In this document: positions 1-54,854 of the stretch, one piece after another
Numbering within the stretch: position 1 is the stretch's first letter
How the letters are laid out: each line of letters opens with the position of its first letter
Virus record (IMG/VR): IMGVR_UViG_3300048066_000293
Location: 1-54,854 of that record
DNA length: 54,854 bases
Strand: one strand, 5' to 3'
Source: a virus
Translations under genes and position numbers: made by a program
Notes under the pieces: model-generated
Database searches by the model: none
Told to the model about the DNA's origin: nothing
What the model saw: only the letters and a program-made list of their open reading frames with translations

Positions 1-1
1 G

Positions 2-310
2 TTCAACTGTTGCGTTGAGCAGCATGTTCATTTGATTGTGTGTGTTCTGCATAACAGCATTATCATCAACGTCAGCTAGATAGGTAATACCTAGATTTAG
101 ATTGGTGCGTCTTGATTGCTTTACGCCACCGCCTATGGTTTCTGCACGTTGCCAGCTGACCAAATTGTCAGTATCTGCACACTCCTGTTCTATTCTAGCT
201 ACAGTTTGTTCAGGGTTGGGCCATGCACGTTCGTATATTGAAATGCAGCCTGCTATAGTTGTTGTGGGTTCAATTTCACCAACAAAGTACCCATTGATGT
301 TATTTGCCAT
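2..310 (-). CDS. Partial hypothetical phage protein cut by the window edge
   Basis: The minus strand is open from an ATG at 310 to the window edge (103 codons, no stop reached). The product starts MANNINGYFVGEIEP and holds YERAWPNPEQTVARIEQEC and a GGGVKQSRRTN segment. I do not recognise a named family; similar N-termini occur in uncharacterised proteins of marine T4-like phages (inference from memory). Its start overlaps the end of the upstream 54-codon gene, so the two are translationally coupled. The C-terminus lies outside the window. Confidence 0.75.
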   Translation of the reverse strand, partial: MANNINGYFVGEIEPTTTIAGCISIYERAWPNPEQTVARIEQECADTDNLVSWQRAETIGGGVKQSRRTNLNLGITYLADVDDNAVMQNTHNQMNMLLNATVE

Positions 311-464
311 GTTCTTGTGTCCTTCTCCATGTGCAGTAGTATTCGGCCCACAGTACCCATAGACCATATGCGACAGCGCCGCCCACTATTCCTCCTGTGA
401 AGAAAACAGTTAGCATTAACCATGCCCATACCACCGCGAGAATAATATCATAAGTTCTTATCAT
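300..464 (-). CDS. Small membrane protein, 54 aa
   Basis: The ORF runs from ATG at 464 to TAA at 300-302 and overlaps the start of the next gene by 11 bases. It holds two hydrophobic stretches (residues about 7-22 and 24-40, WAWLMLTVFF and GGIVGGAVAYGLWVLW) and a basic tail (TWRRTQEHGK), so it is probably an inner-membrane protein. Function unknown. The coupling with its neighbour supports it as a real gene. Confidence 0.6.
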   Translation of the reverse strand: MIRTYDIILAVVWAWLMLTVFFTGGIVGGAVAYGLWVLWAEYYCTWRRTQEHGK

Positions 465-509
465 AACAATACTTATCTTGGGTTTTAATTAACTGTGTAT
501 ATAACTGGC

Positions 510-515
510 TAAATA
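510..515 (+). promoter_or_regulatory. Late promoter core TAAATA, leaderless position
   Basis: TAAATA lies 5 bases before the ATG at 521, with no Shine-Dalgarno site between. In T4 the late core TATAAATA sits at about -13 to -6, so transcription should begin at or next to the start codon. Confidence 0.6.
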
Positions 516-520
516 TACAC

Positions 521-871
521 ATGACGTTTTACTGCACAACTCAACAGCTACTCAACAGTGTGTGGACACTGGAAGGCACTGTAGATGCACCCGCAAGCTC
601 AGACTGGGACTACACACTCACACCCTCACTTGCAAGCATACGCACTTGGGAAGTAGTTGAACACATACCCGGAGTTGCCACAGTTGCAGCAGCACATGAT
701 CCTTTTTGCGAATACTATGTGATTGTGAGCAGACTAGCAGGTGTAGAACCACAAGAGTTCTACGGTGAGACTGCTAGTGATCGTTGCTGTGCGCGAGCCG
801 GTGAGTTGGGTATTTCAATCTCTGCGACCACACAAACCACTACACTATACCGTTCAACTACCGAATTCTAA
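521..871 (+). CDS. Hypothetical protein, 116 aa
   Basis: ATG at 521 follows a TAAATA late motif by 5 bases, which supports this start although no ribosome-binding site is present. The protein has a tryptophan- and threonine-rich N-terminal half (residues 15-45) and cysteines near 66 and 91-92. No family recognised. Its 3' end overlaps the convergent gene at 854-1063 by 18 bases. Confidence 0.6.
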   Translation: MTFYCTTQQLLNSVWTLEGTVDAPASSDWDYTLTPSLASIRTWEVVEHIPGVATVAAAHDPFCEYYVIVSRLAGVEPQEFYGETASDRCCARAGELGISISATTQTTTLYRSTTEF

Positions 872-1063
872 CAGCCACAGTGTGTGCAGTCGCTCATCTG
901 AAAACACCAATCGCTCACCCACAGGTCGAACTCCCCAACGCAGTAGTGCTACGTGTTCTATGTCTGACTGTGAGTGTACAGGATATTCTTGATGTATCTT
1001 AAGACACATTCTACACCAACCATCCCACCCTTCACTAGTGCTACAGTGATACCATTCTTGCAT
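854..1063 (-). CDS. Small cysteine-containing protein, 69 aa
   Basis: I chose the ATG at 1063 because it follows TAAATA plus CACT (4 bases), the same arrangement as the other leaderless late genes; an in-frame ATG at 1087 lies upstream of that motif. The N-terminus has Cys residues around CSTSEGWDGWCRMC, a possible metal-binding knuckle. The rest is rich in Leu, Arg and Trp. No family recognised. Convergent with the gene at 521-871. Confidence 0.55.
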   Translation of the reverse strand: MQEWYHCSTSEGWDGWCRMCLKIHQEYPVHSQSDIEHVALLRWGVRPVGERLVFSDERLHTLWLLEFGS

Positions 1064-1067
1064 AGTG

Positions 1068-1073
1068 TATTTA
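1068..1073 (-). promoter_or_regulatory. Late promoter core TAAATA, leaderless position
   Basis: TAAATA on the minus strand is 4 bases before the ATG at 1063. No Shine-Dalgarno site lies between them. Confidence 0.55.
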
Positions 1074-1087
1074 CGCACACCGCACAA

Positions 1088-1298
1088 GCCTGAACCCGCG
1101 AAGCGGCTTGCGCAACCAAACAGCCGCGAAGCGGTAAACGCTTTTTACAAAAAATTAGCGTTTACCCACAGCAAAATCTACACGGTGTATACTAGCCGCA
1201 AACGCACATATAAAAAATAAAATCTCATAACCTAGCGTACACACCATTTGCAAAGCACTGCATTACACCGTAACAACAGGTTAAGCAAAAGATGAGTC
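1088..1298. other. Intergenic stretch with GC-rich palindromes and a long hairpin
   Basis: Two copies of CCGCGAAGCGG lie at about 1095-1105 and 1122-1132. They run into an inverted repeat, GGTAAACGC ... GCGTTTACC (about 1131-1163), whose inside is also partly self-complementary (TTTTTACAAAAAA). This could act as a bidirectional terminator or a REP-like element. I see no gene here. Confidence 0.4.
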
Positions 1299-1577
1299 TT
1301 ATTCAACAATCACAGGAGTAAACTTTGTGCTATCACTGAGCAGCAAACTAGCAAACATTCTATCTCTGTCACTAGTGAAGTGTATAGTAGTCGCCGACGT
1401 TTGATATGACTCTATACCGTGTGTTACGTACAAGTCTATAGTAGCACAGTGTGTGATTGACTCTTTGTAGTGCTGACTAGGAGTGTGCTGTTTGTGCGTA
1501 GGGTATATGAGTTTGAGTGTGTACACACAGTTACTTATGCTCGCCACAAGGGTAGAGGTTCTGTTTTTAGCGTACAA
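1299..1577 (-). CDS. Possible hypothetical protein, up to 92 aa
   Basis: An open frame starts with TTG at 1577 and ends at 1299. It lacks a clear ribosome-binding site and a TAAATA motif, so the start is uncertain and the gene itself is doubtful. The C-terminal half (about residues 40-92) looks more protein-like than the N-terminal half. No family recognised. Confidence 0.35.
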   Translation of the reverse strand: MYAKNRTSTLVASISNCVYTLKLIYPTHKQHTPSQHYKESITHCATIDLYVTHGIESYQTSATTIHFTSDRDRMFASLLLSDSTKFTPVIVE

Positions 1578-1626
1578 GAGCTAAAGCTCTAAATGCTCAT
1601 GCGAATCGCATTTGTGCAGCTTCGCT

Positions 1627-1632
1627 TAAATA
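1627..1632 (+). promoter_or_regulatory. Late promoter core TAAATA, leaderless position
   Basis: TAAATA is 4 bases (CAGT) before the ATG at 1637, without a Shine-Dalgarno site. Confidence 0.6.
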
Positions 1633-1636
1633 CAGT

Positions 1637-1843
1637 ATGACAATAACAAGATTCTTACAACTAGCAGCAACACCTACATTCCTAGCGTTAGCAGTGTACA
1701 CAGAACTACAGCCCGTGAGCATATGCACAGCAGTTACTCCCTTGCTAAAGAGCATGACTGTGATGTATGCGCTAATGGCTGTGTTTCATGTTACTCCATG
1801 GTTCCACACACGGTGCAGACAAGGTTGTGGGTGTAATACCTAA
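1637..1843 (+). CDS. Small membrane protein, 68 aa
   Basis: The protein has two hydrophobic segments (residues about 5-21 and 40-55, the second VMYALMAVFHVTPWF) and a short Cys-rich tail (CRQGCGC). It is probably an inner-membrane protein of unknown role. The TAAATA motif 4 bases upstream supports the start. Confidence 0.55.
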   Translation: MTITRFLQLAATPTFLALAVYTELQPVSICTAVTPLLKSMTVMYALMAVFHVTPWFHTRCRQGCGCNT

Positions 1844-2030
1844 ATTCCCTACATAGAGTAAAAAAAATTGTGCGCAAAAAAATTTAGGGAAGTACTTACA
1901 CATTTCCGAAAGGGGTTTTTGCGTGAGAAAAAATTGGCGCTGCGGTTTCATTAAGCATAGTACTTATAGTTTCAACCTGGTGATTTCTATACCCCCCGGC
2001 CTCGAGAAAATTTTTTTTTATTTTTTCTTT
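1844..2030. other. AT-rich intergenic stretch
   Basis: This stretch holds long A and T runs and a CCCCCCGGCC block near 1992-2001. It lies downstream of both the plus-strand late gene and the minus-strand terminator. I see no convincing gene; the open frame at 1923-2144 on the plus strand is low-complexity sequence. Confidence 0.4.
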
Positions 2031-2060
2031 TCAAAAAAAAAGCAACCGTTTCCGATTGCT
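2031..2060 (-). terminator. Rho-independent terminator ending the minus-strand early array
   Basis: Read on the minus strand, the stem AGCAATCG / CGGTTGCT (2041-2060, GAAA-type loop) is followed by nine T. It sits 81 bases past the stop of the last gene of the array (2141-2506). Confidence 0.8.
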
Positions 2061-2140
2061 TTCCCCACACTGAAGTTTTTATGTGAGCTAACGAGGAGGA
2101 GTTCTCAGTGTGTTTGTAACCTCCCCGCGCCCTTTAGCAG

Positions 2141-2506
2141 TTAGTCAGCTCTGCTGCCTGCATAGCAAGTAAAGCCAGCTGCCTTGAACACTTGCGCTGC
2201 CGCTCGTGCTCCTGCTTCCTTAGTACTCATACACTGAGTACCTAAGCCACTTGGGTTCCATATTGAATATGCTCCCGTGTAGTCCTTCTCAAAGCCTGCA
2301 CTCTTCATACGGCGTCCTAGCTTGGTGCTGCCTTTGATGCCGTAGATGTTGATCCAAGCAAAGCCACAGTAGGCATGCTCGCCGTACTGCTCTAGATGTG
2401 CGTTGGCTGCATCACTTGCATGTTGCAGTGCCGCTGCCTTAATAGCCTGTAGGTCCTCTACAGTGTAGTCATTAAGGTTAGTAGTTGTTAAGTTGATTGT
2501 AGTCAT
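2141..2506 (-). CDS. Hypothetical early phage protein, 121 aa
   Basis: This is the last gene of the minus-strand array, with its own promoter at 2541-2569 and an AGAGGGC ribosome-binding site. The N-terminus is Thr/Asn-rich; the middle holds GFAWINIYGIKGSTKLGRR, followed by an Ala-rich helix and a C-terminal FKAAGFTCYAG. No named family recognised. It is likely a soluble early protein. Length and frame look intact. Confidence 0.8.
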   Translation of the reverse strand: MTTINLTTTNLNDYTVEDLQAIKAAALQHASDAANAHLEQYGEHAYCGFAWINIYGIKGSTKLGRRMKSAGFEKDYTGAYSIWNPSGLGTQCMSTKEAGARAAAQVFKAAGFTCYAGSRAD

Positions 2507-2540
2507 TTAAGAAGCCCTCTTAATTTGTTAGTGTCTATAC

Positions 2541-2569
2541 AGTATACGATCTAGTTGACTGTTTGTCAA
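2541..2569 (-). promoter_or_regulatory. Sigma70 promoter, TTGACA-17-TATACT
   Basis: -35 TTGACA at 2564-2569 and -10 TATACT at 2541-2546, spaced 17 bp. Drives the gene at 2141-2506. Confidence 0.85.
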
Positions 2570-2580
2570 CCCCTAATTGC

Positions 2581-3168
2581 CTATGCTTCATACACTGTAG
2601 GACGTTGGATAGAGTTAGCATCACAGTAGATGTTGAGCTCGTCCAATACACTAGTAAGGAAGTTATACTTGCGCATCGCTTCAGCGTGGCTGATCTCTCC
2701 ATCACAGTGTAGGTTCTCTGGTGATAGTTCACCGTCCAGCTTTGATCCAATGTATTGTGCTGTTGAAGCATCTAGTGGGAACTCAATGCTGGCATCCTTA
2801 AAGATAGCGTTCCAGCTGTTGATCTGCTCTACATAGTTAGTGAGCACATCACCTGGAGTAGCCATAGTCTCGTCTAGGATCTTGCCTGGCACAAAGTTCG
2901 AATGCATGCCTCGTGAGTACTGTGCAAATGAACGGCATGGTTGACGATCCCAACGCTTGCCTTCCTTGGTCTTAGCCTCTACACCATGCTTGGCTCTGTA
3001 TGCATCCAAGAAGCGAGCCGCATCACAGTCGCCTTCTAGATATGCTGTTGAACCTTTTTGGTATGAGTATGCTGAGATTTGATCTGCAATGCCCAGTTCT
3101 TCTAGTTCTGACTTGCGAACTGCTAACCACTCGTGACCTGCATCTATTGCCCAAATATATGTCTTCAT
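2581..3168 (-). CDS. Hypothetical early phage protein, 195 aa
   Basis: ATG at 3168 follows an AGAGGGCAA ribosome-binding site and the promoter at 3200-3228. The protein begins MKTYIWAIDAGHEWLAV and is mixed alpha/beta in composition, with no visible membrane segment or catalytic motif. No family recognised. It stops 12 bases before the next promoter, so it is probably a single-gene transcript continuing into 2141-2506. Confidence 0.8.
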   Translation of the reverse strand: MKTYIWAIDAGHEWLAVRKSELEELGIADQISAYSYQKGSTAYLEGDCDAARFLDAYRAKHGVEAKTKEGKRWDRQPCRSFAQYSRGMHSNFVPGKILDETMATPGDVLTNYVEQINSWNAIFKDASIEFPLDASTAQYIGSKLDGELSPENLHCDGEISHAEAMRKYNFLTSVLDELNIYCDANSIQRPTVYEA

Positions 3169-3199
3169 GTTGTTGCCCTCTTTGCTAGTTTATGTATAC

Positions 3200-3228
3200 A
3201 TTATATGATCTAAATTGAGGTTTGTCAA
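3200..3228 (-). promoter_or_regulatory. Sigma70 promoter, perfect consensus TTGACA-17-TATAAT
   Basis: -35 at 3223-3228 and -10 at 3200-3205, both exact consensus hexamers. Drives 2581-3168. Confidence 0.9.
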
Positions 3229-3231
3229 CCC

Positions 3232-3510
3232 CTAATTTAGGTATTCTGTATTCTTTTTTAGGTACCATTTCTCCAGCACAGGAAGACCAAACTCGTCTTC
3301 GTCCACAGCCACGTATGCCACAGTCTTCTTGACTATAGCATAACGGTAGCCTCGCATGCCGCATACACCTTCACCACCTACCCAAACCTTGTGCGGAAAG
3401 TCTTCGCACCAGTTCATAGGATCATCGTTGAGTGAATATTCAAAGTAATTGCCCACTTCCCGCTCTACGAAGCAACCTATTGGATCTTTGGTGTAGGTGT
3501 AATATGCCAT
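3232..3510 (-). CDS. Hypothetical early phage protein, 92 aa
   Basis: ATG at 3510 follows an AAAGGGCA site. The product is rich in aromatic and acidic residues (MAYYTYTKDPIGCFVEREVG; WVGGEGVCGMRGYRYAIV). No family recognised. It has its own promoter at 3543-3571. Confidence 0.75.
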   Translation of the reverse strand: MAYYTYTKDPIGCFVEREVGNYFEYSLNDDPMNWCEDFPHKVWVGGEGVCGMRGYRYAIVKKTVAYVAVDEDEFGLPVLEKWYLKKNTEYLN

Positions 3511-3542
3511 GTGCTGTGCCCTTTGCCCTAACTGTTATATAC

Positions 3543-3571
3543 AGTATACGATCTAATCGTGTGTTTGTCAA
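3543..3571 (-). promoter_or_regulatory. Sigma70 promoter TTGACA-17-TATACT with inverted repeat at the start site
   Basis: -35 at 3566-3571, -10 at 3543-3548. The inverted repeat ACTGTTATATACAGT (3531-3545) overlaps the -10 and the predicted start site; in RNA it would form a hairpin at the 5' end. Confidence 0.85.
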
Positions 3572-3582
3572 CCATTATTTGT

Positions 3583-3622
3583 AAAAAAAAGCTCCCACTA
3601 GCGAGGGCACACTAGTGAGAGC
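3583..3622 (-). terminator. Rho-independent terminator after the AAA ATPase gene
   Basis: On the minus strand an 11-bp stem (GCTCTCACTAG / CTAGTGGGAGC, one G-T pair) is followed by T8. It lies between the ATPase gene and the next promoter. Confidence 0.8.
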
Positions 3623-3749
3623 TCCAGTCGATATGTGAGCGTGAGGGCATACTCTCAACATATCTAGTTGGCGCACAGCTCTTGATGGCTGCTTGCCAGT
3701 CGGTGCGTGGATGAGGGCGGTCCACTACACCATACAGTTCAGCGGAGCG
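3612..3749 (-). other. In-frame open extension after the AAA ATPase stop codon
   Basis: After the TAA of the ATPase gene (3750-3752), the same frame stays open for 45 codons up to the TAG at 3612-3614, inside the terminator stem. The encoded segment (LYGVVDRPHPRTDWQAAIK and on) looks protein-like. The only internal starts are GTG at 3725 and an ATG far downstream, neither with a good ribosome-binding site. It could be a readthrough tail, a relic left by a nonsense mutation, or chance. Confidence 0.35.
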
Positions 3750-4751
3750 TTATGCTCGACGCATCACCGTATTCTCTGCCATTGCTTCCCACTTGGTGGG
3801 GAATGCTTTGGCTAAGTCTGCGATCTTTAGTACTGTGCGCAATGACAGTTCACGCAGTCTGTTCTTGTTAATATCAACGAAGTCTACAATCTCCTCTTTG
3901 ACTTCATCTGACAGCTTGTATGCATCCAACATGCCATCATTGGTGACCTGCTTGATGCGTAGCATCTTGTCCTTGTCGGTATCGATCGTAAGATCCATAT
4001 AGTGACAACGCGACTCTAGTGCAGTCAAGTGCTCACGCAACTTGCCTTTGACTTTGTCAAACTTCATATTGGTAATGAAGATTGCACTTGCTTCGAACTT
4101 GAAGCTGTCTGGCACACCTTCGTTACGCAACTTGAAGCTGTCTGTGTTCCAGTGAATGGTGCGTGTCTTCTTAGAGTCTAGAGCAGCTTTTAGAATGTTC
4201 AAGCTCAGATCATCTTGGAAGATGCTGTCACAGTCATCAAACACCACAACGTTGCCTTTGGCACTCATGTTGAACAGCTTGCAGTAGAGGCCAATGGGCG
4301 ACATAGCACCTTTGATCACCTCGAACGATTTTCCGGCGCCCAACGACTCCATAGTCTTGTAGCGGTCTAGTACTTCTTCAACACCGTGGCTCTTACCTAC
4401 GCCCGGAGGGCCGGAGACGATCATTGCTCGCACATCTCCCTTTTTGACGGCTTTGGTCATGTCTTTCAACATTTCAAAACGTTCGCGGATGCGCTCTACA
4501 ATTTCAGCGTCTGACTCCTCGCGGACAGTTGTCTTGACATTCTCACCAACAAGCTCGTAACCCTCCGGGCCTAACACCTTAATCTTGATGTTCCGGTCCG
4601 GAAAACCGTTCACAGCCGCACCGTCGACTGTCACGTAACCTCCCTTTGCTCCTACTTTAAACTCTTCTACCATCGGAAACACAAGACCTGAAATGTCTGT
4701 ATCGTTGCCTCTGATCTTGTATGTGCCTTCAATAATTCTAATATTTGTCAT
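3750..4751 (-). CDS. AAA-type ATPase, 333 aa
   Basis: The start is the ATG at 4751, directly after GAGGGCAAC; the longer open frame to 4811 runs back through the promoter. The protein has a Walker A motif GPPGVGKS about residue 120, a Walker B VVVFDDCDSIF about 180, and a sensor-1-like FITNMKF near 225, all typical of an AAA+ P-loop ATPase. Single-domain AAA proteins like this are known in T4-like marine phages, but the substrate is not known; a role in remodelling host or phage complexes early in infection is inference. Its transcript ends at the terminator at 3583-3622. Confidence 0.85.
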   Translation of the reverse strand: MTNIRIIEGTYKIRGNDTDISGLVFPMVEEFKVGAKGGYVTVDGAAVNGFPDRNIKIKVLGPEGYELVGENVKTTVREESDAEIVERIRERFEMLKDMTKAVKKGDVRAMIVSGPPGVGKSHGVEEVLDRYKTMESLGAGKSFEVIKGAMSPIGLYCKLFNMSAKGNVVVFDDCDSIFQDDLSLNILKAALDSKKTRTIHWNTDSFKLRNEGVPDSFKFEASAIFITNMKFDKVKGKLREHLTALESRCHYMDLTIDTDKDKMLRIKQVTNDGMLDAYKLSDEVKEEIVDFVDINKNRLRELSLRTVLKIADLAKAFPTKWEAMAENTVMRRA

Positions 4752-4782
4752 GTTGCCCTCGCATGTGTTAATGTATGTATAC

Positions 4783-4811
4783 ATTATATGATCAACTGTG
4801 CTAGTTGTCAA
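4783..4811 (-). promoter_or_regulatory. Sigma70 promoter, perfect consensus TTGACA-17-TATAAT
   Basis: -35 at 4806-4811, -10 at 4783-4788. Drives the AAA ATPase; its -35 overlaps the stop of the upstream gene. Confidence 0.9.
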
Positions 4812-4975
4812 CCAAAAATTAACCTAAGGATGATATATCCTACAACAATAGTCGTTGTCCACCATACTAGACTAGTCAGCATCTGCTCAATGAAACCTAC
4901 CTCTGTGTTACAAGAGTGGCACTTGGGAGCAAAGAAACCTTTATCCATAGTATGACAGTTCGGACATATCGCCAT
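4808..4975 (-). CDS. Zinc-ribbon membrane protein, 55 aa
   Basis: I chose the ATG at 4975, which overlaps the stop of the preceding gene as TAATG. The N-terminus has a zinc-ribbon pattern, CPNC (residues 4-7) and CHSC (19-22), followed by a membrane segment (about residues 36-54, VWWTTTIVVGYIILRLIF). It is likely a membrane-anchored zinc-binding protein. Third gene of the operon starting at 5303. Confidence 0.7.
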   Translation of the reverse strand: MAICPNCHTMDKGFFAPKCHSCNTEVGFIEQMLTSLVWWTTTIVVGYIILRLIFG

Positions 4976-5115
4976 TATAAAACTCCAATCATCACGGTTG
5001 GTTGCAGCATCGCAGCTAACCATATCAGCAAACCTCCTGCAACAGCAAAGATGCTGCTGAGGATGCCCGTTTGCCAAAGTATTAATACCAAAAGAACTTT
5101 AAGGAGTGTTCTCAC
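4975..5115 (-). CDS. Small hydrophobic membrane protein, 46 aa
   Basis: GTG start at 5115 overlaps the stop of the upstream gene (GTGA), and its TAA overlaps the next start (TAATG), so all three genes are coupled. Nearly the whole protein is hydrophobic (LLKVLLVLILWQTGIL; FAVAGGLLIWLAAML), with two probable membrane spans and no conserved motif. Function unknown. Confidence 0.6.
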   Translation of the reverse strand: MRTLLKVLLVLILWQTGILSSIFAVAGGLLIWLAAMLQPTVMIGVL

Positions 5116-5303
5116 GCGAACATCTCCTCCCAAGCATCTGCTGTGATGCCTGTCTTGAAAAACTCGCGGTCGTCCGCGCTCAGTTGGGGGAATGCATTTT
5201 GGAGCAGCGCACCTGCTTCGTAAGCAGCAACTTGCTCTGGAGTAATATCCAGATCCATTGTGTTGACTTCACCGTTGAAAGGATTAGTACGTGTAATAAG
5301 CAT
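5112..5303 (-). CDS. Hypothetical early phage protein, 63 aa
   Basis: ATG at 5303 follows an AGAGGGAAC site and the promoter at 5340-5368. The product is acidic (LDITPEQVAAYEAGALL; LSADDREFFKTGITADAW) and probably helical. No family recognised. First gene of a three-gene operon with two membrane proteins. Confidence 0.75.
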   Translation of the reverse strand: MLITRTNPFNGEVNTMDLDITPEQVAAYEAGALLQNAFPQLSADDREFFKTGITADAWEEMFA

Positions 5304-5339
5304 GATGTTCCCTCTTTGATTGCCCTAACTGTTATAAAC

Positions 5340-5368
5340 AGTATAACAGGGGTTAACGCAATTGTCAA
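5340..5368 (-). promoter_or_regulatory. Sigma70 promoter TTGACA-17-TATACT with inverted repeat
   Basis: -35 at 5363-5368, -10 at 5340-5345. The inverted repeat ACTGTTATAAACAGT lies at 5328-5342. Confidence 0.85.
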
Positions 5369-5384
5369 CCCCTATTATTAAGTT

Positions 5385-5630
5385 TTATGAAAAAACTTTA
5401 GCTCGTGAGCCGTTGACGTCACGTGCTGACACTGCATATCGTGCAGTACCTTTTGAGCTTGTGTCAACTCGGACGTTAAGTCCTGCTGAACGCAGTTCGC
5501 TCATTCGAGCAGCCAACTTCTGAATGCCGAATCGCGCATTCGCATCTGCTGCTGTCAAAGTCTTGCCTGTTCCACGTAGGTACGTTTCAAGGAAAGCCTT
5601 TTGATTAGTCTTAATAGTAGTAAATGACAT
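5385..5630 (-). CDS. Hypothetical early protein, possibly DNA-binding, 81 aa
   Basis: ATG at 5630 follows CGGAGAAAGAC. The sequence has LETYLRGTGKTLTAADANAR then KLAARMSELRSAGLNVRV, which resembles a winged-helix layout of the kind used by small phage regulators (a start helix, a recognition-type helix, then a beta-hairpin ending RYAVSAR). That is inference; no named family is certain. Promoter at 5691-5718. Confidence 0.75.
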   Translation of the reverse strand: MSFTTIKTNQKAFLETYLRGTGKTLTAADANARFGIQKLAARMSELRSAGLNVRVDTSSKGTARYAVSARDVNGSRAKVFS

Positions 5631-5690
5631 ATGTCTTTCTCCGTTTGCCTAAGTTTAAGTTTTAACAGTCTTTCTCTAACTGTTATATAC

Positions 5691-5718
5691 AGTATAGCAC
5701 CTTCTGTGCTTTTGTCAA
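5691..5718 (-). promoter_or_regulatory. Sigma70 promoter TTGACA-16-TATACT with inverted repeat
   Basis: -35 at 5713-5718, -10 at 5691-5696; this is the only copy of the array with a 16-bp spacer. ACTGTTATATACAGT lies at 5679-5693. Confidence 0.8.
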
Positions 5719-5749
5719 CCCCTAATTGCATCTTTTTTGCAATTAATTT

Positions 5750-5836
5750 TGGTGCCTCCACCCAGACTCGAACTGGGACGCCATTACTAGCGAGAGATTT
5801 TAAGTCTCTTGTGTCTACCTATTCCACCATGGAGGC
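5750..5836 (-). tRNA. tRNA-Leu (UAA)
   Basis: Acceptor arms GCCTCCA / TGGAGGC with encoded CCA end, anticodon stem GAGA / TCTC around loop CTTAAAA (anticodon UAA), a long variable arm as in leucine tRNAs, and a normal T arm (GTTCGAG). It lies just downstream of tRNA-Arg and shares its transcript. Confidence 0.95.
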
Positions 5837-5840
5837 TAAT

Positions 5841-5917
5841 TGGCCTGCCCTGCAGGATTCGAACCTGCGACCCACAGCTTAGAAGGCTGTTGCTCTATCC
5901 AGCTGAGCTAAGGGCAG
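5841..5917 (-). tRNA. tRNA-Arg (UCU)
   Basis: Acceptor CTGCCC / GGGCAG with encoded CCA, D arm TAGCTCAGCTGGATAGAGCA, anticodon loop CTTCTAA (UCU), T arm GTTCGAATC. It starts one base after the stop of the gene at 5918-6082 and is probably cut from that mRNA. Confidence 0.95.
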
Positions 5918-6082
5918 TTAGAAGTGTTCCTCCTGCTCTAAGTGACGCTCATACTCATCAGCTTGTGTTTTATAGTTGTTGAGCATGGTGTCCAGCTCTC
6001 TGCTGAACGTTGGTGAACATGCTGAGCCCGCTAGCCGCTTGAGGCGTTCGAGATTGTCGATGAAATCTAGCAGATCAATCAT
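5918..6082 (-). CDS. Small helical hypothetical protein, 54 aa
   Basis: ATG at 6082 overlaps the stop of the preceding gene (TAATG). The protein is charged and helical throughout (LLDFIDNLERLKRLAG; LNNYKTQADEYERHLEQEE), a likely coiled coil. Its stop codon touches tRNA-Arg, so gene and tRNAs are one transcript from the promoter at 6309-6337. Function unknown. Confidence 0.7.
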   Translation of the reverse strand: MIDLLDFIDNLERLKRLAGSACSPTFSRELDTMLNNYKTQADEYERHLEQEEHF

Positions 6083-6276
6083 TACTGCACCCACACATGG
6101 TTAAACTTTGCGGGGTAGTTGGAGCAGTTGAATTGCTCGTCTGTGTAGTTAACGACCTTGACACACTGGTCTGTGCTGTAGCTGAAGTGTACATCTGGTA
6201 TCTTCAATGCTTCATTACCTGCATATGCTGCCAATGCAACCACTCCTGCTACTACTGCGCCTGTTAAATATTTCAT
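6082..6276 (-). CDS. Small exported or membrane-anchored protein, 64 aa
   Basis: The N-terminus is a signal peptide or anchor (residues about 4-19, LTGAVVAGVVALAAYAG). The rest has two Cys (about 38 and 50) and ends NHVWVQ. Proteins with this N-terminal anchor and C-terminal NHVWV are seen in marine T4-like phages (from memory); function unknown. GAGGGCAGAAC ribosome-binding site. Confidence 0.75.
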   Translation of the reverse strand: MKYLTGAVVAGVVALAAYAGNEALKIPDVHFSYSTDQCVKVVNYTDEQFNCSNYPAKFNHVWVQ

Positions 6277-6308
6277 GTTCTGCCCTCTGTTTCCTAACTG
6301 TTATATAC

Positions 6309-6337
6309 AGTATATGGTCAGTTGAACTCTTTGTCAA
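6309..6337 (-). promoter_or_regulatory. Sigma70 promoter TTGACA-17-TATACT with inverted repeat
   Basis: -35 at 6332-6337, -10 at 6309-6314. ACTGTTATATACAGT at 6297-6311. Drives 6276 through the two tRNA genes. Confidence 0.85.
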
Positions 6338-6755
6338 CCACTTTTGGGTCAATATCTTGAAATAATTTCATGCCTAGGAAGTCCTGTTTGAGGATCTCTA
6401 GCATACGAACAGCTTCTTGTTGAGCTTCGCTGATGGCATCATCTACCATATCTTCTACTTGATCTTGCCCATCGTTTGCCAGCCACTTGGCAGGACTCTC
6501 ACTTACGATAGAGCCTAGATAGCTCTCGCCCATGACCTTGCCGTCATACTTGGCTTGGACTCTACAGATCATGTGCTGCCAAAAGCCTGACTCCAAGTTC
6601 TCGATCAGCTCTGGATAGTAGTCTGCATCTGTATCAAACAGGAGATCCAGCTGCGTATCGTCTGGTGCGAACGCAATCTCAACAATGAACTGATCTCGAT
6701 CGAACTGTTCTTCTACTTGATAGTTCGAGTTGTTTTCAAAAAAGGTATGTGTCAT
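6318..6755 (-). CDS. Hypothetical early acidic protein, 145 aa
   Basis: ATG at 6755 overlaps the stop of the upstream gene (TAATG). The protein is strongly acidic, with IVEIAFAPDDTQLDLLFDTD near residues 25-45 and a helical C-terminus (EDMVDDAISEAQQEAVRMLE). No family recognised. Third gene of the operon that begins at 7175. Confidence 0.75.
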   Translation of the reverse strand: MTHTFFENNSNYQVEEQFDRDQFIVEIAFAPDDTQLDLLFDTDADYYPELIENLESGFWQHMICRVQAKYDGKVMGESYLGSIVSESPAKWLANDGQDQVEDMVDDAISEAQQEAVRMLEILKQDFLGMKLFQDIDPKVVDKEFN

Positions 6756-6967
6756 TAAGCAAACTCTTCTTCCTGAGCTGATTCAATCAAGCTCGCTAGG
6801 GTTGTATCATAAGGATTAGAACTAGTACCAAACTCAAATGCACCGTAGGCTTCGCCTTGATCGTGCAAACTGGGACAGTTCTCTTGGAAAATTTCAGCAG
6901 CTTCTGCACCCAGTGCTGCCAGTTCTTCTTGGATCTGCTCCAAGCGTTGCATCATTTCATTATTCAT
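6755..6967 (-). CDS. Hypothetical early acidic protein, 70 aa
   Basis: I chose the ATG at 6967 because it has a GGAGAG site just upstream and overlaps the end of the previous gene; the open frame extends to 7042 but that part is inside the other gene. N-terminal helix MMQRLEQIQEELAALGAEAA is coiled-coil-like; the tail is acidic. Function unknown. Confidence 0.7.
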   Translation of the reverse strand: MNNEMMQRLEQIQEELAALGAEAAEIFQENCPSLHDQGEAYGAFEFGTSSNPYDTTLASLIESAQEEEFA

Positions 6968-7175
6968 ATGACTCTCCAAAGTCTGCCCATTCCTGCTCCC
7001 AGGTAGGTTGCCCATCATCTTCGTCTTCGAAGAATCGCTCACTCAACTCGTTTGAGTCAAGCATGTCTTCAACATCATCGTTGCTCATATACTTGAGCGC
7101 CATAGTCAGCAGCTCTTCTGCTGATACCATACCGTTCTCAACAAGCTCTAATGCGATATCTCTGTAGTTTGCCAT
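6960..7175 (-). CDS. Hypothetical early acidic protein, 71 aa
   Basis: ATG at 7175 follows a CGAGGGCAAAC site and the promoter at 7211-7239. The protein is very acidic (SNDDVEDMLDSNELSERFFE) and begins with two short helices. Such acidic early proteins may mimic DNA or bind basic host proteins, but nothing here proves that. Confidence 0.75.
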   Translation of the reverse strand: MANYRDIALELVENGMVSAEELLTMALKYMSNDDVEDMLDSNELSERFFEDEDDGQPTWEQEWADFGESYE

Positions 7176-7210
7176 TTGCGTTTGCCCTCGCTTTGTTTAA
7201 CTATACATAC

Positions 7211-7239
7211 ACTATAACACCACTTGACGGTGCTGTCAA
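7211..7239 (-). promoter_or_regulatory. Sigma70 promoter TTGACA-17-TATAGT
   Basis: -35 at 7234-7239, -10 at 7211-7216. Drives the three-gene acidic operon 7175-6318. Confidence 0.85.
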
Positions 7240-7247
7240 CCCCTAAT

Positions 7248-7448
7248 TTAAATTAATTTCTCATACACAGCTTCACGAACGGCTGTGTCAGTTGCTTCCT
7301 CAAAGCCTTCCGCATGTCCCAGCTTGATCAGCTCGTGTTCTGCCCATTCCCAAACACGCTCGAATGAATCGAACTTGCGTAGTGCAACCCCTGCCTCAAC
7401 AATGCGGTGAACCAGTTCGTTGCCTTCTTTTGTAAACATCTCGTACAT
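7248..7448 (-). CDS. Hypothetical early protein, 66 aa
   Basis: ATG at 7448 with AGAGGGC upstream and promoter at 7482-7510. Helical composition (EGNELVHRIVEAGVALRKF; FERVWEWAEHELIKLGHAEG). No family recognised. Confidence 0.75.
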   Translation of the reverse strand: MYEMFTKEGNELVHRIVEAGVALRKFDSFERVWEWAEHELIKLGHAEGFEEATDTAVREAVYEKLI

Positions 7449-7481
7449 ATTAGCCCTCTTCTTTATTGTTTAACTGTATAC

Positions 7482-7510
7482 AGTATACAGTCTAATTAGG
7501 GGTTTGTCAA
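7482..7510 (-). promoter_or_regulatory. Sigma70 promoter TTGACA-17-TATACT with palindrome
   Basis: -35 at 7505-7510, -10 at 7482-7487. The 12-bp palindrome ACTGTATACAGT (7473-7484) overlaps the -10, a shorter relative of the inverted repeat at other array promoters. Confidence 0.85.
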
Positions 7511-7549
7511 CCCCTAATGTTAAAAAAGATTCCCTTGCAGATCAATGAC

Positions 7550-8089
7550 TTACATGTTTGGTGATAAATCAGTTAGATCTTCATCTTCTTCGTAATCTGC
7601 AAGCTGTTCATCTAGAGCAAACTCGTCTACGAGATACTCTGGAATCATGTTGCGAATAGTGTCTGAAGTTGCACTATCATACTCGTAATGGTCATCAGCA
7701 CCTTCTGAGTCCCAATAACCAACGAAGCACATGCCACTCTCGTGATAGTAGAGTTCAATGTAGCACGAGTCCCAGTCGTCTGCTAGACTGCTGAATGCTT
7801 CAATAGGCGGAGCCCATGCAGTATCGAACCAGCCAGTGATCTCAGCTGTGCCGTCACCATTGTCTACATACTCTAGGTGGACTTCAGGATCCCACTTGGT
7901 GCCCCAGTTGGTAACGCACCAGTCGTACCAGTTAGGAGTATCGCTAGGAGCCGTTGTGCCTTCTAGCTCTGCTGGCATAGGACAGATTGCTTGCAACAGT
8001 CCTTCGCCTGAGTCTACTACATCTTTGAGCTCTGACAGCGACTCAACAGCGCCGCGGATTGTGATTGTGTTGTTGCACCAATTAGGCAT
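7550..8089 (-). CDS. Api92/DUF1281-like protein, 179 aa
   Basis: The N-terminus MPNWCNNTITIRG and the later NWGTKWDPEVHLEY and GWFDTAWAPP match the pattern of the DUF1281 / YubB ferredoxin-like family found on phages and plasmids (family knowledge). Its role is not known. It overlaps the gene at 8082-8537 by 8 bases and is coupled to it. The last 25 residues are strongly acidic. Confidence 0.8.
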   Translation of the reverse strand: MPNWCNNTITIRGAVESLSELKDVVDSGEGLLQAICPMPAELEGTTAPSDTPNWYDWCVTNWGTKWDPEVHLEYVDNGDGTAEITGWFDTAWAPPIEAFSSLADDWDSCYIELYYHESGMCFVGYWDSEGADDHYEYDSATSDTIRNMIPEYLVDEFALDEQLADYEEDEDLTDLSPNM

Positions 8090-8537
8090 GATCTAAACCC
8101 TCCACTCGAACGTCTAAGCAGTCAAAGATTGGAAAGCCATTCTTGTCTTGGCCTACATGATAGCGGTCATGCACGATCCAACCGCTGGCTGTGTGCAAGT
8201 AAAAGAACTCGCAACCTGAGTCTGTGTAGTAGTCAACAAACTCGCCTACAGTGTCAAACTCAACTGCTTCTGTGTTTGACTCTCCTCTGTCACGTCCGTA
8301 GAAGATAATAACACCTTCTTCGGGTGTGTTGAAGCTGTGTGTCTTGACTGTTGGAAATACATTTGGAGCGATGATACTCTGATCGCCTAGCTCTACCATC
8401 TGTGCAATCTTGCGAGCCTCTTGGTAGTGCTGTTCCAGCATCACGCCTGTGTATGCAGGGTAGCCATCGTAGTGTGAATATTTTGCTCGGATCTTGCCTT
8501 CTGGAGTCTTGTAACCTATTGCGGAACGTGTTCCCAT
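8082..8537 (-). CDS. Conserved hypothetical phage protein (MGTRSAIGY type), 151 aa
   Basis: The N-terminus MGTRSAIGYKTPEGKIR followed by YSHYDGYPAYTGVML and LGDQSII is a pattern seen in a family of uncharacterised phage and plasmid proteins. Function unknown. GAGGGCATA ribosome-binding site; promoter at 8575-8603. First gene of a two-gene unit with the DUF1281-like gene, a pairing that suggests related roles. Confidence 0.8.
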   Translation of the reverse strand: MGTRSAIGYKTPEGKIRAKYSHYDGYPAYTGVMLEQHYQEARKIAQMVELGDQSIIAPNVFPTVKTHSFNTPEEGVIIFYGRDRGESNTEAVEFDTVGEFVDYYTDSGCEFFYLHTASGWIVHDRYHVGQDKNGFPIFDCLDVRVEGLDHA

Positions 8538-8574
8538 GATATATGCCCTCTTGCTTTGTTTAACTTACTAATAC

Positions 8575-8603
8575 ACTATAACACCGAATGTGCTATGTGT
8601 CAA
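8575..8603 (-). promoter_or_regulatory. Sigma70 promoter TTGACA-17-TATAGT
   Basis: -35 at 8598-8603, -10 at 8575-8580. Drives 8537 and the coupled DUF1281-like gene. Confidence 0.85.
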
Positions 8604-8611
8604 CCCCTAAT

Positions 8612-8833
8612 TTAGTCTTTATCTAAAAAAGGTGCTTCTTCGATTGTTACTACATATGCCTTGCCGTTGCGGTCATGCACAGTAATAGTCTTCTTTGGTG
8701 ACACAAACCAACCGCCTACAGGATCTAGATCTGATTTGATCATCCCTGCTTCTGCTATGATCCCATCTGGGTCTGGCGCAGCAATAGCTTTTTTGATAGT
8801 GTCTGCGATCTTATCACAATATGCTAGTTTCAT
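8612..8833 (-). CDS. Hypothetical early protein, 73 aa
   Basis: I chose the ATG at 8833, since the AGGGCAAAG ribosome-binding site lies just before it; the upstream in-frame ATG at 8845 is part of that site. The protein has a helical N-terminus and a C-terminal beta segment (TITVHDRNGKAYVVTIEEA). No family recognised. Confidence 0.7.
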   Translation of the reverse strand: MKLAYCDKIADTIKKAIAAPDPDGIIAEAGMIKSDLDPVGGWFVSPKKTITVHDRNGKAYVVTIEEAPFLDKD

Positions 8834-8863
8834 CTTTGCCCTCATTTCCTAACTGTTATATAC

Positions 8864-8892
8864 AGTATACGATCAACTGTAGGTTTTGTCAA
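8864..8892 (-). promoter_or_regulatory. Sigma70 promoter TTGACA-17-TATACT with inverted repeat
   Basis: -35 at 8887-8892, -10 at 8864-8869. ACTGTTATATACAGT at 8852-8866. It overlaps the 3' end of the gene at 8873-9079. Confidence 0.85.
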
Positions 8893-9079
8893 CCTCTTTT
8901 TTGTGTTTTTTGAAACTTTTACGTAAGTCATTGATATTGTTGCGATAGTACTGTTCGAACGTATAGGGCTGCTCTTGCCCTATACTGTGATACTCATCTC
9001 GGTTCTCATAGTACTTGTTGGTGACGAACGCTCTGAACAGACTTGGTTTGAATGGATACATGCTGTGTCCGTGACTCAT
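8873..9079 (-). CDS. Hypothetical basic protein, 68 aa
   Basis: ATG at 9079 overlaps the stop of the upstream gene. The protein is rich in Tyr, Asn and Lys with a basic C-terminus (LRKSFKKHKKEVDK). Its last codons contain the -35 and -10 of the next promoter. No family recognised. Confidence 0.7.
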   Translation of the reverse strand: MSHGHSMYPFKPSLFRAFVTNKYYENRDEYHSIGQEQPYTFEQYYRNNINDLRKSFKKHKKEVDKTYS

Positions 9080-9411
9080 TACATACTCCAGTAGGCTTCA
9101 GATGAAGGGCTCATATAATTAGGTGTGTTAACAGGCTCAACTATAGGCTTGCCTGACATCATGTTACTGGTAGTGCGACTCTTCTCAATTGACTTGTGGA
9201 AGTACTCTGCTTCTGCTATACCATAACGGAACACAGGATCATTCACAGTCTCCAGCAGGTCCGCTCTATAACGTTTGCTCATCCTAGTGAGCGCAGCTTT
9301 TGCAGCAGCCATTGTCTTGTAGCTCTGGCGGTGGTCTGGACGAACTTCACCTGTTCGTGTGTTCATCTTGCCCATAATGTAGGTGCTGGATTTTTCATAT
9401 ACGTAAAACAT
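9079..9411 (-). CDS. Hypothetical early protein, 110 aa
   Basis: ATG at 9411 follows AGAGGGCAAAC and the promoter at 9442-9470. The N-terminal half has a beta-rich start (FYVYEKSSTYIMGKMNTRTG) and a basic helix (AAAKAALTRMSKRYRADL). No family recognised. Confidence 0.75.
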   Translation of the reverse strand: MFYVYEKSSTYIMGKMNTRTGEVRPDHRQSYKTMAAAKAALTRMSKRYRADLLETVNDPVFRYGIAEAEYFHKSIEKSRTTSNMMSGKPIVEPVNTPNYMSPSSEAYWSM

Positions 9412-9441
9412 TGTTTGCCCTCTCTGTTACGTTATATAAAC

Positions 9442-9470
9442 ACTATAGCACAAGTGCGCTATAGTGTCAA
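9442..9470 (-). promoter_or_regulatory. Sigma70 promoter TTGACA-17-TATAGT
   Basis: -35 at 9465-9470, -10 at 9442-9447. Drives 9411 and 9079. Confidence 0.85.
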
Positions 9471-9482
9471 GTGTTTTTTAAA

Positions 9483-9752
9483 TTATTTGGCGCAATGTAC
9501 AATGCGCAAATAACGTGCATTAGGATGCACATTGTAAAATTTAGGTTTTGTTGCGTGTACTTTTGCAACGTTTAAGTTTAAAGCAATATGTTCCAAAACT
9601 TCATCTGTTAAATTTAAAGTTAAAAAACACAAGTTGCGCAAGTTGCTGTTAGCACATTTGTTTGTATAGCTGTGTGCGCTATACTTTACATTGTTTGCTT
9701 TTAAGATTTTGCGTACAATAGAACGTGCAGTTTTTGTTGTAGTGTTTTGCAT
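9483..9752 (-). CDS. Hypothetical early protein, 89 aa
   Basis: ATG at 9752 follows a GGAGGGC site. The protein is basic at the N-terminus (TTTKTARSIVRKILKANN) and contains LRNLCFLTLNLTDEVLEHI. Its bases are poorer in G and C than those of its neighbours, shared with the next gene upstream, which may mean a separate origin. Function unknown. Confidence 0.7.
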   Translation of the reverse strand: MQNTTTKTARSIVRKILKANNVKYSAHSYTNKCANSNLRNLCFLTLNLTDEVLEHIALNLNVAKVHATKPKFYNVHPNARYLRIVHCAK

Positions 9753-9788
9753 GGGAAGCCCTCCATATGCATGTTACGTTATATAAAC

Positions 9789-9817
9789 AATATAGCACAA
9801 GCAGCGCACTTTGTCAA
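9789..9817 (-). promoter_or_regulatory. Sigma70 promoter TTGACA-17-TATATT
   Basis: -35 at 9812-9817, -10 at 9789-9794. Drives 9752. Confidence 0.8.
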
Positions 9818-9845
9818 GTAAAAAATGCGCTGCTGTGTAAGTTTT

Positions 9846-10106
9846 TTAACTTAGTGCTTCAAATGCTTCGTCTATAATATTATGCGCACTTGCGTCACTA
9901 GCAAAGCCCTCTTCTTCAGCAAAGTCTATGCTGCTGCTGTGCATAATAGTGTCTGTAAGCACACAAATGTTGTGCTGCAAAAATACTTGCACAAGTGCGT
10001 CTGCAGTTTGTACGTCATTTGCTACGCACACGTTATTAACATACACTTGCAGTGCAGCGTTTGCAGCGTTTAAAAATACGTAGTTTGTTTTTGTAGTAGT
10101 TTGCAT
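9846..10106 (-). CDS. Hypothetical early protein, 86 aa
   Basis: I chose the ATG at 10106, six bases after AGAGGGC; the longer frame from 10139 runs into the promoter. The protein shares an MQ-TTTK-type N-terminus and base composition with the gene at 9483-9752, so the two may be distant paralogues. It contains two acidic helices at the C-terminus. Function unknown. Confidence 0.7.
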   Translation of the reverse strand: MQTTTKTNYVFLNAANAALQVYVNNVCVANDVQTADALVQVFLQHNICVLTDTIMHSSSIDFAEEEGFASDASAHNIIDEAFEALS

Positions 10107-10141
10107 ATTATAGCCCTCTATGCTAGTTAACTTATACATAC

Positions 10142-10170
10142 ACTATAGCACAAGTATACGTGTTTGTAAA
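10142..10170 (-). promoter_or_regulatory. Sigma70 promoter TTTACA-17-TATAGT
   Basis: -35 at 10165-10170 (TTTACA, the one non-TTGACA copy of the array), -10 at 10142-10147. Confidence 0.75.
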
Positions 10171-10351
10171 GAGAAAAATGCACAGCTAACCTGTTGAAAA
10201 CATTGACAAATCAATCTTTTATTTGTGTTTAAAAACAATGACTTAGCAGCCCAGCTCAGAACTGTTCGAACATCGCCTCGCTACCCTGAGCCAAAAGAAC
10301 CCAACAATAACAATGAGTTAGCCGAAAAAAAACCCCAACGATATCAAAAGG

Positions 10352-10441
10352 TTACAGATGTTCCCATATGCACACAGCAGCAGCAACGTTCAACGCTGCT
10401 AACCACACAAAGCTGATGGTGATGATTGCTAGTTCATACAC
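10352..10441 (-). CDS. Very small membrane peptide, 29 aa
   Basis: GTG at 10441 lies about six bases after AGGAGAGG. The product is one hydrophobic helix (LAIITISFVWLAALNVAAAV) ending in CIWEHL. It would be the second gene of the transcript from the promoter at 10794-10822. Short length keeps confidence moderate. Confidence 0.45.
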   Translation of the reverse strand: MYELAIITISFVWLAALNVAAAVCIWEHL

Positions 10442-10487
10442 AGTGAACCTCTCCTAAGCTCTACTAAGCTGCACAGTAGTAAGCCTC

Positions 10488-10757
10488 CTAGGCCACACTA
10501 AGCATACTAGCGGTCACACGCCAACGACCTGAAGTGGCAGTGTCCACAATCACAGTCTTGGGATTGACCTTGTGAACTGTGCCTTGAACCAAGACCCCGC
10601 CTCGACCGGTGAATGAAACTCGATCTCCCACTCGGATTGATCTCGCAGCACCTTTGGCCAGCGCAGTCCTACGCAGCTTTACAGCCTCAATTACTCGATC
10701 GATCTGGTCTGATGTCATAGTGTGAATAGCACTAACGGTAGTAGTAATATCTGTCAT
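10488..10757 (-). CDS. Small SH3/KOW-like protein, 89 aa
   Basis: I chose the ATG at 10757, after AAGGGCAAAAC; the open frame to 10856 crosses the promoter. The N-terminal third is a helix (MTSDQIDRVIEAVKLRR); the C-terminal part has IRVGDRVSFTGRGG, VQGTVHKVNPKTVIV and GRWRVTASML, a small beta-barrel pattern like KOW or SH3-type nucleic-acid binders (inference). Small proteins of this pattern are common in marine T4-like phages. First gene of the array. Confidence 0.8.
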   Translation of the reverse strand: MTDITTTVSAIHTMTSDQIDRVIEAVKLRRTALAKGAARSIRVGDRVSFTGRGGVLVQGTVHKVNPKTVIVDTATSGRWRVTASMLSVA

Positions 10758-10793
10758 GATGTTTTGCCCTTGTTTGTTTACGTTACATATACT

Positions 10794-10822
10794 ACTATAA
10801 GCTCTAAACAACCATTTGTCAA
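10794..10822 (-). promoter_or_regulatory. Sigma70 promoter TTGACA-17-TATAGT
   Basis: -35 at 10817-10822, -10 at 10794-10799. First promoter of the minus-strand early array. Confidence 0.85.
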
Positions 10823-10857
10823 CCATTATTTTGAACGATTTTACGGTCAAGCGCAAC

Positions 10858-11409
10858 TATACAAGAGTTACGGTGTAGCGTATATAGTAGTAGTAGGGAC
10901 TATAGTAGTAGACAGTATAGTAGTAGACCTCATTCCCTAGAGTGTGTGTAGTAGTATAGTAGTAGTAGAGGAGAGCGAGCAGCACGAGCGAATGGTCTTG
11001 TGCCTTGTGTACAGTAGTAGAGCTGTAGAGTAGGCTCAAAACCATGGTCACTAGCAGCGGGGCCTATTGCAAATGTGGCTTTTCTTGGGTGAATTTATCC
11101 TAAAAAATGTGGTTCTGGTGTAAAGAAACCATTGATTTCTTAACACTTTGGGTGTAACATAATAGGCGATTTCTTAACGGTTCTCGAGGTGAAGAGAGGC
11201 ATAGTTCAAATACTTTTGACCCTAAACCGTGGCATTACCATAAGTTTTTGTACGTACACTTTTGACTAGTTTCTTTACAGTGTGTGGAGATTAGTACAGT
11301 TTCTTTACAGTAGTAGACGCACACGTTAACAGCGGGGCCTTACTGTGCGCACAGTCTACTACTACTACTATAGTCATTACTACTACTACAGTCTACTCGA
11401 CTACTACTA
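10858..11409. repeat. Non-coding strand-switch region with inverted trinucleotide repeats
   Basis: This 550-base stretch has no convincing gene. Its left edge (about 10883-10975) is rich in TAG triplets and its right edge (about 11354-11410) in CTA triplets; GACTATAGTAGTAGAC at 10898-10913 is nearly the reverse complement of 11354-11375. Between them are direct repeats: CAGCGGGGCCT (11055-11065, 11330-11340), GATTTCTTAAC (11134-11144, 11168-11178) and TTTCTTTACAG (11270-11280, 11300-11310). It sits where the early minus-strand array gives way to the mainly plus-strand late genes, a common place for an origin or control region. Confidence 0.7.
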
Positions 11410-11625
11410 TCACTGTGACTGTTGTTGTTGTGATTGTTCGCTTCTTTCTAGTAGTGTAGCAGCAGCTAAAGGTTCAATCCTATAGTTGCCTTTGTATTTT
11501 TTGTGTGCAAACTTATCTTGATAGTATTCCGCTATACGTTTGTTAGTAGTGGCTAGAACTACTACACCATCTACTACTAGTGCATAACCACTCTTGCCAA
11601 CATCTTCAATACACATACTACGCAT
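11410..11625 (-). CDS. Hypothetical protein with Gln-rich tail, 71 aa
   Basis: I chose the ATG at 11625: it lies 5 bases after TAAATA on the minus strand, the leaderless spacing. Two further in-frame ATGs are upstream, one inside the motif. The protein starts MRSMCIEDVGKSGYALVV, has a compact alpha/beta look and ends in a Gln/Ser tail encoded by CAA/CAG repeats next to the CTA-repeat region. Confidence 0.55.
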   Translation of the reverse strand: MRSMCIEDVGKSGYALVVDGVVVLATTNKRIAEYYQDKFAHKKYKGNYRIEPLAAATLLERSEQSQQQQSQ

Positions 11626-11630
11626 ATACA

Positions 11631-11636
11631 TATTTA
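11631..11636 (-). promoter_or_regulatory. Late promoter core TAAATA, leaderless position
   Basis: TAAATA on the minus strand, 5 bases before the ATG at 11625. Confidence 0.55.
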
Positions 11637-11650
11637 TTCGGTGTTTTGTG

Positions 11651-11656
11651 TAAATA
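11651..11656 (+). promoter_or_regulatory. Late promoter core TAAATA
   Basis: Divergent from the minus-strand copy at 11631-11636. It lies 34 bases before the ATG at 11691, which has its own ribosome-binding site. Confidence 0.5.
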
Positions 11657-11690
11657 CAATTATATACATACATAACACGAGGGCTATAGT

Positions 11691-11795
11691 ATGATACAAC
11701 TACAAACCAAATCGTTTGCGAGAGACTTTGCGGTATACTGTTCAGTGGGTTTCAACATTGGACTTGTGATAGGATTATTTCTCTACGTGTTCTAA
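11691..11795 (+). CDS. Very small membrane protein, 34 aa
   Basis: ATG at 11691 follows a GAGGGC site and a late promoter core. A basic N-terminus (residues 1-12) is followed by one membrane segment (about 15-33, VGFNIGLVIGLFLYVF). Function unknown. First gene on the plus-strand late side. Confidence 0.55.
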   Translation: MIQLQTKSFARDFAVYCSVGFNIGLVIGLFLYVF

Positions 11796-11810
11796 AAATT
11801 TTTTTAGAAC
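11789..11810. terminator. AT-rich hairpin, possible terminator
   Basis: A perfect 10-bp inverted repeat (GTTCTAAAAA / TTTTTAGAAC) with a 2-base spacer spans the stop codon of the 34-codon gene. The T run is inside the stem, so termination strength is uncertain. Confidence 0.4.
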
Positions 11811-11822
11811 GCTTCGCGCAGG

Positions 11823-11828
11823 TAAATA
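11823..11828 (+). promoter_or_regulatory. Late promoter core TAAATA, leaderless position
   Basis: TAAATA is 5 bases before the ATG at 11834, with no Shine-Dalgarno site. Confidence 0.65.
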
Positions 11829-11833
11829 TTTGC

Positions 11834-12655
11834 ATGAAGCAGCACCTATTAGTTGGAGGGGATTCATTTGCTGAGTTTCCTAGAGGCACTACAGATCCTA
11901 GAACACTAGAACGAGGTCGTCACGATGATCCTGTGCGCTCTTGGGATGGTTCAACACTGCATTGGTGTGAACAATGGGCAGCTCGTCACGATGTGAACGC
12001 ACACTCAGTTGGTTGGGGAGGCGCAGACAACACAGCAGCAGTCAACATGGTCACACGCGAACTCATGGGCTCAACTGCATACACACACTGTGTTTATTTT
12101 CTAACAGATCCCAACAGAACCTACAAGCGCAACACCAGTCATCTCACTAAAGGAGATCGACACTTTGACAAGCGAGACTATGTCTCTAGACGTTGGCAAG
12201 TCGGCTACAATTGGGATCACACCAATTGGCCTACAGCAATTGAATATCCTGAGGATGAAATGCCCTTGTGCGTGGGCAACACAGCAGCAAGCCTACGTTT
12301 CAACTCAATTCACAACAAAAAGTCAGCACCTTGGGAATGGATCAAGTACAGCATGAACCTAACACCTACACCTCAGCCTCTACAAAACACTGTGGCACAG
12401 ATTGCACTACTGAATTCACAGTGTGCAGCTCGTGGCATCAAGTTTATGGTCACAAGTGGGTTTTCATGGCCTAGAGCATTTGAAACGTGGCGCGACTCAG
12501 AATGTTATCCGCAATTTGCAAAGTTTGACTTTCAAGACCAAGTTCGTGTGAACCCAAAGACAGGATGGAAGTTGCGTTCACACTATACGCATTCAGAACA
12601 CACACAAATACTCAACTACCTAGAGTCACAAGGTCTAGATGGGTGGCTTACTTAG
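11834..12655 (+). CDS. SGNH/GDSL-hydrolase-like protein, 273 aa
   Basis: The N-terminus has a GDS-type block (LVGGDSFAEFP, residues 6-16; the Ser would be the nucleophile), then GWGGADNTAAV (about 59-69), a plausible second oxyanion block, and a late His-containing HSEHTQILNYL (about 256-266). This is the order seen in SGNH hydrolases, and related proteins occur in marine T4-like phages. The substrate is unknown; acyl groups on surface glycans are one possibility. The start is supported by the leaderless TAAATA spacing. Its 3' end overlaps the convergent gene at 12648. Confidence 0.7.
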   Translation: MKQHLLVGGDSFAEFPRGTTDPRTLERGRHDDPVRSWDGSTLHWCEQWAARHDVNAHSVGWGGADNTAAVNMVTRELMGSTAYTHCVYFLTDPNRTYKRNTSHLTKGDRHFDKRDYVSRRWQVGYNWDHTNWPTAIEYPEDEMPLCVGNTAASLRFNSIHNKKSAPWEWIKYSMNLTPTPQPLQNTVAQIALLNSQCAARGIKFMVTSGFSWPRAFETWRDSECYPQFAKFDFQDQVRVNPKTGWKLRSHYTHSEHTQILNYLESQGLDGWLT

Positions 12656-13013
12656 AGTCTTTTGGGTCTGAGTCAGCATCAATCACACGTATCTTTAGTC
12701 CAGGCAACTGAGGAACTTCGTCAGGATCTGGGTAGTAGTCTGCATAGGGATTTGTGCCTGTAAATGTTACACTTTCTACAACAGTTTCACCACTTTCTTC
12801 GTCTTCTCTGCGAATCATCATGGTGCGTTCAATTTGAAAGTATTCTGCTATTAGATCACACATAGCCCATATGTCGTCTGCACCCTGTTTGGTGCCCTGT
12901 AGTTCAGCTACGCCCGCAGCAATGTCCAATAGATCTCCAACAGCGTATTTGACTACACCTTCTACATCATTTGGATCAAGCTCAGGCAAATTGTCATCAT
13001 TGTTGCTGTTCAT
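12648..13013 (-). CDS. Hypothetical acidic protein, 121 aa
   Basis: The start overlaps the upstream gene by 17 bases. The protein is acidic, with a helix VGDLLDIAAGVAELQG and a Pro/Asp-rich C-terminus (YADYYPDPDEVPQLPG). No family recognised. Part of a two-gene minus-strand unit inserted among plus-strand genes. Confidence 0.7.
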   Translation of the reverse strand: MNSNNDDNLPELDPNDVEGVVKYAVGDLLDIAAGVAELQGTKQGADDIWAMCDLIAEYFQIERTMMIRREDEESGETVVESVTFTGTNPYADYYPDPDEVPQLPGLKIRVIDADSDPKDSK

Positions 13014-13287
13014 TGTCTACCCACTCCACTGTGTCAATGTCCCATATATTTTCTCTATCAACTACAAATTCAAATTGTGTAGCTGTGTCTACTAGTCTTA
13101 CTCGGCCGTTTTCAAGATCTCTTATTTGAATAACACCGATTGACTCGTACACTCCGGGTTTGCCTGGATGGCTTTGACCCAATTGTAGATCTTTTGCACG
13201 AACAGGTGTGCCGTCCGTGTCTAAGAATGTTGTTGTTTTAAAACGACATCCCCAACTCTCTCCAGGTTTACAGTTTTCTAATTCCAT
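12997..13287 (-). CDS. Hypothetical protein, 96 aa
   Basis: ATG at 13287 follows AGAGGAA. The sequence has a WGCRFKTTTFLDTDG start, a central GQSHPGKPGVYESIGV and a beta-rich C-terminus (RVRLVDTATQFEFVVD). No family recognised. First gene of the minus-strand pair. Confidence 0.7.
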   Translation of the reverse strand: MELENCKPGESWGCRFKTTTFLDTDGTPVRAKDLQLGQSHPGKPGVYESIGVIQIRDLENGRVRLVDTATQFEFVVDRENIWDIDTVEWVDNEQQQ

Positions 13288-13369
13288 GTAGGTATTCCTC
13301 TTTATGTGCTAATACTTATCACCGAACAACACATGATAAATATTTTTGTTAATCAACAGGAGATCTCCC

Positions 13370-13591
13370 ATGAGTACACTAAAAAACATTAGCCTTAACC
13401 TTGAGTTGGGCCAAACTATCCTAGTAGGGAAAAATCGTGAGCAAGCACAAATCACAAAAATAGAATTCCATGAAAAAAGTGGGGAGATTGCGATCAACAC
13501 AACCAAGGGTCCTAGGAAGGCTCTTACATTTAGTCTATTCAGCGAATCAGATGAATTACAGCTAGAAAATCCAGCTGACCGTTATCGCTAG
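13370..13591 (+). CDS. Small basic hypothetical protein, 73 aa
   Basis: ATG at 13370 follows AGGAGATC; the late core TAAATA is at 13337-13342. The protein is basic and beta-rich (LELGQTILVGKNREQAQI; GEIAINTTKGPRKALTF). Small Lsm- or CsrA-like folds have this look, but I cannot assign one. Confidence 0.65.
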   Translation: MSTLKNISLNLELGQTILVGKNREQAQITKIEFHEKSGEIAINTTKGPRKALTFSLFSESDELQLENPADRYR

Positions 13592-13593
13592 AC

Positions 13594-13599
13594 TAAATA
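13594..13599 (+). promoter_or_regulatory. Late promoter core TAAATA, leaderless position
   Basis: TAAATA is 5 bases before the ATG at 13605, with no Shine-Dalgarno site. Confidence 0.65.
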
Positions 13600-13604
13600 C
13601 TTTT

Positions 13605-13859
13605 ATGAGAATAGATGAAGTCCTTACCAGTGAACAAGACCTAGAAGATTGGGCAGCAAGTAGAAGCCTGTGTAAAAGCTCAAAGCCAAACTCGGCTCTG
13701 GGCGCCAGCGCACTCGCTTCATGCAAGTCGCAAGGCTACCGCAGGCGTGAAGGTGGCAAAAGTCATAAACTAGGAAAGTCTAAGAGTAGTAGAGTAAAAG
13801 TCGGCGGCAAGAAGATCAAGGGCAAGAAGTACGGCGGCCCATTACCGGATTGGAGTTAA
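13605..13859 (+). CDS. Small basic phage protein (MRIDE type), 84 aa
   Basis: The N-terminus MRIDEV is shared with several other genes of this window (19560 and 31250 are similar). The rest is Lys-, Arg- and Gly-rich (SHKLGKSKSSRVKVGGKK), suggesting nucleic-acid binding or a packaged virion protein. Leaderless TAAATA spacing supports the start. Confidence 0.7.
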   Translation: MRIDEVLTSEQDLEDWAASRSLCKSSKPNSALGASALASCKSQGYRRREGGKSHKLGKSKSSRVKVGGKKIKGKKYGGPLPDWS

Positions 13860-13863
13860 CAGA

Positions 13864-14397
13864 TTGCAGTTGATTACCGGTAGCCTTCTCGTAGCCCATC
13901 CAGTTCATGCAAAATATGAATCTGCTGAAACTGTAGTTTATATTACTGAAAGCACAGAACACAGCACAGTAGGACTAATTCTAAACAACCCTAGTACTGA
14001 AACAATGAAAACTGTAATGCGTGAAAACAATACAGAATGGGGCTGGAATCAAAAAATCTATAATGGCGGACAGTATAATAGAACTGCTATGGTAATGTTG
14101 CATTCAGACAATTGGTATAGTCGTAATACAATTCAAGTCAACAATGATCTAAGTATAAGCTCAGACGAACTTATGATAGACAAAATGGCAATGGGAGACT
14201 TTCCTGATTGGCATAAACTTTTTATTGGTTGCTCGGGTTGGTCACCAAGTGAACTAGAGCATCAAGTACGCAGACGCAAGCCCGAATGGTTAGTACTGCC
14301 ACACCCTACACGTAGTCTTATTGAATCAAACTCAAACGACTTATGGAACAAGGCAGTAGCTGAAATAAGCCAAGATCAAGTTAAAACTTTCTTTTAG
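13864..14397 (+). CDS. AlgH/YqgE (UPF0301) family protein, 177 aa
   Basis: The start is a TTG at 13864, six bases after GGAG; there is no closer ATG. The N-terminus ITGSLLVAHPVHAKYESAE and TVVYITESTEHSTVGLILN match the AlgH / YqgE family signature, with a GGQYNRTAMVMLH segment and IGCSGWSPSELEHQ (the conserved G-x-x-GW-x-x-x-QLE-type motif). The molecular role of the family is not settled; it is bacterial and rarely expected in phages. Confidence 0.75.
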   Translation: MQLITGSLLVAHPVHAKYESAETVVYITESTEHSTVGLILNNPSTETMKTVMRENNTEWGWNQKIYNGGQYNRTAMVMLHSDNWYSRNTIQVNNDLSISSDELMIDKMAMGDFPDWHKLFIGCSGWSPSELEHQVRRRKPEWLVLPHPTRSLIESNSNDLWNKAVAEISQDQVKTFF

Positions 14398-14398
14398 C

Positions 14399-14406
14399 TA
14401 TAAATA
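14399..14406 (+). promoter_or_regulatory. Full T4-type late promoter TATAAATA
   Basis: Exact TATAAATA at 14399-14406, 22 bases before the ATG at 14429, which has a ribosome-binding site. Confidence 0.65.
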
Positions 14407-14428
14407 CTCTATACAAAGGAGAAGGCAT

Positions 14429-14791
14429 ATGTCCAGATTACTACTGGCGTTTGCAGTTGGTATCTCACTTCTTGCTACTACAGCACTCGCTCAAGAACAA
14501 CAAGAACAAAGCAAAAGATTCATAACAACACAGGCATGTGATCCTGTGTTGAAGATGAGCGATATTGTGATGAACAAATATGGTGAGACTCCATTATTTC
14601 AAGGCGAAGGACTACAGTTTGCAGCACAAACAGGACAACCATTTAGAAGCTCAATGATGTTCTTTGTCAATCAAGACTCAGGAACGTGGAGTCTAATTAG
14701 TTTATACCCAGATGGCACAGCCTGTATGGTAGCAAACGGCAGAACATTTGAACCCTACTCAGGACCTATTGGCAAAAAGACACCAGGCTGA
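14429..14791 (+). CDS. Exported hypothetical protein with signal peptide, 120 aa
   Basis: A clear Sec signal peptide (residues 1-21, LLLAFAVGISLLATTALAQ, cut after ALA) precedes a mature domain with two Cys (about 35 and 96) that could form a disulfide. AAGGAGAAGG ribosome-binding site. The domain is not recognised; export suggests a periplasmic or surface role in the host. Its TGA overlaps the next ATG. Confidence 0.75.
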   Translation: MSRLLLAFAVGISLLATTALAQEQQEQSKRFITTQACDPVLKMSDIVMNKYGETPLFQGEGLQFAAQTGQPFRSSMMFFVNQDSGTWSLISLYPDGTACMVANGRTFEPYSGPIGKKTPG

Positions 14792-15015
14792 TGTGGGTAC
14801 TAGTTTATATTGTGATACAACCGTTTGTCGCAGGAGATGTCAATAGTTTAGAGCCATATGCAATCAATCCTATGGGTCCAAGAGTTACATTTGATTCTAT
14901 GATCGAGTGCTTTGAAGCAAGAGAAAGACTCAGTGATAAAGTTGGATTAGGTAACGGATACTATGGACCTAACAAGCAAGCCATCTGCATCGCCACTGAT
15001 GCTAAACAGTTATAA
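14791..15015 (+). CDS. Small exported or membrane-anchored protein, 74 aa
   Basis: ATG at 14791 overlaps the previous stop (ATG inside CTGATG). A hydrophobic start (WVLVYIVIQPFVAG) is followed by a small domain with Cys at about 46 and 66. It is likely anchored or exported, and coupled to the secreted protein upstream. No family recognised. Confidence 0.65.
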   Translation: MWVLVYIVIQPFVAGDVNSLEPYAINPMGPRVTFDSMIECFEARERLSDKVGLGNGYYGPNKQAICIATDAKQL

Positions 15016-15018
15016 ATA
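15011..15018 (+). promoter_or_regulatory. Full T4-type late promoter TATAAATA
   Basis: Exact TATAAATA, 26 bases before the GTG of the HNH gene. Confidence 0.65.
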
Positions 15019-15044
15019 TTAAAATAACATAGGATATCTATAAC

Positions 15045-15554
15045 GTGGCAGACACTCTTGTACTTAATGCAGACGGACAACCAGTATCATTACTACCTCC
15101 CAGTACTATTCAATGGAAAGAAGCAATCACATACATGTGGCTAGACAAAGTCAATGTACTTGAATGGTATGATGATTGGATTGTTAGTAGCGCAAGATGG
15201 GAAACTAGAGTACCAGCAATCATTATGCTAAAGCAAATGTATCGACGGCGAAGCACACCTCGCTTTTCCAAATACAACTGCCACCTAAGAGACAAATTTG
15301 TCTGCCAATATTGCTCAAACACCTTTTCCAAACAAGATTTAACATTAGATCACGTAATACCAATTAGCCTTGGTGGTAAAACATCTTGGGATAACATTGT
15401 GAGTGCGTGTAACCCGTGCAACAGCACAAAAGGTAGCAAACTAATCAAACCAAAGAATGCACCTTACCAACCTACTTATTATGAGCTTGCAAACAATCGT
15501 AAACTAATAGGATTTGAAAACAAGCACCCTAGCTGGGAAACATTTTTAAAATGA
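15045..15554 (+). CDS. HNH endonuclease, 169 aa
   Basis: GTG start at 15045 after ATAGGAT. The C-terminal half is a classic HNH module: CQYC, LTLDHVIPISLGGKTSWDN and CNPCNSTKG (about residues 86-128), with two zinc knuckles and the catalytic DH. The N-terminal part (LVLNADGQPVSLLPPSTIQW) matches the stand-alone HNH family common in alphaproteobacteria and phages. A free-standing homing nuclease or a packaging-related nick maker are both possible. Overlaps the next gene by ATGA. Confidence 0.9.
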   Translation: MADTLVLNADGQPVSLLPPSTIQWKEAITYMWLDKVNVLEWYDDWIVSSARWETRVPAIIMLKQMYRRRSTPRFSKYNCHLRDKFVCQYCSNTFSKQDLTLDHVIPISLGGKTSWDNIVSACNPCNSTKGSKLIKPKNAPYQPTYYELANNRKLIGFENKHPSWETFLK

Positions 15555-16531
15555 GACACTATCGATATAAGCAATGGCCGTCACATGTCAAAGGTAGATT
15601 TGCAGGAATTTATAAAGAAATTGGAGATAGGACACCTGACAGAGTAGATTGGTTTGCTCCAGAAGAATGGGTTCACAACTGGAAGAGAGAAGCCCGTTGG
15701 AAAAACTTTCAAGTACAAGCACATTCAAGAGAGCTTAATATGTTGTTTGGTACACAACGAGGATGTAAAGAACAAACTGAAAGATGTCCTGCTGGAGCAA
15801 ATATAATCCATTGGCCTACTTTTTGGATAAGTGCAACAGTAGATCAAACACAATATGCAGAATTTCCGCGACAAGGGAAAATAACAAAAGCCTTTATGAG
15901 TTTAAATGGCCAACCGCATGTACATAGATGTATGATAATGGATGAGTTAGTAAGACGCAAAATGCACAAACATGCAGTTATGACTTGGCATTATCCTAAT
16001 GTTGATTGGGATTGGAAAGCATGGAAGCCTGAGCTTTTAGAAATAGAACCTAATTGGAATCGTGATAGTGCCGACAGTTTTAAATATTCAACATTTATGC
16101 ACAGCGCACTTAGCAGCTCGTTTATGAATTTAATTGCCGAATCACAAGCTGATATTCCTTTCCTTACAGAAAAAACATTCCAACAAATTATCTACAAGCG
16201 TCCGTTCTTAACTATGGCAGGAGCTGGTATATACAAAGATATGGATAAACTTGGTTTTAAAAGATACGATGAGATATTTGATTATTCTTTTGATGAAGTA
16301 GAAGATTCAATGGAAAGAGGACTAATGATCATTGATCAGGTTGAGTCTATAATAGGAAAGGATTACGAAGCAATGAATCGGAAGATAATGCCTAAATTAG
16401 AATACAATTATCAACGAGCAAGAACACTAGCAAACGATCCTAGTTATGTTCCAGACATAGTAAAAGAAATGATAAGGTGGAACCCTAAGTTTAGCCCACC
16501 TTATGTTCGATTTTTACAAGGCGTTACTTAA
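15551..16531 (+). CDS. Hypothetical phage protein, possibly glycosyltransferase-related, 326 aa
   Basis: Start overlaps the HNH stop (ATGA). The segment FLTEKTFQQIIYKRPFLTMAG near residues 200-220 followed by LGFKRYDEIFDYSFDE resembles the C-terminal motif of phage and bacterial proteins related to glycosyltransferases (EKTF...P followed by a GF...D block). No N-terminal nucleotide-sugar motif is clear, so this is a weak assignment. Convergent with the DUF454 gene. Confidence 0.6.
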   Translation: MRHYRYKQWPSHVKGRFAGIYKEIGDRTPDRVDWFAPEEWVHNWKREARWKNFQVQAHSRELNMLFGTQRGCKEQTERCPAGANIIHWPTFWISATVDQTQYAEFPRQGKITKAFMSLNGQPHVHRCMIMDELVRRKMHKHAVMTWHYPNVDWDWKAWKPELLEIEPNWNRDSADSFKYSTFMHSALSSSFMNLIAESQADIPFLTEKTFQQIIYKRPFLTMAGAGIYKDMDKLGFKRYDEIFDYSFDEVEDSMERGLMIIDQVESIIGKDYEAMNRKIMPKLEYNYQRARTLANDPSYVPDIVKEMIRWNPKFSPPYVRFLQGVT

Positions 16532-16937
16532 ACCAAGCAATCTTTTTACCTGCAGAAACTCTACGTTCTTGTTCTTCAACACTGCCAGGATAGCGCCAAG
16601 CCCATATAGCAACCAGTGCCATAAAGCCTCCGCTCCACATAACAGCTTTGATGTTACCTGTAGTAAACCACAAAAACGCAAGAGAACTACTCATTACTAG
16701 TACCATTGCGTATTTGCCCCATGTAGGGAATACTTTCTTCTCAACCCAATTAGTTAGGAACGGACCAAAGTATTTGTGATTGTATAACCATTTGTGCATT
16801 CTAGGCGAACTTTTTGCAAAACAATATGCTGCGAACACTAAGAATACGGAAAACGGAATGCCCGGCACGACAACGCCAATGTAGGCCATTCCTAAGGATA
16901 GAAAGCCTAAGCCCATCCACATATATTTTTTAACCAT
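16524..16937 (-). CDS. DUF454 (YbaN) family inner-membrane protein, 137 aa
   Basis: The pattern [36 protein letters not shown] is the DUF454 signature (GIVLPxLPTTPFLLLxAxCFARSSPRxxxWL). Two further membrane segments follow (about residues 75-115). Function of the family is not known. It overlaps the end of hemA by 8 bases, so it is co-translated with ALAS, and this pairing may hint at a link to heme or membrane function. Confidence 0.85.
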
Positions 16938-18117
16938 TAATTACCTCTGTTAATGCTTTAATTAAATCCTCAATCATACCATCAGTATGATACGGCGTGG
17001 GAGCAAAGCGTAGTCTCTCAGTACCTTCGGCTACTGTAGGATAATTAATAGGTTGCACATATATCCCATAGTCATTAATAAGTGAATCACTTACAGCTTT
17101 ACATGTTTTTGCTTCACCTATGAGTAAAGGAACAATATGAGTAGTAGAGCAATCCATAGGATCTAAACCAGCTTTGGTCATCCTATGCTTTAGTTTGCGA
17201 GCTCTTTCCTGATGCTGTTCCCTAAGTTCGTTATGATCTCGCAAGTATTTGATACTAGCAAGGGCACCAGCACAAGTCACAGGACTCATACTGGTTGTAA
17301 AAATAAAGCCTGAAGCTACAGAACGAATCGCATCTATGATGTCAGCGTCCGCTGCTATGTACCCGCCCTGTACTCCAAAGGCTTTGCCTAGCGTACCGTT
17401 TACGATATCCACATTATCCTGCAGGTTTAGTTTCTGTAAATAGCCTGCTCCTTGTTCTCCGTATAATCCTACGGCATGAACCTCATCAATGTATGTCATC
17501 GCCCCATACTGGTCTGCTAAGGTGCAAATATCGAGGATAGGCGACACATCTCCATCCATGCTATACACAGATTCGAACACAATACAAGGTGTTCCGGAAA
17601 CACTTTTTAGCTTATCCTCTAGGTCGTTCATATCATTGTGCTGCCATATGATCTTGTCAGCACCACTGTGTCTTATCCCTTGGATCAAAGATGCGTGATT
17701 ATTTGAATCACTTAAAAACACAATGTCGGGAATGATTTGTTTAAGAGCGACCAAACTCCATTCATTTGCAACATACGCACTAGAAAAGAGGAGCGCACTC
17801 TGCTTGCTATGCAAGTCAGCCAGCTCGTGTTCTAGTGCTACATGATAGTGTGAAGTGCCTCCTATGTTTCTGGTGCCTCCACTGCCAGCGCCTGTTTGAT
17901 CTAATGCAGTGTGCATTGCATCTATTACAATTTTATTCTGGCCCATTCCGAGGTAATCATTTGAGCACCAGTTTACAATCTCTTTGATTGCATACTTTCC
18001 GTACCAAATAGCTTTAGGAAACTTTCCGCGTTCTCTAAGAATGTCATTAAACACACGGTACTTGCCTTCCTGTTTTAACTGTGCAAGTACTTGTTGGAAT
18101 GGTTTTTTATCTATCAT
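16930..18117 (-). CDS. hemA: 5-aminolevulinate synthase (ALAS), 395 aa
   Basis: ALAS condenses glycine and succinyl-CoA to 5-aminolevulinate, the first step of heme synthesis in alphaproteobacteria (PLP enzyme). Signature segments: [17 protein letters not shown] (ALAS type, distinguishing it from KBL and BioF), the PLP-contacting [12 protein letters not shown], and the Schiff-base lysine in GTLGKAFG. I place the start at 18117: TAAATA lies 5 bases upstream, and the alternative ATG at 18123 is inside that motif. Length equals bacterial ALAS and no key residue is missing, so it should be active. Followed by the coupled DUF454 gene. A likely auxiliary metabolic gene. Confidence 0.95.
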
Positions 18118-18121
18118 GTGC

Positions 18122-18137
18122 ATATTTAACTAAATAT
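18122..18137. promoter_or_regulatory. Palindromic divergent late promoter
   Basis: ATATTTAACTAAATAT is a near-perfect inverted repeat that supplies one TAAATA core to each strand: minus for hemA (5 bases from its ATG), plus for the gene at 18155 (18 bases, with AGGAG). One element may fire both ways. Confidence 0.6.
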
Positions 18138-18154
18138 TGTATAGGAGTTTACAG

Positions 18155-18463
18155 ATGCGAGCAACAGATATAGTAAGACAAGTATTAGATTTATTAGATG
18201 CTGTAGAAGGCCAACAAGATCTAAAGCCTAAGGTTATTCCTGATGACACTTGCGGAGCAGAACAAGGTGAACCGATTGCAGGACGATTCAAACAAATATT
18301 TGCAATGTTAGATGCACCTAGCAATGGACCTCTTGCTAACAGCCCAAACGAAGTAGTTGCTCCTGTAAGTGCAGTAACAACAGATGCAGGCGGTGGAGTA
18401 AATGGACCTAAAGATCCTGCAGACATTAGAGTAAAAGACCCAGGAGCATACAATGGCAGCTAA
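18155..18463 (+). CDS. Hypothetical virion-region protein, 102 aa
   Basis: The ATG at 18155 follows ATAGGAG, which decides against the in-frame ATG at 18137. The N-terminal helix (TDIVRQVLDLLDAVEG) and a Gly/Pro-rich tail are typical of small tail or scaffold proteins, but no family is recognised. Overlaps the next start by 11 bases. Confidence 0.7.
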   Translation: MRATDIVRQVLDLLDAVEGQQDLKPKVIPDDTCGAEQGEPIAGRFKQIFAMLDAPSNGPLANSPNEVVAPVSAVTTDAGGGVNGPKDPADIRVKDPGAYNGS

Positions 18464-18677
18464 CGGAATATCAACACTAGCAACTAAACAGCTAAGACAA
18501 GAAGCAAAACTTACACTTGCAGGACAAGATAGAGCAGCTCGTAATGTGATACAACCAGGACGTTACGCAGATACAACAGCAGATTTAACACAACTACCTA
18601 CAAGATATGTAGACGACACAGTTGTAAACAATGATAATACAGGTGGCCTCAAGCAGGGCAGACCGTGGGCTACATAA
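18453..18677 (+). CDS. Hypothetical virion-region protein, 74 aa
   Basis: Coupled to the previous gene. Short Ala/Gln/Thr-rich protein (LATKQLRQEAKLTLAG; RYADTTADLTQLPTRYVDD). Probably a small structural protein given its place before the tail genes; no family recognised. Confidence 0.65.
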   Translation: MAANGISTLATKQLRQEAKLTLAGQDRAARNVIQPGRYADTTADLTQLPTRYVDDTVVNNDNTGGLKQGRPWAT

Positions 18678-18680
18678 TCA

Positions 18681-19544
18681 ATGCCCAATCTAAATCCAAA
18701 CTCAACTAACTACGTACACAGTCATGAGCCAAACACTAATGACTTACATATGGCAATGGACTACAACAGTGTAGGGCAACCTGTTATTAGAACGGTAGGC
18801 GGAGACATCTACAACAGTATCAACCTACCAGCAGGCTTTGGACAGATACACAAGTTTGGTGCTGTTCCTACTATGAGCATAGACACCGTTGGAACCATAT
18901 GGGACGAGGACGACACCATCTACCCTTGGGCGGCGATTGATGCCAACGGTGTGTTGAATATCAAAGTTACCAATACAAACAATGAAAACAATCTCAACAC
19001 AGACTTAGATGGTGACACAGTAGAGATACAAGGGTTAGATGAAAACTATGAAATACAGACTGAAACTGTAACCATATCAGGTTCAACAGCAACAACAGTC
19101 AATCCTTACAAAAGAATCTACAGAGCAAGATATCAAAACGGCGGCGGCTTTGATGTTAATACAACTGCTCGTATATTAATACAAACACAGACTAATGTGA
19201 CTGTGGCAAAGATACTAGAGAATCAAGGTCAAACACTGATGGCTATCTATACTGTACCTGCGGGCTTCACAGGTTACTTGATGAGATTAGATGTTACAGC
19301 ACAGGATGACGCAACAGGCGAATTCAAATTAATGGTTAGAGAAGGTGGCACTGGATCGTTTGCCATTAGGCACGTTGCTGAAGTAGTTGGCCGCGGCGGC
19401 CCGTATCAGTTGGAATATCCTATTCCACAATCATTTCCAGAGAAGTCAGACATTGATGCCCGTATGCACACTCTTGCAAACAACGGACGTTATACTTGCA
19501 CGTTTGATATCTTATTAGTAGATAATACAGCAGGCACTCCCTAA
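18681..19544 (+). CDS. Putative virion structural protein, 287 aa
   Basis: The protein is beta-rich throughout, with no catalytic motif (GTIWDEDDTIYPWAAIDANG; YTVPAGFTGYLMRLDVTAQ). The C-terminal half resembles domains of phage capsid fibres or receptor-facing proteins in marine T4-like phages. It lies upstream of a tail-fibre gene. Start at ATG 18681, four bases after the previous stop. Confidence 0.65.
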   Translation: MPNLNPNSTNYVHSHEPNTNDLHMAMDYNSVGQPVIRTVGGDIYNSINLPAGFGQIHKFGAVPTMSIDTVGTIWDEDDTIYPWAAIDANGVLNIKVTNTNNENNLNTDLDGDTVEIQGLDENYEIQTETVTISGSTATTVNPYKRIYRARYQNGGGFDVNTTARILIQTQTNVTVAKILENQGQTLMAIYTVPAGFTGYLMRLDVTAQDDATGEFKLMVREGGTGSFAIRHVAEVVGRGGPYQLEYPIPQSFPEKSDIDARMHTLANNGRYTCTFDILLVDNTAGTP

Positions 19545-19549
19545 TTAGG

Positions 19550-19555
19550 TAAATA
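19550..19555 (+). promoter_or_regulatory. Late promoter core TAAATA, leaderless position
   Basis: TAAATA is 4 bases (CATT) before the ATG at 19560, with no Shine-Dalgarno site. Confidence 0.65.
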
Positions 19556-19559
19556 CATT

Positions 19560-19856
19560 ATGCGCATAGATGAAATCACAATAAACATTCCAATCACAAT
19601 TGACCTAGACGGTGACAAACCTCGTGTAAACGTAGCAGGTAAGGATGCTACTAAAAAAGATGATAGTGATTTAGATCAAAATCCAGTAATGTTATCACCT
19701 CCACAGCAAGAAATTGAACTTGCTAAATCAGAACAAGGTAAAGAAAGTCCATATATTGACACTTTACTTGACGATGACGACGAAGGATCAGAAGAAACTA
19801 CTGATCAAGAAGATAATCTCGATAACATCAAAGCATTAGCCGGCTTAACCAAATAA
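19560..19856 (+). CDS. Small acidic phage protein (MRIDE type), 98 aa
   Basis: Starts MRIDEITINIPITIDLDG, sharing the MRIDE start with the gene at 13605. The C-terminal half is acidic (DDDDEGSEETTDQED). No family recognised. Leaderless TAAATA spacing. Confidence 0.65.
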   Translation: MRIDEITINIPITIDLDGDKPRVNVAGKDATKKDDSDLDQNPVMLSPPQQEIELAKSEQGKESPYIDTLLDDDDEGSEETTDQEDNLDNIKALAGLTK

Positions 19857-19885
19857 ATACAGTTGTATTATAGGAGGGCACCTAG

Positions 19886-21583
19886 TTGGGATTGGTCCGC
19901 AAAATCAAAGCCGGTCTAGTCAAAATCAGCGTAAATGATTTTGTAGGAGAAGACGGCAATATATTCTTTGACATTGACGATGGCGTTATGCGCCTGTCAG
20001 ATGGTGCCACACCAGGAGGAATACCTCTAAGTTCTGGGGGCGGAGAAGGCGGAGCAAGTACATTTAGACAACTCTTAGATACACCTGGTTCTTTCAGTGG
20101 ACATGGTGGCAAATATCTAAAAGTAAATGCACAAGCAAGTGCAATTGAGTTTGTAGATGAAACTGTTTTTGATGGCGACTATGACTCTTTAACTAATACT
20201 CCTACACTGTTTAATCCATCAAATATAACTTCAAATCTTATTCCTGGTACAACTGAACTAATTGATTTAGGTAGCACTTCTAAAAAATTCCGTGACTTAT
20301 ATCTTAGCGGCAATACAATCTTTTTAGGTACAGCAGAAATAAGCCGCAATTCAGGAGGCGGCATTGATTTACCTTCTGGAAGTAAAGTTGGCGGCGTAGC
20401 AATTACTAGCACACCTAGTTATAATAATCTTACAGACTTACCAACTTTATTCAGCGGAGCATATGCTGACCTAACTGGCAAGCCAAATATACCTGTAGAT
20501 GTAAGTGACCTAACAGACACAGGTAGTTTGTTAGGTGGTGGAGGCGGTGGCGGAGGAGGTACATCAAACTATAATGATCTAACTAATCTGCCCGACTTAA
20601 CAGTATATCAACTAGCGTCGACTGCCTTTAGTGGAGCATATGCAGACTTAACAGGCAAGCCTACACTATTCAGCGGAAGCTATACTGATCTAACTGATAC
20701 TCCTGCATTGTTCAGCGGAGACTATACTGACTTAACTAACAAACCTACTACACTATCTGGTTATGGAATTACAGACGCTGCTACATCAGCACAGGGCGCA
20801 CTAGCAGACAGCGCACTACAAAGTTTTACAGTTACAGAAGGTATGGTAACTGCCCATCAAGCAGCTCTAAGTATAACAGAAAGCCAAATAAGCGATCTGC
20901 AAAGTTATCTAACAGCAGTATCTGAAGCACAAGTTACTGCTCATCAAGCAGCTCTAAGTATAACAGAAAGTCAAATTAGTGACTTTGGTACATATCTTAC
21001 AACAGTAGCATTTGCAGATTTAACTAGTAAACCTACGACACTTGTAGGATATGGAATAACAGATGCAGCAACAGCAGCCCAAGGTGCATTAGCTGATACA
21101 GCATTACAGAGTTATACAGTTACAGAATCAGATGTTACTACACACCAGGCTGCTCTATTAATTACAGAGAGTCAAATAAGTGATCTGCAAAGTTATCTAA
21201 CATCAGTTGCGTTTGGTGATCTAACAACAACACCTACTACTGTAGCAGGATATGGCATTACAGATGTATATACTAAAACAGAAACAGATAGCGCAGTATC
21301 AACAGCAGTATCAAATCTAGTAGGAGATGCTCCTGCTGTACTAGATACGCTAAGTGAACTAGCAGATGCTATAGGCGATGATGCAGACTTTTTAACTACT
21401 TTGAACGGAAATATTGCGCTCAAAGCAAACACAGCTGATCTTGCAACAGTAGCAACATCAGGCAGTTATAATGATCTAGCAGATCAACCTGACGTGTCTG
21501 ACCTAACTGACGTACAAGGTAAACTTGCAGCAGCAGGCGGCGTATCGGACGACGATGCTCTTGCTTATAGTATTATCTTTTAA
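19886..21583 (+). CDS. Tail fibre protein built from repeats, 565 aa
   Basis: TTG start at 19886 after a very strong AGGAGGG, preceded by a late core at 19854-19859. From about residue 165 the protein is built from repeats of the type YNDLTNLPDL / YADLTGKPTLFSG / YTDLTDTPALFSG, then longer repeats with TESQISDLQSYL and GYGITDAAT. Such DLT-x-KP repeats are common in phage tail fibres and other trimeric shafts. A Gly run (about 215-222) may be a hinge. It probably recognises the host surface. Confidence 0.85.
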   Translation: MGLVRKIKAGLVKISVNDFVGEDGNIFFDIDDGVMRLSDGATPGGIPLSSGGGEGGASTFRQLLDTPGSFSGHGGKYLKVNAQASAIEFVDETVFDGDYDSLTNTPTLFNPSNITSNLIPGTTELIDLGSTSKKFRDLYLSGNTIFLGTAEISRNSGGGIDLPSGSKVGGVAITSTPSYNNLTDLPTLFSGAYADLTGKPNIPVDVSDLTDTGSLLGGGGGGGGGTSNYNDLTNLPDLTVYQLASTAFSGAYADLTGKPTLFSGSYTDLTDTPALFSGDYTDLTNKPTTLSGYGITDAATSAQGALADSALQSFTVTEGMVTAHQAALSITESQISDLQSYLTAVSEAQVTAHQAALSITESQISDFGTYLTTVAFADLTSKPTTLVGYGITDAATAAQGALADTALQSYTVTESDVTTHQAALLITESQISDLQSYLTSVAFGDLTTTPTTVAGYGITDVYTKTETDSAVSTAVSNLVGDAPAVLDTLSELADAIGDDADFLTTLNGNIALKANTADLATVATSGSYNDLADQPDVSDLTDVQGKLAAAGGVSDDDALAYSIIF

Positions 21584-21591
21584 TCAAGATT

Positions 21592-21621
21592 AAGCCCGAG
21601 CTAGTTTCCTAACCCGGGCTT
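21592..21621. terminator. Possible bidirectional terminator
   Basis: Inverted repeat AAGCCCG / CGGGCTT with a long loop, between convergent genes. It lacks a clear T run on either strand, so this is weak. Confidence 0.35.
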
Positions 21622-21689
21622 GCCAAATACTCTCTTATAGTTATTTACAGCTATGCTGCATTTTATTCTTTAAGGTTGTTTGTGTATAA

Positions 21690-22007
21690 TTATTTAGTTG
21701 GTTTACCGTTTACGAACTCGTAAAACTTTTCAGCCGCTTCTAATACAGCATCAGCACCTGGTACTTCAGGCATTTTTACTGTAGTTACAACTTCGTCGCC
21801 GTCCTTAGCAACAGTTGTTTCAAACTGTCCTAGTTTAGCGTGGTAGTCGTTCCAAATATTGTTCTGCGCCATTTCTAGCACTTTGGTACGAATCTCATAA
21901 CCGTTTTTGTTTGTTGTGACTTTTGGCATTGCTTGCTTGAACATATCTGCAATCTCTTGAGTTTGTTTCAAGATAGTTTCACCGTAAGTAGTTTCTACTT
22001 TTGACAT
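21690..22007 (-). CDS. Small helical protein, phasin-like in pattern, 105 aa
   Basis: ATG at 22007 after AAGGAGAAA; promoter at 22044-22072. Helical and amphipathic (TYGETILKQTQEIADMFKQA; VLEMAQNNIWNDYHAKLGQ), reminiscent of phasin-like proteins, but the family is not certain. It is last in the minus-strand island with the alternative oxidase. Confidence 0.65.
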   Translation of the reverse strand: MSKVETTYGETILKQTQEIADMFKQAMPKVTTNKNGYEIRTKVLEMAQNNIWNDYHAKLGQFETTVAKDGDEVVTTVKMPEVPGADAVLEAAEKFYEFVNGKPTK

Positions 22008-22043
22008 AATATTTCTCCTTGTGTGTCTGTGTGTAGTGTTATT

Positions 22044-22072
22044 AATATAACGTATTATTTAGTACTTGTCAA
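22044..22072 (-). promoter_or_regulatory. Sigma70 promoter TTGACA-17-TATATT
   Basis: -35 at 22067-22072, -10 at 22044-22049. Drives the gene at 21690-22007; it overlaps the 3' end of the AOX gene. Confidence 0.8.
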
Positions 22073-22679
22073 CCTTTACATTGCCGTATGTAGCAATATA
22101 ATGATTAACATCTCTATGTCCTGCTTCGTCATCTCTAACAGCTAGAATTACATCACGCAACCTAGCATCATCCGCTAAGTTCCAATACGTAATTGCAATT
22201 CTAGGTGCAGGAACATTCTCAATGCGCCCTTCGTCAAGCTCATTAAGATATTCTGTGTACGAATACACAGCTTCTTCTTCAAAGTAACCTACTATTCTGT
22301 GTGCAGTAGATGGCGATATAAGAAATACTATAAAGTATACATGCCAGAATATAACTTGTGCAACCAGTATGAGCAGTCTTTCAAACCAATTAGGCTTTGC
22401 AATTTCAATGAACGTCATTAAATGCATACGTTCATTTTCTGCTTCTGCTAGTAGGGTACGGATTAGTGGCCCATATCCAGGGCGTAGTTTACGCAAACTT
22501 CTAAGATGCGTCCACATGCCGCCTACCATTCCTGGCACTGCGGCTACTGTTTCTAATACAACTGCTCTATGTCCATAACGCTTGCGGAAGAACGTATCCG
22601 CAAACCATCGCATACTTTTAGTAAAGCCGTATGCAAAATAGTCAGACGTAGAGGTTGGCTTGTAGTGGACCAGCGTCAT
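22059..22679 (-). CDS. Alternative oxidase (AOX), ubiquinol oxidase, 206 aa
   Basis: AOX is a membrane-bound di-iron enzyme that oxidises ubiquinol and reduces oxygen to water without pumping protons or using heme. All six iron ligands can be seen: Glu43 (LETVAAVPG), Glu83 and His86 (ENERMHL), one Glu of EEEAVYSY (134-136), Glu185 and His188 ([12 protein letters not shown]). A hydrophobic stretch at about 101-121 is the membrane-binding part. Length fits a compact bacterial AOX. It lies downstream of small DUF1127-type genes and probably shares their promoter (23559-23587). An enzyme of this type in a phage would let the infected cell keep electron flow going when cytochrome oxidases fail. 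Confidence 0.95.
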
Positions 22680-22683
22680 ATTA

Positions 22684-22809
22684 CTACGCAGTCATTTGCG
22701 CAATAGATATGTACATGATGCTGAATACAGTTATAGCAAGCGCCGCTTCCATAATCTGATCGCAAAATTGTCCATCGCAATTCTTAATTGCATTTCTTAA
22801 CCTATTCAT
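22684..22809 (-). CDS. Small membrane protein, 41 aa
   Basis: ATG at 22809 after AGGAG. A basic, Cys-containing N-terminus ([16 protein letters not shown]) is followed by a membrane segment ([15 protein letters not shown]). It lies just before the AOX gene in the same operon. Function unknown. Confidence 0.6.
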
Positions 22810-22818
22810 TTTTAACTC

Positions 22819-22953
22819 CTATGATGTTTTATACATGTTGTGTTTGAACTCAGAAATTCTTTGAGCTTCTTTGTACAAACCTTTTGTACGCAATTCTCTA
22901 ATTGCCATACAATAACTTCTATATTCCATTGCTTTAATAAAACGTTTCCACAT
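22819..22953 (-). CDS. Small basic protein with helical repeat motif, 44 aa
   Basis: ATG at 22953 overlaps the previous stop as TAATG. The second half, AIRELRTKGLYKEAQRISEF, parallels the end of the upstream protein (AAELSRQGYHAEAKRLMLEK), so the two are probably related by duplication. Confidence 0.6.
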   Translation of the reverse strand: MWKRFIKAMEYRSYCMAIRELRTKGLYKEAQRISEFKHNMYKTS

Positions 22954-23138
22954 TAGCGTTTCTCTAACATTAAACGTTTTGCTTCTGCGTGATAGCCTTG
23001 ACGACTTAATTCAGCGGCAGCTCTTGCTCTGCCTGCTGACTCGCCAAATGCAATGAAGCCAATCCAAATTGCAATTATAGTTTTGCCAATTGCTTTGAAA
23101 GGATTAATTTTAATAGTTGTCTCACCTACAGCTTCCAT
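22953..23138 (-). CDS. Small membrane protein, 61 aa
   Basis: I chose the ATG at 23138, which overlaps the previous stop (TAATG); a GTG at 23147 is also in frame. An anchor segment (about residues 14-31, KTIIAIWIGFIAFGESAG) is followed by RARAAAELSRQGYHAEAKR. This motif recurs in the next gene. Confidence 0.65.
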   Translation of the reverse strand: MEAVGETTIKINPFKAIGKTIIAIWIGFIAFGESAGRARAAAELSRQGYHAEAKRLMLEKR

Positions 23139-23395
23139 TACACCCACCCCTTGAGGTTTGTGTTAGCATCTGTGTGGACTTGGATACCTCTTTTCATAGT
23201 GATATCACCATTAGCAACAGCACGGATATCTCCACGGGAAATACCAATGTCATTTAGTTCATAGTCTGATAGTGATGAAAGGTCTTTTACTGCTTGACGC
23301 ACAGATCTTCTGTGTGCCATTTTAGCGTTTATTTTTTTGATCCAGTTCGCTACTCCTGAAAGGCTGTAACCAGCCGCCATTGTCAACGTAGTCAT
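23138..23395 (-). CDS. DUF1127 family small protein, 85 aa
   Basis: ATG at 23395 after AAGGAGAATG. The C-terminal block AVKDLSSLSDYELNDIGISRGDIRAVANG is the DUF1127 signature (LxxLsDrxLxDIGlxRxdI). Small DUF1127 proteins are bacterial, frequent in alphaproteobacteria, and some are RNA-binding regulators (family knowledge). It is the first gene after a roughly 155-base structured leader. Confidence 0.85.
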   Translation of the reverse strand: MTTLTMAAGYSLSGVANWIKKINAKMAHRRSVRQAVKDLSSLSDYELNDIGISRGDIRAVANGDITMKRGIQVHTDANTNLKGWV

Positions 23396-23552
23396 TGCTA
23401 CATTCTCCTTTGTATATATGTGTGTGTGATTTTAGGAATCAACTAACCCCGGAACTTCCCCGGCTGTGCAGTCTGTTGTATGGCGTAAGACACGCCCTAG
23501 TCTTTCCCAGTGCCATTCATTTTTTCTGAGCTGAAGCCGCTCTTCGTTACGT
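23396..23552 (-). promoter_or_regulatory. Long structured leader of the DUF1127-AOX operon
   Basis: From the promoter at 23559-23587, the leader runs about 155 bases before the DUF1127 ATG. It has several hairpins: GAGC/GCTC near 23527-23541, GGCGT/ACGCC (23480-23495), the alternative AAGAC/GTCTT, and CCGG/CCGG (23449-23463), and a 7-codon ORF. The competing stems suggest regulation, but I match it to no known riboswitch class. Confidence 0.45.
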
Positions 23553-23558
23553 TTGTAT

Positions 23559-23587
23559 ATAATAGCATCTTACAGGGTGTATGTCAA
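23559..23587 (-). promoter_or_regulatory. Sigma70 promoter TTGACA-17-TATTAT
   Basis: -35 at 23582-23587, -10 at 23559-23564. Drives the DUF1127-AOX operon. Confidence 0.8.
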
Positions 23588-23727
23588 CCATTACTTATTG
23601 TAACGCTTTTATTTATCATGCACAAGCTACATACCTGAGCGTTTTGGTATGTATTTTATGCATACACGATATGTTTGTAGTTAATACCATGAGTGTAATC
23701 TGTATGTAATCATTATTCAATTAAATA

Positions 23728-23756
23728 TTGACAGTACAACAAACCTGTAGTACTAT
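23728..23756 (+). promoter_or_regulatory. Sigma70 promoter TTGACA-17-TACTAT
   Basis: -35 at 23728-23733, -10 at 23751-23756. Drives the PiT-like transporter, divergent from the promoter at 23559-23587. Confidence 0.8.
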
Positions 23757-23762
23757 AAACAC

Positions 23763-23830
23763 GAAGGCAACGTCGAGCCTTCTTGACTATGTGAGCGATG
23801 TGGTAAAGACATCAAGCAGAGGAGAAAACA
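23763..23830 (+). promoter_or_regulatory. Two-hairpin leader of the phosphate transporter gene
   Basis: Hairpin 1 is GAAGGC/GCCTTC (23763-23782); hairpin 2 is GATGT/ACATC (23797-23813). Then AGAGGAG lies before the ATG at 23831. No Pho box is seen. The hairpins may protect or regulate the mRNA. Confidence 0.5.
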
Positions 23831-24802
23831 ATGGACGCACTCACCTTATGGAGCCTGACCGGGTTCCTATTTGCCGCTTATGCGGTTATCGCAAATGATT
23901 CAGTACAAACTCTCGGTACATGGATGGCATCAAACAATGAGAGATTCAACTACAAAACATTATGGATTGCAGCATCCGCTGTACTGTTAGCCACATTATG
24001 GTATGGCTGGCATGTAAATGGTGGAGACATCAGTTATGGACGACTAAACAAAATCCCATGGCAAGAGGTACAATGGTATCACGCAGCCGCACCTGCTATT
24101 CTTGTAGCACTTACAAGGATGGGCGTACCAGTTAGCACAAGTTTCTTAGTGCTATCGGTATTTGCTTCAACCTTTGTGTTGGAGAAGATGCTTATGAAAT
24201 CAATCATGGGCTATGGTGTAGCAGCAGGCTTTGCATATGTAGTATGGTTTGCAATACACAAATATTTTGGCAAATGGTATGATGAGACAGCACCTGTCAC
24301 AGAAAGCAACAAGAAGTTTTGGCGCATTGCTCAATGGGTAGCAACAGGCGGCCTGTGGTGGACATGGCTGAGTCATGACATGGCAAACATTGCAGTGTTC
24401 CTTCCACGTGAAGTTCCACTGGACCTAATGTTCCTAGTCAGCGCAGTGTTTGTAGGCGGCTTGTTCTTTATGTTTAAAGAACGTGGCGGCAAGATCCAAC
24501 AGATTGTATTAGAGAAACACAACACAAGATACGTGCGTAGTGCAACGTTGATTGACTTGTTCTATTGGTTGTGCTTGTACTTCTTCAAAGAGCTGAATGA
24601 CATTCCAATGAGTACAACATGGGTGTTCGTAGGCTTGTTAGCAGGACGTGAGTTGGCTATGGCAACATACTTTGGCAAGAAGAAAACCAAGAGTGTGTTT
24701 CCGTTAGTAGCAAAGGACTTTGGTAAGATGATGGTAGGATTGGGTGCAAGTGTTGCACTAGTTCTTGCTATACATTACATAATTTTACCAAACGGAATGT
24801 AA
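23831..24802 (+). CDS. PiT-family-like phosphate transporter, 323 aa
   Basis: An integral membrane protein with about eight hydrophobic segments. The two inverted-repeat halves of PiT permeases can be traced: ANDSVQTLGTW near residue 21 (like the GxNDxANxxGT block), GVPVSTSFLVLSVF (about 100-115), a second-half DIPMSTTWVFVGLLAGREL (about 258-275). It is shorter than typical PiT (400-500 aa). PiT permeases import inorganic phosphate with a cation. Phosphate uptake genes are known phage auxiliary genes. It could also be an uncharacterised relative with another substrate. Confidence 0.75.
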   Translation: MDALTLWSLTGFLFAAYAVIANDSVQTLGTWMASNNERFNYKTLWIAASAVLLATLWYGWHVNGGDISYGRLNKIPWQEVQWYHAAAPAILVALTRMGVPVSTSFLVLSVFASTFVLEKMLMKSIMGYGVAAGFAYVVWFAIHKYFGKWYDETAPVTESNKKFWRIAQWVATGGLWWTWLSHDMANIAVFLPREVPLDLMFLVSAVFVGGLFFMFKERGGKIQQIVLEKHNTRYVRSATLIDLFYWLCLYFFKELNDIPMSTTWVFVGLLAGRELAMATYFGKKKTKSVFPLVAKDFGKMMVGLGASVALVLAIHYIILPNGM

Positions 24803-24811
24803 CAAACAAGG

Positions 24812-24840
24812 AAGGTTGTGTTCGACGGCACAACCTTTTC
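24812..24840. terminator. Bidirectional terminator
   Basis: Stem AAGGTTGTG / CACAACCTT with an 8-base loop and a T4 run on the plus strand (A run on the other side), between the convergent transporter and lipase genes. Confidence 0.75.
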
Positions 24841-24846
24841 TCTTGA

Positions 24847-25632
24847 CTAGTGTTGTGTATTTTCTTTACCCTTTGCAAATAATGAAAGATAAAGAATATA
24901 ATTATCTATAGAATGATCAGAAAAGTTATCAATTTTTCCTCTCTTTATTCCCATCCACATACCACGCCAGCGATCCTTAACACGCTGCCACCTAGTCAAA
25001 TTGCGAACATTGCCATATGCATTCATATAGTGTTCTTCGCCATGATGTGTATAACCCATCCATTTATAAGGAACAGTAGTGACAATGTCATTATTGTTCT
25101 TCCAACGATGGTGTACGACACCTAAATGGACAACATAACCTTTCCAACCTACTCTTGGTGAACCATAAGTGTATAATTCCTCTGGATTTGGCAAACGTGT
25201 GTTAAAGTGACAGCGACTTGCCATTATAGTTGCCATTGCAGCTCCTAAACTATGACCGCAGAACCAAAGTTTTTGCTTAGGTTGCTTTGACATTAGGTCT
25301 GCCATTATTCTTGGCCACAGTTCATCTACTTCTGCTTTAAATCCTCTATGAACTCTACTAACAGTTTCAGCAACGACAGGCATTGCTTTTAAATCTGCTG
25401 CAATATCGTTAAATTGTGTAGGTTGTGTTCCGCGACACGCAATTACTATATCTGTGTCATTCATAAAACGATATGCTTGCGCACCGTCTTTGTTATAAAA
25501 TTCTACTTCAGTGAAACCTAATCTTTCCGCTTGCTTTTTAGCTACTTTGATGTTATTATAAGATATCTTGGATAGTCTAGCAAATAAAAGAGAACGTTTT
25601 TTGAAGTCAATGTCCTTAATACCGCTTGTCAT
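24847..25632 (-). CDS. Class 3 lipase, 261 aa
   Basis: An alpha/beta hydrolase with the class 3 lipase GHSLGAAMA nucleophile elbow (Ser about residue 125) and the preceding VIACRGTQPTQFNDIAADL, a typical lid-side block. Likely catalytic partners are an Asp near 176 (NNNDIVTTVP) and a His near 195-245. GGAGAAAAC ribosome-binding site; a minus-strand TATAAATA is at 25657-25664. Possible roles are host membrane lipid breakdown at lysis or recycling of lipids. Confidence 0.85.
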   Translation of the reverse strand: MTSGIKDIDFKKRSLLFARLSKISYNNIKVAKKQAERLGFTEVEFYNKDGAQAYRFMNDTDIVIACRGTQPTQFNDIAADLKAMPVVAETVSRVHRGFKAEVDELWPRIMADLMSKQPKQKLWFCGHSLGAAMATIMASRCHFNTRLPNPEELYTYGSPRVGWKGYVVHLGVVHHRWKNNNDIVTTVPYKWMGYTHHGEEHYMNAYGNVRNLTRWQRVKDRWRGMWMGIKRGKIDNFSDHSIDNYILYLSLFAKGKENTQH

Positions 25633-25656
25633 TGTTTTCTCCGTTCGATGTTATAA

Positions 25657-25664
25657 TATTTATA
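25657..25664 (-). promoter_or_regulatory. Full T4-type late promoter TATAAATA
   Basis: Minus-strand exact TATAAATA, 24 bases from the lipase ATG. It is paired back to back with a plus-strand TAAATA at 25678-25683. Confidence 0.65.
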
Positions 25665-25702
25665 TGTGTTAAGACACTAAATACTGCATAGGAATGGAAA
25701 AC

Positions 25703-25966
25703 ATGAAAAAACGTACTAGATCAATTTTAGAAGAACTTAACAGTGTCCACGGGACTCGCGACAACGAGCGTTTGATTGAGTCTACTGCTAATAATATTAT
25801 AGAAAGTTCTATTAATCTTTTAAGCAGAATTCACGAACAATTTGATATGGAAACTGCTTCTGAACTTGAAAGACGTTTTATTAATAGTATTAGATCGGGA
25901 GATCCCCGTAAGTTCCGTCGCAGCATAAACAAAATTATAGAGAACAAAAACAATGACAATACTTAA
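25703..25966 (+). CDS. Hypothetical helical protein, 87 aa
   Basis: ATG at 25703 or the in-frame ATG at 25694; AGGA precedes both, so the start is not settled. Charged and helical (RSILEELNSVHGTRDNERL; FDMETASELERRFINSI). No family recognised. Overlaps the nucleotidyltransferase gene by 14 bases. Confidence 0.65.
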   Translation: MKKRTRSILEELNSVHGTRDNERLIESTANNIIESSINLLSRIHEQFDMETASELERRFINSIRSGDPRKFRRSINKIIENKNNDNT

Positions 25967-26813
25967 CGAAGGCGGAAACGTATTTAAAACACCACAAGGT
26001 CCTTTGACTCAACGTATTGCTACAAAGGATGTACATCCTACTATTCAGTTTATTGAAAAGATTACAGGCTTGACCTTTGACGAAGAAGATTGGTTAGGTA
26101 CAACAGGTAAAAAGAATGATCCAGACGGAGCGTTTGAAAAGAATAGTTCAGGCGACTTAGATCTAAACACAGATGCAAACAAAGTAAGCAAAGAACAATT
26201 GATTGCTAAACTAAGTGCATGGCTTGCAACACAAGGTGTTGACAAAGCAGATATTATGAATCAAGGCAGAGGGAAGACAGACGGCTGGATACATAACGCA
26301 GGAGACCAAATTCACTTCCGTACACCTATTGACGGCAATTCTAAGAATGGCTTTGTGCAGACTGACTTTATGTTTACATCTAATCCTGACTTTCAGCGTG
26401 GAGCCAAGCGTGGTGGAACACAACAATATTCAGGCAAGGACAGAGCTATCTTGTTATCAGCAATTGCTAGAGGCAGAGGCTTAAAATTTAGTCCTAAGTT
26501 TGGATTAGTTGACCCAGAGCAAGGCGACAAAGTTATTGCTGATACATGGAAAACAATTGCACCAGCGTTGTTAGGTAAAGGTGCAAAAGAAACTGATACA
26601 CATACTGTTGAAAGTATGCTTAAATATTTAAAGAAAGATCCAAACTACGAAGAACTGATTGCTCCGTGGAAAGAAGCGATGGAGAAAGCAGGTAAAGAAG
26701 TTCCTGAGTCACAATCTAAAACACTAGAAGATAAACAACTTGATCGTATTAAAGAACTAAGCGGAGTATTGTTAAACAGTACTGTAATGGTATCAGGAAG
26801 TTTTGTAAAATGA
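25953..26813 (+). CDS. Putative nucleotidyltransferase (pol-beta fold), 286 aa
   Basis: The short block SSGDLDL (residues 65-71; Asp68 and Asp70) and the later VQTDFMF (Asp138) fit the three metal-binding Asp of the nucleotidyltransferase superfamily (GS/SS...DxD...D). The surrounding FRTPIDGNSKNGFVQTD is the beta-strand carrying the third Asp. It overlaps the next gene by ATGA, and that gene looks like a nucleotidyl-transferring ligase, so both may modify the same nucleic acid or end. A role in the virion or at DNA ends is inference. Confidence 0.65.
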   Translation: MTILNEGGNVFKTPQGPLTQRIATKDVHPTIQFIEKITGLTFDEEDWLGTTGKKNDPDGAFEKNSSGDLDLNTDANKVSKEQLIAKLSAWLATQGVDKADIMNQGRGKTDGWIHNAGDQIHFRTPIDGNSKNGFVQTDFMFTSNPDFQRGAKRGGTQQYSGKDRAILLSAIARGRGLKFSPKFGLVDPEQGDKVIADTWKTIAPALLGKGAKETDTHTVESMLKYLKKDPNYEELIAPWKEAMEKAGKEVPESQSKTLEDKQLDRIKELSGVLLNSTVMVSGSFVK

Positions 26814-27985
26814 GATGGTCAGAGTTTAAAGTATTAAAAGAAACCTGGTTCTGTCAAAAGTGTTACACCGAGCCTTGCATCTGCAAGGACAAAGACAGAG
26901 ACACAGGTAATCAACTCACAGAAGCTAAGGTAGGTAGAGAATATCAACACCTAGAGGATCTTGTATTTGTTAAAGGTTCAGCTGGAGCATTAGAAGCTGC
27001 TGACATCTTAGAAAAGATGGGCAGTGACTCAGGCGATATCGCAATCAAATGGGACGGCAACCCTACTATCTATTGGGGGCGCGAGCCAGATGGAGAGTTT
27101 GTACTTGTTGGCAAGAACGGCTGGGGCCGTAATAAATCAACAAGCGCAGAGAATCTTATGAATTTTATTAGAAGCTCAGGCAAAGGTGTAGAAGAAGAGC
27201 CTTGGCGCGAAGACTTTAGTGAAGAGATGGCAGAAGTTTTTAACATAATGAAAGCAGCTACACCTCCAAACTTTAGAGGATATGTATACGGTGATTTGTT
27301 ATACAGTCCACGTAAACCCTTTACTGTAACTAAAGGTGCAGTAGAGTTTGAACCCAACAATGTCAAATACACAGTAGATACAAAGGGCCAACTCGGTGGA
27401 CGCATAGCGAATTCAAAAGTTGGTGTAGTAGTTCACACAAAATTTGACAGTTGGGGGAGCAAACAAGGCACTCCTATTAAGGATGTAAAAGAACTTAACT
27501 CGCAAGATGCAGTGGTGTTAGGACAAACTTATGTTACACACCAACCAAAAGTAGATACAAAAGAAGTAAAAAGTATTAGAGCCTACGCAGAAAAAAATGC
27601 ACAAGCAATTGATCAATTCTTAGCAGGTGAAAAAGGTTTAAGTAATCCTGCAGGAATTATATATACATATATGAATCACATGACTCGAACACAACAAATA
27701 AAAAATATAGAGTCAGGCTTTTTTGATTGGCTCAAAACATCAAAAGTAAGTCAAGGACAGCAGCAAAGATTAGCAGCAATGAGTCAAAGTAATCCTAAAG
27801 CACTACCTGCTATTTTTAATCTTGTAAAACAAATTATGTCTGCTAAAGATCATATCATAGATCAATTAGACGATGCTGATGCAGACGTTAAGGCAACAAC
27901 AAAAGGCGAGAAGGGTGGCGAAGGTTACGTGGCTCTTGGAAGTAAAACTAAACTAGTACCACGTACTAGATGGCAACCAAATTAA
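26810..27985 (+). CDS. Putative ATP-dependent ligase-like nucleotidyltransferase, 391 aa
   Basis: The N-terminus has a possible zinc site (CQKC at 15-18, CIC at 23-25). It then has IKWDGNPTIYWG (Lys80 in the KxDG motif I of ligases and capping enzymes), FRGYVYGDLLYSP (about 155-167, motif III-like), FEPNNVKYTVD (motif IIIa/IV-like) and VGVVVHTKF (motif V-like). Related uncharacterised proteins are present in marine T4-like phages. Covalent nucleotidyl-lysine chemistry is predicted from these motifs but not shown. Coupled by ATGA to the upstream nucleotidyltransferase. Confidence 0.65.
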   Translation: MRWSEFKVLKETWFCQKCYTEPCICKDKDRDTGNQLTEAKVGREYQHLEDLVFVKGSAGALEAADILEKMGSDSGDIAIKWDGNPTIYWGREPDGEFVLVGKNGWGRNKSTSAENLMNFIRSSGKGVEEEPWREDFSEEMAEVFNIMKAATPPNFRGYVYGDLLYSPRKPFTVTKGAVEFEPNNVKYTVDTKGQLGGRIANSKVGVVVHTKFDSWGSKQGTPIKDVKELNSQDAVVLGQTYVTHQPKVDTKEVKSIRAYAEKNAQAIDQFLAGEKGLSNPAGIIYTYMNHMTRTQQIKNIESGFFDWLKTSKVSQGQQQRLAAMSQSNPKALPAIFNLVKQIMSAKDHIIDQLDDADADVKATTKGEKGGEGYVALGSKTKLVPRTRWQPN

Positions 27986-28006
27986 AAACAACCAAAGGAA
28001 ATAGAT

Positions 28007-28414
28007 ATGAAGATCAATGAAGTAACAGAAGGTCCAAGAAGTTCAATTTACGACCCTAATGCAGAAAAGTTAGCCGGCGTTCGTAGACTTGGACAACAGA
28101 TTACAAACGCACTAGAACCAAAGTCTGGTGTAAAATGGCCAGATGATGAAGTATGGAACAAAGCAAGTATGCTAGGAACTATGCTATCTGAATTACCAGA
28201 TGGACAAGCAAAGACTCCAGGTGAAGCTCTTAAGAAAGCCGGTGTATCTAAAGATGAATTAGATGACATTATGGCTAAAGCTAAACAAGCCCGTAAAGTT
28301 GCTATGCCCGACCCTGAACCGTCAGCAGATCCAGAAGATGATGACGAGTTAGATGACAAAGGTCCAAGCGATGACGAGATTGATCGCGATGCAAAAATGT
28401 ATGCTAAAGGCTAA
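28007..28414 (+). CDS. Hypothetical virion-region protein, 135 aa
   Basis: ATG at 28007 after AAAGGAAATAG. N-terminus MKINEV as in other genes of this window. An Ala/Lys-rich helix (TPGEALKKAGVSKDELDDI) is followed by an acidic tail. No family recognised. Confidence 0.7.
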   Translation: MKINEVTEGPRSSIYDPNAEKLAGVRRLGQQITNALEPKSGVKWPDDEVWNKASMLGTMLSELPDGQAKTPGEALKKAGVSKDELDDIMAKAKQARKVAMPDPEPSADPEDDDELDDKGPSDDEIDRDAKMYAKG

Positions 28415-28416
28415 TA

Positions 28417-29358
28417 ATGTCTGAAAAGTATACAGCAGCACAGTGGGCAGAGATTGAAGGTGGTCATGAAATGACTCCCGACTCTGAAGTTGCATTTTCT
28501 TTCTTAAAAGACTTGCACGAGTCACGCATGACCAAAGACAATGGCAGCTCACAACGTCTAACGTATACTGACTGTGGCGAACGTATGTACCTTATGCTTT
28601 TAGTATTTGAAACAATGCGCAACTATCCAGACTTTAAAGGATATGTACAACGATACGCAAAGAAAACTATTGGCTTTGATCTTTATAAATTTTATCGTAT
28701 AATGGGCACTGACCTATATAACTTTATCTATTTCCTAGTAGGGGATGATAGTGCTCAAGATAAACTTAAAGATCCGGACAAGGCTAAACTTCTTAAGAAG
28801 AATACTAAGCTACCAATTGCAGCTATTAATAGATACCTTCGGGCATTAGCGCAAGGAGCTAATCCTATAACTCCTGGAAAGATGTTAATGGCAATCGAAG
28901 GCGCACTTAACATATCTAATACAGATTACAAAGCAATACGTAGGAATATAGCTAACTTTCCTCGTTTAACTAAAGCAGAAAAGCGTCTAGTATCAACACG
29001 TTTAATATTTGCTGTTAGGGCTAAACTAAGAAACTCAGATATAATTGAAGACTTTGAAAAGTTTGCAGCAGTTAAAGACCTAGAGAAAGCAAGTGTTATA
29101 GATCCAGAACCAACTGTATCTACACCTGATATTGCAACTACAGGTGATGAATTAGCACTATATCGTTATCTAGTTGGCACAGGTAATTTAGCATTGACTA
29201 AGAAGTTTTTAGAGCAAGCTAAGAACAATAAAGCAGCATCTGCAAGCATGATTCAAGCATACATGCCAGCAATTAAAGCAATAGATGACATTGTACAAGG
29301 CGGCCCTGCGTTTGTACAACAGCTAAGAGCCCTTCAACAACGAGCTAAAAAACGCTAA
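28417..29358 (+). CDS. Hypothetical virion-region protein, 313 aa
   Basis: Long, mainly helical, soluble protein without a known motif (YPDFKGYVQRYAKKTIGF; LRALQQRAKKR at the end). It begins two bases after the previous stop. The C-terminal 60 residues look like a scaffold or core-type helix. Function unknown. Confidence 0.7.
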   Translation: MSEKYTAAQWAEIEGGHEMTPDSEVAFSFLKDLHESRMTKDNGSSQRLTYTDCGERMYLMLLVFETMRNYPDFKGYVQRYAKKTIGFDLYKFYRIMGTDLYNFIYFLVGDDSAQDKLKDPDKAKLLKKNTKLPIAAINRYLRALAQGANPITPGKMLMAIEGALNISNTDYKAIRRNIANFPRLTKAEKRLVSTRLIFAVRAKLRNSDIIEDFEKFAAVKDLEKASVIDPEPTVSTPDIATTGDELALYRYLVGTGNLALTKKFLEQAKNNKAASASMIQAYMPAIKAIDDIVQGGPAFVQQLRALQQRAKKR

Positions 29359-29385
29359 TATAACCACAAAAATCTCCTAAATTGA

Positions 29386-29391
29386 TAAATA
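29386..29391 (+). promoter_or_regulatory. Late promoter core TAAATA
   Basis: TAAATA, 56 bases before the ATG at 29448; AGGAGA follows. Likely drives the following structural gene as its own transcript. Confidence 0.55.
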
Positions 29392-29447
29392 CTTTATACA
29401 AGTTAGAAGAGGTCTAACTTGCCATTAGAGAATCTAGGAGAAATAAA

Positions 29448-29762
29448 ATGGCAGCAGTAACTAAAGTAAACGGCGTAAATGTAATCGAAGGTAACGGACT
29501 AGGTCCAGTAACACGTATTATCTCGCTTTCAAAAACAGCAATCACAACAACAGCAATTGCAGATCTTAACGCAGTAGTAGAAGCAATGACAGCTGGCGGC
29601 GTTGCAGGTACAGACGATGCAGTAACAATTGCAGGCGTTGATCACACATCAGCAGACGTTGCACACGTTGCAGTACAAGGCACAGGCGTATTAACACCTG
29701 GCGCAGCATACCGCGGTGTAACAGGCGTAACAGCAGCATTAGTAGCAACGTTTGAAGACTAA
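29448..29762 (+). CDS. Small abundant structural-type protein, 104 aa
   Basis: ATG at 29448 after AGGAGAAAT. Ala-, Val- and Thr-rich, beta-prone and free of Cys and Trp (VAGTDDAVTIAGVDHTSAD). It has its own late promoter and a strong terminator, as for a highly expressed capsid decoration or fibre protein. This role is inferred from context only. Confidence 0.7.
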   Translation: MAAVTKVNGVNVIEGNGLGPVTRIISLSKTAITTTAIADLNAVVEAMTAGGVAGTDDAVTIAGVDHTSADVAHVAVQGTGVLTPGAAYRGVTGVTAALVATFED

Positions 29763-29807
29763 ATCCTAACTACCTTAGGTATCGTGAAACGCGGACAGGC
29801 GTCACAC

Positions 29808-29839
29808 AAAGAGCTCACATTTATGTGGGCTCTTTTTTT
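29808..29839 (+). terminator. Rho-independent terminator
   Basis: Stem AGAGCTCACAT / ATGTGGGCTCT (one mismatch, TT loop) and a T7 run, directly after the 104-codon structural gene. Confidence 0.85.
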
Positions 29840-29856
29840 ATGACCATAAGTATAGT

Positions 29857-30252
29857 ATGCGCTTTATAATACATACTCTAGTTGACATAACAGAAACCAA
29901 TAGTCGTCGCGGCGAAGATCTAATAAAGCATAGACAACAACAGAACTATCTTACAGTTATGCAAACTATTGGATTGAGGGTTAACCCAACATATGTTATG
30001 CCACCGGAAACTATTAAAGAAATACCTTCTAAATTAGGACTAGGCAAAGTATATAAAACAAAACAAACTGTATGGAAATATACGTTTGATGTAGAGTATG
30101 AAGCAGCATTAGATATAGAAACACTTGAAAACGACTTTGATCTAATACCTATTATTGGAGGATTACAAGAAAGTGTTGTTTTAGAAATACCTCATTTTAT
30201 TACCAAAAATCCTGACAAAAACAATATTAATTTTATTATATCGGATAAATAA
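29857..30252 (+). CDS. Conserved hypothetical protein of marine T4-like phages, 131 aa
   Basis: The N-terminus MRFIIHTLVDITETNSRRGED followed by HRQQQNYLTVMQTIGLRVNP resembles a protein conserved in marine T4-like phages (from memory); its function is unknown. Mixed alpha/beta, no membrane segment. Confidence 0.7.
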   Translation: MRFIIHTLVDITETNSRRGEDLIKHRQQQNYLTVMQTIGLRVNPTYVMPPETIKEIPSKLGLGKVYKTKQTVWKYTFDVEYEAALDIETLENDFDLIPIIGGLQESVVLEIPHFITKNPDKNNINFIISDK

Positions 30253-30350
30253 AACTGTAACAGAAATAATAATACACTTTTTAGGCATTCAAACTAACAC
30301 ATTATAAAAGGCCAACTACGAGTTTACTTTAACCATACATGGAGTTATGA

Positions 30351-30590
30351 ATGCCAACAGCACCGACAACAGATTTAGAAAAAACAAGCCTTGAAGCACA
30401 CGTTGATCTGTGCGCCTTACGTTACGCTAACCTCGACAACCGACTATCTACAGTCGAAGGTACCCTCAAAGAAATACATCAAGACATCAAAGTTGGACAA
30501 ACATCAGTTACTAAAGTACTAGTAGGTACAGCAGGAACAGTTGTTGCAGGATTACTATCCACAGTAGTTGTCATATTAATGAAATTCTAA
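30351..30590 (+). CDS. XhlA-like or holin-like membrane protein, 79 aa
   Basis: ATG at 30351 after GGAG (6-base gap). A coiled coil (LDNRLSTVEGTLKEIHQDI) is followed by one C-terminal membrane segment (VLVGTAGTVVAGLLSTVVVILM) and a short KF tail. This layout is that of XhlA-like cell-lysis or holin-associated proteins. Assignment is by topology only. Confidence 0.6.
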   Translation: MPTAPTTDLEKTSLEAHVDLCALRYANLDNRLSTVEGTLKEIHQDIKVGQTSVTKVLVGTAGTVVAGLLSTVVVILMKF

Positions 30591-30601
30591 TCCGCTCACG
30601 A

Positions 30602-30607
30602 TAAATA
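30602..30607 (+). promoter_or_regulatory. Late promoter core TAAATA, leaderless position
   Basis: TAAATA is 5 bases before the ATG at 30613, no Shine-Dalgarno site. Confidence 0.65.
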
Positions 30608-30612
30608 ACTAT

Positions 30613-30909
30613 ATGTTATTACGTGAGTTTTTTATTGATCAAAATGAACAGGACCTCGATGAAGGTCAAACTTGGGCACGTTCTGGAAAGAAGGTAGTTC
30701 GCAAGTACCGTTGTACTGGCGGCCCACGCAAGAATCGAATTGTATCAAAAATGGCACAATGTTTTGCTGCTCCTGACATAAAGAAAAGAATGACTCTTAA
30801 AAAGACTAAAGCAAGACTAGGCGGAAGAATGGCACGTAAAGCACGTAAAACAAAACGTATTAATCCAGCAAGTAAAAGAGTACAAGCTCTAAATAAAAGG
30901 AGACGCTAA
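30613..30909 (+). CDS. Small basic protein, first of a tandem pair, 98 aa
   Basis: Highly basic. The core VRKYRCTGGPRKNRIVSKMA with Cys pairs is repeated in the next gene. The C-terminal half is almost all Lys, Arg and Ala. It probably binds nucleic acid or is packaged with DNA. Leaderless TAAATA spacing; its stop overlaps the next start (TAATG). Confidence 0.7.
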   Translation: MLLREFFIDQNEQDLDEGQTWARSGKKVVRKYRCTGGPRKNRIVSKMAQCFAAPDIKKRMTLKKTKARLGGRMARKARKTKRINPASKRVQALNKRRR

Positions 30910-31253
30910 TGCAACTCCGAGAGCTCTTTATTGAAGTGGATGAAGGTGTCGCTACAGTATTTGGCCACGGGTCAAAGAAGACGCCTAAAAGTGGAACAGG
31001 TCATACGTCACGCAAGTACCGTTGTACTAGTGGTCCACGCAAAGGTAGGGTTGTTGCTAAGGCAGCAACCTGCAATGCTCCAATGAATGTTAAGAAGAGC
31101 AATCAATTAAAGAAAACACGTAGATCAAAAGCATCTACTATAGATGTTAAACGTAGTAGAACAACTAGAACAAGTCCTACTACAAATAAATTGAAAAGAT
31201 TAAATACAGGTAGACGTAGGATTAAACCTAGGAAGCGTAGAGGTGCAAGATGA
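30909..31253 (+). CDS. Small basic protein, second of a tandem pair, 114 aa
   Basis: Paralogue of the previous gene: SRKYRCTSGPRKGRVVAKAA aligns with the core of the first copy, and both start with a hydrophobic ML/MQLRE(F/L)FI block. Strongly basic (RRRIKPRKRRGAR). Overlaps the next gene by ATGA. Confidence 0.7.
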   Translation: MQLRELFIEVDEGVATVFGHGSKKTPKSGTGHTSRKYRCTSGPRKGRVVAKAATCNAPMNVKKSNQLKKTRRSKASTIDVKRSRTTRTSPTTNKLKRLNTGRRRIKPRKRRGAR

Positions 31254-31504
31254 GAGTAGATGAACTAGTAGGAACTCCAGCAGATCAACAAGGTGCCTCA
31301 GGCGTATCAGGAGGGCAAATGAAACAACAAATGTCAAAAATGAATGCCCAACAAGCAGGCGTAGACAATACTATAGGGCAACCTGATCCAAACTCACCAG
31401 AAGCTAGAAAAGCTGCACAACAACAAAAGAAACAAATTCAAGCACAAATTAAAGCAACACAACAACAGTTGAAACAATTACAATCACAGTTACGAACATT
31501 ATGA
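31250..31504 (+). CDS. Small Gln-rich coiled-coil protein, 84 aa
   Basis: Starts MRVDELVG. The C-terminal half is a Gln/Lys-rich helix (AAQQQKKQIQAQIKATQQQL). Probably a virion or scaffold-associated protein. It overlaps both neighbours by 4 bases. Confidence 0.65.
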   Translation: MRVDELVGTPADQQGASGVSGGQMKQQMSKMNAQQAGVDNTIGQPDPNSPEARKAAQQQKKQIQAQIKATQQQLKQLQSQLRTL

Positions 31505-31716
31505 AGTTAAATGAACTTATAAAAACCTTTGATGTTAAAGTTTACATGACTAATGAAGAACGTGAACTTTTGGAAGCATTAGACGACAGTCGGCCTCGAC
31601 CCCTAACGTCTTTTCCAGAACGCGAGCAAGTCATAATTAATAATCTCATTCGTAAAAGTGTAATAAGTAAAGTTCTATACAACGGATCTGTTATGGTGTT
31701 GCCAAATGTACTCTGA
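31501..31716 (+). CDS. Hypothetical protein, 71 aa
   Basis: Start overlaps the previous stop (ATGA). Helical with charged blocks (NEERELLEALDDSRPRPL). No family recognised. It overlaps the next gene by 11 bases. Confidence 0.65.
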   Translation: MKLNELIKTFDVKVYMTNEERELLEALDDSRPRPLTSFPEREQVIINNLIRKSVISKVLYNGSVMVLPNVL

Positions 31717-32128
31717 AAAAATAATAAAAGATTTAGATGAGATTGTAAACAAGGGTCTCGAAGACGTTGCCATTCCTTATGCAAAAGGAAATAGTATAAG
31801 AATTAAACACATCGTAATTCGCAAGAGTCGCAATGGGTATTTGATATATAATGCAAAGGATAACGTACAAGTTACACGCACAGTATTTAAATCTACAGCA
31901 ATTGCAATAGCAAAGAACCTTGCAAGTAACAACGATGTACTTGATAAAGTTATAAAGATTGATAATGATATGGCAAAACATTATAATGATGCGGTATTTT
32001 TTAAACATATTATAAAAACAAGCAAAGATCAGTCTAAAATACAAATAAGAGAGAACAGATTAGACATTGCACTTGAAGAATCTTCAAAACTAAGAAACAG
32101 TTTAGATAGATTTATTTTTGGACAATGA
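31706..32128 (+). CDS. Hypothetical protein, 140 aa
   Basis: Lys-rich, helical C-terminal half (LDIALEESSKLRNSLDRF) after a mixed N-terminus with IKHIVIRKSRNGYLIYNA. No family recognised. Same operon as the basic pair. Confidence 0.7.
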   Translation: MYSEKIIKDLDEIVNKGLEDVAIPYAKGNSIRIKHIVIRKSRNGYLIYNAKDNVQVTRTVFKSTAIAIAKNLASNNDVLDKVIKIDNDMAKHYNDAVFFKHIIKTSKDQSKIQIRENRLDIALEESSKLRNSLDRFIFGQ

Positions 32129-32134
32129 TAAATA
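32129..32134 (+). promoter_or_regulatory. Late promoter core TAAATA
   Basis: TAAATA immediately after the stop of the previous gene, 34 bases before the ATG at 32169. Confidence 0.55.
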
Positions 32135-32168
32135 TAAGTATATAAAACATTCATCTAGGAAAGAATCA

Positions 32169-32912
32169 ATGAACATTAGAGAATTTAGCAAACCAGTAAC
32201 ATCAAAGACACTCAACGAGAGTCTTGCACAACGCTTTGGCACAAAGATTGATGTCGAGCAGTTTACAACTGAGCAACTACAAGATGCTCGTAATAAAATA
32301 AGAACAACGCTTAGTCAAGTAGAAACTACTGAAAGCTATGACGGCGTTCAGACAAATGAGTATTCAAAAAACAAATTATTCCTAGATGTTTTAAATGCTG
32401 CACTTTCTGAACGTGACGATGTTGCTGTTGCAATTGACGAAGCAATTGAATCTCTTAACGAAGGTGAAGAAGATAAAGCAGAGCTTGTTATGGCAGCAAA
32501 AGATATGGTCGACCGTGTTACTGGTTGGATGGAAGACACAGCTGAAATGCAAACTGAATCAATGTTAGAATTAGCAGATGCTATCCGTGATGAAATGGGT
32601 AGTGAAGCAAGTGAAACATTTACTTCTACAGTTAAGCCTGCGCTTGAAGCAATGTATGCAGCAATGGAAAGCACACGAGGTTCATTAACATCAGGTGTTG
32701 GTCAACTAACAGGCGAAGCTGAGCCAATGGACACAATGGGTGCAGATGATATGGACATGGATATGGACATGGAGCCAACTGACGACATGGACGCTCCTGC
32801 AGATGACATGGACATGGACGACGAATTTGGTGCAGCAGATCCAGCAGCTGGCGGCGAAGAAGAAGCTGGCAGAGAAAAGCGTGAGAGCGTAGACCATTCA
32901 AAAAAAAAGTAA
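32169..32912 (+). CDS. Virion core/scaffold-like protein with acidic tail, 247 aa
   Basis: I chose the ATG at 32169 after AGGAAAG; the open frame extends upstream to 32118. The N-terminus MNIREFSKPVTSKTLNESL is a pattern shared by virion proteins of marine T4-like phages (from memory). The C-terminal 60 residues are Met/Asp/Gly-rich (DMDMDMDMEP). The gene ends in A9 followed by GTAA: SKKK-stop. Within A9 lies A AAA AAG, the slippery site of E. coli dnaX; a -1 shift would fuse the following 107 codons (32909-33232). Confidence 0.75.
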   Translation: MNIREFSKPVTSKTLNESLAQRFGTKIDVEQFTTEQLQDARNKIRTTLSQVETTESYDGVQTNEYSKNKLFLDVLNAALSERDDVAVAIDEAIESLNEGEEDKAELVMAAKDMVDRVTGWMEDTAEMQTESMLELADAIRDEMGSEASETFTSTVKPALEAMYAAMESTRGSLTSGVGQLTGEAEPMDTMGADDMDMDMDMEPTDDMDAPADDMDMDDEFGAADPAAGGEEEAGREKRESVDHSKKK

Positions 32913-33232
32913 ATGAAGGTGTAGATTCAGACTACATTTATCGTTTATTACGTCAACAAAAAGCGGCCGGAGTGGCCGCTTTATCTATGATTAAACTAGA
33001 CAAATTTATGCAGAATCAAGGACGCGGCAGCTTTGACTATGAAACGTTCAAAGCAGCATATGATTCTGATCCAAGACTACAACAACTAGTAACTAACTTT
33101 GATCAAGAAAAGATTGAGTTTAAACAAAGTGAAGTTGATGATGTTGCAGGAGCAGTGCCAGGCAATCCAGGACGTCCAAGCGACACAGTGGGAAATATGG
33201 CCAAAAATGCGGTTGACTTAACAGATCTTTGA
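32909..33232 (+). CDS. C-terminal extension reached by -1 frameshift, or separate small gene
   Basis: The frame is open from the A9 run through to TGA at 33232. The part before the first in-frame ATG (32987) and the GTG (32972) encodes a protein-like SDYIYRLLRQQKAAGVAA, and none of these starts has a good ribosome-binding site. So the segment is best read as the -1 frame tail of the 247-residue protein, giving a total of about 354 aa. A homopolymer error in the assembly would give the same picture. A hairpin AAGCGGCC/GGCCGCTT lies at 32961-32981. Confidence 0.6.
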   Translation, partial: VNEGVDSDYIYRLLRQQKAAGVAALSMIKLDKFMQNQGRGSFDYETFKAAYDSDPRLQQLVTNFDQEKIEFKQSEVDDVAGAVPGNPGRPSDTVGNMAKNAVDLTDL

Positions 33233-33247
33233 TGTTATACTTGTTGT

Positions 33248-33931
33248 ATGAGCTTAATTATAGAGAAGTACAAATACGAACGACTAAAACGTGTTGAAGT
33301 AGATGGCAAGCGCCGTTATGCAGCACCAGGTCACCCTCCAGTAGCAAGTGTTACAACTATCCTCAGCGGAACCAAAGACATGAGTCATCTCATTGCTTGG
33401 AAGAAGCGTGTAGGTGAAAAGAAAGCACAAGAGATTGTTACTGAAGCAAGTGGCGTTGGTACACGTATGCACAAGTATCTTGAAGACTATGTTGATAATG
33501 GTGTATGGACAGAAAGCGCAGGCAGCAATCCATATGCACAGCAAGCATATGAAATGGCATGTGTTATACGTGACGAAGCTATGGGCGATGTAGATGAAAT
33601 CTGGGGCAGTGAAGTTCCACTTTATGTTCCTGGTATCTTTGCAGGCACAACTGACTTGGTAGGACAATACAAAGGCAATCCTTGTATTATGGACTTCAAG
33701 CAAACTAACAAGCCTAAGAAGCCTGAATGGGTAGAAGATTATTATCTACAACTTACAGCCTATGCACTAGGACACAACGAAGTACACGGCACAGATATAC
33801 GTGAAGGACATATCTTCATGTGCAGCCGAGACTTACAGTACCAACAGTTTGATCTATGGCCAGACGAGTTCGCAGAGTGGGAACAAGAATGGTGGAATAG
33901 ATGCAGACAGTATTATGAGAAACACGGATAA
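33248..33931 (+). CDS. PD-(D/E)XK family nuclease (RecB/Cas4-like), 227 aa
   Basis: The pattern GVGTRMHKYLEDYV (about residues 72-85), then FAGTTDLVG (Asp near 137), IMDFKQT (D-x-K, about 148-154), and QLTAYALGHN (Q motif, about 172-181) is the RecB/Cas4-type PD-(D/E)XK nuclease core. Marine T4-like phages carry such exonucleases for DNA processing. It needs divalent metal. No Cys cluster of Cas4 is visible. Confidence 0.85.
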   Translation: MSLIIEKYKYERLKRVEVDGKRRYAAPGHPPVASVTTILSGTKDMSHLIAWKKRVGEKKAQEIVTEASGVGTRMHKYLEDYVDNGVWTESAGSNPYAQQAYEMACVIRDEAMGDVDEIWGSEVPLYVPGIFAGTTDLVGQYKGNPCIMDFKQTNKPKKPEWVEDYYLQLTAYALGHNEVHGTDIREGHIFMCSRDLQYQQFDLWPDEFAEWEQEWWNRCRQYYEKHG

Positions 33932-33939
33932 TTAATCCC

Positions 33940-33945
33940 TAAATA
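33940..33945 (+). promoter_or_regulatory. Late promoter core TAAATA
   Basis: TAAATA, 64 bases before the ATG at 34010, which has AAGGAG. Confidence 0.5.
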
Positions 33946-34009
33946 GAAAAATACAGCAGACTTACGGTGGTATCATGTGCTGTGACATAAGCAAGTCAAG
34001 GAGTCTGCT

Positions 34010-35608
34010 ATGTTTATTGATATCTGTAACGCCCTTTTCCTCTACGGAGTTTTATCATCTTGGTGCAGTGTTGAACCTCCAACACATCCAGAGCAAGGTA
34101 CTGTCCTTGGCACATCTTGTAACGGCACAACTTTAGTAGAAGAGATTGCCGACGGTGTAGGCGGCAGCACAACAATGTTATACTTAGAGTCAGAACAATG
34201 TGGTTATATGCCGCCTGTTCCAGAAGCAGGCACACTGCTACGCGAAGGTTGTTCTAAAAGTTATCCTGGTGTCAAATGGTTCCAATATGCTGATGGCGAA
34301 GGCGGAACATATTCTGAAAAGGATAGCCAGTCTGTAGAGTGTGGATGGGAACCGCCAACACTAGTGTTAGAGTTAGAGAAAGCAGAGGGTGACAGGTTTA
34401 AACCTGCTGTGATAAACGTAATCTACACAGACTTTTTAGGACGTGAAGAGCCGTGGGGTATGGTTCATGCTTCAACAACACTAGGACACATAGAACGCAG
34501 AGGCAATGACATACTAGTCTATGGTGCTGGACAAACAGGAGAAGGTATTGTTACAGTTGGACGTGAGGAAATACAGTTTACTATTTTAGAAGAACCTAGA
34601 TGTGGTAAAGCCAGCACTGGCTATGCACCAGATTGTCAAGGCTATGCCTACAGTGGGCCTACACAAGGATATATCTATTATGGCGAAGATGACGATCAAA
34701 TTGTAGAATGGGAACTTGCATACTTTATTTACGATAGCGAGGAATCTTCAGATGAGAATTATCATCAATCACACATTACAGAACTGTTTGAAAAAGGATC
34801 AGCAGAATGGGACAAAGTTCAAAAAACTGTAAACACCTATAACGAAGCGTATGAAAGATCGGGTATACACATACGTTATGTACTCAAGGAAGGCAACGTA
34901 GGCCGTATGCACTATCATGGTAGTGGAGGTCTCAAATCTATTGTTCGAACTCAAACTAATGCAGACGTTGGTATAGGTGTAGGATCTGTATGCCCGAATA
35001 CGTGCGGATGTGCATATGTGAACAGATATTTTCAGGAAAACTCTAACGTAGCTCCTGTGGGTTTATCTAGATGTGGTGCATACACTGACCTACATGAAAT
35101 AGGACACTCAGTAGGATTAGCACATGGTCCTGAGAATCGTGCTTACGCAAACAGTGGATACATTTGGAGTGAGTTTGGTCATGGATGGGAATCGCTGTGT
35201 GGTAGAAGTTTTCCAGATATAATGTCATACGATTCAGGTGAAAGAGGACATCACAATTCTAAACTTACTTGTGGTGAGATGTACGGTGATCTTATACGAG
35301 GAAATGATCCTAGATCATGGGCGCCTTGGGACGATCCAGCAGGATATCGTGACTATGCTGATGCAGCCTATCATCTTAACCGTGTAAGATATGATGTAAG
35401 TCTTATTAACTGCGAGGATAGTAAGTGTGATAATGCACCAAGAGGCAAATTAGAAGAACAAGACTACTACATAGAAGGTGTAGGTGAGCCTCTAGAAATT
35501 ATAGAAGATTATACATATGACTTTGAAGACGGTGAACAACTACAACGGAAAGAACTACAAAGGATAAAAGGTTTTGATCGTTTAAGACAACGCAGACAAC
35601 TTCCTTAA
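34010..35608 (+). CDS. Zinc metalloprotease (metzincin-like) with N-terminal repeats, 532 aa
   Basis: HEIGHSVGLAH (about residues 363-373) is the HExxHxxGxxH zinc motif of metzincins. A Met-turn candidate IMSYD follows about 35 residues later. Before it lie two Cys-bearing N-terminal repeats (VLGTSCNGTTLVEEIADGVGG... and LLREGCSKSYPG...YADGEGG, each ending ECGW/QCGY-PP), a repeat also used in other phage tail proteins. The first 20 residues are hydrophobic and could be a signal or anchor. It probably cleaves host surface or tail proteins. AAGGAG ribosome-binding site. Confidence 0.8.
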   Translation: MFIDICNALFLYGVLSSWCSVEPPTHPEQGTVLGTSCNGTTLVEEIADGVGGSTTMLYLESEQCGYMPPVPEAGTLLREGCSKSYPGVKWFQYADGEGGTYSEKDSQSVECGWEPPTLVLELEKAEGDRFKPAVINVIYTDFLGREEPWGMVHASTTLGHIERRGNDILVYGAGQTGEGIVTVGREEIQFTILEEPRCGKASTGYAPDCQGYAYSGPTQGYIYYGEDDDQIVEWELAYFIYDSEESSDENYHQSHITELFEKGSAEWDKVQKTVNTYNEAYERSGIHIRYVLKEGNVGRMHYHGSGGLKSIVRTQTNADVGIGVGSVCPNTCGCAYVNRYFQENSNVAPVGLSRCGAYTDLHEIGHSVGLAHGPENRAYANSGYIWSEFGHGWESLCGRSFPDIMSYDSGERGHHNSKLTCGEMYGDLIRGNDPRSWAPWDDPAGYRDYADAAYHLNRVRYDVSLINCEDSKCDNAPRGKLEEQDYYIEGVGEPLEIIEDYTYDFEDGEQLQRKELQRIKGFDRLRQRRQLP

Positions 35609-35613
35609 TTGAA

Positions 35614-35619
35614 TAAATA
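35614..35619 (+). promoter_or_regulatory. Late promoter core TAAATA
   Basis: TAAATA, 28 bases before the GTG of the tail-spike gene, which has TAGGAG. Confidence 0.55.
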
Positions 35620-35647
35620 CATATAATTACAATGTAGGAGACACTCA

Positions 35648-37279
35648 GTGGCTGTTGTTCAAATATCAAGAATACAAGTTCGTAGAGGACAAAAGAATCA
35701 AGGTACAGGTTTACCGCAATTAGCAAGCGGCGAACTTGGATGGGCTGTTGATACACAAGAACTGTTTATTGGAAATGGTGCAGTATCAGAAGGCTCGCCA
35801 TATGTAGGCAACACAAAACTGCTAAGTGAGCATGATAACTTATTCGAGTTTGCAAACACATATACGTATAGAAAAGATTTAAATATTACGACAGGCACAT
35901 CTACTAACGCACCTGTATTAAGAACTCTGCAAGCTAGATTAGATGATAGAGTAAGCATACGTTCTTTTGGAGCTTCGGGTGACGGATCAGATCAAACAAC
36001 ATCTCTTCAACGAGCAATTGATCAGTTATTTTTAAATCCATCAAACAAAGGCACTTCGCAGTCTAGAGTAGTTTTGCATATTGAAGCAGGCACGTATACA
36101 CTATCTGATTCATTACACTTACCCCCGTACTGTACTATACAAGGTGCAGGCGCTGATAAAACAATCTTTATATCAGGTGCATTTCCAGCATTTAAAACAG
36201 TAAACGATACAAGTATTCCGGGCACTCCTGCACCTGATTCAACTAGTACAACACTAAATCAAGCAAGAAATATTACATTAGACGGTTTAAGTATTCAATC
36301 AACAGCAGGCGCAGGACTTGCGTTACAAAGTTGTGTTGACAGTGTCTTTAGTAACATAAAAATTACTGGTTCATATAGTTTAGGTGATGCAGTAGATGGC
36401 ACAGTAAACGGAATTGAACTAACAGCTCTTAGCACAACAGTTAATACAAAAAGGAATACATTTACTAATGTTAATGTTGAAGGCTTTGTAACAGCAGTTA
36501 AATCTAATAATGATATTATCGATAACGTTTGGCAAAACTGTGAGTTTAAAACATTGTGGCAAGGTTTTGCATTTGGACTCGATACTATATTAGGTGTTGA
36601 CGGACAATTAACAGGACCAATCAATAACTTAATTACAAAATGTAAATTTGATAGCATCTACCAATCTGCAATTAAAATTGTTGCTGGCAAGGAGAATCAA
36701 AGTCTTAACAATAAATTTTATAGAGTTGGTAATGAAGCAGGCACAGATATTAACATAACTCATCCTGTCATTGATTTTACTAATTCGTATAACTCCTCAA
36801 AAGGAGATTGGTTCGAACGAACAGACATCTTAGCTAATAACCGTACACCGGCTTGGGCACAAGATGATACATATGTAGAGTGGACAACGATGCAATATGT
36901 ACCAGAAGTAAAAGGTCCAGTTATTACTGACCTAGACTACACACATCAACTGTCAATCGGGCAGTTTAATGAGTTTACAAAATTATTTAAGCTACCTGCT
37001 GAAGGAATTCGTGCATTAGAGGTTGACTATTTGTATAAATCTGCTATAATACAAGCATACCGTTCGGGAAAGATGACTATTATTGTTGATCCTGTAAATG
37101 ACACGTACAATTTGTCCGATGATTTTGATTTTACAGGAACAGAAAGCGAAGCTGATAATTTGTCATTCGATGCTGAATATACTGTAGACGATGGAACAGC
37201 TACTATATCAATTAAGGCAAGAAACACTACGCCTAGTGATGTTGGAGAGTTTCATTATAAATTAAAAACAAAAGCATGA
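35648..37279 (+). CDS. Tail spike/fibre with pectate-lyase-fold domain, 543 aa
   Basis: GTG start after TAGGAG. The N-terminus VQISRIQVRRGQKNQGTGLP and then LASGELGWAVDTQELFIGNG is the usual fibre attachment module of marine T4-like phages. A beta-helix of pectate-lyase type follows: VSIRSFGASGDGSDQTTSLQ, IEAGTYTLSDSLHLPPYCTI and ITLDGLSIQS (about residues 100-340). The C-terminal part is beta-rich. It probably binds or degrades a host surface sugar. Confidence 0.85.
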   Translation: MAVVQISRIQVRRGQKNQGTGLPQLASGELGWAVDTQELFIGNGAVSEGSPYVGNTKLLSEHDNLFEFANTYTYRKDLNITTGTSTNAPVLRTLQARLDDRVSIRSFGASGDGSDQTTSLQRAIDQLFLNPSNKGTSQSRVVLHIEAGTYTLSDSLHLPPYCTIQGAGADKTIFISGAFPAFKTVNDTSIPGTPAPDSTSTTLNQARNITLDGLSIQSTAGAGLALQSCVDSVFSNIKITGSYSLGDAVDGTVNGIELTALSTTVNTKRNTFTNVNVEGFVTAVKSNNDIIDNVWQNCEFKTLWQGFAFGLDTILGVDGQLTGPINNLITKCKFDSIYQSAIKIVAGKENQSLNNKFYRVGNEAGTDINITHPVIDFTNSYNSSKGDWFERTDILANNRTPAWAQDDTYVEWTTMQYVPEVKGPVITDLDYTHQLSIGQFNEFTKLFKLPAEGIRALEVDYLYKSAIIQAYRSGKMTIIVDPVNDTYNLSDDFDFTGTESEADNLSFDAEYTVDDGTATISIKARNTTPSDVGEFHYKLKTKA

Positions 37280-37292
37280 TGTGTAAAAATTA

Positions 37293-37718
37293 ATGTTTGA
37301 CAAAAAATTTGAAGATAGAATGTCTCTCTGGCGTGAGTTTAGAGATATGTTAGAAATTTGCGAAGACCCTATACAAACCGCAATCGACTTCTATAATCAA
37401 GCACCATTAACTACACTTGCAATTGATCCATATACACAAAGTACATGGCCTGATCCTTGGCAACTATTAGAGGAAAATGTCTATTGTAAATTTGTAAAAA
37501 TCCTTGCAATATGTTACTCTTTACAGTTAACAGATCGTTTATCTACCTCGAATTTTGAGATAAACATAACACGCGACAACAAAAACTCAGACACTCATTA
37601 CCTACTAATGATAGATAATTTTGTTGTTGGATTCAACGGAGATTCCTATGTTCATAGAAAAGACTTACCACAAACCGTCTACTCTGAACTTGAATATAAG
37701 ATGCCTCCACTTCACTAA
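37293..37718 (+). CDS. Hypothetical phage protein, 141 aa
   Basis: ATG at 37293, 13 bases after the previous stop, no clear ribosome-binding site. Trp- and Tyr-rich (YTQSTWPDPWQLLEEN; NTHYL-type core). Similar uncharacterised proteins follow fibres in marine T4-like phages; function unknown. Confidence 0.7.
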   Translation: MFDKKFEDRMSLWREFRDMLEICEDPIQTAIDFYNQAPLTTLAIDPYTQSTWPDPWQLLEENVYCKFVKILAICYSLQLTDRLSTSNFEINITRDNKNSDTHYLLMIDNFVVGFNGDSYVHRKDLPQTVYSELEYKMPPLH

Positions 37719-37721
37719 ATA
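37716..37721 (+). promoter_or_regulatory. Late promoter core TAAATA before nrdA
   Basis: TAAATA, 23 bases before the nrdA ATG, with GAGGAAA between. This class of promoter is late, although nrd genes are usually early or middle. Confidence 0.5.
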
Positions 37722-37744
37722 TCAAATAACAAAGAGGAAAAGAA

Positions 37745-40048
37745 ATGTCTAATGGAACAATGATCGTCAAGCGTGACGGCACTAAAGAATCACTCAACAT
37801 TGATAAGATCCACAAAGTTGTGGAACATGCATGTGAAAACTTAGCCGGTGTGAGTTCAAGTCAAATTGAAATGAACGCCAATTTACAATTTTACGATGGC
37901 ATGAGTACTGCTGAGATTCAAGAAGTGTTAGTACGTAGCGCAAACGATCTTATTAGTTTAGACAATCCAAACTATCAATATGCGGCAGCACGTTTACTAT
38001 CTTATGGTGTAAACAAAATGGTCTTTGGCGAGTACAATGCTATTACATTACAGCAAAATATTAATAGTAATATTGAGCGTAAGGTATACGACCCAGCTAT
38101 ATTAGAGTCATACACAGCAGACGAGATTGCAACATTAGACAGTTACATTCGGCACAAGCGAGATGAGAACTTTACTTATGCTGGACTACGTCAAGTAGTT
38201 GACAAGTATCTATGTCAGGATCGTTCTACTGGAGAAATTTTTGAAACTCCTCAAATGATGTACATGATGATCGCAGCAACATTGTTTGCTAACTACCCAA
38301 AAGAAACACGTATGCATTACGTAAGGAGATACTATGATGCGACCTCATTATTTAAGATCAACATACCGACACCCGTTATGGCTGGTGTGCGTACCCCTGT
38401 TCGCCAGTTTGCTAGTTGTGTTCTTGTTGACAGTGACGATACTCTCGATAGTATTTTTGCCAGTGACATGGCTATTGGACGCTATACGGCCCAACGAGCA
38501 GGAATTGGCATCAATGCGGGAAGAATCAGAGGCGTTAATTCAAAAATTAGGGGCGGGGAAGTAGCACACACAGGTATTGTCCCGTTTCTAAAGAAGTTCG
38601 AGTCAACTGTACGTTGTTGTACACAAAACGGTGTACGTGGCGGCAGTGCTACAACACACTTCCCGTTTTGGCATCAAGAGATTGAAGACATCCTTGTGCT
38701 AAAGAACAACAAAGGCACAGAGGACAATAGAGTACGTAAGCTAGACTACAGCATACAATTAAACAAAACAATGTATGAAAGATTGTTATCCGGCGGAGAT
38801 ATAACCCTTTTCTCACCACACGATGTGCCTGGACTATATGAAGCATACTTTGGTGATGCAGACAAGTTCCAAGAGCTTTATGAAAAGTATGAACGTGCTA
38901 CAAGTATTAAAAAACGTTCTATACCAGCTATGGAATTGTTTTCTGCTCTAGTTAAAGAACGTGCAGAAACAGGACGCATTTATATTATGAATGTTGATCA
39001 TTGTAACACGCACAGTTCATTTAAAGATACAGTATACATGAGCAACTTGTGCCAAGAGATTACACTTCCAACAAAGCCTTTAACACACATTGATGATCCA
39101 GAAGGTGAAATTGCATTATGTATTTTGTCAGCAATTAACGTTGGCATTATTAGACAGTTAGACGACTTAGAAGAATTGTGCGATTTAGCAGTTAGAGCAT
39201 TAGAAGAAATTATTGATTATCAAAAGTATCCAATCAAGGCAGCTGAAATTAGCACAAAAGCAAGACGTTCATTAGGTATAGGCTACATTGGACTAGCGCA
39301 CTTCCTTGCTAAGAATAAAGTACAATATAGTGATAAAGAAGCATGGAAGTTAGTACATGACTTAACTGAAGCGTTCCAATACTATCTGCTTAAAGCCAGC
39401 AACAATTTAGCGCAGGAGAGAGGCGCATGTGATTACTTTGAGCGTACTAAATATGCAGACGGCATCCTTCCTATTGATACCTATAAGACAGATGTTGACA
39501 CAGTAGTGGAGAATAAATTAAATTATGATTGGGATAGCTTACGCAATGATATCAGGGAGCATGGCTTACGCCACTCGACCTTGTCCGCACAAATGCCATC
39601 GGAGAGCAGTTCTGTTGTGTCAAATGCCACAAACGGAATTGAACCACCTAGAGGCTACTTGTCCGTTAAGAAGTCAAAGAAAGGGCCTCTTAAGCAGATT
39701 GTTCCGCAGTATCAAACATTAAAAAATTATTATTCTTTGCTTTGGGATATGCCAAACAATGAAGGTTATATTAATGTTGTTGCAGTTATGCAGAAGTTTT
39801 TTGATCAAGCCATATCAGGAAATTGGAGTTATAATCCTACGCAGTTTGAAAATAATGAAGTACCAATGAGTGTAATGATAAAAGATTTGTTAAACACATA
39901 CAAGTATGGTTGGAAAACATCTTACTACCAGAACACTTACGATTACAAAACTGATCCAAGTGAATTAGAAGATGAACAGCCGAAGGTTGAATTACAACCT
40001 TCACAAATAACAGAAGATGACGAAGAGTGCGAGGCATGCGCTATTTAA
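37745..40048 (+). CDS. nrdA: Ribonucleoside-diphosphate reductase class Ia, alpha subunit, 767 aa
   Basis: NrdA reduces ribonucleotides to deoxyribonucleotides with NrdB. An ATP-cone domain (residues about 4-95) is present. Key residues seen: active-site Cys in RQFASC, the NLCQEI block (radical Cys and Glu), and the C-terminal redox pair ECEACAI. The SxxxPxES-type block MPSESSSVVSNATNGIEP is also present. Length 767 aa agrees with bacterial and T4 NrdA. It is followed by nrdB with its own promoter and by glutaredoxin. It supplies dNTPs for phage replication. Confidence 0.97.
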   Translation: MSNGTMIVKRDGTKESLNIDKIHKVVEHACENLAGVSSSQIEMNANLQFYDGMSTAEIQEVLVRSANDLISLDNPNYQYAAARLLSYGVNKMVFGEYNAITLQQNINSNIERKVYDPAILESYTADEIATLDSYIRHKRDENFTYAGLRQVVDKYLCQDRSTGEIFETPQMMYMMIAATLFANYPKETRMHYVRRYYDATSLFKINIPTPVMAGVRTPVRQFASCVLVDSDDTLDSIFASDMAIGRYTAQRAGIGINAGRIRGVNSKIRGGEVAHTGIVPFLKKFESTVRCCTQNGVRGGSATTHFPFWHQEIEDILVLKNNKGTEDNRVRKLDYSIQLNKTMYERLLSGGDITLFSPHDVPGLYEAYFGDADKFQELYEKYERATSIKKRSIPAMELFSALVKERAETGRIYIMNVDHCNTHSSFKDTVYMSNLCQEITLPTKPLTHIDDPEGEIALCILSAINVGIIRQLDDLEELCDLAVRALEEIIDYQKYPIKAAEISTKARRSLGIGYIGLAHFLAKNKVQYSDKEAWKLVHDLTEAFQYYLLKASNNLAQERGACDYFERTKYADGILPIDTYKTDVDTVVENKLNYDWDSLRNDIREHGLRHSTLSAQMPSESSSVVSNATNGIEPPRGYLSVKKSKKGPLKQIVPQYQTLKNYYSLLWDMPNNEGYINVVAVMQKFFDQAISGNWSYNPTQFENNEVPMSVMIKDLLNTYKYGWKTSYYQNTYDYKTDPSELEDEQPKVELQPSQITEDDEECEACAI

Positions 40049-40051
40049 TGG

Positions 40052-40080
40052 TTGACAAAACCGCATAGAACTACTATACT
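40052..40080 (+). promoter_or_regulatory. Sigma70 promoter TTGACA-17-TATACT before nrdB
   Basis: -35 at 40052-40057, -10 at 40075-40080. It lets nrdB be expressed early, separately from nrdA. Confidence 0.85.
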
Positions 40081-40113
40081 GGTATAGTAAGACAGATATA
40101 CAGAGGAAAGCAA

Positions 40114-41217
40114 ATGGCAAAGACCGTTTTTAATAAAGAAAAAGTAGACTTCACCAAACAGAATATGTTCTTTGGTGCAGATCAAAATACACAGCGTTAT
40201 GATGTGTTTAAGTTCCCAGTATTTGATAAACTAAATCAAACTATGCTTGGATACTTTTGGCGCCCAGAAGAAGTAAGTCTACAAAAAGACAGAGCGGATT
40301 TTGCTAACTTCCGTCCAGAGCAGAAACATATCTTTACTGCTAATTTAAAATATCAAACACTGCTTGACAGTGTGCAAGGACGTGGACCGTGCCTAGCATT
40401 TTTGCCGCATGTTTCACTTCCGGAACTAGAAGGATGTATTGTTACTTGGGATTTCTTTGAAACAATTCACTCACGTAGTTATACACACATTATGAAGAAC
40501 GTGTATGCTGATCCTGCAGAAGTGTTTGATACTATTCTAGATGATAAGAAAATTATTGCACGAGCAGAAAGTGTAACTAAACACTACGATGCATTTAACG
40601 ATGCAGCTGATGCATATTTCCATCGTGGCGAAGGCAGCATGAAAGATGTAAAAAAGAAAATGTATCTTGCAATGCAAACTGTAAACATTTTAGAAGGCTT
40701 ACGTTTCTATGTAAGTTTTGCATGTACGTTTGGCTTCGGCGAACTAAAGCTAATGGAAGGCTCAGCTAAGATTATTAGTCTTATTGCTCGTGATGAAGCA
40801 CAACACCTAGCACTAAGCACACACGTATTGAAATTGTGGGCGCAAGGCAAAGACGATCCAGAGATGGCTAAGATTGCAAAAGAGTGCGAAGAAGAAGTTT
40901 ATGATCTGTGGCGCGAGTGTGTTGCAGAAGAAAAAGATTGGGCAGACTATCTGTTCAAAGACGGTTCTATGATTGGACTCAACAGCACATTATTACATCA
41001 ATATGTGGAGTACATTGCAAACCGTAGACTAAAGGCGCTGGGGTTCAATGCAATATTTGATCAACCAGTAAATACTAACCCTCTTCCTTGGACTACACAT
41101 TGGTTAAGTAGCTCAGGGCTACAAGTTGCTCCACAAGAGACAGAAGTAGAGTCTTATATTATTGGCGGCATCAAACAAGATGTAGACAAGGATTCATTGA
41201 AAGGCTTTTCATTATGA
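40114..41217 (+). CDS. nrdB: Ribonucleoside-diphosphate reductase class Ia, beta subunit, 367 aa
   Basis: NrdB makes the tyrosyl radical needed by NrdA. All metal and radical residues are visible: Asp in LLDSVQGR, Glu and His in ETIHSRSY (with the radical Tyr), Glu in ILEGLRFY, Glu and His in ARDEAQHL. Length matches E. coli and T4 NrdB. AGAGGAAAGC ribosome-binding site. Its stop overlaps the glutaredoxin start (ATGA). Confidence 0.97.
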   Translation: MAKTVFNKEKVDFTKQNMFFGADQNTQRYDVFKFPVFDKLNQTMLGYFWRPEEVSLQKDRADFANFRPEQKHIFTANLKYQTLLDSVQGRGPCLAFLPHVSLPELEGCIVTWDFFETIHSRSYTHIMKNVYADPAEVFDTILDDKKIIARAESVTKHYDAFNDAADAYFHRGEGSMKDVKKKMYLAMQTVNILEGLRFYVSFACTFGFGELKLMEGSAKIISLIARDEAQHLALSTHVLKLWAQGKDDPEMAKIAKECEEEVYDLWRECVAEEKDWADYLFKDGSMIGLNSTLLHQYVEYIANRRLKALGFNAIFDQPVNTNPLPWTTHWLSSSGLQVAPQETEVESYIIGGIKQDVDKDSLKGFSL

Positions 41218-41465
41218 TTGAAATTTACGGTAAGCCAGCATGTCCAAGTTGTACAAAGGCAAAGGCATTTTGTGAAAAGTATAATCTAAAATTTGAGTAC
41301 TATACACTGGACACAGATTTTACTCGTGAAGAATTGTTTGAACAGTTTCCTACAGCAAGAACATTTCCGCAAATTAAGATAAGCGGAACAAGTGTAGGCG
41401 GCTACGAGCAAATGATAGAATACATTGATAACACCGGATATAACGGAACAGGATACACTTTATAA
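41214..41465 (+). CDS. Glutaredoxin, 83 aa
   Basis: CPSC active site (residues 9-12) and TFPQIKI (cis-Pro turn, about 60-66), then a GGYEQM glutathione-side motif. Length fits a small glutaredoxin. It likely reduces NrdA disulfides. Overlaps nrdB by ATGA. Confidence 0.95.
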   Translation: MIEIYGKPACPSCTKAKAFCEKYNLKFEYYTLDTDFTREELFEQFPTARTFPQIKISGTSVGGYEQMIEYIDNTGYNGTGYTL

Positions 41466-41466
41466 T

Positions 41467-41757
41467 ATGTTAATTGAAACCCCATATAAAAACGGAGACA
41501 CCGTGTCTCTAAAACTAAGCTCAGGCGAAGAGATTGTTGCTCGTCTTGAAGATGAATCAGATACAAAATTTACACTACATAAACCTATGGTACTAGTTAT
41601 GCAACAGCAAGGACTAGGCCTAGCACCATACATGTACAGCGTATCACCTGATGCTAAATTTAATGTTTTAGCATCAACAGTAAGTTGTATTGCTAAAACA
41701 GAATCAGATATCGCAAAACAATACACTACGAGTACCAGCAATATTCAAATGGTCTAA
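41467..41757 (+). CDS. Lsm/Sm-like small protein, 96 aa
   Basis: The start is ATG at 41467, one base after the glutaredoxin stop; the frame extends upstream to 41425 inside that gene. The start IETPYKNGDTVSLKLSSGEEIVARLED resembles an Sm1-type strand pair, followed by FTLHKPMVLVM. Lsm-like proteins of this kind are encoded by marine T4-like phages. A possible RNA chaperone; assignment by fold pattern only. Confidence 0.7.
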   Translation: MLIETPYKNGDTVSLKLSSGEEIVARLEDESDTKFTLHKPMVLVMQQQGLGLAPYMYSVSPDAKFNVLASTVSCIAKTESDIAKQYTTSTSNIQMV

Positions 41758-41766
41758 AACCTCGGC

Positions 41767-41772
41767 TAAATA
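41767..41772 (+). promoter_or_regulatory. Late promoter core TAAATA
   Basis: TAAATA, 26 bases before the ATG at 41799. Confidence 0.55.
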
Positions 41773-41798
41773 TATAGTAATATAAAGCGAGGACTACC

Positions 41799-42887
41799 AT
41801 GGCTGCAAGACCCGGCAATATTTTTGAAGAAGCGACCGTTGAAGGTACTGGCCAAACCACGGTTAATCATACAGACATTGATACTGATCCGGGTAGTAGT
41901 CCTCCGGATCACGTTCATATTGACCATGATTTAGCACACCAAGCATGTCTTAGAGAAATAGCATCTATATTTGAAGATATACAATATGATATGCGTATCA
42001 TTGCAGATAGATTAGATACTGACACTAAAGGCGTGTATATGAGACAAGCAGATACCGTAGCTAACAACCCTGCAAATATTGCACAACATGCAATGAAAAT
42101 GGAAGCTCTTAAGAGTTCAGGGCAGTTAGATCAAATTAACGGAGAACTTGCAAATCCTACAAATTGGGTAAATGTAAATCCTACTACATATGCATCTGTG
42201 CAATCAGCAGGCGCTGCTATTGGCGGGTATCTAGGCGGAGTAGGAACTACACAAAACAAACCTACAGGTTACGGAGGAAAAGAAGTTGTTACAACTCCAG
42301 AAGGAACTATTGTTTCACTTCCTGATGCACCGTTTAGTGCGTTTTCAGTTAAGACAGGAAGTGCTACTGGCAAAGTTAAATATGGCAATGCTGGTACTTT
42401 TAGGTCTTTGCCTATACAACAAGAATTATACAGTATTATAGAAGGTGCAGCAGCAACAGCAAAAGTTGATGTTTTAATTACTAGCGGTGGACAAGTTCCA
42501 AAGAACCAAGGCGGAGTTAATCGTAAAAATAGAACAGGGTCTAACAGACACGACAAAGGCTACGGTGCTGATGTAGTACTCTACTTAGATAAGATGGGTG
42601 GCAAAGAACTATATGCAACTAATAAAGATGACCTTGAAATAATGTTAAATTTTGTCCAGGCTTGTGCGAATGCAGGCTGTACTGGTATTGGAATAGGACG
42701 AGGTTATATGAAAAATAGAGACATACATGTTGATATTGCTTGGAAGGGACAACAAGCCGGAAAAATCACAGGAATTCTTTCAAACAGATATTGGGGCGGA
42801 GGCGATTCAGAAGGACTCCCAACTAAAACAATTTATGCTCCGTTATACCTAGCAGACATAATGAAAACAAGGGATAATATAGGCTAA
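41799..42887 (+). CDS. Baseplate-region protein with M15-like domain, 362 aa
   Basis: The N-terminal third is rich in His, Asp and Pro (PPDHVHIDHDLAHQ). The C-terminal domain has RHDKGYGADV (about residues 250-259) and IHVDIA (about 308-313), the His, Asp and His zinc ligands of M15 D-Ala-D-Ala carboxypeptidase-like enzymes. It is probably a cell-wall-cleaving component of the tail. Its stop overlaps the next start. Confidence 0.7.
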   Translation: MAARPGNIFEEATVEGTGQTTVNHTDIDTDPGSSPPDHVHIDHDLAHQACLREIASIFEDIQYDMRIIADRLDTDTKGVYMRQADTVANNPANIAQHAMKMEALKSSGQLDQINGELANPTNWVNVNPTTYASVQSAGAAIGGYLGGVGTTQNKPTGYGGKEVVTTPEGTIVSLPDAPFSAFSVKTGSATGKVKYGNAGTFRSLPIQQELYSIIEGAAATAKVDVLITSGGQVPKNQGGVNRKNRTGSNRHDKGYGADVVLYLDKMGGKELYATNKDDLEIMLNFVQACANAGCTGIGIGRGYMKNRDIHVDIAWKGQQAGKITGILSNRYWGGGDSEGLPTKTIYAPLYLADIMKTRDNIG

Positions 42888-45800
42888 TGTCAGATCCGTA
42901 TAAGCATTTAGATTTAACACCAGAATATAATCGTATCATCACTGCTACTACTAATATTAGAGATGAAATTAGATTAATGCGCAAACGTTCAGAAAATCCA
43001 GACACAGGATTAGTTGCTAGTTGGGTAATGAACGATTTAGAAAAAGCACAGTTGGCAGTTTCATTAAGTGGTGCAAGTGGAAATAAAGCTGAAGAAGTAA
43101 GGAAACTAATAGAAACACCTGAGCCTTTGAACGGAGGTATAGGTGATCCTGCAGAAATGACAGGCGAAGACGGTATTCTTGGCGATGTTGATAAACAAAG
43201 AGAATATTATCTTGCAGCATTTGATCAAGAAATAGATCCTGAAGAAACAAGAGCTTTAATACGAGTAGACGGTAAATTTTATTGGGAAGCAGATGGCGGC
43301 GTATCTGAAGACGAAGGAGAAGTAGGACCTATTAAGCAAACTACTCCTTATGCTCTAGGAGAGTATATTGGTTATAAAAGTATGGATGCCCAGATTGGAT
43401 ATTCTACAGCACAACCTTCAAATGCTAAAAAAGGCCCTGGTAGAGTTGTAGATATTGCAGACAAAACACTACCTAACAAAAGATGGGCAGCACCTAGACC
43501 AGAATACAAATCATCATTAGATATTCCAAATCTTTTAGCTGATCTAATTAATCCAATTACTGGAGCTATTGTAGCAAAAAGTATTCTACAGCAAAAGCAA
43601 GAAGCTGTTAATGCAGCAGCATCACCTGCATCTGCTAATCCTTTACAATCTCTAGGTGCAACGGCTGCTAAAGAACTTGTTAAACAGTTGCCAGACTTTG
43701 CTGCAATGACTACTGATAGAGAATTTGGCCTTGGAAGCGGCTACGGTTTAGTAGCAGATGCTCCTGCATCTTTTAGAGGTGCACCTGACATGCTTCCATT
43801 TGTTGGGAGTACTATCGCTGATGAAGGCGGAGTACCTAGTTGGGTAGAATTTCCACAGTATCAATACGAAGGATACGGTGGAGGTCCATATCGTGTTTGT
43901 GAGTTTCCAAACTTCATGGGTCAAGGTCATACTGGTCCAATGAATTTTAATGCTGGAGTGCCAGTACCATATAACGGCAAAGTGTATAGTTATCCAATTC
44001 CTTTAGATGGCCAATTTGTTAATCACCGTTTTATACAACCTATATCACCTCCTGATAGTAATCCTGTAACCACTATGAGTTTAATCAATTTCAACCATGA
44101 CGCAAGCTATATTGCTTGGTTTAGTGCTACACCCGGAGGAGCCCCACACCCTTCAGCAGATGGTGTACCATTAGTTATGTTATTAGGACGAGTTGAGTTT
44201 ACATTGTCATACTACCAAGCGTTTAGTTTGACTGACAGAGATTTTGGACCTAAGAATATAGTTTTTCCAATTATAACAAAAACCTACTATTTTAACGTTG
44301 CACTTGTAAAAAATGAAACAGTACAACGTATTTGTAATTCTAGGGTAGGCGGTGTTCCGTCCCCTGCACCAAGAGCTCCTCGACCAGAAGAATTAGTTAG
44401 TTTTGATCCTACTGAAATATATGATGTCCGCGGGGATAGAATACCTATTATTGGTGGTAGCCAGAGTCATCCAAACAATAATCCTCCGCAACCAGAATCA
44501 GGCCCTAACTATGTTATAATGTTAATGGCTCCGAGAAGTAATCGGGCTAGAGAATCTCAGGGTCAGCCGTACAATGGAGTTTATGATCTTATGACATTCC
44601 AAGAATATGTTGATTTCTACGAAGTTGATACATCACCTGAGCTTCCTAGTGCGCCGCCGCCTACAGATGAATCCGGACAATCTCCATTTACAGATTTAAA
44701 AACATTAGTAGGTTCACCGGCACTTGGACAATTTACAAACGTTGCTTATAATGAAGAGATTATAGTACTAGCTGACGAAGCATTTCCAGATAGAGCGTTT
44801 ACAGCAATAAGAATTAATGAAAGTGAACTAGCTGATTTCTTTGGTCTAGAAACTTTTGAAGATGAAAACCTCTACCGTATGGACGACCTAAGTATTATTG
44901 ACAGCAAGTTTACAGCTTTTGGCGAAGCAAGATCATTTTTTGCAAAAAACTTTATACAAGGAAGAAGACACAAGTATAAGTTGAAGTATGCTTCTAATGG
45001 TGAAACTCCTAGCACATGGAAGGAAGAGCAATTTCAAGGCGAGAGATATGTTTCTGCTACAGGTACTCCGTATCGGCTGTTCTTTATAGAAACACTAACA
45101 ACTCCAAAGGATGGATCAACACCATCTTATCAACAAATTAATGATATTAGTATGGAGGGTAGTGACGGAACTGGTCTTGGTCCTAGTAGCTACAATGGAG
45201 CATATGATCAGCTGCCTTTCCAAAGTGCTCCTAATCCGTTTAATTACACAATAGCAGATAAAGTGGCGTTTAGTGATCCTAGCTGGATTGTGGGCACAAA
45301 GCCTTTTAATGGCAATAGCATATATGCCACTGACATCGAGTATGACAATAGATTTTCTATACCATTTACTTTACCTTATGTTGTGCCTAGTGACCCAAGC
45401 AATAAAGACAATTTAGAAACATATGGAACATTTCAAATAGGTTCAAATAGAGCATTTGTAGGTAGCACTGCGACTGGGAATAGGTTTGTAGGTATAGCTT
45501 GGATTTCAGAAACTCCAGGAGGAACACCAATTGCAACACCAAATGGTTCTACTTATACAGCTTTTTCAGCAGATGCTGGCCGGTTTGAAAGACTTTACTG
45601 GAGTGGCGATCCGGGAGTTTTCTCTGGTGCGTATGGAGGTGATACTTGGACCAATATATTAAACGCTGGAATTTGTAATACTCCGGGTGGAGAACTAAGA
45701 TTCTTTAACACTGCTTGGGTTGACATCTCTCTATTTAATAATAACGTAATCCTAACTGACGGAATAAAAGCGCAGCCAGGTACAAGTACGTTTGAATCTT

Positions 45801-47830
45801 ATATTATATCAAACTCAATGCAGGTCTTAGTAGATAAAATGGTATTCAGCGCCGGATATCCACCGTCATCAGTTGGTCCTTCAGGACTTAGCAATAGTGA
45901 TTTTGGAGAAAAAGTGATTGAGTTTGTACCTAGAGAATCGTATAATGATAAGTATACATTCTTAGGAGATACTTATTCATCTCTTCCTAATCCATATGGA
46001 TATAATATACCGCCAGAACTTACGCCATCAAACATTGTTGACGAGGTAGGCTTTGGTCGCACAGAAGACCCTATACCATTTACTAACAAAATGAGTATAC
46101 CATTGACTGTACCTCCGGTGACAGCTGATGATAACTATTCTGAAGAAAAGTTTTCTCAGTATGGTAGAATATCATGGTCAAGTAATACTTTTGTATGGCA
46201 AGGGCAAGAGCAAGCGCCACGCGGAACTTATGCATTAGTCACGTGGATAAGTGCCACTCCGGGTGGACCGCCCCTTGGCATAGGTAGGAATTATGATGTT
46301 TCAGTAGTTAATACCAATTACTATAATGATAGGTATTTAATCAATGATACAAAGTATTGGCAAGCTGAATATGACTATTTTGATGATGTTAATTATCCTT
46401 TAAGCCAAGTGGGAAATTCTGTACAAAGTATGGGCGGCGTAAGGATGGATCTAATTAATCCTACAGGTGATGAAGCAGAAGTTAGATTTGTAAATTTTGC
46501 TCTTGTAAATAACGACAACACTACCTTTACAGATAGACCTGCTGAATTTTATGAACTTGGTCAAACATTGAGCTCACCGCCCGGAACAGCAGCTTTTAAT
46601 AATTTTATTGCAACAGATGCTTATTGGACATCTGATCAATTTTCCGTTCTCCCAAATTATGTTGACAGTTATATAACTGAGCTAACACCTGTAGTAACTA
46701 ATATTCCTACTTTATTTATTGGTGAAAAAATAGATGTAAGATTAAAAGAACTAACAGACTGGTTTGGAGGCTTCTTTACAAGAGAATCTGTAGAAGCTGT
46801 TGATTACTTACCGTGGGAAAAAGCAAAAGAAGCACCTTTTCCGATCAGATGGCCAGTAGTTGGTGCATACTTTAGCAGTGCAAATACATTAGTACCAAAT
46901 CCAAACTTTACTACCAAGTACCCAGCACTTAATTTTATTAGTTATTTTAAAGTTGGTAATAATTTTGTGTATCAAATCGGATTTCAAAGAGATCACGATA
47001 CAACAGCAGTATTTGACGGAACATTTAAAGCAGCTACTAGGCTAGTAATCGGTAAAGATGAAACTATTATCATTGATCAAGAAGCAGAAGAAGAAGCAGA
47101 AGCAGAAGCAGGTCCAGTAAAAAGTCAAGATACTATGTTACCTTATCTTGGACAAGCATGGTCTAATCAAGTTCCACAAAATGTAAGACTATCTACTTAT
47201 GGAGGCAGTCGATATCCTGATGTAACAGAAGGATATGTAAGTCCTGACATAGGCTTTGATAGTTTAGAACCTTTAACTATCGACCAACCAAGAGCATGGT
47301 ATTTGCCATTAGATGGAAAAATCTTAGTTTATCCTTTCTCCTTTGGTAAAGAAAATATTAATACTGATTTTCAAATTTCTCTAAAATCTCCTACACAGGG
47401 TGAAGTAGTAACTAACACTGACGGAGCAGGAAATCAAATTGTTCCGGTTATTTGGATTAGTAGTGTTCCAGGCGGCGCACCACAAACTACTGTAGACAAT
47501 GTACCAGTGTTTATGACAGGATTTGACGCCGTGTTAAAATGCCAGCAGTGTTTTGATGTTTCAGAAGCAAGGCCAGACACAATGTTGTTTCCAGTAGTTA
47601 CTAAAGATTACTATATTAATACTGCAATGGTTATGGAAAGCACTACACTAGATTGGACTTTAAATCCGCAAAATTTTGCAGTTAATAAAGATAATTTGAT
47701 AGCTTGGCAGCCGGAAGATGCATTTCCTGTAGCAGGGTCTGATAATAACCAACTAGGAGTTCTTACATTGTTAACAAGCGCACTAGAACCACTAACAGAC
47801 TTTTTAGGTGATTCAACAACAGGAGTATAA
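42887..47830 (+). CDS. Giant baseplate/tail structural protein, 1647 aa
   Basis: Starts MSDPYKHLDLTPEYN, overlapping the previous stop (TAATG). It has a repeated element, AWFSATPGGAP, AWISETPGGTP, TWISATPGGPP and IWISSVPGGAP (near residues 412, 880, 1122 and 1523), each inside a beta-rich block with NFALV/YYFNVALV ends. This indicates four diverged copies of one domain. No enzyme motif seen. By size and place it is a baseplate or tail-tip protein, flanked by two M15-domain proteins. Confidence 0.75.
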   Translation: MSDPYKHLDLTPEYNRIITATTNIRDEIRLMRKRSENPDTGLVASWVMNDLEKAQLAVSLSGASGNKAEEVRKLIETPEPLNGGIGDPAEMTGEDGILGDVDKQREYYLAAFDQEIDPEETRALIRVDGKFYWEADGGVSEDEGEVGPIKQTTPYALGEYIGYKSMDAQIGYSTAQPSNAKKGPGRVVDIADKTLPNKRWAAPRPEYKSSLDIPNLLADLINPITGAIVAKSILQQKQEAVNAAASPASANPLQSLGATAAKELVKQLPDFAAMTTDREFGLGSGYGLVADAPASFRGAPDMLPFVGSTIADEGGVPSWVEFPQYQYEGYGGGPYRVCEFPNFMGQGHTGPMNFNAGVPVPYNGKVYSYPIPLDGQFVNHRFIQPISPPDSNPVTTMSLINFNHDASYIAWFSATPGGAPHPSADGVPLVMLLGRVEFTLSYYQAFSLTDRDFGPKNIVFPIITKTYYFNVALVKNETVQRICNSRVGGVPSPAPRAPRPEELVSFDPTEIYDVRGDRIPIIGGSQSHPNNNPPQPESGPNYVIMLMAPRSNRARESQGQPYNGVYDLMTFQEYVDFYEVDTSPELPSAPPPTDESGQSPFTDLKTLVGSPALGQFTNVAYNEEIIVLADEAFPDRAFTAIRINESELADFFGLETFEDENLYRMDDLSIIDSKFTAFGEARSFFAKNFIQGRRHKYKLKYASNGETPSTWKEEQFQGERYVSATGTPYRLFFIETLTTPKDGSTPSYQQINDISMEGSDGTGLGPSSYNGAYDQLPFQSAPNPFNYTIADKVAFSDPSWIVGTKPFNGNSIYATDIEYDNRFSIPFTLPYVVPSDPSNKDNLETYGTFQIGSNRAFVGSTATGNRFVGIAWISETPGGTPIATPNGSTYTAFSADAGRFERLYWSGDPGVFSGAYGGDTWTNILNAGICNTPGGELRFFNTAWVDISLFNNNVILTDGIKAQPGTSTFESYIISNSMQVLVDKMVFSAGYPPSSVGPSGLSNSDFGEKVIEFVPRESYNDKYTFLGDTYSSLPNPYGYNIPPELTPSNIVDEVGFGRTEDPIPFTNKMSIPLTVPPVTADDNYSEEKFSQYGRISWSSNTFVWQGQEQAPRGTYALVTWISATPGGPPLGIGRNYDVSVVNTNYYNDRYLINDTKYWQAEYDYFDDVNYPLSQVGNSVQSMGGVRMDLINPTGDEAEVRFVNFALVNNDNTTFTDRPAEFYELGQTLSSPPGTAAFNNFIATDAYWTSDQFSVLPNYVDSYITELTPVVTNIPTLFIGEKIDVRLKELTDWFGGFFTRESVEAVDYLPWEKAKEAPFPIRWPVVGAYFSSANTLVPNPNFTTKYPALNFISYFKVGNNFVYQIGFQRDHDTTAVFDGTFKAATRLVIGKDETIIIDQEAEEEAEAEAGPVKSQDTMLPYLGQAWSNQVPQNVRLSTYGGSRYPDVTEGYVSPDIGFDSLEPLTIDQPRAWYLPLDGKILVYPFSFGKENINTDFQISLKSPTQGEVVTNTDGAGNQIVPVIWISSVPGGAPQTTVDNVPVFMTGFDAVLKCQQCFDVSEARPDTMLFPVVTKDYYINTAMVMESTTLDWTLNPQNFAVNKDNLIAWQPEDAFPVAGSDNNQLGVLTLLTSALEPLTDFLGDSTTGV

Positions 47831-47831
47831 T

Positions 47832-48593
47832 ATGCCAGCAGTACATAGAGTAGGTGATATTGATAGCGCAGGCGACAGCGCACAAACTGGCGCTGAAGGC
47901 GTTTTTGTAAATGGCGGTCCAACGCTAGGCGGCGGCGTAGCTGATACGTTAGGTGTTGATAACATTGTTGGGTTATCGGATGAAGATGCTAGAGCAATAT
48001 TGTCAGGTTATTCTGCTGAACTTGCTGAAGGAAATGATCCCGAGATAAATGAACAATTAGAATCGTTTGGAGGCGGCAGTCCTAACGGAGTTAGTCCAAC
48101 AACTGGAGAGTCAGGAGTTATTCCTGCACCAGGTTCAGACGCAGCAGGAGTTGGATCAGATGATGGTACTCCTCCAATAGAAACAACAAAACCAGTTACC
48201 GAATGGCTAAATTTTTTACCGCACGTTAGTGATTCTATCAAAGACGAAGTATGGGATAAACTATATGACTTAGCAAAGAATAAAATAAAAAGACCTATAC
48301 GAATTACATGCGGTTATCGTTCGCCAGCTTATAATGCACGAGTAGGTGGCGCAAAGAAAAGTCAGCATATGCAAGGCAATGCTGTAGATATTCTTTGGGA
48401 TACTACTAATGTTCAAGTACGTATTGATTTTATTCAACAGGCTATAAATGCAGGATTTACAGGAATAGGTTGTTATTCAAACTTTATACATCTTGATATA
48501 GGTCCAAAGCGACATTGGGGTCCTAATGGCAGTTTTACAGGACAAATACAACAATATAAACCTATACTAGAAAACAATGGTTATACTTTCTAG
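47832..48593 (+). CDS. PAAR-like spike tip fused to M15 peptidase, 253 aa
   Basis: I chose the ATG at 47832 after GGAGTATAAT. The start MPAVHRVGDIDSAGDSAQTG and VFVNGGPTLG fit a PAAR-type spike tip (T4 gp5.4 type). A linker rich in Gly and Ser follows, then an M15 peptidase domain: ITCGYRSPAYNARVGG, SQHMQGNAVDI (His and Asp) and FIHLDIG (His), all zinc ligands present. It would both pierce and cut the cell wall. Complete length. Confidence 0.8.
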   Translation: MPAVHRVGDIDSAGDSAQTGAEGVFVNGGPTLGGGVADTLGVDNIVGLSDEDARAILSGYSAELAEGNDPEINEQLESFGGGSPNGVSPTTGESGVIPAPGSDAAGVGSDDGTPPIETTKPVTEWLNFLPHVSDSIKDEVWDKLYDLAKNKIKRPIRITCGYRSPAYNARVGGAKKSQHMQGNAVDILWDTTNVQVRIDFIQQAINAGFTGIGCYSNFIHLDIGPKRHWGPNGSFTGQIQQYKPILENNGYTF

Positions 48594-48602
48594 TGATAAT
48601 GG

Positions 48603-48631
48603 TTGACAACTACTATTTTGTATGCTATTAT
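48603..48631 (+). promoter_or_regulatory. Sigma70 promoter TTGACA-17-TATTAT
   Basis: -35 at 48603-48608, -10 at 48626-48631. Drives the HAD gene and the small genes after it. Confidence 0.8.
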
Positions 48632-48658
48632 AGTTTATAATTTAATAATAGGCAAAAT

Positions 48659-49261
48659 ATGAAATACAATAATAAGGTAATACTAACAGACGCTGATGGC
48701 GTACTTCTTAATTGGGAGTATGCATTTACAGTCTGGATGGAGCAACACGGACATACGCAAGTTGATGACGCTAACTTTATATACGACATTGGCAAACGTT
48801 TTGGTTTAGAATCTAATAACATGGGGCATAGGCTTGTTAAGCAATTTAATGAGAGTGCTGCAATTGGCTTCCTACCAGCATTACGTGATGCAATGTATTA
48901 CGTTAAAAGACTACACGAAGAACACGGATATGTATTCCGTTGCATTACAAGTTTGTCTACAGACAGGAATGCATATAAACTTCGTAAAATGAATTTGGAA
49001 AAACTGTTCGGAGAAACAGCTTTTGAAGAATTAGTTTGTTTGGATACAGGTGCAGATAAAGACGAAGCACTAAAACCGTATAAAGATTCAGGTTTATACT
49101 GGATTGAAGACAAACTATCTAACGCAGTAACAGGTTTAGACTTAGGTCTAAAACCAATACTCATCGAACATGGATTTAATATGCTCGATGACATCCCTGA
49201 AGGTATGACTAAGGTAGTTAACTGGAAGGAAATTTATAACCACATAACAGGAGAAAAATAA
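48659..49261 (+). CDS. HAD-family phosphatase, 5'(3')-deoxyribonucleotidase-like, 200 aa
   Basis: The start VILTDADGVLLNW has the HAD motif I DxDG(V/T), and CITSLSTD motif II. A lysine and acidic pair in DKLSNAV (about 160) may be motifs III and IV. The size fits the 5'(3')-deoxyribonucleotidase branch of HAD enzymes, which recycle nucleotides. Motif III Lys is not certain. Overlaps the next start (TAATG). Confidence 0.75.
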   Translation: MKYNNKVILTDADGVLLNWEYAFTVWMEQHGHTQVDDANFIYDIGKRFGLESNNMGHRLVKQFNESAAIGFLPALRDAMYYVKRLHEEHGYVFRCITSLSTDRNAYKLRKMNLEKLFGETAFEELVCLDTGADKDEALKPYKDSGLYWIEDKLSNAVTGLDLGLKPILIEHGFNMLDDIPEGMTKVVNWKEIYNHITGEK

Positions 49262-49443
49262 TGTCACAACCGACACATGAAGAAATTGTACAGGCTTTTA
49301 ACAACTATCTAAAAGAGCATGAGACTTTTGAAGGTAAAGGTGTAAAAGCTGCCGCAACACGAGCACGTTCAGCATTAGGTGATTTAGGCAAACTTACTAA
49401 AGAGCGCCGTAAAGAAATCATTGAAAAAAAGAACGCAATGTAA
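49261..49443 (+). CDS. Small basic protein, 60 aa
   Basis: Helical (SQPTHEEIVQAFNNYLKEH; VKAAATRARSALGDLGKLTK), basic C-terminus. Similar small proteins occur in marine T4-like phages. A histone-like or ribosome-associated role is possible but not shown. Overlaps neighbours as TAATG. Confidence 0.7.
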   Translation: MSQPTHEEIVQAFNNYLKEHETFEGKGVKAAATRARSALGDLGKLTKERRKEIIEKKNAM

Positions 49444-49652
49444 TGAGCGGACAACGGCGATGGCTTAAATTATGGGCTAGAACTGTTGGCATGCCAATAG
49501 GCATTACGGACGACGACAAGCCAGAGTTGCAGCCCATCAAACAAAAAGATGTGAAACGGGCTCTGGCTTTTCGGACGTTTTGGATTGTATTACATGTTGT
49601 TACATGTTTTATGATTATCATTGGTAATGGACGAGTACTTAATTTTTGGTAA
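49443..49652 (+). CDS. Small membrane protein, 69 aa
   Basis: A soluble basic N-terminus (RRWLKLWARTVGMP) and one membrane segment (about 44-62, FWIVLHVVTCFMIIIG). Small membrane proteins of this layout are conserved in marine T4-like phages (from memory). Function unknown. Confidence 0.7.
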   Translation: MSGQRRWLKLWARTVGMPIGITDDDKPELQPIKQKDVKRALAFRTFWIVLHVVTCFMIIIGNGRVLNFW

Positions 49653-49665
49653 GAAAGATAATAAA

Positions 49666-49830
49666 ATGAATCCTGTTTCAAGGAAACACAGCCCAGAGAC
49701 GCAGAAACTAATCGACGAGTGGCTAAAGAAAAATGAGCCAACTAAGTTTGCGTACAATCAAAGATCAGAACACGTAGAAGTAACAAAAGGGTTCTACGGC
49801 AGAAAGAAAAAGAAAAAGACAGAGGATTAA
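49666..49830 (+). CDS. Small basic protein, 54 aa
   Basis: I chose the ATG at 49666; an in-frame ATG at 49621 lies inside the previous gene. The protein is basic and ends GRKKKKKTED. No family recognised. Confidence 0.6.
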   Translation: MNPVSRKHSPETQKLIDEWLKKNEPTKFAYNQRSEHVEVTKGFYGRKKKKKTED

Positions 49831-49831
49831 C

Positions 49832-50443
49832 ATGCCATACGTAGATGTATTTCCTTCGGCTGTGTCAGTAGACAATATTGGTAGAGCATTTACAGAAGAA
49901 GAAACTAAACTTTGCGAACAAGAATTTGAAGTTGCTATGCATAACATTGGCAACATGATGGGGTCTGATCAATATGTCTTAAATAGACCCGAGTTATCTG
50001 ATATACGACAGTTTATACAGCAAAGACTAGATGCGTATCTACATGAAGTGTATGCACCTCATAATGATTTAGAAATATATATTACTCAAAGTTGGTTCAG
50101 CTGGCTAACGCCTGGACAACATTTCCATGAGCACCAACATCAAAATAGCTTAGTATCAGGGTGTCTTTATTTTAGTGCAGATAGAAATCAAGATGCTCTT
50201 ATTCTACACAAAAAAGAATTTCAACAAATTTATATTCCAACCGCACCTGAAAATACAAATTTATGGAATGCGCAAATGGCAAATATTCCTGTAGCAACAG
50301 GAGATATAGTTTTGTTTCCGTCTAAGATTACTCATAGTGTTGCACCAACACAAGGAAAGCATTTACGCACAACACTTGCGTTTAATAGTTTTATAAAAGG
50401 CAATATTAGAGAAGGCCTTCATCTTTTAGATTTAGACCTATGA
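49832..50443 (+). CDS. 2OG-Fe(II) oxygenase family protein, 203 aa
   Basis: HFHEHQHQNSLVSGCLYFSA (iron-binding His region, about residues 95-114), followed by GDIVLFPSKITHSV (about 160-173; the distal His and Ser) and LRTTLAFNSF (2-oxoglutarate-side Arg), the pattern of the 2OG-Fe(II) oxygenase family frequent in marine phages. The substrate (nucleic acid base, protein or lipid) is unknown. It begins one base after the previous stop. Confidence 0.85.
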   Translation: MPYVDVFPSAVSVDNIGRAFTEEETKLCEQEFEVAMHNIGNMMGSDQYVLNRPELSDIRQFIQQRLDAYLHEVYAPHNDLEIYITQSWFSWLTPGQHFHEHQHQNSLVSGCLYFSADRNQDALILHKKEFQQIYIPTAPENTNLWNAQMANIPVATGDIVLFPSKITHSVAPTQGKHLRTTLAFNSFIKGNIREGLHLLDLDL

Positions 50444-50444
50444 T

Positions 50445-51308
50445 ATGCAAGAAACTGTCGACTTTGAAGATATAAGAAAACTATTTGACGACACATGGGA
50501 CGTTGGATATCTTAGTCCTGAACATTTATTACAATGCGCACATTCACCAGTTAAGAATAAATTTCATGTGTATGGTGTAGACTACACAAATAATACACAC
50601 TTTAAAAATCTATTCAATTCGATAGTACTAGTAAAAACAGGCCATACATGGGATTACAGCCATTACGACCAAGCCAAAGACATTATGTCAAATAGCGGCA
50701 TCGTTGGTTGGTATCCTTCTTACACTAATTACAAACAGGCAGTAATACATGCAGGACTAGGTGTTCGAGCAAAAAACAGTCTTGTTTATAGTTTCAAGTT
50801 TGGATTTGATTGTCATATATGCATGATAAGTTTCCAACCTACTATTGTAAATTATCCTGATAGAAGTAAAAAACGTAACTACGGACTTTGGAAACATTGC
50901 GAAGGTTGTGATGATTGTATTGTTAATTGTCCTGCAAAAGCAATACACTATGATGAAAAAGAACCTCCGTGGATTGATTCAGGAGCATGTGAAAATTTTA
51001 TATTTTTTGGTAAAGATGAAAATGTTCCAAATGTTATTAACTATTGGCATAAAAATGTACATCCTGAAATACCACAGCAAGTAATTGATAATATCAAAAC
51101 TGTAAAAGATATGAAGGACACAATAGGAGATATCAAATGGGACACAAACGGCTATAGTTACGATGGCAATGTTACCCGTAAAGATGGTGAAATAGTTTAT
51201 GTACCGCACTGTAGAGAATGTACAAGTCAACCACGGTGTAGTAAATGGGAAGGAAACTATCCTTATGATGGATCAGGCCCCATAGAAAAGATTAGGATCG
51301 TAAAATGA
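50445..51308 (+). CDS. QueG-like iron-sulfur protein, 287 aa
   Basis: The segment AGLGVRAKNSLVYSFKFG and the ferredoxin-type cluster CEGCDDCIVNCPAKAI (Cys152, 155, 158, 162) match the epoxyqueuosine reductase / reductive dehalogenase Fe-S family. QueG acts in the last step of queuosine tRNA modification. Only one 4Fe-4S motif is clear; a late CRECTSQPRC block may supply further Cys. No other queuosine gene lies in the window, so a different reductase role is possible. It overlaps the next gene by ATGA. Confidence 0.75.
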   Translation: MQETVDFEDIRKLFDDTWDVGYLSPEHLLQCAHSPVKNKFHVYGVDYTNNTHFKNLFNSIVLVKTGHTWDYSHYDQAKDIMSNSGIVGWYPSYTNYKQAVIHAGLGVRAKNSLVYSFKFGFDCHICMISFQPTIVNYPDRSKKRNYGLWKHCEGCDDCIVNCPAKAIHYDEKEPPWIDSGACENFIFFGKDENVPNVINYWHKNVHPEIPQQVIDNIKTVKDMKDTIGDIKWDTNGYSYDGNVTRKDGEIVYVPHCRECTSQPRCSKWEGNYPYDGSGPIEKIRIVK

Positions 51309-51628
51309 ATTGTGAACAAGGCGATAAAGCCGTAATTGTATTTTCAATAAACCCAAAAAATGTTGGAAGAATTGTAGATGTAACAGAGTATATTGGAAAG
51401 TTTAGCGAACGCGAACAGTTTCAGTTTAGAGGATTAGTTTGTCAAGCACCTGTTACAGATCACTACTGGTGGATAGAAGCAGATGATATAGACATACAAC
51501 TAGGTCCAAGTCCTCGAGCATATATTGCTGATAGTTGGTTACGACCAATACGTCCAGAGGGCGAGTCTAAAAAACAAAAGGCATCAAAAGGATTAGATGT
51601 TAGCGCACTAACTACCCTTAATTTGTAA
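51305..51628 (+). CDS. Hypothetical protein, 107 aa
   Basis: ATGA overlap with the QueG-like gene. Contains VIVFSINPKNVGRIVDVTE and a WWIEADDIDIQLGP segment, beta-rich. No family recognised; co-translated with the Fe-S protein, so perhaps functionally linked. Confidence 0.7.
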   Translation: MNCEQGDKAVIVFSINPKNVGRIVDVTEYIGKFSEREQFQFRGLVCQAPVTDHYWWIEADDIDIQLGPSPRAYIADSWLRPIRPEGESKKQKASKGLDVSALTTLNL

Positions 51629-51631
51629 ATA
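51626..51631 (+). promoter_or_regulatory. Late promoter core TAAATA
   Basis: TAAATA, 25 bases before the ATG at 51657, which has AAAGGAGG. Confidence 0.55.
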
Positions 51632-51656
51632 TAGATATAAGCAAAGGAGGTCCACA

Positions 51657-51911
51657 ATGTGCAGTCCATTTGTACGTAAAGAAGCCAACAGACTTTTTTG
51701 GTTAGTTAAAGGTCATCTAATTCCTATATCGGAGCCAGACGATATTGTAGAAGGTTACTATGAAAGTTATTTCAAACGGTTATGGAATAATGAATCTGGA
51801 TGCTTAGAGCAGTATGAACATGGATTTGAGCAAGCATGGAAAGCTCGTGAAGCAGAAATGTATGCTACGGATATCCAAAAAGTAGCAGTACTAGGCGGAC
51901 ACTACGATTAA
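51657..51911 (+). CDS. Hypothetical protein, 84 aa
   Basis: Strong AAAGGAGG ribosome-binding site and a late core. Aromatic and charged (DIVEGYYESYFKRLWNNESG). No family recognised. Confidence 0.7.
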   Translation: MCSPFVRKEANRLFWLVKGHLIPISEPDDIVEGYYESYFKRLWNNESGCLEQYEHGFEQAWKAREAEMYATDIQKVAVLGGHYD

Positions 51912-51914
51912 AGG

Positions 51915-51943
51915 TAGACAAATATATCAAACTGTGTTATAGT
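51915..51943 (+). promoter_or_regulatory. Sigma70 promoter TAGACA-17-TATAGT
   Basis: -35 at 51915-51920, -10 at 51938-51943. Drives the small genes before the tmRNA. Confidence 0.65.
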
Positions 51944-51969
51944 ATAACATAACAATTAGGGAGATAGAT

Positions 51970-52038
51970 ATGACTACATTTGAAAAGATTGAATTTGTTG
52001 TTGGTTTATCGTGTTTAGGACTTCTCCTATCACTATAA
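51970..52038 (+). CDS. Very small hydrophobic peptide, 22 aa
   Basis: ATG at 51970 after GGGAGATAG; the second half is hydrophobic (VVGLSCLGLLLSL). It is short, so it may be a leader peptide rather than a functional protein. Confidence 0.4.
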   Translation: MTTFEKIEFVVGLSCLGLLLSL

Positions 52039-52060
52039 GCGAATACTCACAAACGTAGTA

Positions 52061-52162
52061 TTGCTTTTATATTTTTGGTGCATTGACGAAGATCCAGAAA
52101 TGTGTAGACTAAAAAAGAAAGGTGAACAAACTTCTACTATTGAAATAGAGGTTGACATCTAG
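52061..52162 (+). CDS. Possible small protein, 33 aa
   Basis: Open frame from TTG at 52061; starts hydrophobic (LLYFWC), then IDEDPEMCRLKKKGEQ. No ribosome-binding site is clear. The stop overlaps the -35 of the tmRNA promoter. Low confidence. Confidence 0.3.
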   Translation: MLLYFWCIDEDPEMCRLKKKGEQTSTIEIEVDI

Positions 52163-52182
52163 TATTACTTATGTTATAAATA
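52152..52182 (+). promoter_or_regulatory. Dual promoter: sigma70 TTGACA-17-TATAAA and late TATAAATA
   Basis: -35 TTGACA at 52152-52157 and -10 TATAAA at 52175-52180; the -10 is part of an exact T4-type late promoter TATAAATA (52175-52182). The tmRNA could thus be made both early and late. Confidence 0.75.
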
Positions 52183-52186
52183 GTAT

Positions 52187-52249
52187 TGTAACGTTGAAGC
52201 AATTCAAACGGCATACAGGACCCGGGGGCGGTACCCGGCAGCTCCACCA
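52187..52249 (+). ncRNA. ssrA: Circularly permuted tmRNA: acceptor piece
   Basis: This piece ends CAGCTCC-A-CCA. It has the T arm CCGGG-GGCGGTA-CCCGG, whose loop is typical of alphaproteobacterial tmRNA. Its acceptor strand CAGCTCC pairs over 7 bp with GGGGCTG at 52414-52420, which starts the coding piece. The gene order (acceptor first, coding second) is the permuted two-piece type. Upstream AATTCAAAC can pair with GTTTAAT of the coding piece. The 5' end is uncertain by a few bases. Confidence 0.85.
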
Positions 52250-52269
52250 TAAGCACATTTGGAAACACA

Positions 52270-52443
52270 ATGAAGACACGTATTAAAATGCAAGGCGGCG
52301 ATGAGTTTGATGCTCTAAGCAAGAAGGCTAAAAATTACTATCATTGGAAACCAGGTGAACGCAAGAAGATTAAGCGTGGTTATAACAAAAGACTTCGCAA
52401 GTGTGCTTATGATGGGGCTGAAATAGGATCGACTGGTGTTTAA
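52270..52443 (+). CDS. Small basic ORF inside the tmRNA intervening segment, 57 aa
   Basis: ATG at 52270 after GGAAA. The product starts MKTRIKMQGGDEFDALSKK and is strongly basic (GERKKIKRGYNKRLRK), then extends over the first 30 bases of the mature coding piece (codons for GAEIGSTGV). So protein and tmRNA coding overlap, unless the ORF is not translated. The N-terminal part resembles small basic proteins of marine T4-like phages. Most of it lies in the piece that would be cut out of the precursor. Confidence 0.55.
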   Translation: MKTRIKMQGGDEFDALSKKAKNYYHWKPGERKKIKRGYNKRLRKCAYDGAEIGSTGV

Positions 52444-52570
52444 TAGGAGAGTGGAGTTGCCCGGATGTAAGCTCGGTTAACGCGAACAAACTTAATAATT
52501 GCAAACGCAAATTATTCATTAGCAGCCTAAGGGCAGCTACGAGGTAGTTAGACCTTGTTACCAAACATAG
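52414..52570 (+). ncRNA. ssrA: Circularly permuted tmRNA: coding piece with tag ANANYSLAA
   Basis: It starts GGGGCTG...GGATCGAC, the usual tmRNA 5' motif. The resume codon is GCA at 52501 and the tag is A N A N Y S L A A, ending in TAA at 52528-52530 (compare E. coli ANDENYALAA). Downstream helix GGGCAGCTACGAGGTAG and a terminator follow. tmRNA rescues stalled ribosomes with SmpB and tags the protein for ClpXP-type proteases. A shorter tag than E. coli (9 residues). The 3' end is approximate. Confidence 0.9.
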
Positions 52571-52571
52571 C

Positions 52572-52600
52572 AGAAAAGCATCTTCGGATGCTTTTCTTTT
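52572..52600 (+). terminator. Terminator of the tmRNA gene
   Basis: AAAAGCATC-TTCG-GATGCTTTT (UUCG loop), followed by T-rich sequence; 52572-52593 form the hairpin. Confidence 0.85.
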
Positions 52601-52630
52601 ATCTGCTACGTTTTAGCGCAGTTATAATAC

Positions 52631-52659
52631 TTGACTTTTGGCTAAAATCGTGCTAAATT
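52631..52659 (+). promoter_or_regulatory. Sigma70-type promoter TTGACT-17-TAAATT
   Basis: -35 at 52631-52636, -10 at 52654-52659. It drives the membrane and pseudoazurin operon. Confidence 0.65.
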
Positions 52660-52691
52660 AATATACACACATAGACAGAAAGGACTCTACT

Positions 52692-53054
52692 ATGAAACCC
52701 TCTACTAAGCCCATTGGCTGGGCAACTACTATTTCATCACTAATTTCCATACCACGTGAGATGTGGGACAGCGTGATGACAGTAGAAAAGTCACCACTAC
52801 GTAATTTAGACCCTATGGTTGGTCATATGATTTTTCAATGTTTGTTCTTTATTTGGTCAGGCATCTTTGCAGTAATGGTAGGAAGTTTTTATGCGTTTGG
52901 CATTAGTGCAGCATTTCATATCTTGTTGATCAGTGGTATTACAATTACAGCAGTGATATTCCGTCAAGCAGAAAAGAATCCAGAATCACTTAACAGTTTG
53001 TTAAAGTCAGGACGCAAATACAACGGCCGAGCAAACGGAGGCGAGCATGAGTGA
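52692..53054 (+). CDS. Membrane protein, 120 aa
   Basis: ATG at 52692 after AAAGGAC. Two membrane segments (about 46-68, MIFQCLFFIWSGIFAVMVG, and 69-90, ISAAFHILLISGITITAVIF). The N-terminal part has an amphipathic helix IPREMWDSVMTV. Function unknown; it heads the operon with the possible COX IV-like protein and pseudoazurin. Overlaps the next gene by 8 bases. Confidence 0.7.
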   Translation: MKPSTKPIGWATTISSLISIPREMWDSVMTVEKSPLRNLDPMVGHMIFQCLFFIWSGIFAVMVGSFYAFGISAAFHILLISGITITAVIFRQAEKNPESLNSLLKSGRKYNGRANGGEHE

Positions 53055-53208
53055 GCAAACAAACTATTGCACAACTAAAGGCCTAGGCTGGGCTTTTCTA
53101 ATTATTATTATTGGAATGGTTGGTATGCCTATTCTCGGGTCAGCTATTGCTTATCCAGACAACTGCAAACAGTCTATTCTTATTCCTTGTTTAGGACTAG
53201 AAAAATGA
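53047..53208 (+). CDS. Small membrane protein, 53 aa
   Basis: ATG at 53047 overlaps the previous gene; one membrane segment (GLGWAFLIIIIGMVGMPILG) and two C-terminal Cys (NCKQSILIPCLG). Its stop overlaps the next start (ATGA). Function unknown. Confidence 0.6.
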   Translation: MSEQTNYCTTKGLGWAFLIIIIGMVGMPILGSAIAYPDNCKQSILIPCLGLEK

Positions 53209-53417
53209 TACCTAAAGAAACAGCACAAAAAACAGCAGAACATACCTTCACAGGTTTTATGAACTGGACAAAATACACAGTATACGGCTCGCTTGCTTTT
53301 TTCTTAGCAGTAGCAAGTTGTAATTTTGGCGTAGAAGACGGACCTAATAGAACAGGTTCGCAGTATGACGGGAGTGCGTATGCTCCTATGAATCTTAACG
53401 TAAAGGATAACAAATGA
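53205..53417 (+). CDS. Possible aa3-type cytochrome oxidase subunit IV-like protein, 70 aa
   Basis: I chose the ATG at 53205, overlapping the previous stop (ATGA). The block AEHTFTGFMNWTKYTVYGSLAFFLAVA resembles the short bacterial subunit IV (COX4_pro_2: ...H..TY.GF.KL...), a single membrane helix. A Cys in VASC could be a lipobox or chance. If correct, the phage would touch the host terminal oxidase. It neighbours pseudoazurin. This is a motif-level call. Confidence 0.5.
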   Translation: MIPKETAQKTAEHTFTGFMNWTKYTVYGSLAFFLAVASCNFGVEDGPNRTGSQYDGSAYAPMNLNVKDNK

Positions 53418-53830
53418 GATTAACATTAGCAGCAATTTTAATTGCAATTGGTATGGGCACTGCTCATGCAGAAGATATGACCATTGACATGTTAAACAAG
53501 CGTGACGATGGTGCAAAGATGGTTTATTCACAAGACATTGCACGTATTGATGTAGGCGATACAATTACATGGACACCAGAGGATAAAGGACACAATGTAG
53601 AATTTATTGCAGGTCCAGACGGATGGGACGCACCACGTAAATCAAAACTATCAAAAGAAGTTGCGATTACATTTGATACACCAGGCGTATATCTCTATCA
53701 ATGCACACCACACAAGTCAATGGGCATGATTGCTATTGTCGTTGTAGGTGACGGAGACAATGATGTATCCAAAGCTAAAGTAAAAGGCAAATCAAAGAAA
53801 AAATTAAAAGCGTTATTGGCTGAGCTATGA
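53414..53830 (+). CDS. Pseudoazurin (type 1 copper protein), 138 aa
   Basis: A Sec signal peptide (residues 1-19, LTLAAILIAIGMGTAHA) precedes a cupredoxin domain. The four copper ligands are present: His in DKGHNVEF, and Cys, His and Met in YQCTPHKSMGM. The spacing Cys-x4-His... and CTPHxxMGM fits pseudoazurin, which shuttles electrons in the periplasm, for example to terminal or nitrogen-oxide reductases. A Lys-rich C-terminal tail (VSKAKVKGKSKKKL) is unusual. ATGA overlaps at both ends. Confidence 0.92.
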   Translation: MRLTLAAILIAIGMGTAHAEDMTIDMLNKRDDGAKMVYSQDIARIDVGDTITWTPEDKGHNVEFIAGPDGWDAPRKSKLSKEVAITFDTPGVYLYQCTPHKSMGMIAIVVVGDGDNDVSKAKVKGKSKKKLKALLAEL

Positions 53831-54042
53831 AACCGAACAAAAACTTTGAGCTTTCTGTAAGAGATATTGAAGTTATAGAATCAGCACTAAGAGCAAAGGC
53901 TGGTCGTAGAGGATTGGCTATTGCTCAAGGTGACGTATCTGTACAACTCCATGAAGAAATGACAGAGATACAACAACTGCTTGGTCGCATACATGATCAA
54001 AAACAGTGGTATAGGCCAAAGGATTTTGTTCCGGGCGGATAG
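53827..54042 (+). CDS. Hypothetical protein, 71 aa
   Basis: ATGA overlap with pseudoazurin. Helical (SVRDIEVIESALRAKAGRR; MTEIQQLLGRIHDQK) with a short Trp-containing tail. No family recognised; last gene of this operon. Confidence 0.65.
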   Translation: MKPNKNFELSVRDIEVIESALRAKAGRRGLAIAQGDVSVQLHEEMTEIQQLLGRIHDQKQWYRPKDFVPGG

Positions 54043-54133
54043 TGTTGCAAATAAGTAACAAGTATATGTTAACTTTTTAAAACACGCTCTAAAGCACTCC
54101 GTAACATAAATTACTAGTGTAAATAAAACGTCA

Positions 54134-54161
54134 AAGGGCAAGCGCGAACTTGCCCTTTTTT
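54134..54161 (+). terminator. Rho-independent terminator
   Basis: Stem AAGGGCAAG / CTTGCCCTT, loop CGCGAA, followed by a T run. Confidence 0.85.
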
Positions 54162-54189
54162 ATGACATTACAACTTGAAAGGTATTATA

Positions 54190-54570
54190 ATGCGTACAGT
54201 ATTTATCGCGGCAGCATTGACTGCATCAGCAACAGTAGCAGGAGCAGTTGACTTAGGTACAACTGGTGTTACTCTTAACACAGACGTTGTAGCAACACAT
54301 ATGGTGGATGCAGAAACAACAACAATGACAATTGAGCCAGAATTAGGTTATGCATTTGGCATGGCTAACTTCACAATGGGTACAATGTTGAATATTTGGG
54401 ACAACGACAATAAAGTAACATTTGATGATGAGTTTGATCATCTTCCAGTGGTTGATTTTGGTGTAACTTATGGTTTGACAGATAGCGTTGAATTAGAAGC
54501 AACGACATCATATGACCTAGAAGCAGAAGAACGCGGTGAAATCAAATTAATGACAACGTTTAGTTTCTAA
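54190..54570 (+). CDS. Small outer-membrane beta-barrel protein, 126 aa
   Basis: I chose the ATG at 54190, after AAAGG; the frame extends to 54175. A signal peptide (residues 1-19, TVFIAAALTASATVAGAV) is followed by alternating strands (TLNTDVVATHMVDAETTT; PELGYAFGMANFTMGTMLNI) and a final Phe (TTFSF), as in outer-membrane barrels. It could alter the cell surface of infected cells or exclude other phages. Followed by a terminator, so it is expressed as a separate unit. Confidence 0.75.
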   Translation: MRTVFIAAALTASATVAGAVDLGTTGVTLNTDVVATHMVDAETTTMTIEPELGYAFGMANFTMGTMLNIWDNDNKVTFDDEFDHLPVVDFGVTYGLTDSVELEATTSYDLEAEERGEIKLMTTFSF

Positions 54571-54593
54571 GTTAACAATATAACAACTAAAAG

Positions 54594-54620
54594 AAGGCGC
54601 TCTTAGAGCGTCTTTTTTTG
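54594..54620 (+). terminator. Rho-independent terminator
   Basis: Stem AAGGCGCTC / GAGCGTCTT with TTA loop, followed by T7. Confidence 0.85.
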
Positions 54621-54624
54621 TGAC

Positions 54625-54630
54625 TAAATA
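54625..54630 (+). promoter_or_regulatory. Late promoter core TAAATA
   Basis: TAAATA, 28 bases before the ATG at 54659, which has GAGGAGC. Confidence 0.55.
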
Positions 54631-54658
54631 AACGTAGTATATTATAGAGGAGCAACTC

Positions 54659-54796
54659 ATGTCTGAAGGTGACGTACAAGCAGGGATACAATTTATATAT
54701 GACATGCGCGAGCACGTTGTAGACATAGCTCTCGCAACAGTCTATGGCATTGTAGTTTATGCTACTATCTTATGGATTAAAAAGAAATTAAGCTAA
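54659..54796 (+). CDS. Small membrane protein, 45 aa
   Basis: ATG at 54659 after AGAGGAGC. Acidic N-terminus, one membrane segment (HVVDIALATVYGIVVYATIL), basic end WIKKKLS. Holin-like in size, but function unknown. Confidence 0.6.
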   Translation: MSEGDVQAGIQFIYDMREHVVDIALATVYGIVVYATILWIKKKLS

Positions 54797-54811
54797 TAAA
54801 GGGCAAAAATT

Positions 54812-54854
54812 ATGCAACAAAATGAATATGATGTAAGAGTCGTTAAAGTAGTAG
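54812..54854 (+). CDS. Partial CDS at window end
   Basis: ATG at 54812 after AAAGGGC; 14 codons (MQQNEYDVRVVKVV) are visible before the edge. Possibly another Lsm- or structural-type protein; too short to assign. Confidence 0.5.
   Translation, partial: MQQNEYDVRVVKVV

Follow-up and report, generated by a model that had tools for sequence, protein, structure and literature searches.

Small-protein genes apparently nested in the intervening sequence of permuted tmRNA genes of environmental phages

The tmRNA locus of this virus raises the question of whether the 164 nucleotides that separate the two pieces of its permuted gene, and that are not part of the mature tmRNA, are merely discarded or carry a gene of their own. 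The window, by which is meant the whole stretch of DNA that was analysed (54,854 nucleotides, IMG/VR record IMGVR_UViG_3300048066_000293), is a 54.9-kb linear virus with phage-type NrdA, NrdB, tail proteins and endolysin; the features of the locus are collected in Table 1. Judged by its sequence, the locus is a real and intact-looking permuted tmRNA gene for which processing into two pieces is predicted. The original prediction had placed the CCA end at 52249 and the coding piece, with GGGGCTG at its start, at 52414, with 164 bases in between, and had proposed that the alpha_tmRNA covariance model be run; these coordinates are right, with the acceptor piece upstream of the coding piece. The alphaproteobacterial type that it had assigned is borne out by both covariance models run in cmscan at gathering thresholds, namely RF04321 tmRNA_permuted (52188-52530, 108.5 bits against a cut-off of 47, E = 2.8e-20) and RF01849 alpha_tmRNA (52136-52585, 86.8 bits against a cut-off of 50, E = 3.5e-22), and ARAGORN, which reports a permuted tmRNA at 52153-52621, returns the same tag that had been read from the letters, ANANYSLAA, encoded at 52501-52530.

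Table 1. Features of the permuted tmRNA locus and its nested gene (positions in the window)
Feature	Position	Strand	Basis
Promoter motif: TTGACA (52152-52157), 17-nt spacer, TATAAATA (52175-52182)	52152..52182	+	Direct reading; conserved in relatives and Melnitz
tmRNA acceptor piece: partial stem, T-arm GGACCCGGGGGCGGTACCCGGC, acceptor 3' strand CAGCTCC, A, CCA	52188..52249	+	Sequence, Rfam, ARAGORN
Intervening sequence (IVS), 164 nt, not in mature tmRNA	52250..52413	+	
IVS helix 5' strand UAAGCACAUUU, stacks on acceptor stem	52250..52260	+	
Nested small-protein gene (putative), 57 codons, MKTRIKMQGGDEFDALSKKAKNYYHWKPGERKKIKRGYNKRLRKCAYDGAEIGSTGV then stop, phrog_16066 family	52270..52443	+	
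IVS helix 3' strand AAGUGUGCUUA, doubles as ORF codons	52399..52409	+	
tmRNA coding piece: acceptor 5' strand GGGGCTG, D-loop region, mRNA-like domain	52414..52565 (3' end approximate)	+	Rfam, ARAGORN
Tag reading frame ANANYSLAA then stop	52501..52530	+	ARAGORN
Intrinsic-terminator-like hairpin, then T-rich stretch	52572..52597	+	

The acceptor stem is formed by GGGGCTG at 52414-52420 and CAGCTCC at 52239-52245, the latter followed by the discriminator A at 52246 and the encoded CCA at 52247-52249, and its third pair is G-U (G3-U70), which together with the discriminator A is the alanine identity; alanine charging of tmRNA needs both of these elements. The tag frame ends in the hydrophobic Ala-Ala sequence and a stop. 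The precursor (52188-52600) has a predicted fold that is better than that of all 100 dinucleotide shuffles (z = -3.85), in which the acceptor stem is lengthened by the IVS helix, and among 14 distinct stems of viral relatives the two variable acceptor-stem pairs are complementary in 93% of cases, compared to 42% for shuffled pairings (maximum 71%). Rfam matched no group I intron in the window tmRNA, whose gene is permuted and has an uninterrupted T-loop. In one close relative (L008, 2888-3395) the tag, at 22 residues (ANFKPEAFTSLDMSMDSELLAA), is unusually long.

The promoter motif can be read directly in the sequence as both sigma70-like and T4-late-like, and the TTGACA-17-TATAAATA arrangement is kept in most relatives (L007, L008, L010, L018 and others) and in phage Melnitz; a consensus promoter scanner does not list it, because that program accepts only T as the sixth base of the -10 element. 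On the strength of these conserved motifs, both early and late use of the promoter is plausible. Since the gene has its own promoter motif and a terminator-like hairpin, the tmRNA is probably transcribed alone, and since the same two elements bracket the whole unit, the messenger of any gene nested within it is probably the tmRNA precursor itself. At the DNA level the window nrdA shares 71.6% identity with its counterpart in cyanophage S-PM2, which suggests that the virus is a T4-like marine myovirus. No SmpB gene was found in the window record, so host SmpB would be needed for the tmRNA to act, and ribosome rescue during infection is a reasonable role for it. Elsewhere in the window there are a weak plastocyanin-like match just downstream of the tmRNA (53414-53830; phrog_515, E = 1.2e-5), a tail protein that joins a major tropism determinant N-terminal domain to a pectate-lyase-like beta-helix (35648-37279), and adjoining tRNA-Leu(taa) and tRNA-Arg(tct) genes identified by ARAGORN (5750-5917, minus strand).

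The original prediction, correct in the identity, type and tag of the tmRNA, overlooked what lies between the pieces. An open reading frame fills the IVS and continues past 52413/52414, where RNase P is predicted to cut, to a stop within the tmRNA coding piece; its product would be a basic protein of 57 residues. The Shine-Dalgarno sequence of this frame is weak (GGA, 6 nt before the ATG) and is predicted to be paired within the IVS helix. Relatives of the protein occupy the same IVS position in nine further viral contigs (L003-L010 and L017, of which L004-L006 are near-copies of each other; L002 is the window sequence and is not counted), and a profile search yields 308 viral relatives, most of those inspected among the best 80 of the 308 being free-standing. 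Some other viruses encode relatives without any tmRNA. In the copies within tmRNA genes, the IVS helix and the tmRNA itself supply the codons of the last dozen residues, which are unlike those of the free-standing copies. A comparison of the window frame with that of L394 over 38 codons gives pS = 0.69 and pN = 0.18 (pN/pS = 0.26), and with that of L005 a pN/pS of 0.23. Homology and selection thus identify the frame as a probable protein-coding gene.

The family corresponds to phrog_16066: of 46 members, 31 match this profile with E-values of 1e-3 or lower (the best being 2.3e-13), the window copy itself reaching only 0.0018. Searches of Pfam, PHROGs and PDB gave no significant match pointing to a function of the small protein, and no endonuclease motif or profile was significantly matched in Pfam or PHROGs; with a mean pLDDT of 63.7, the AlphaFold model of this family is poor and too weak for a fold search. 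The association of the family with tRNA clusters is weak, with an ARAGORN tRNA or tmRNA within 1 kb at 8 of 82 loci, and no isolate carrying the family was found in the phage collection searched. Members of the family also lie in the IVSs of other tmRNAs: in L390, L394, L404 and L378 in a different frame relative to the tmRNA, and in L375 and L376 within a permuted tmRNA that passes RF04321, fails RF01849 and has the tag ANDDNYYGDYALAA, the Shine-Dalgarno sequence AAAGGAG there following directly after the CCA. By their sequences, these members in differing tmRNAs and frames look like separate insertions.

In order to judge how general such nested genes are, alpha-type permuted tmRNAs were gathered by their 5' sequence, using two patterns, from viral contigs and from a bacterial collection with one genome per species. 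An IVS was counted as long if it reached at least 85 nt, and an SD-ORF was defined as an open reading frame that takes up 60% or more of the IVS and has a Shine-Dalgarno sequence of at least 4 bases. After dereplication, and among the matches listed, 81 of 185 viral IVSs are long, compared to 2 of 100 bacterial ones. Within the same matches, 37 of the 81 long viral IVSs contain SD-ORFs, compared to 4.6 in shuffles (an 8-fold excess, p = 1e-24), although two of the 37 (L390 and L394) entered by way of an ORF search, so that the unbiased count is 35; the reverse strand yields 5 against the 37 of the forward strand (p = 7e-9), and neither of the two long bacterial IVSs listed has an SD-ORF. The window itself is outside the 37 because its Shine-Dalgarno sequence is only GGA, and its case rests on homology and selection. 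Looser rules give 55 IVS ORFs, which fall into about 30 clusters when the tmRNA-derived tails, which are shared and would over-merge the clusters, are left out.

Substitutions between homologous IVS ORFs are distributed over codon positions 1, 2 and 3 as 60, 28 and 130 (eight pairs, p = 5e-17), and pN/pS across such pairs ranges from 0.04 to 0.33; in terms of substitution patterns, these values show purifying selection on the IVS ORFs that have homologues. Three other IVS families that were tested have free-standing relatives too, which makes four of four checked families with that of the window. A 388-nt IVS in L464-L466 holds an overlapping two-gene operon, the second gene of which has an apparent GTG start inside the stop of the first (GTGA). 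Two overlapping small ORFs were also noted in the IVSs of L086, L101, L112 and L317, where a short lead ORF just after the Shine-Dalgarno sequence (MVLEILGDSDEEPSCKKNIGSNV in L101) overlaps a membrane-protein-like ORF in another frame. Among cultured phages, Melnitz has a 142-nt IVS with an unannotated SD-ORF (GGAG at 6 nt; product beginning MFKWLSKTRLVVITRDYFRERN), whose pN/pS against L303 is 0.29; other roseophage and rhizobiophage tmRNAs, with IVSs near 100 nt in most, contain no convincing SD-ORF.

About half of the long viral IVSs lack an ORF and resemble structured RNA, so the length of an IVS is not in itself proof of a gene. ARAGORN found no tRNA genes inside the IVSs scanned, and no non-tmRNA Rfam families were found inside ORF-less IVSs at 16 loci. 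In the ORF-less long IVSs of L074, L259, L288, L320 and L447, T-arm-like hairpins (e.g. GGGTTCAAGTCCC) lie near the end-to-end stem, and these IVSs may hold other small RNAs. In the roseophages MD18 and DSS3P8, a GOLLD RNA (RF02032) precedes the permuted tmRNA by a few hundred bases (L447, 236-703; L444, 343-776).

The two ends of the IVS are complementary, and their pairing lengthens the acceptor stem. An end stem of at least 8 is present in 44 of the 47 IVSs with an ORF and in 79 of the 82 other long ones, compared to about 21% with shuffled ends. The nested ORF therefore sits in the loop of a helix, the 3' strand of which is in many cases formed by the last codons, and in several phages the Shine-Dalgarno sequence is the 5' strand (e.g. 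TAAGGACAC with GTGTCTTTA). The IVS ORFs end at a UGA just before the coding piece in 10 cases, at the UAG in the conserved 5' end of the tmRNA in 16, and elsewhere within the IVS in others.

The content of the IVS and the body of the tmRNA have separate histories, because the tmRNA pieces of L359 are 91-92% identical to those of the window around an empty IVS of 29 nt, and the IVS of L003 is 99.4% identical to that of the window beside a coding piece that is only 62% identical. This suggests that the IVS is an exchangeable cargo slot for small genes, and we infer that ordinary recombination through the two conserved halves of the tmRNA gene would explain the exchange. In L577 and L578 (about 1501-1760) a free-standing IVS gene of the L052 type ends directly at the promoter of the tmRNA gene, so that, depending on the phage, one and the same gene lies either within a tmRNA or just outside one.

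The best overall explanation, to which a probability of roughly 0.85 is assigned, is that the locus is one transcription unit giving one RNA with two uses, the IVS serving as a cargo slot; the tmRNA, the nested gene, its coding selection and the exchange of slot contents are established at the level of sequence. The precursor would be folded and cut at 52249 and 52413/52414 to give the two-piece tmRNA; aided by host SmpB and alanyl-tRNA synthetase, this tmRNA would add the ANANYSLAA tag to stalled proteins, and ribosomes that read the RNA before processing would make the 57-residue basic protein from the IVS. Because the ORF of the window crosses the RNase P site, tmRNA processing and translation of the ORF should compete with or exclude each other: a translating ribosome would have to pass, and so open, the acceptor stem, and RNase P cleavage inside the ORF would leave a stop-less message that the tmRNA itself could clear, a stop-less mRNA end being the classic tmRNA substrate. 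In other marine phages the slot holds different small genes, often ending before the RNase P site, and the excised IVS could then be a complete mini-mRNA. We infer single-unit transcription, translation, competition and the function of the protein.

How closely the two uses are linked is a separate matter. A coupled switch, in which the helix hides the Shine-Dalgarno sequence, cleavage destroys the mini-mRNA or releases it, and the phage's own tmRNA tags the truncated products, is proposed tentatively. The IVS ORFs may equally well be, with about even chances, passengers in a discarded and tolerant loop behind a strong promoter, with no coupling to maturation, a reading that is simpler than coupled translation and processing and about as likely. 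It accommodates the many unrelated clusters in one slot, the free-standing copies in every family checked, the independent swapping of IVS content, and the many ORFs whose stop precedes the RNase P site, but against it stand the Shine-Dalgarno sequence and the final codons, which are often the two strands of the processing helix, and the entry of one family into tmRNA IVSs in at least three forms, which hint at placement that is not due to chance alone.

It is unlikely that the tmRNA acts as a decoy for, or a regulator of, host trans-translation rather than being an active tmRNA. There is a precedent in mycobacteriophage DS6A, whose tmRNA is cut down to the tRNA-like domain, and a molecule similar to it inhibits tmRNA (PMC4131195), and the missing SmpB gene would fit such a role; the window tmRNA, however, has the CCA and the G-U third pair in a full tRNA-like domain, its tag frame is intact and finishes with LAA, and its stem is conserved by compensatory changes. 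Less likely still is a homing-type mobile element that parasitises tmRNA genes, which would explain the near-identical IVS in diverged tmRNAs (L003) and the repeated insertion of one family; the product, however, is only 57 residues long and matches no endonuclease or recombinase significantly in Pfam, PHROGs or PDB, and recombination between tmRNA halves accounts for the exchange. That the frame is a product of chance in an ordinary phage permuted tmRNA and makes no protein is scarcely credible, since its shortness, its weak Shine-Dalgarno sequence and the annotation of the whole stretch as tmRNA only, by ARAGORN and in published Melnitz, are set against more than 300 relatives in viruses (of which those inspected are mostly free-standing), purifying selection with its codon-position bias, and the excess of SD-ORFs over shuffles, the homologues and the bias ruling out chance ORFs as a general account.

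Since tmRNA genes are annotated as pure RNA, they conceal a class of putative small proteins of phages, even in Melnitz, which has been cultured and published. One transcript would have two exclusive fates, as mRNA or as tmRNA; nested genes offer an explanation for the long IVSs of phages compared to the short ones of bacteria; and the IVS would be a recombination slot that moves small genes between marine phages. A permuted tmRNA in a phage, which had been thought notable when the locus was first read, is not new: the Melnitz paper reports two-piece tmRNAs for 53 phage structures, 50 of them marine or aquatic, including Melnitz and Mosig, and its passages about tmRNA make no mention of a gene in the IVS (PMC9004378). 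No earlier report of ORFs in a tmRNA IVS was found in open-licence papers, and small-protein genes in this position have apparently not been described before; what is new here is the nested IVS gene, a variation on the permuted tmRNA layout that occurs across environmental phages.

Among the closest known systems is the SsrA of the Methylophilales phage Melnitz (MZ577097), which shares with the window the permuted phage tmRNA, the TTGACA...TATAAATA promoter arrangement and an SD-ORF in the IVS, but whose IVS ORF belongs to another family. The Pelagibacter phage Mosig (MT647606) likewise has a permuted tmRNA, with a short and empty IVS. Bacterial two-piece tmRNAs (RF01849/RF04321) have the same gene order, tRNA-like domain, tag frame and removal of the IVS, but their IVSs are short (11-12 nt in the Pelagibacter sampled); among the matches listed, few are long and none has an SD-ORF. 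In group I intron tmRNAs, some of which contain a LAGLIDADG homing endonuclease gene, a protein gene also lies inside a tmRNA gene, but within a self-splicing intron in the T-loop region (PMC11915505), whereas the gene of the window lies in the IVS between the pieces, with no intron and no endonuclease match. The permuted tmRNA of GCA-2688965 does have a second gene nested in its IVS, which in that single case is a tRNA-Ala (PMC11915505), whereas the phages described here appear to carry protein genes in the same place, and in many cases.
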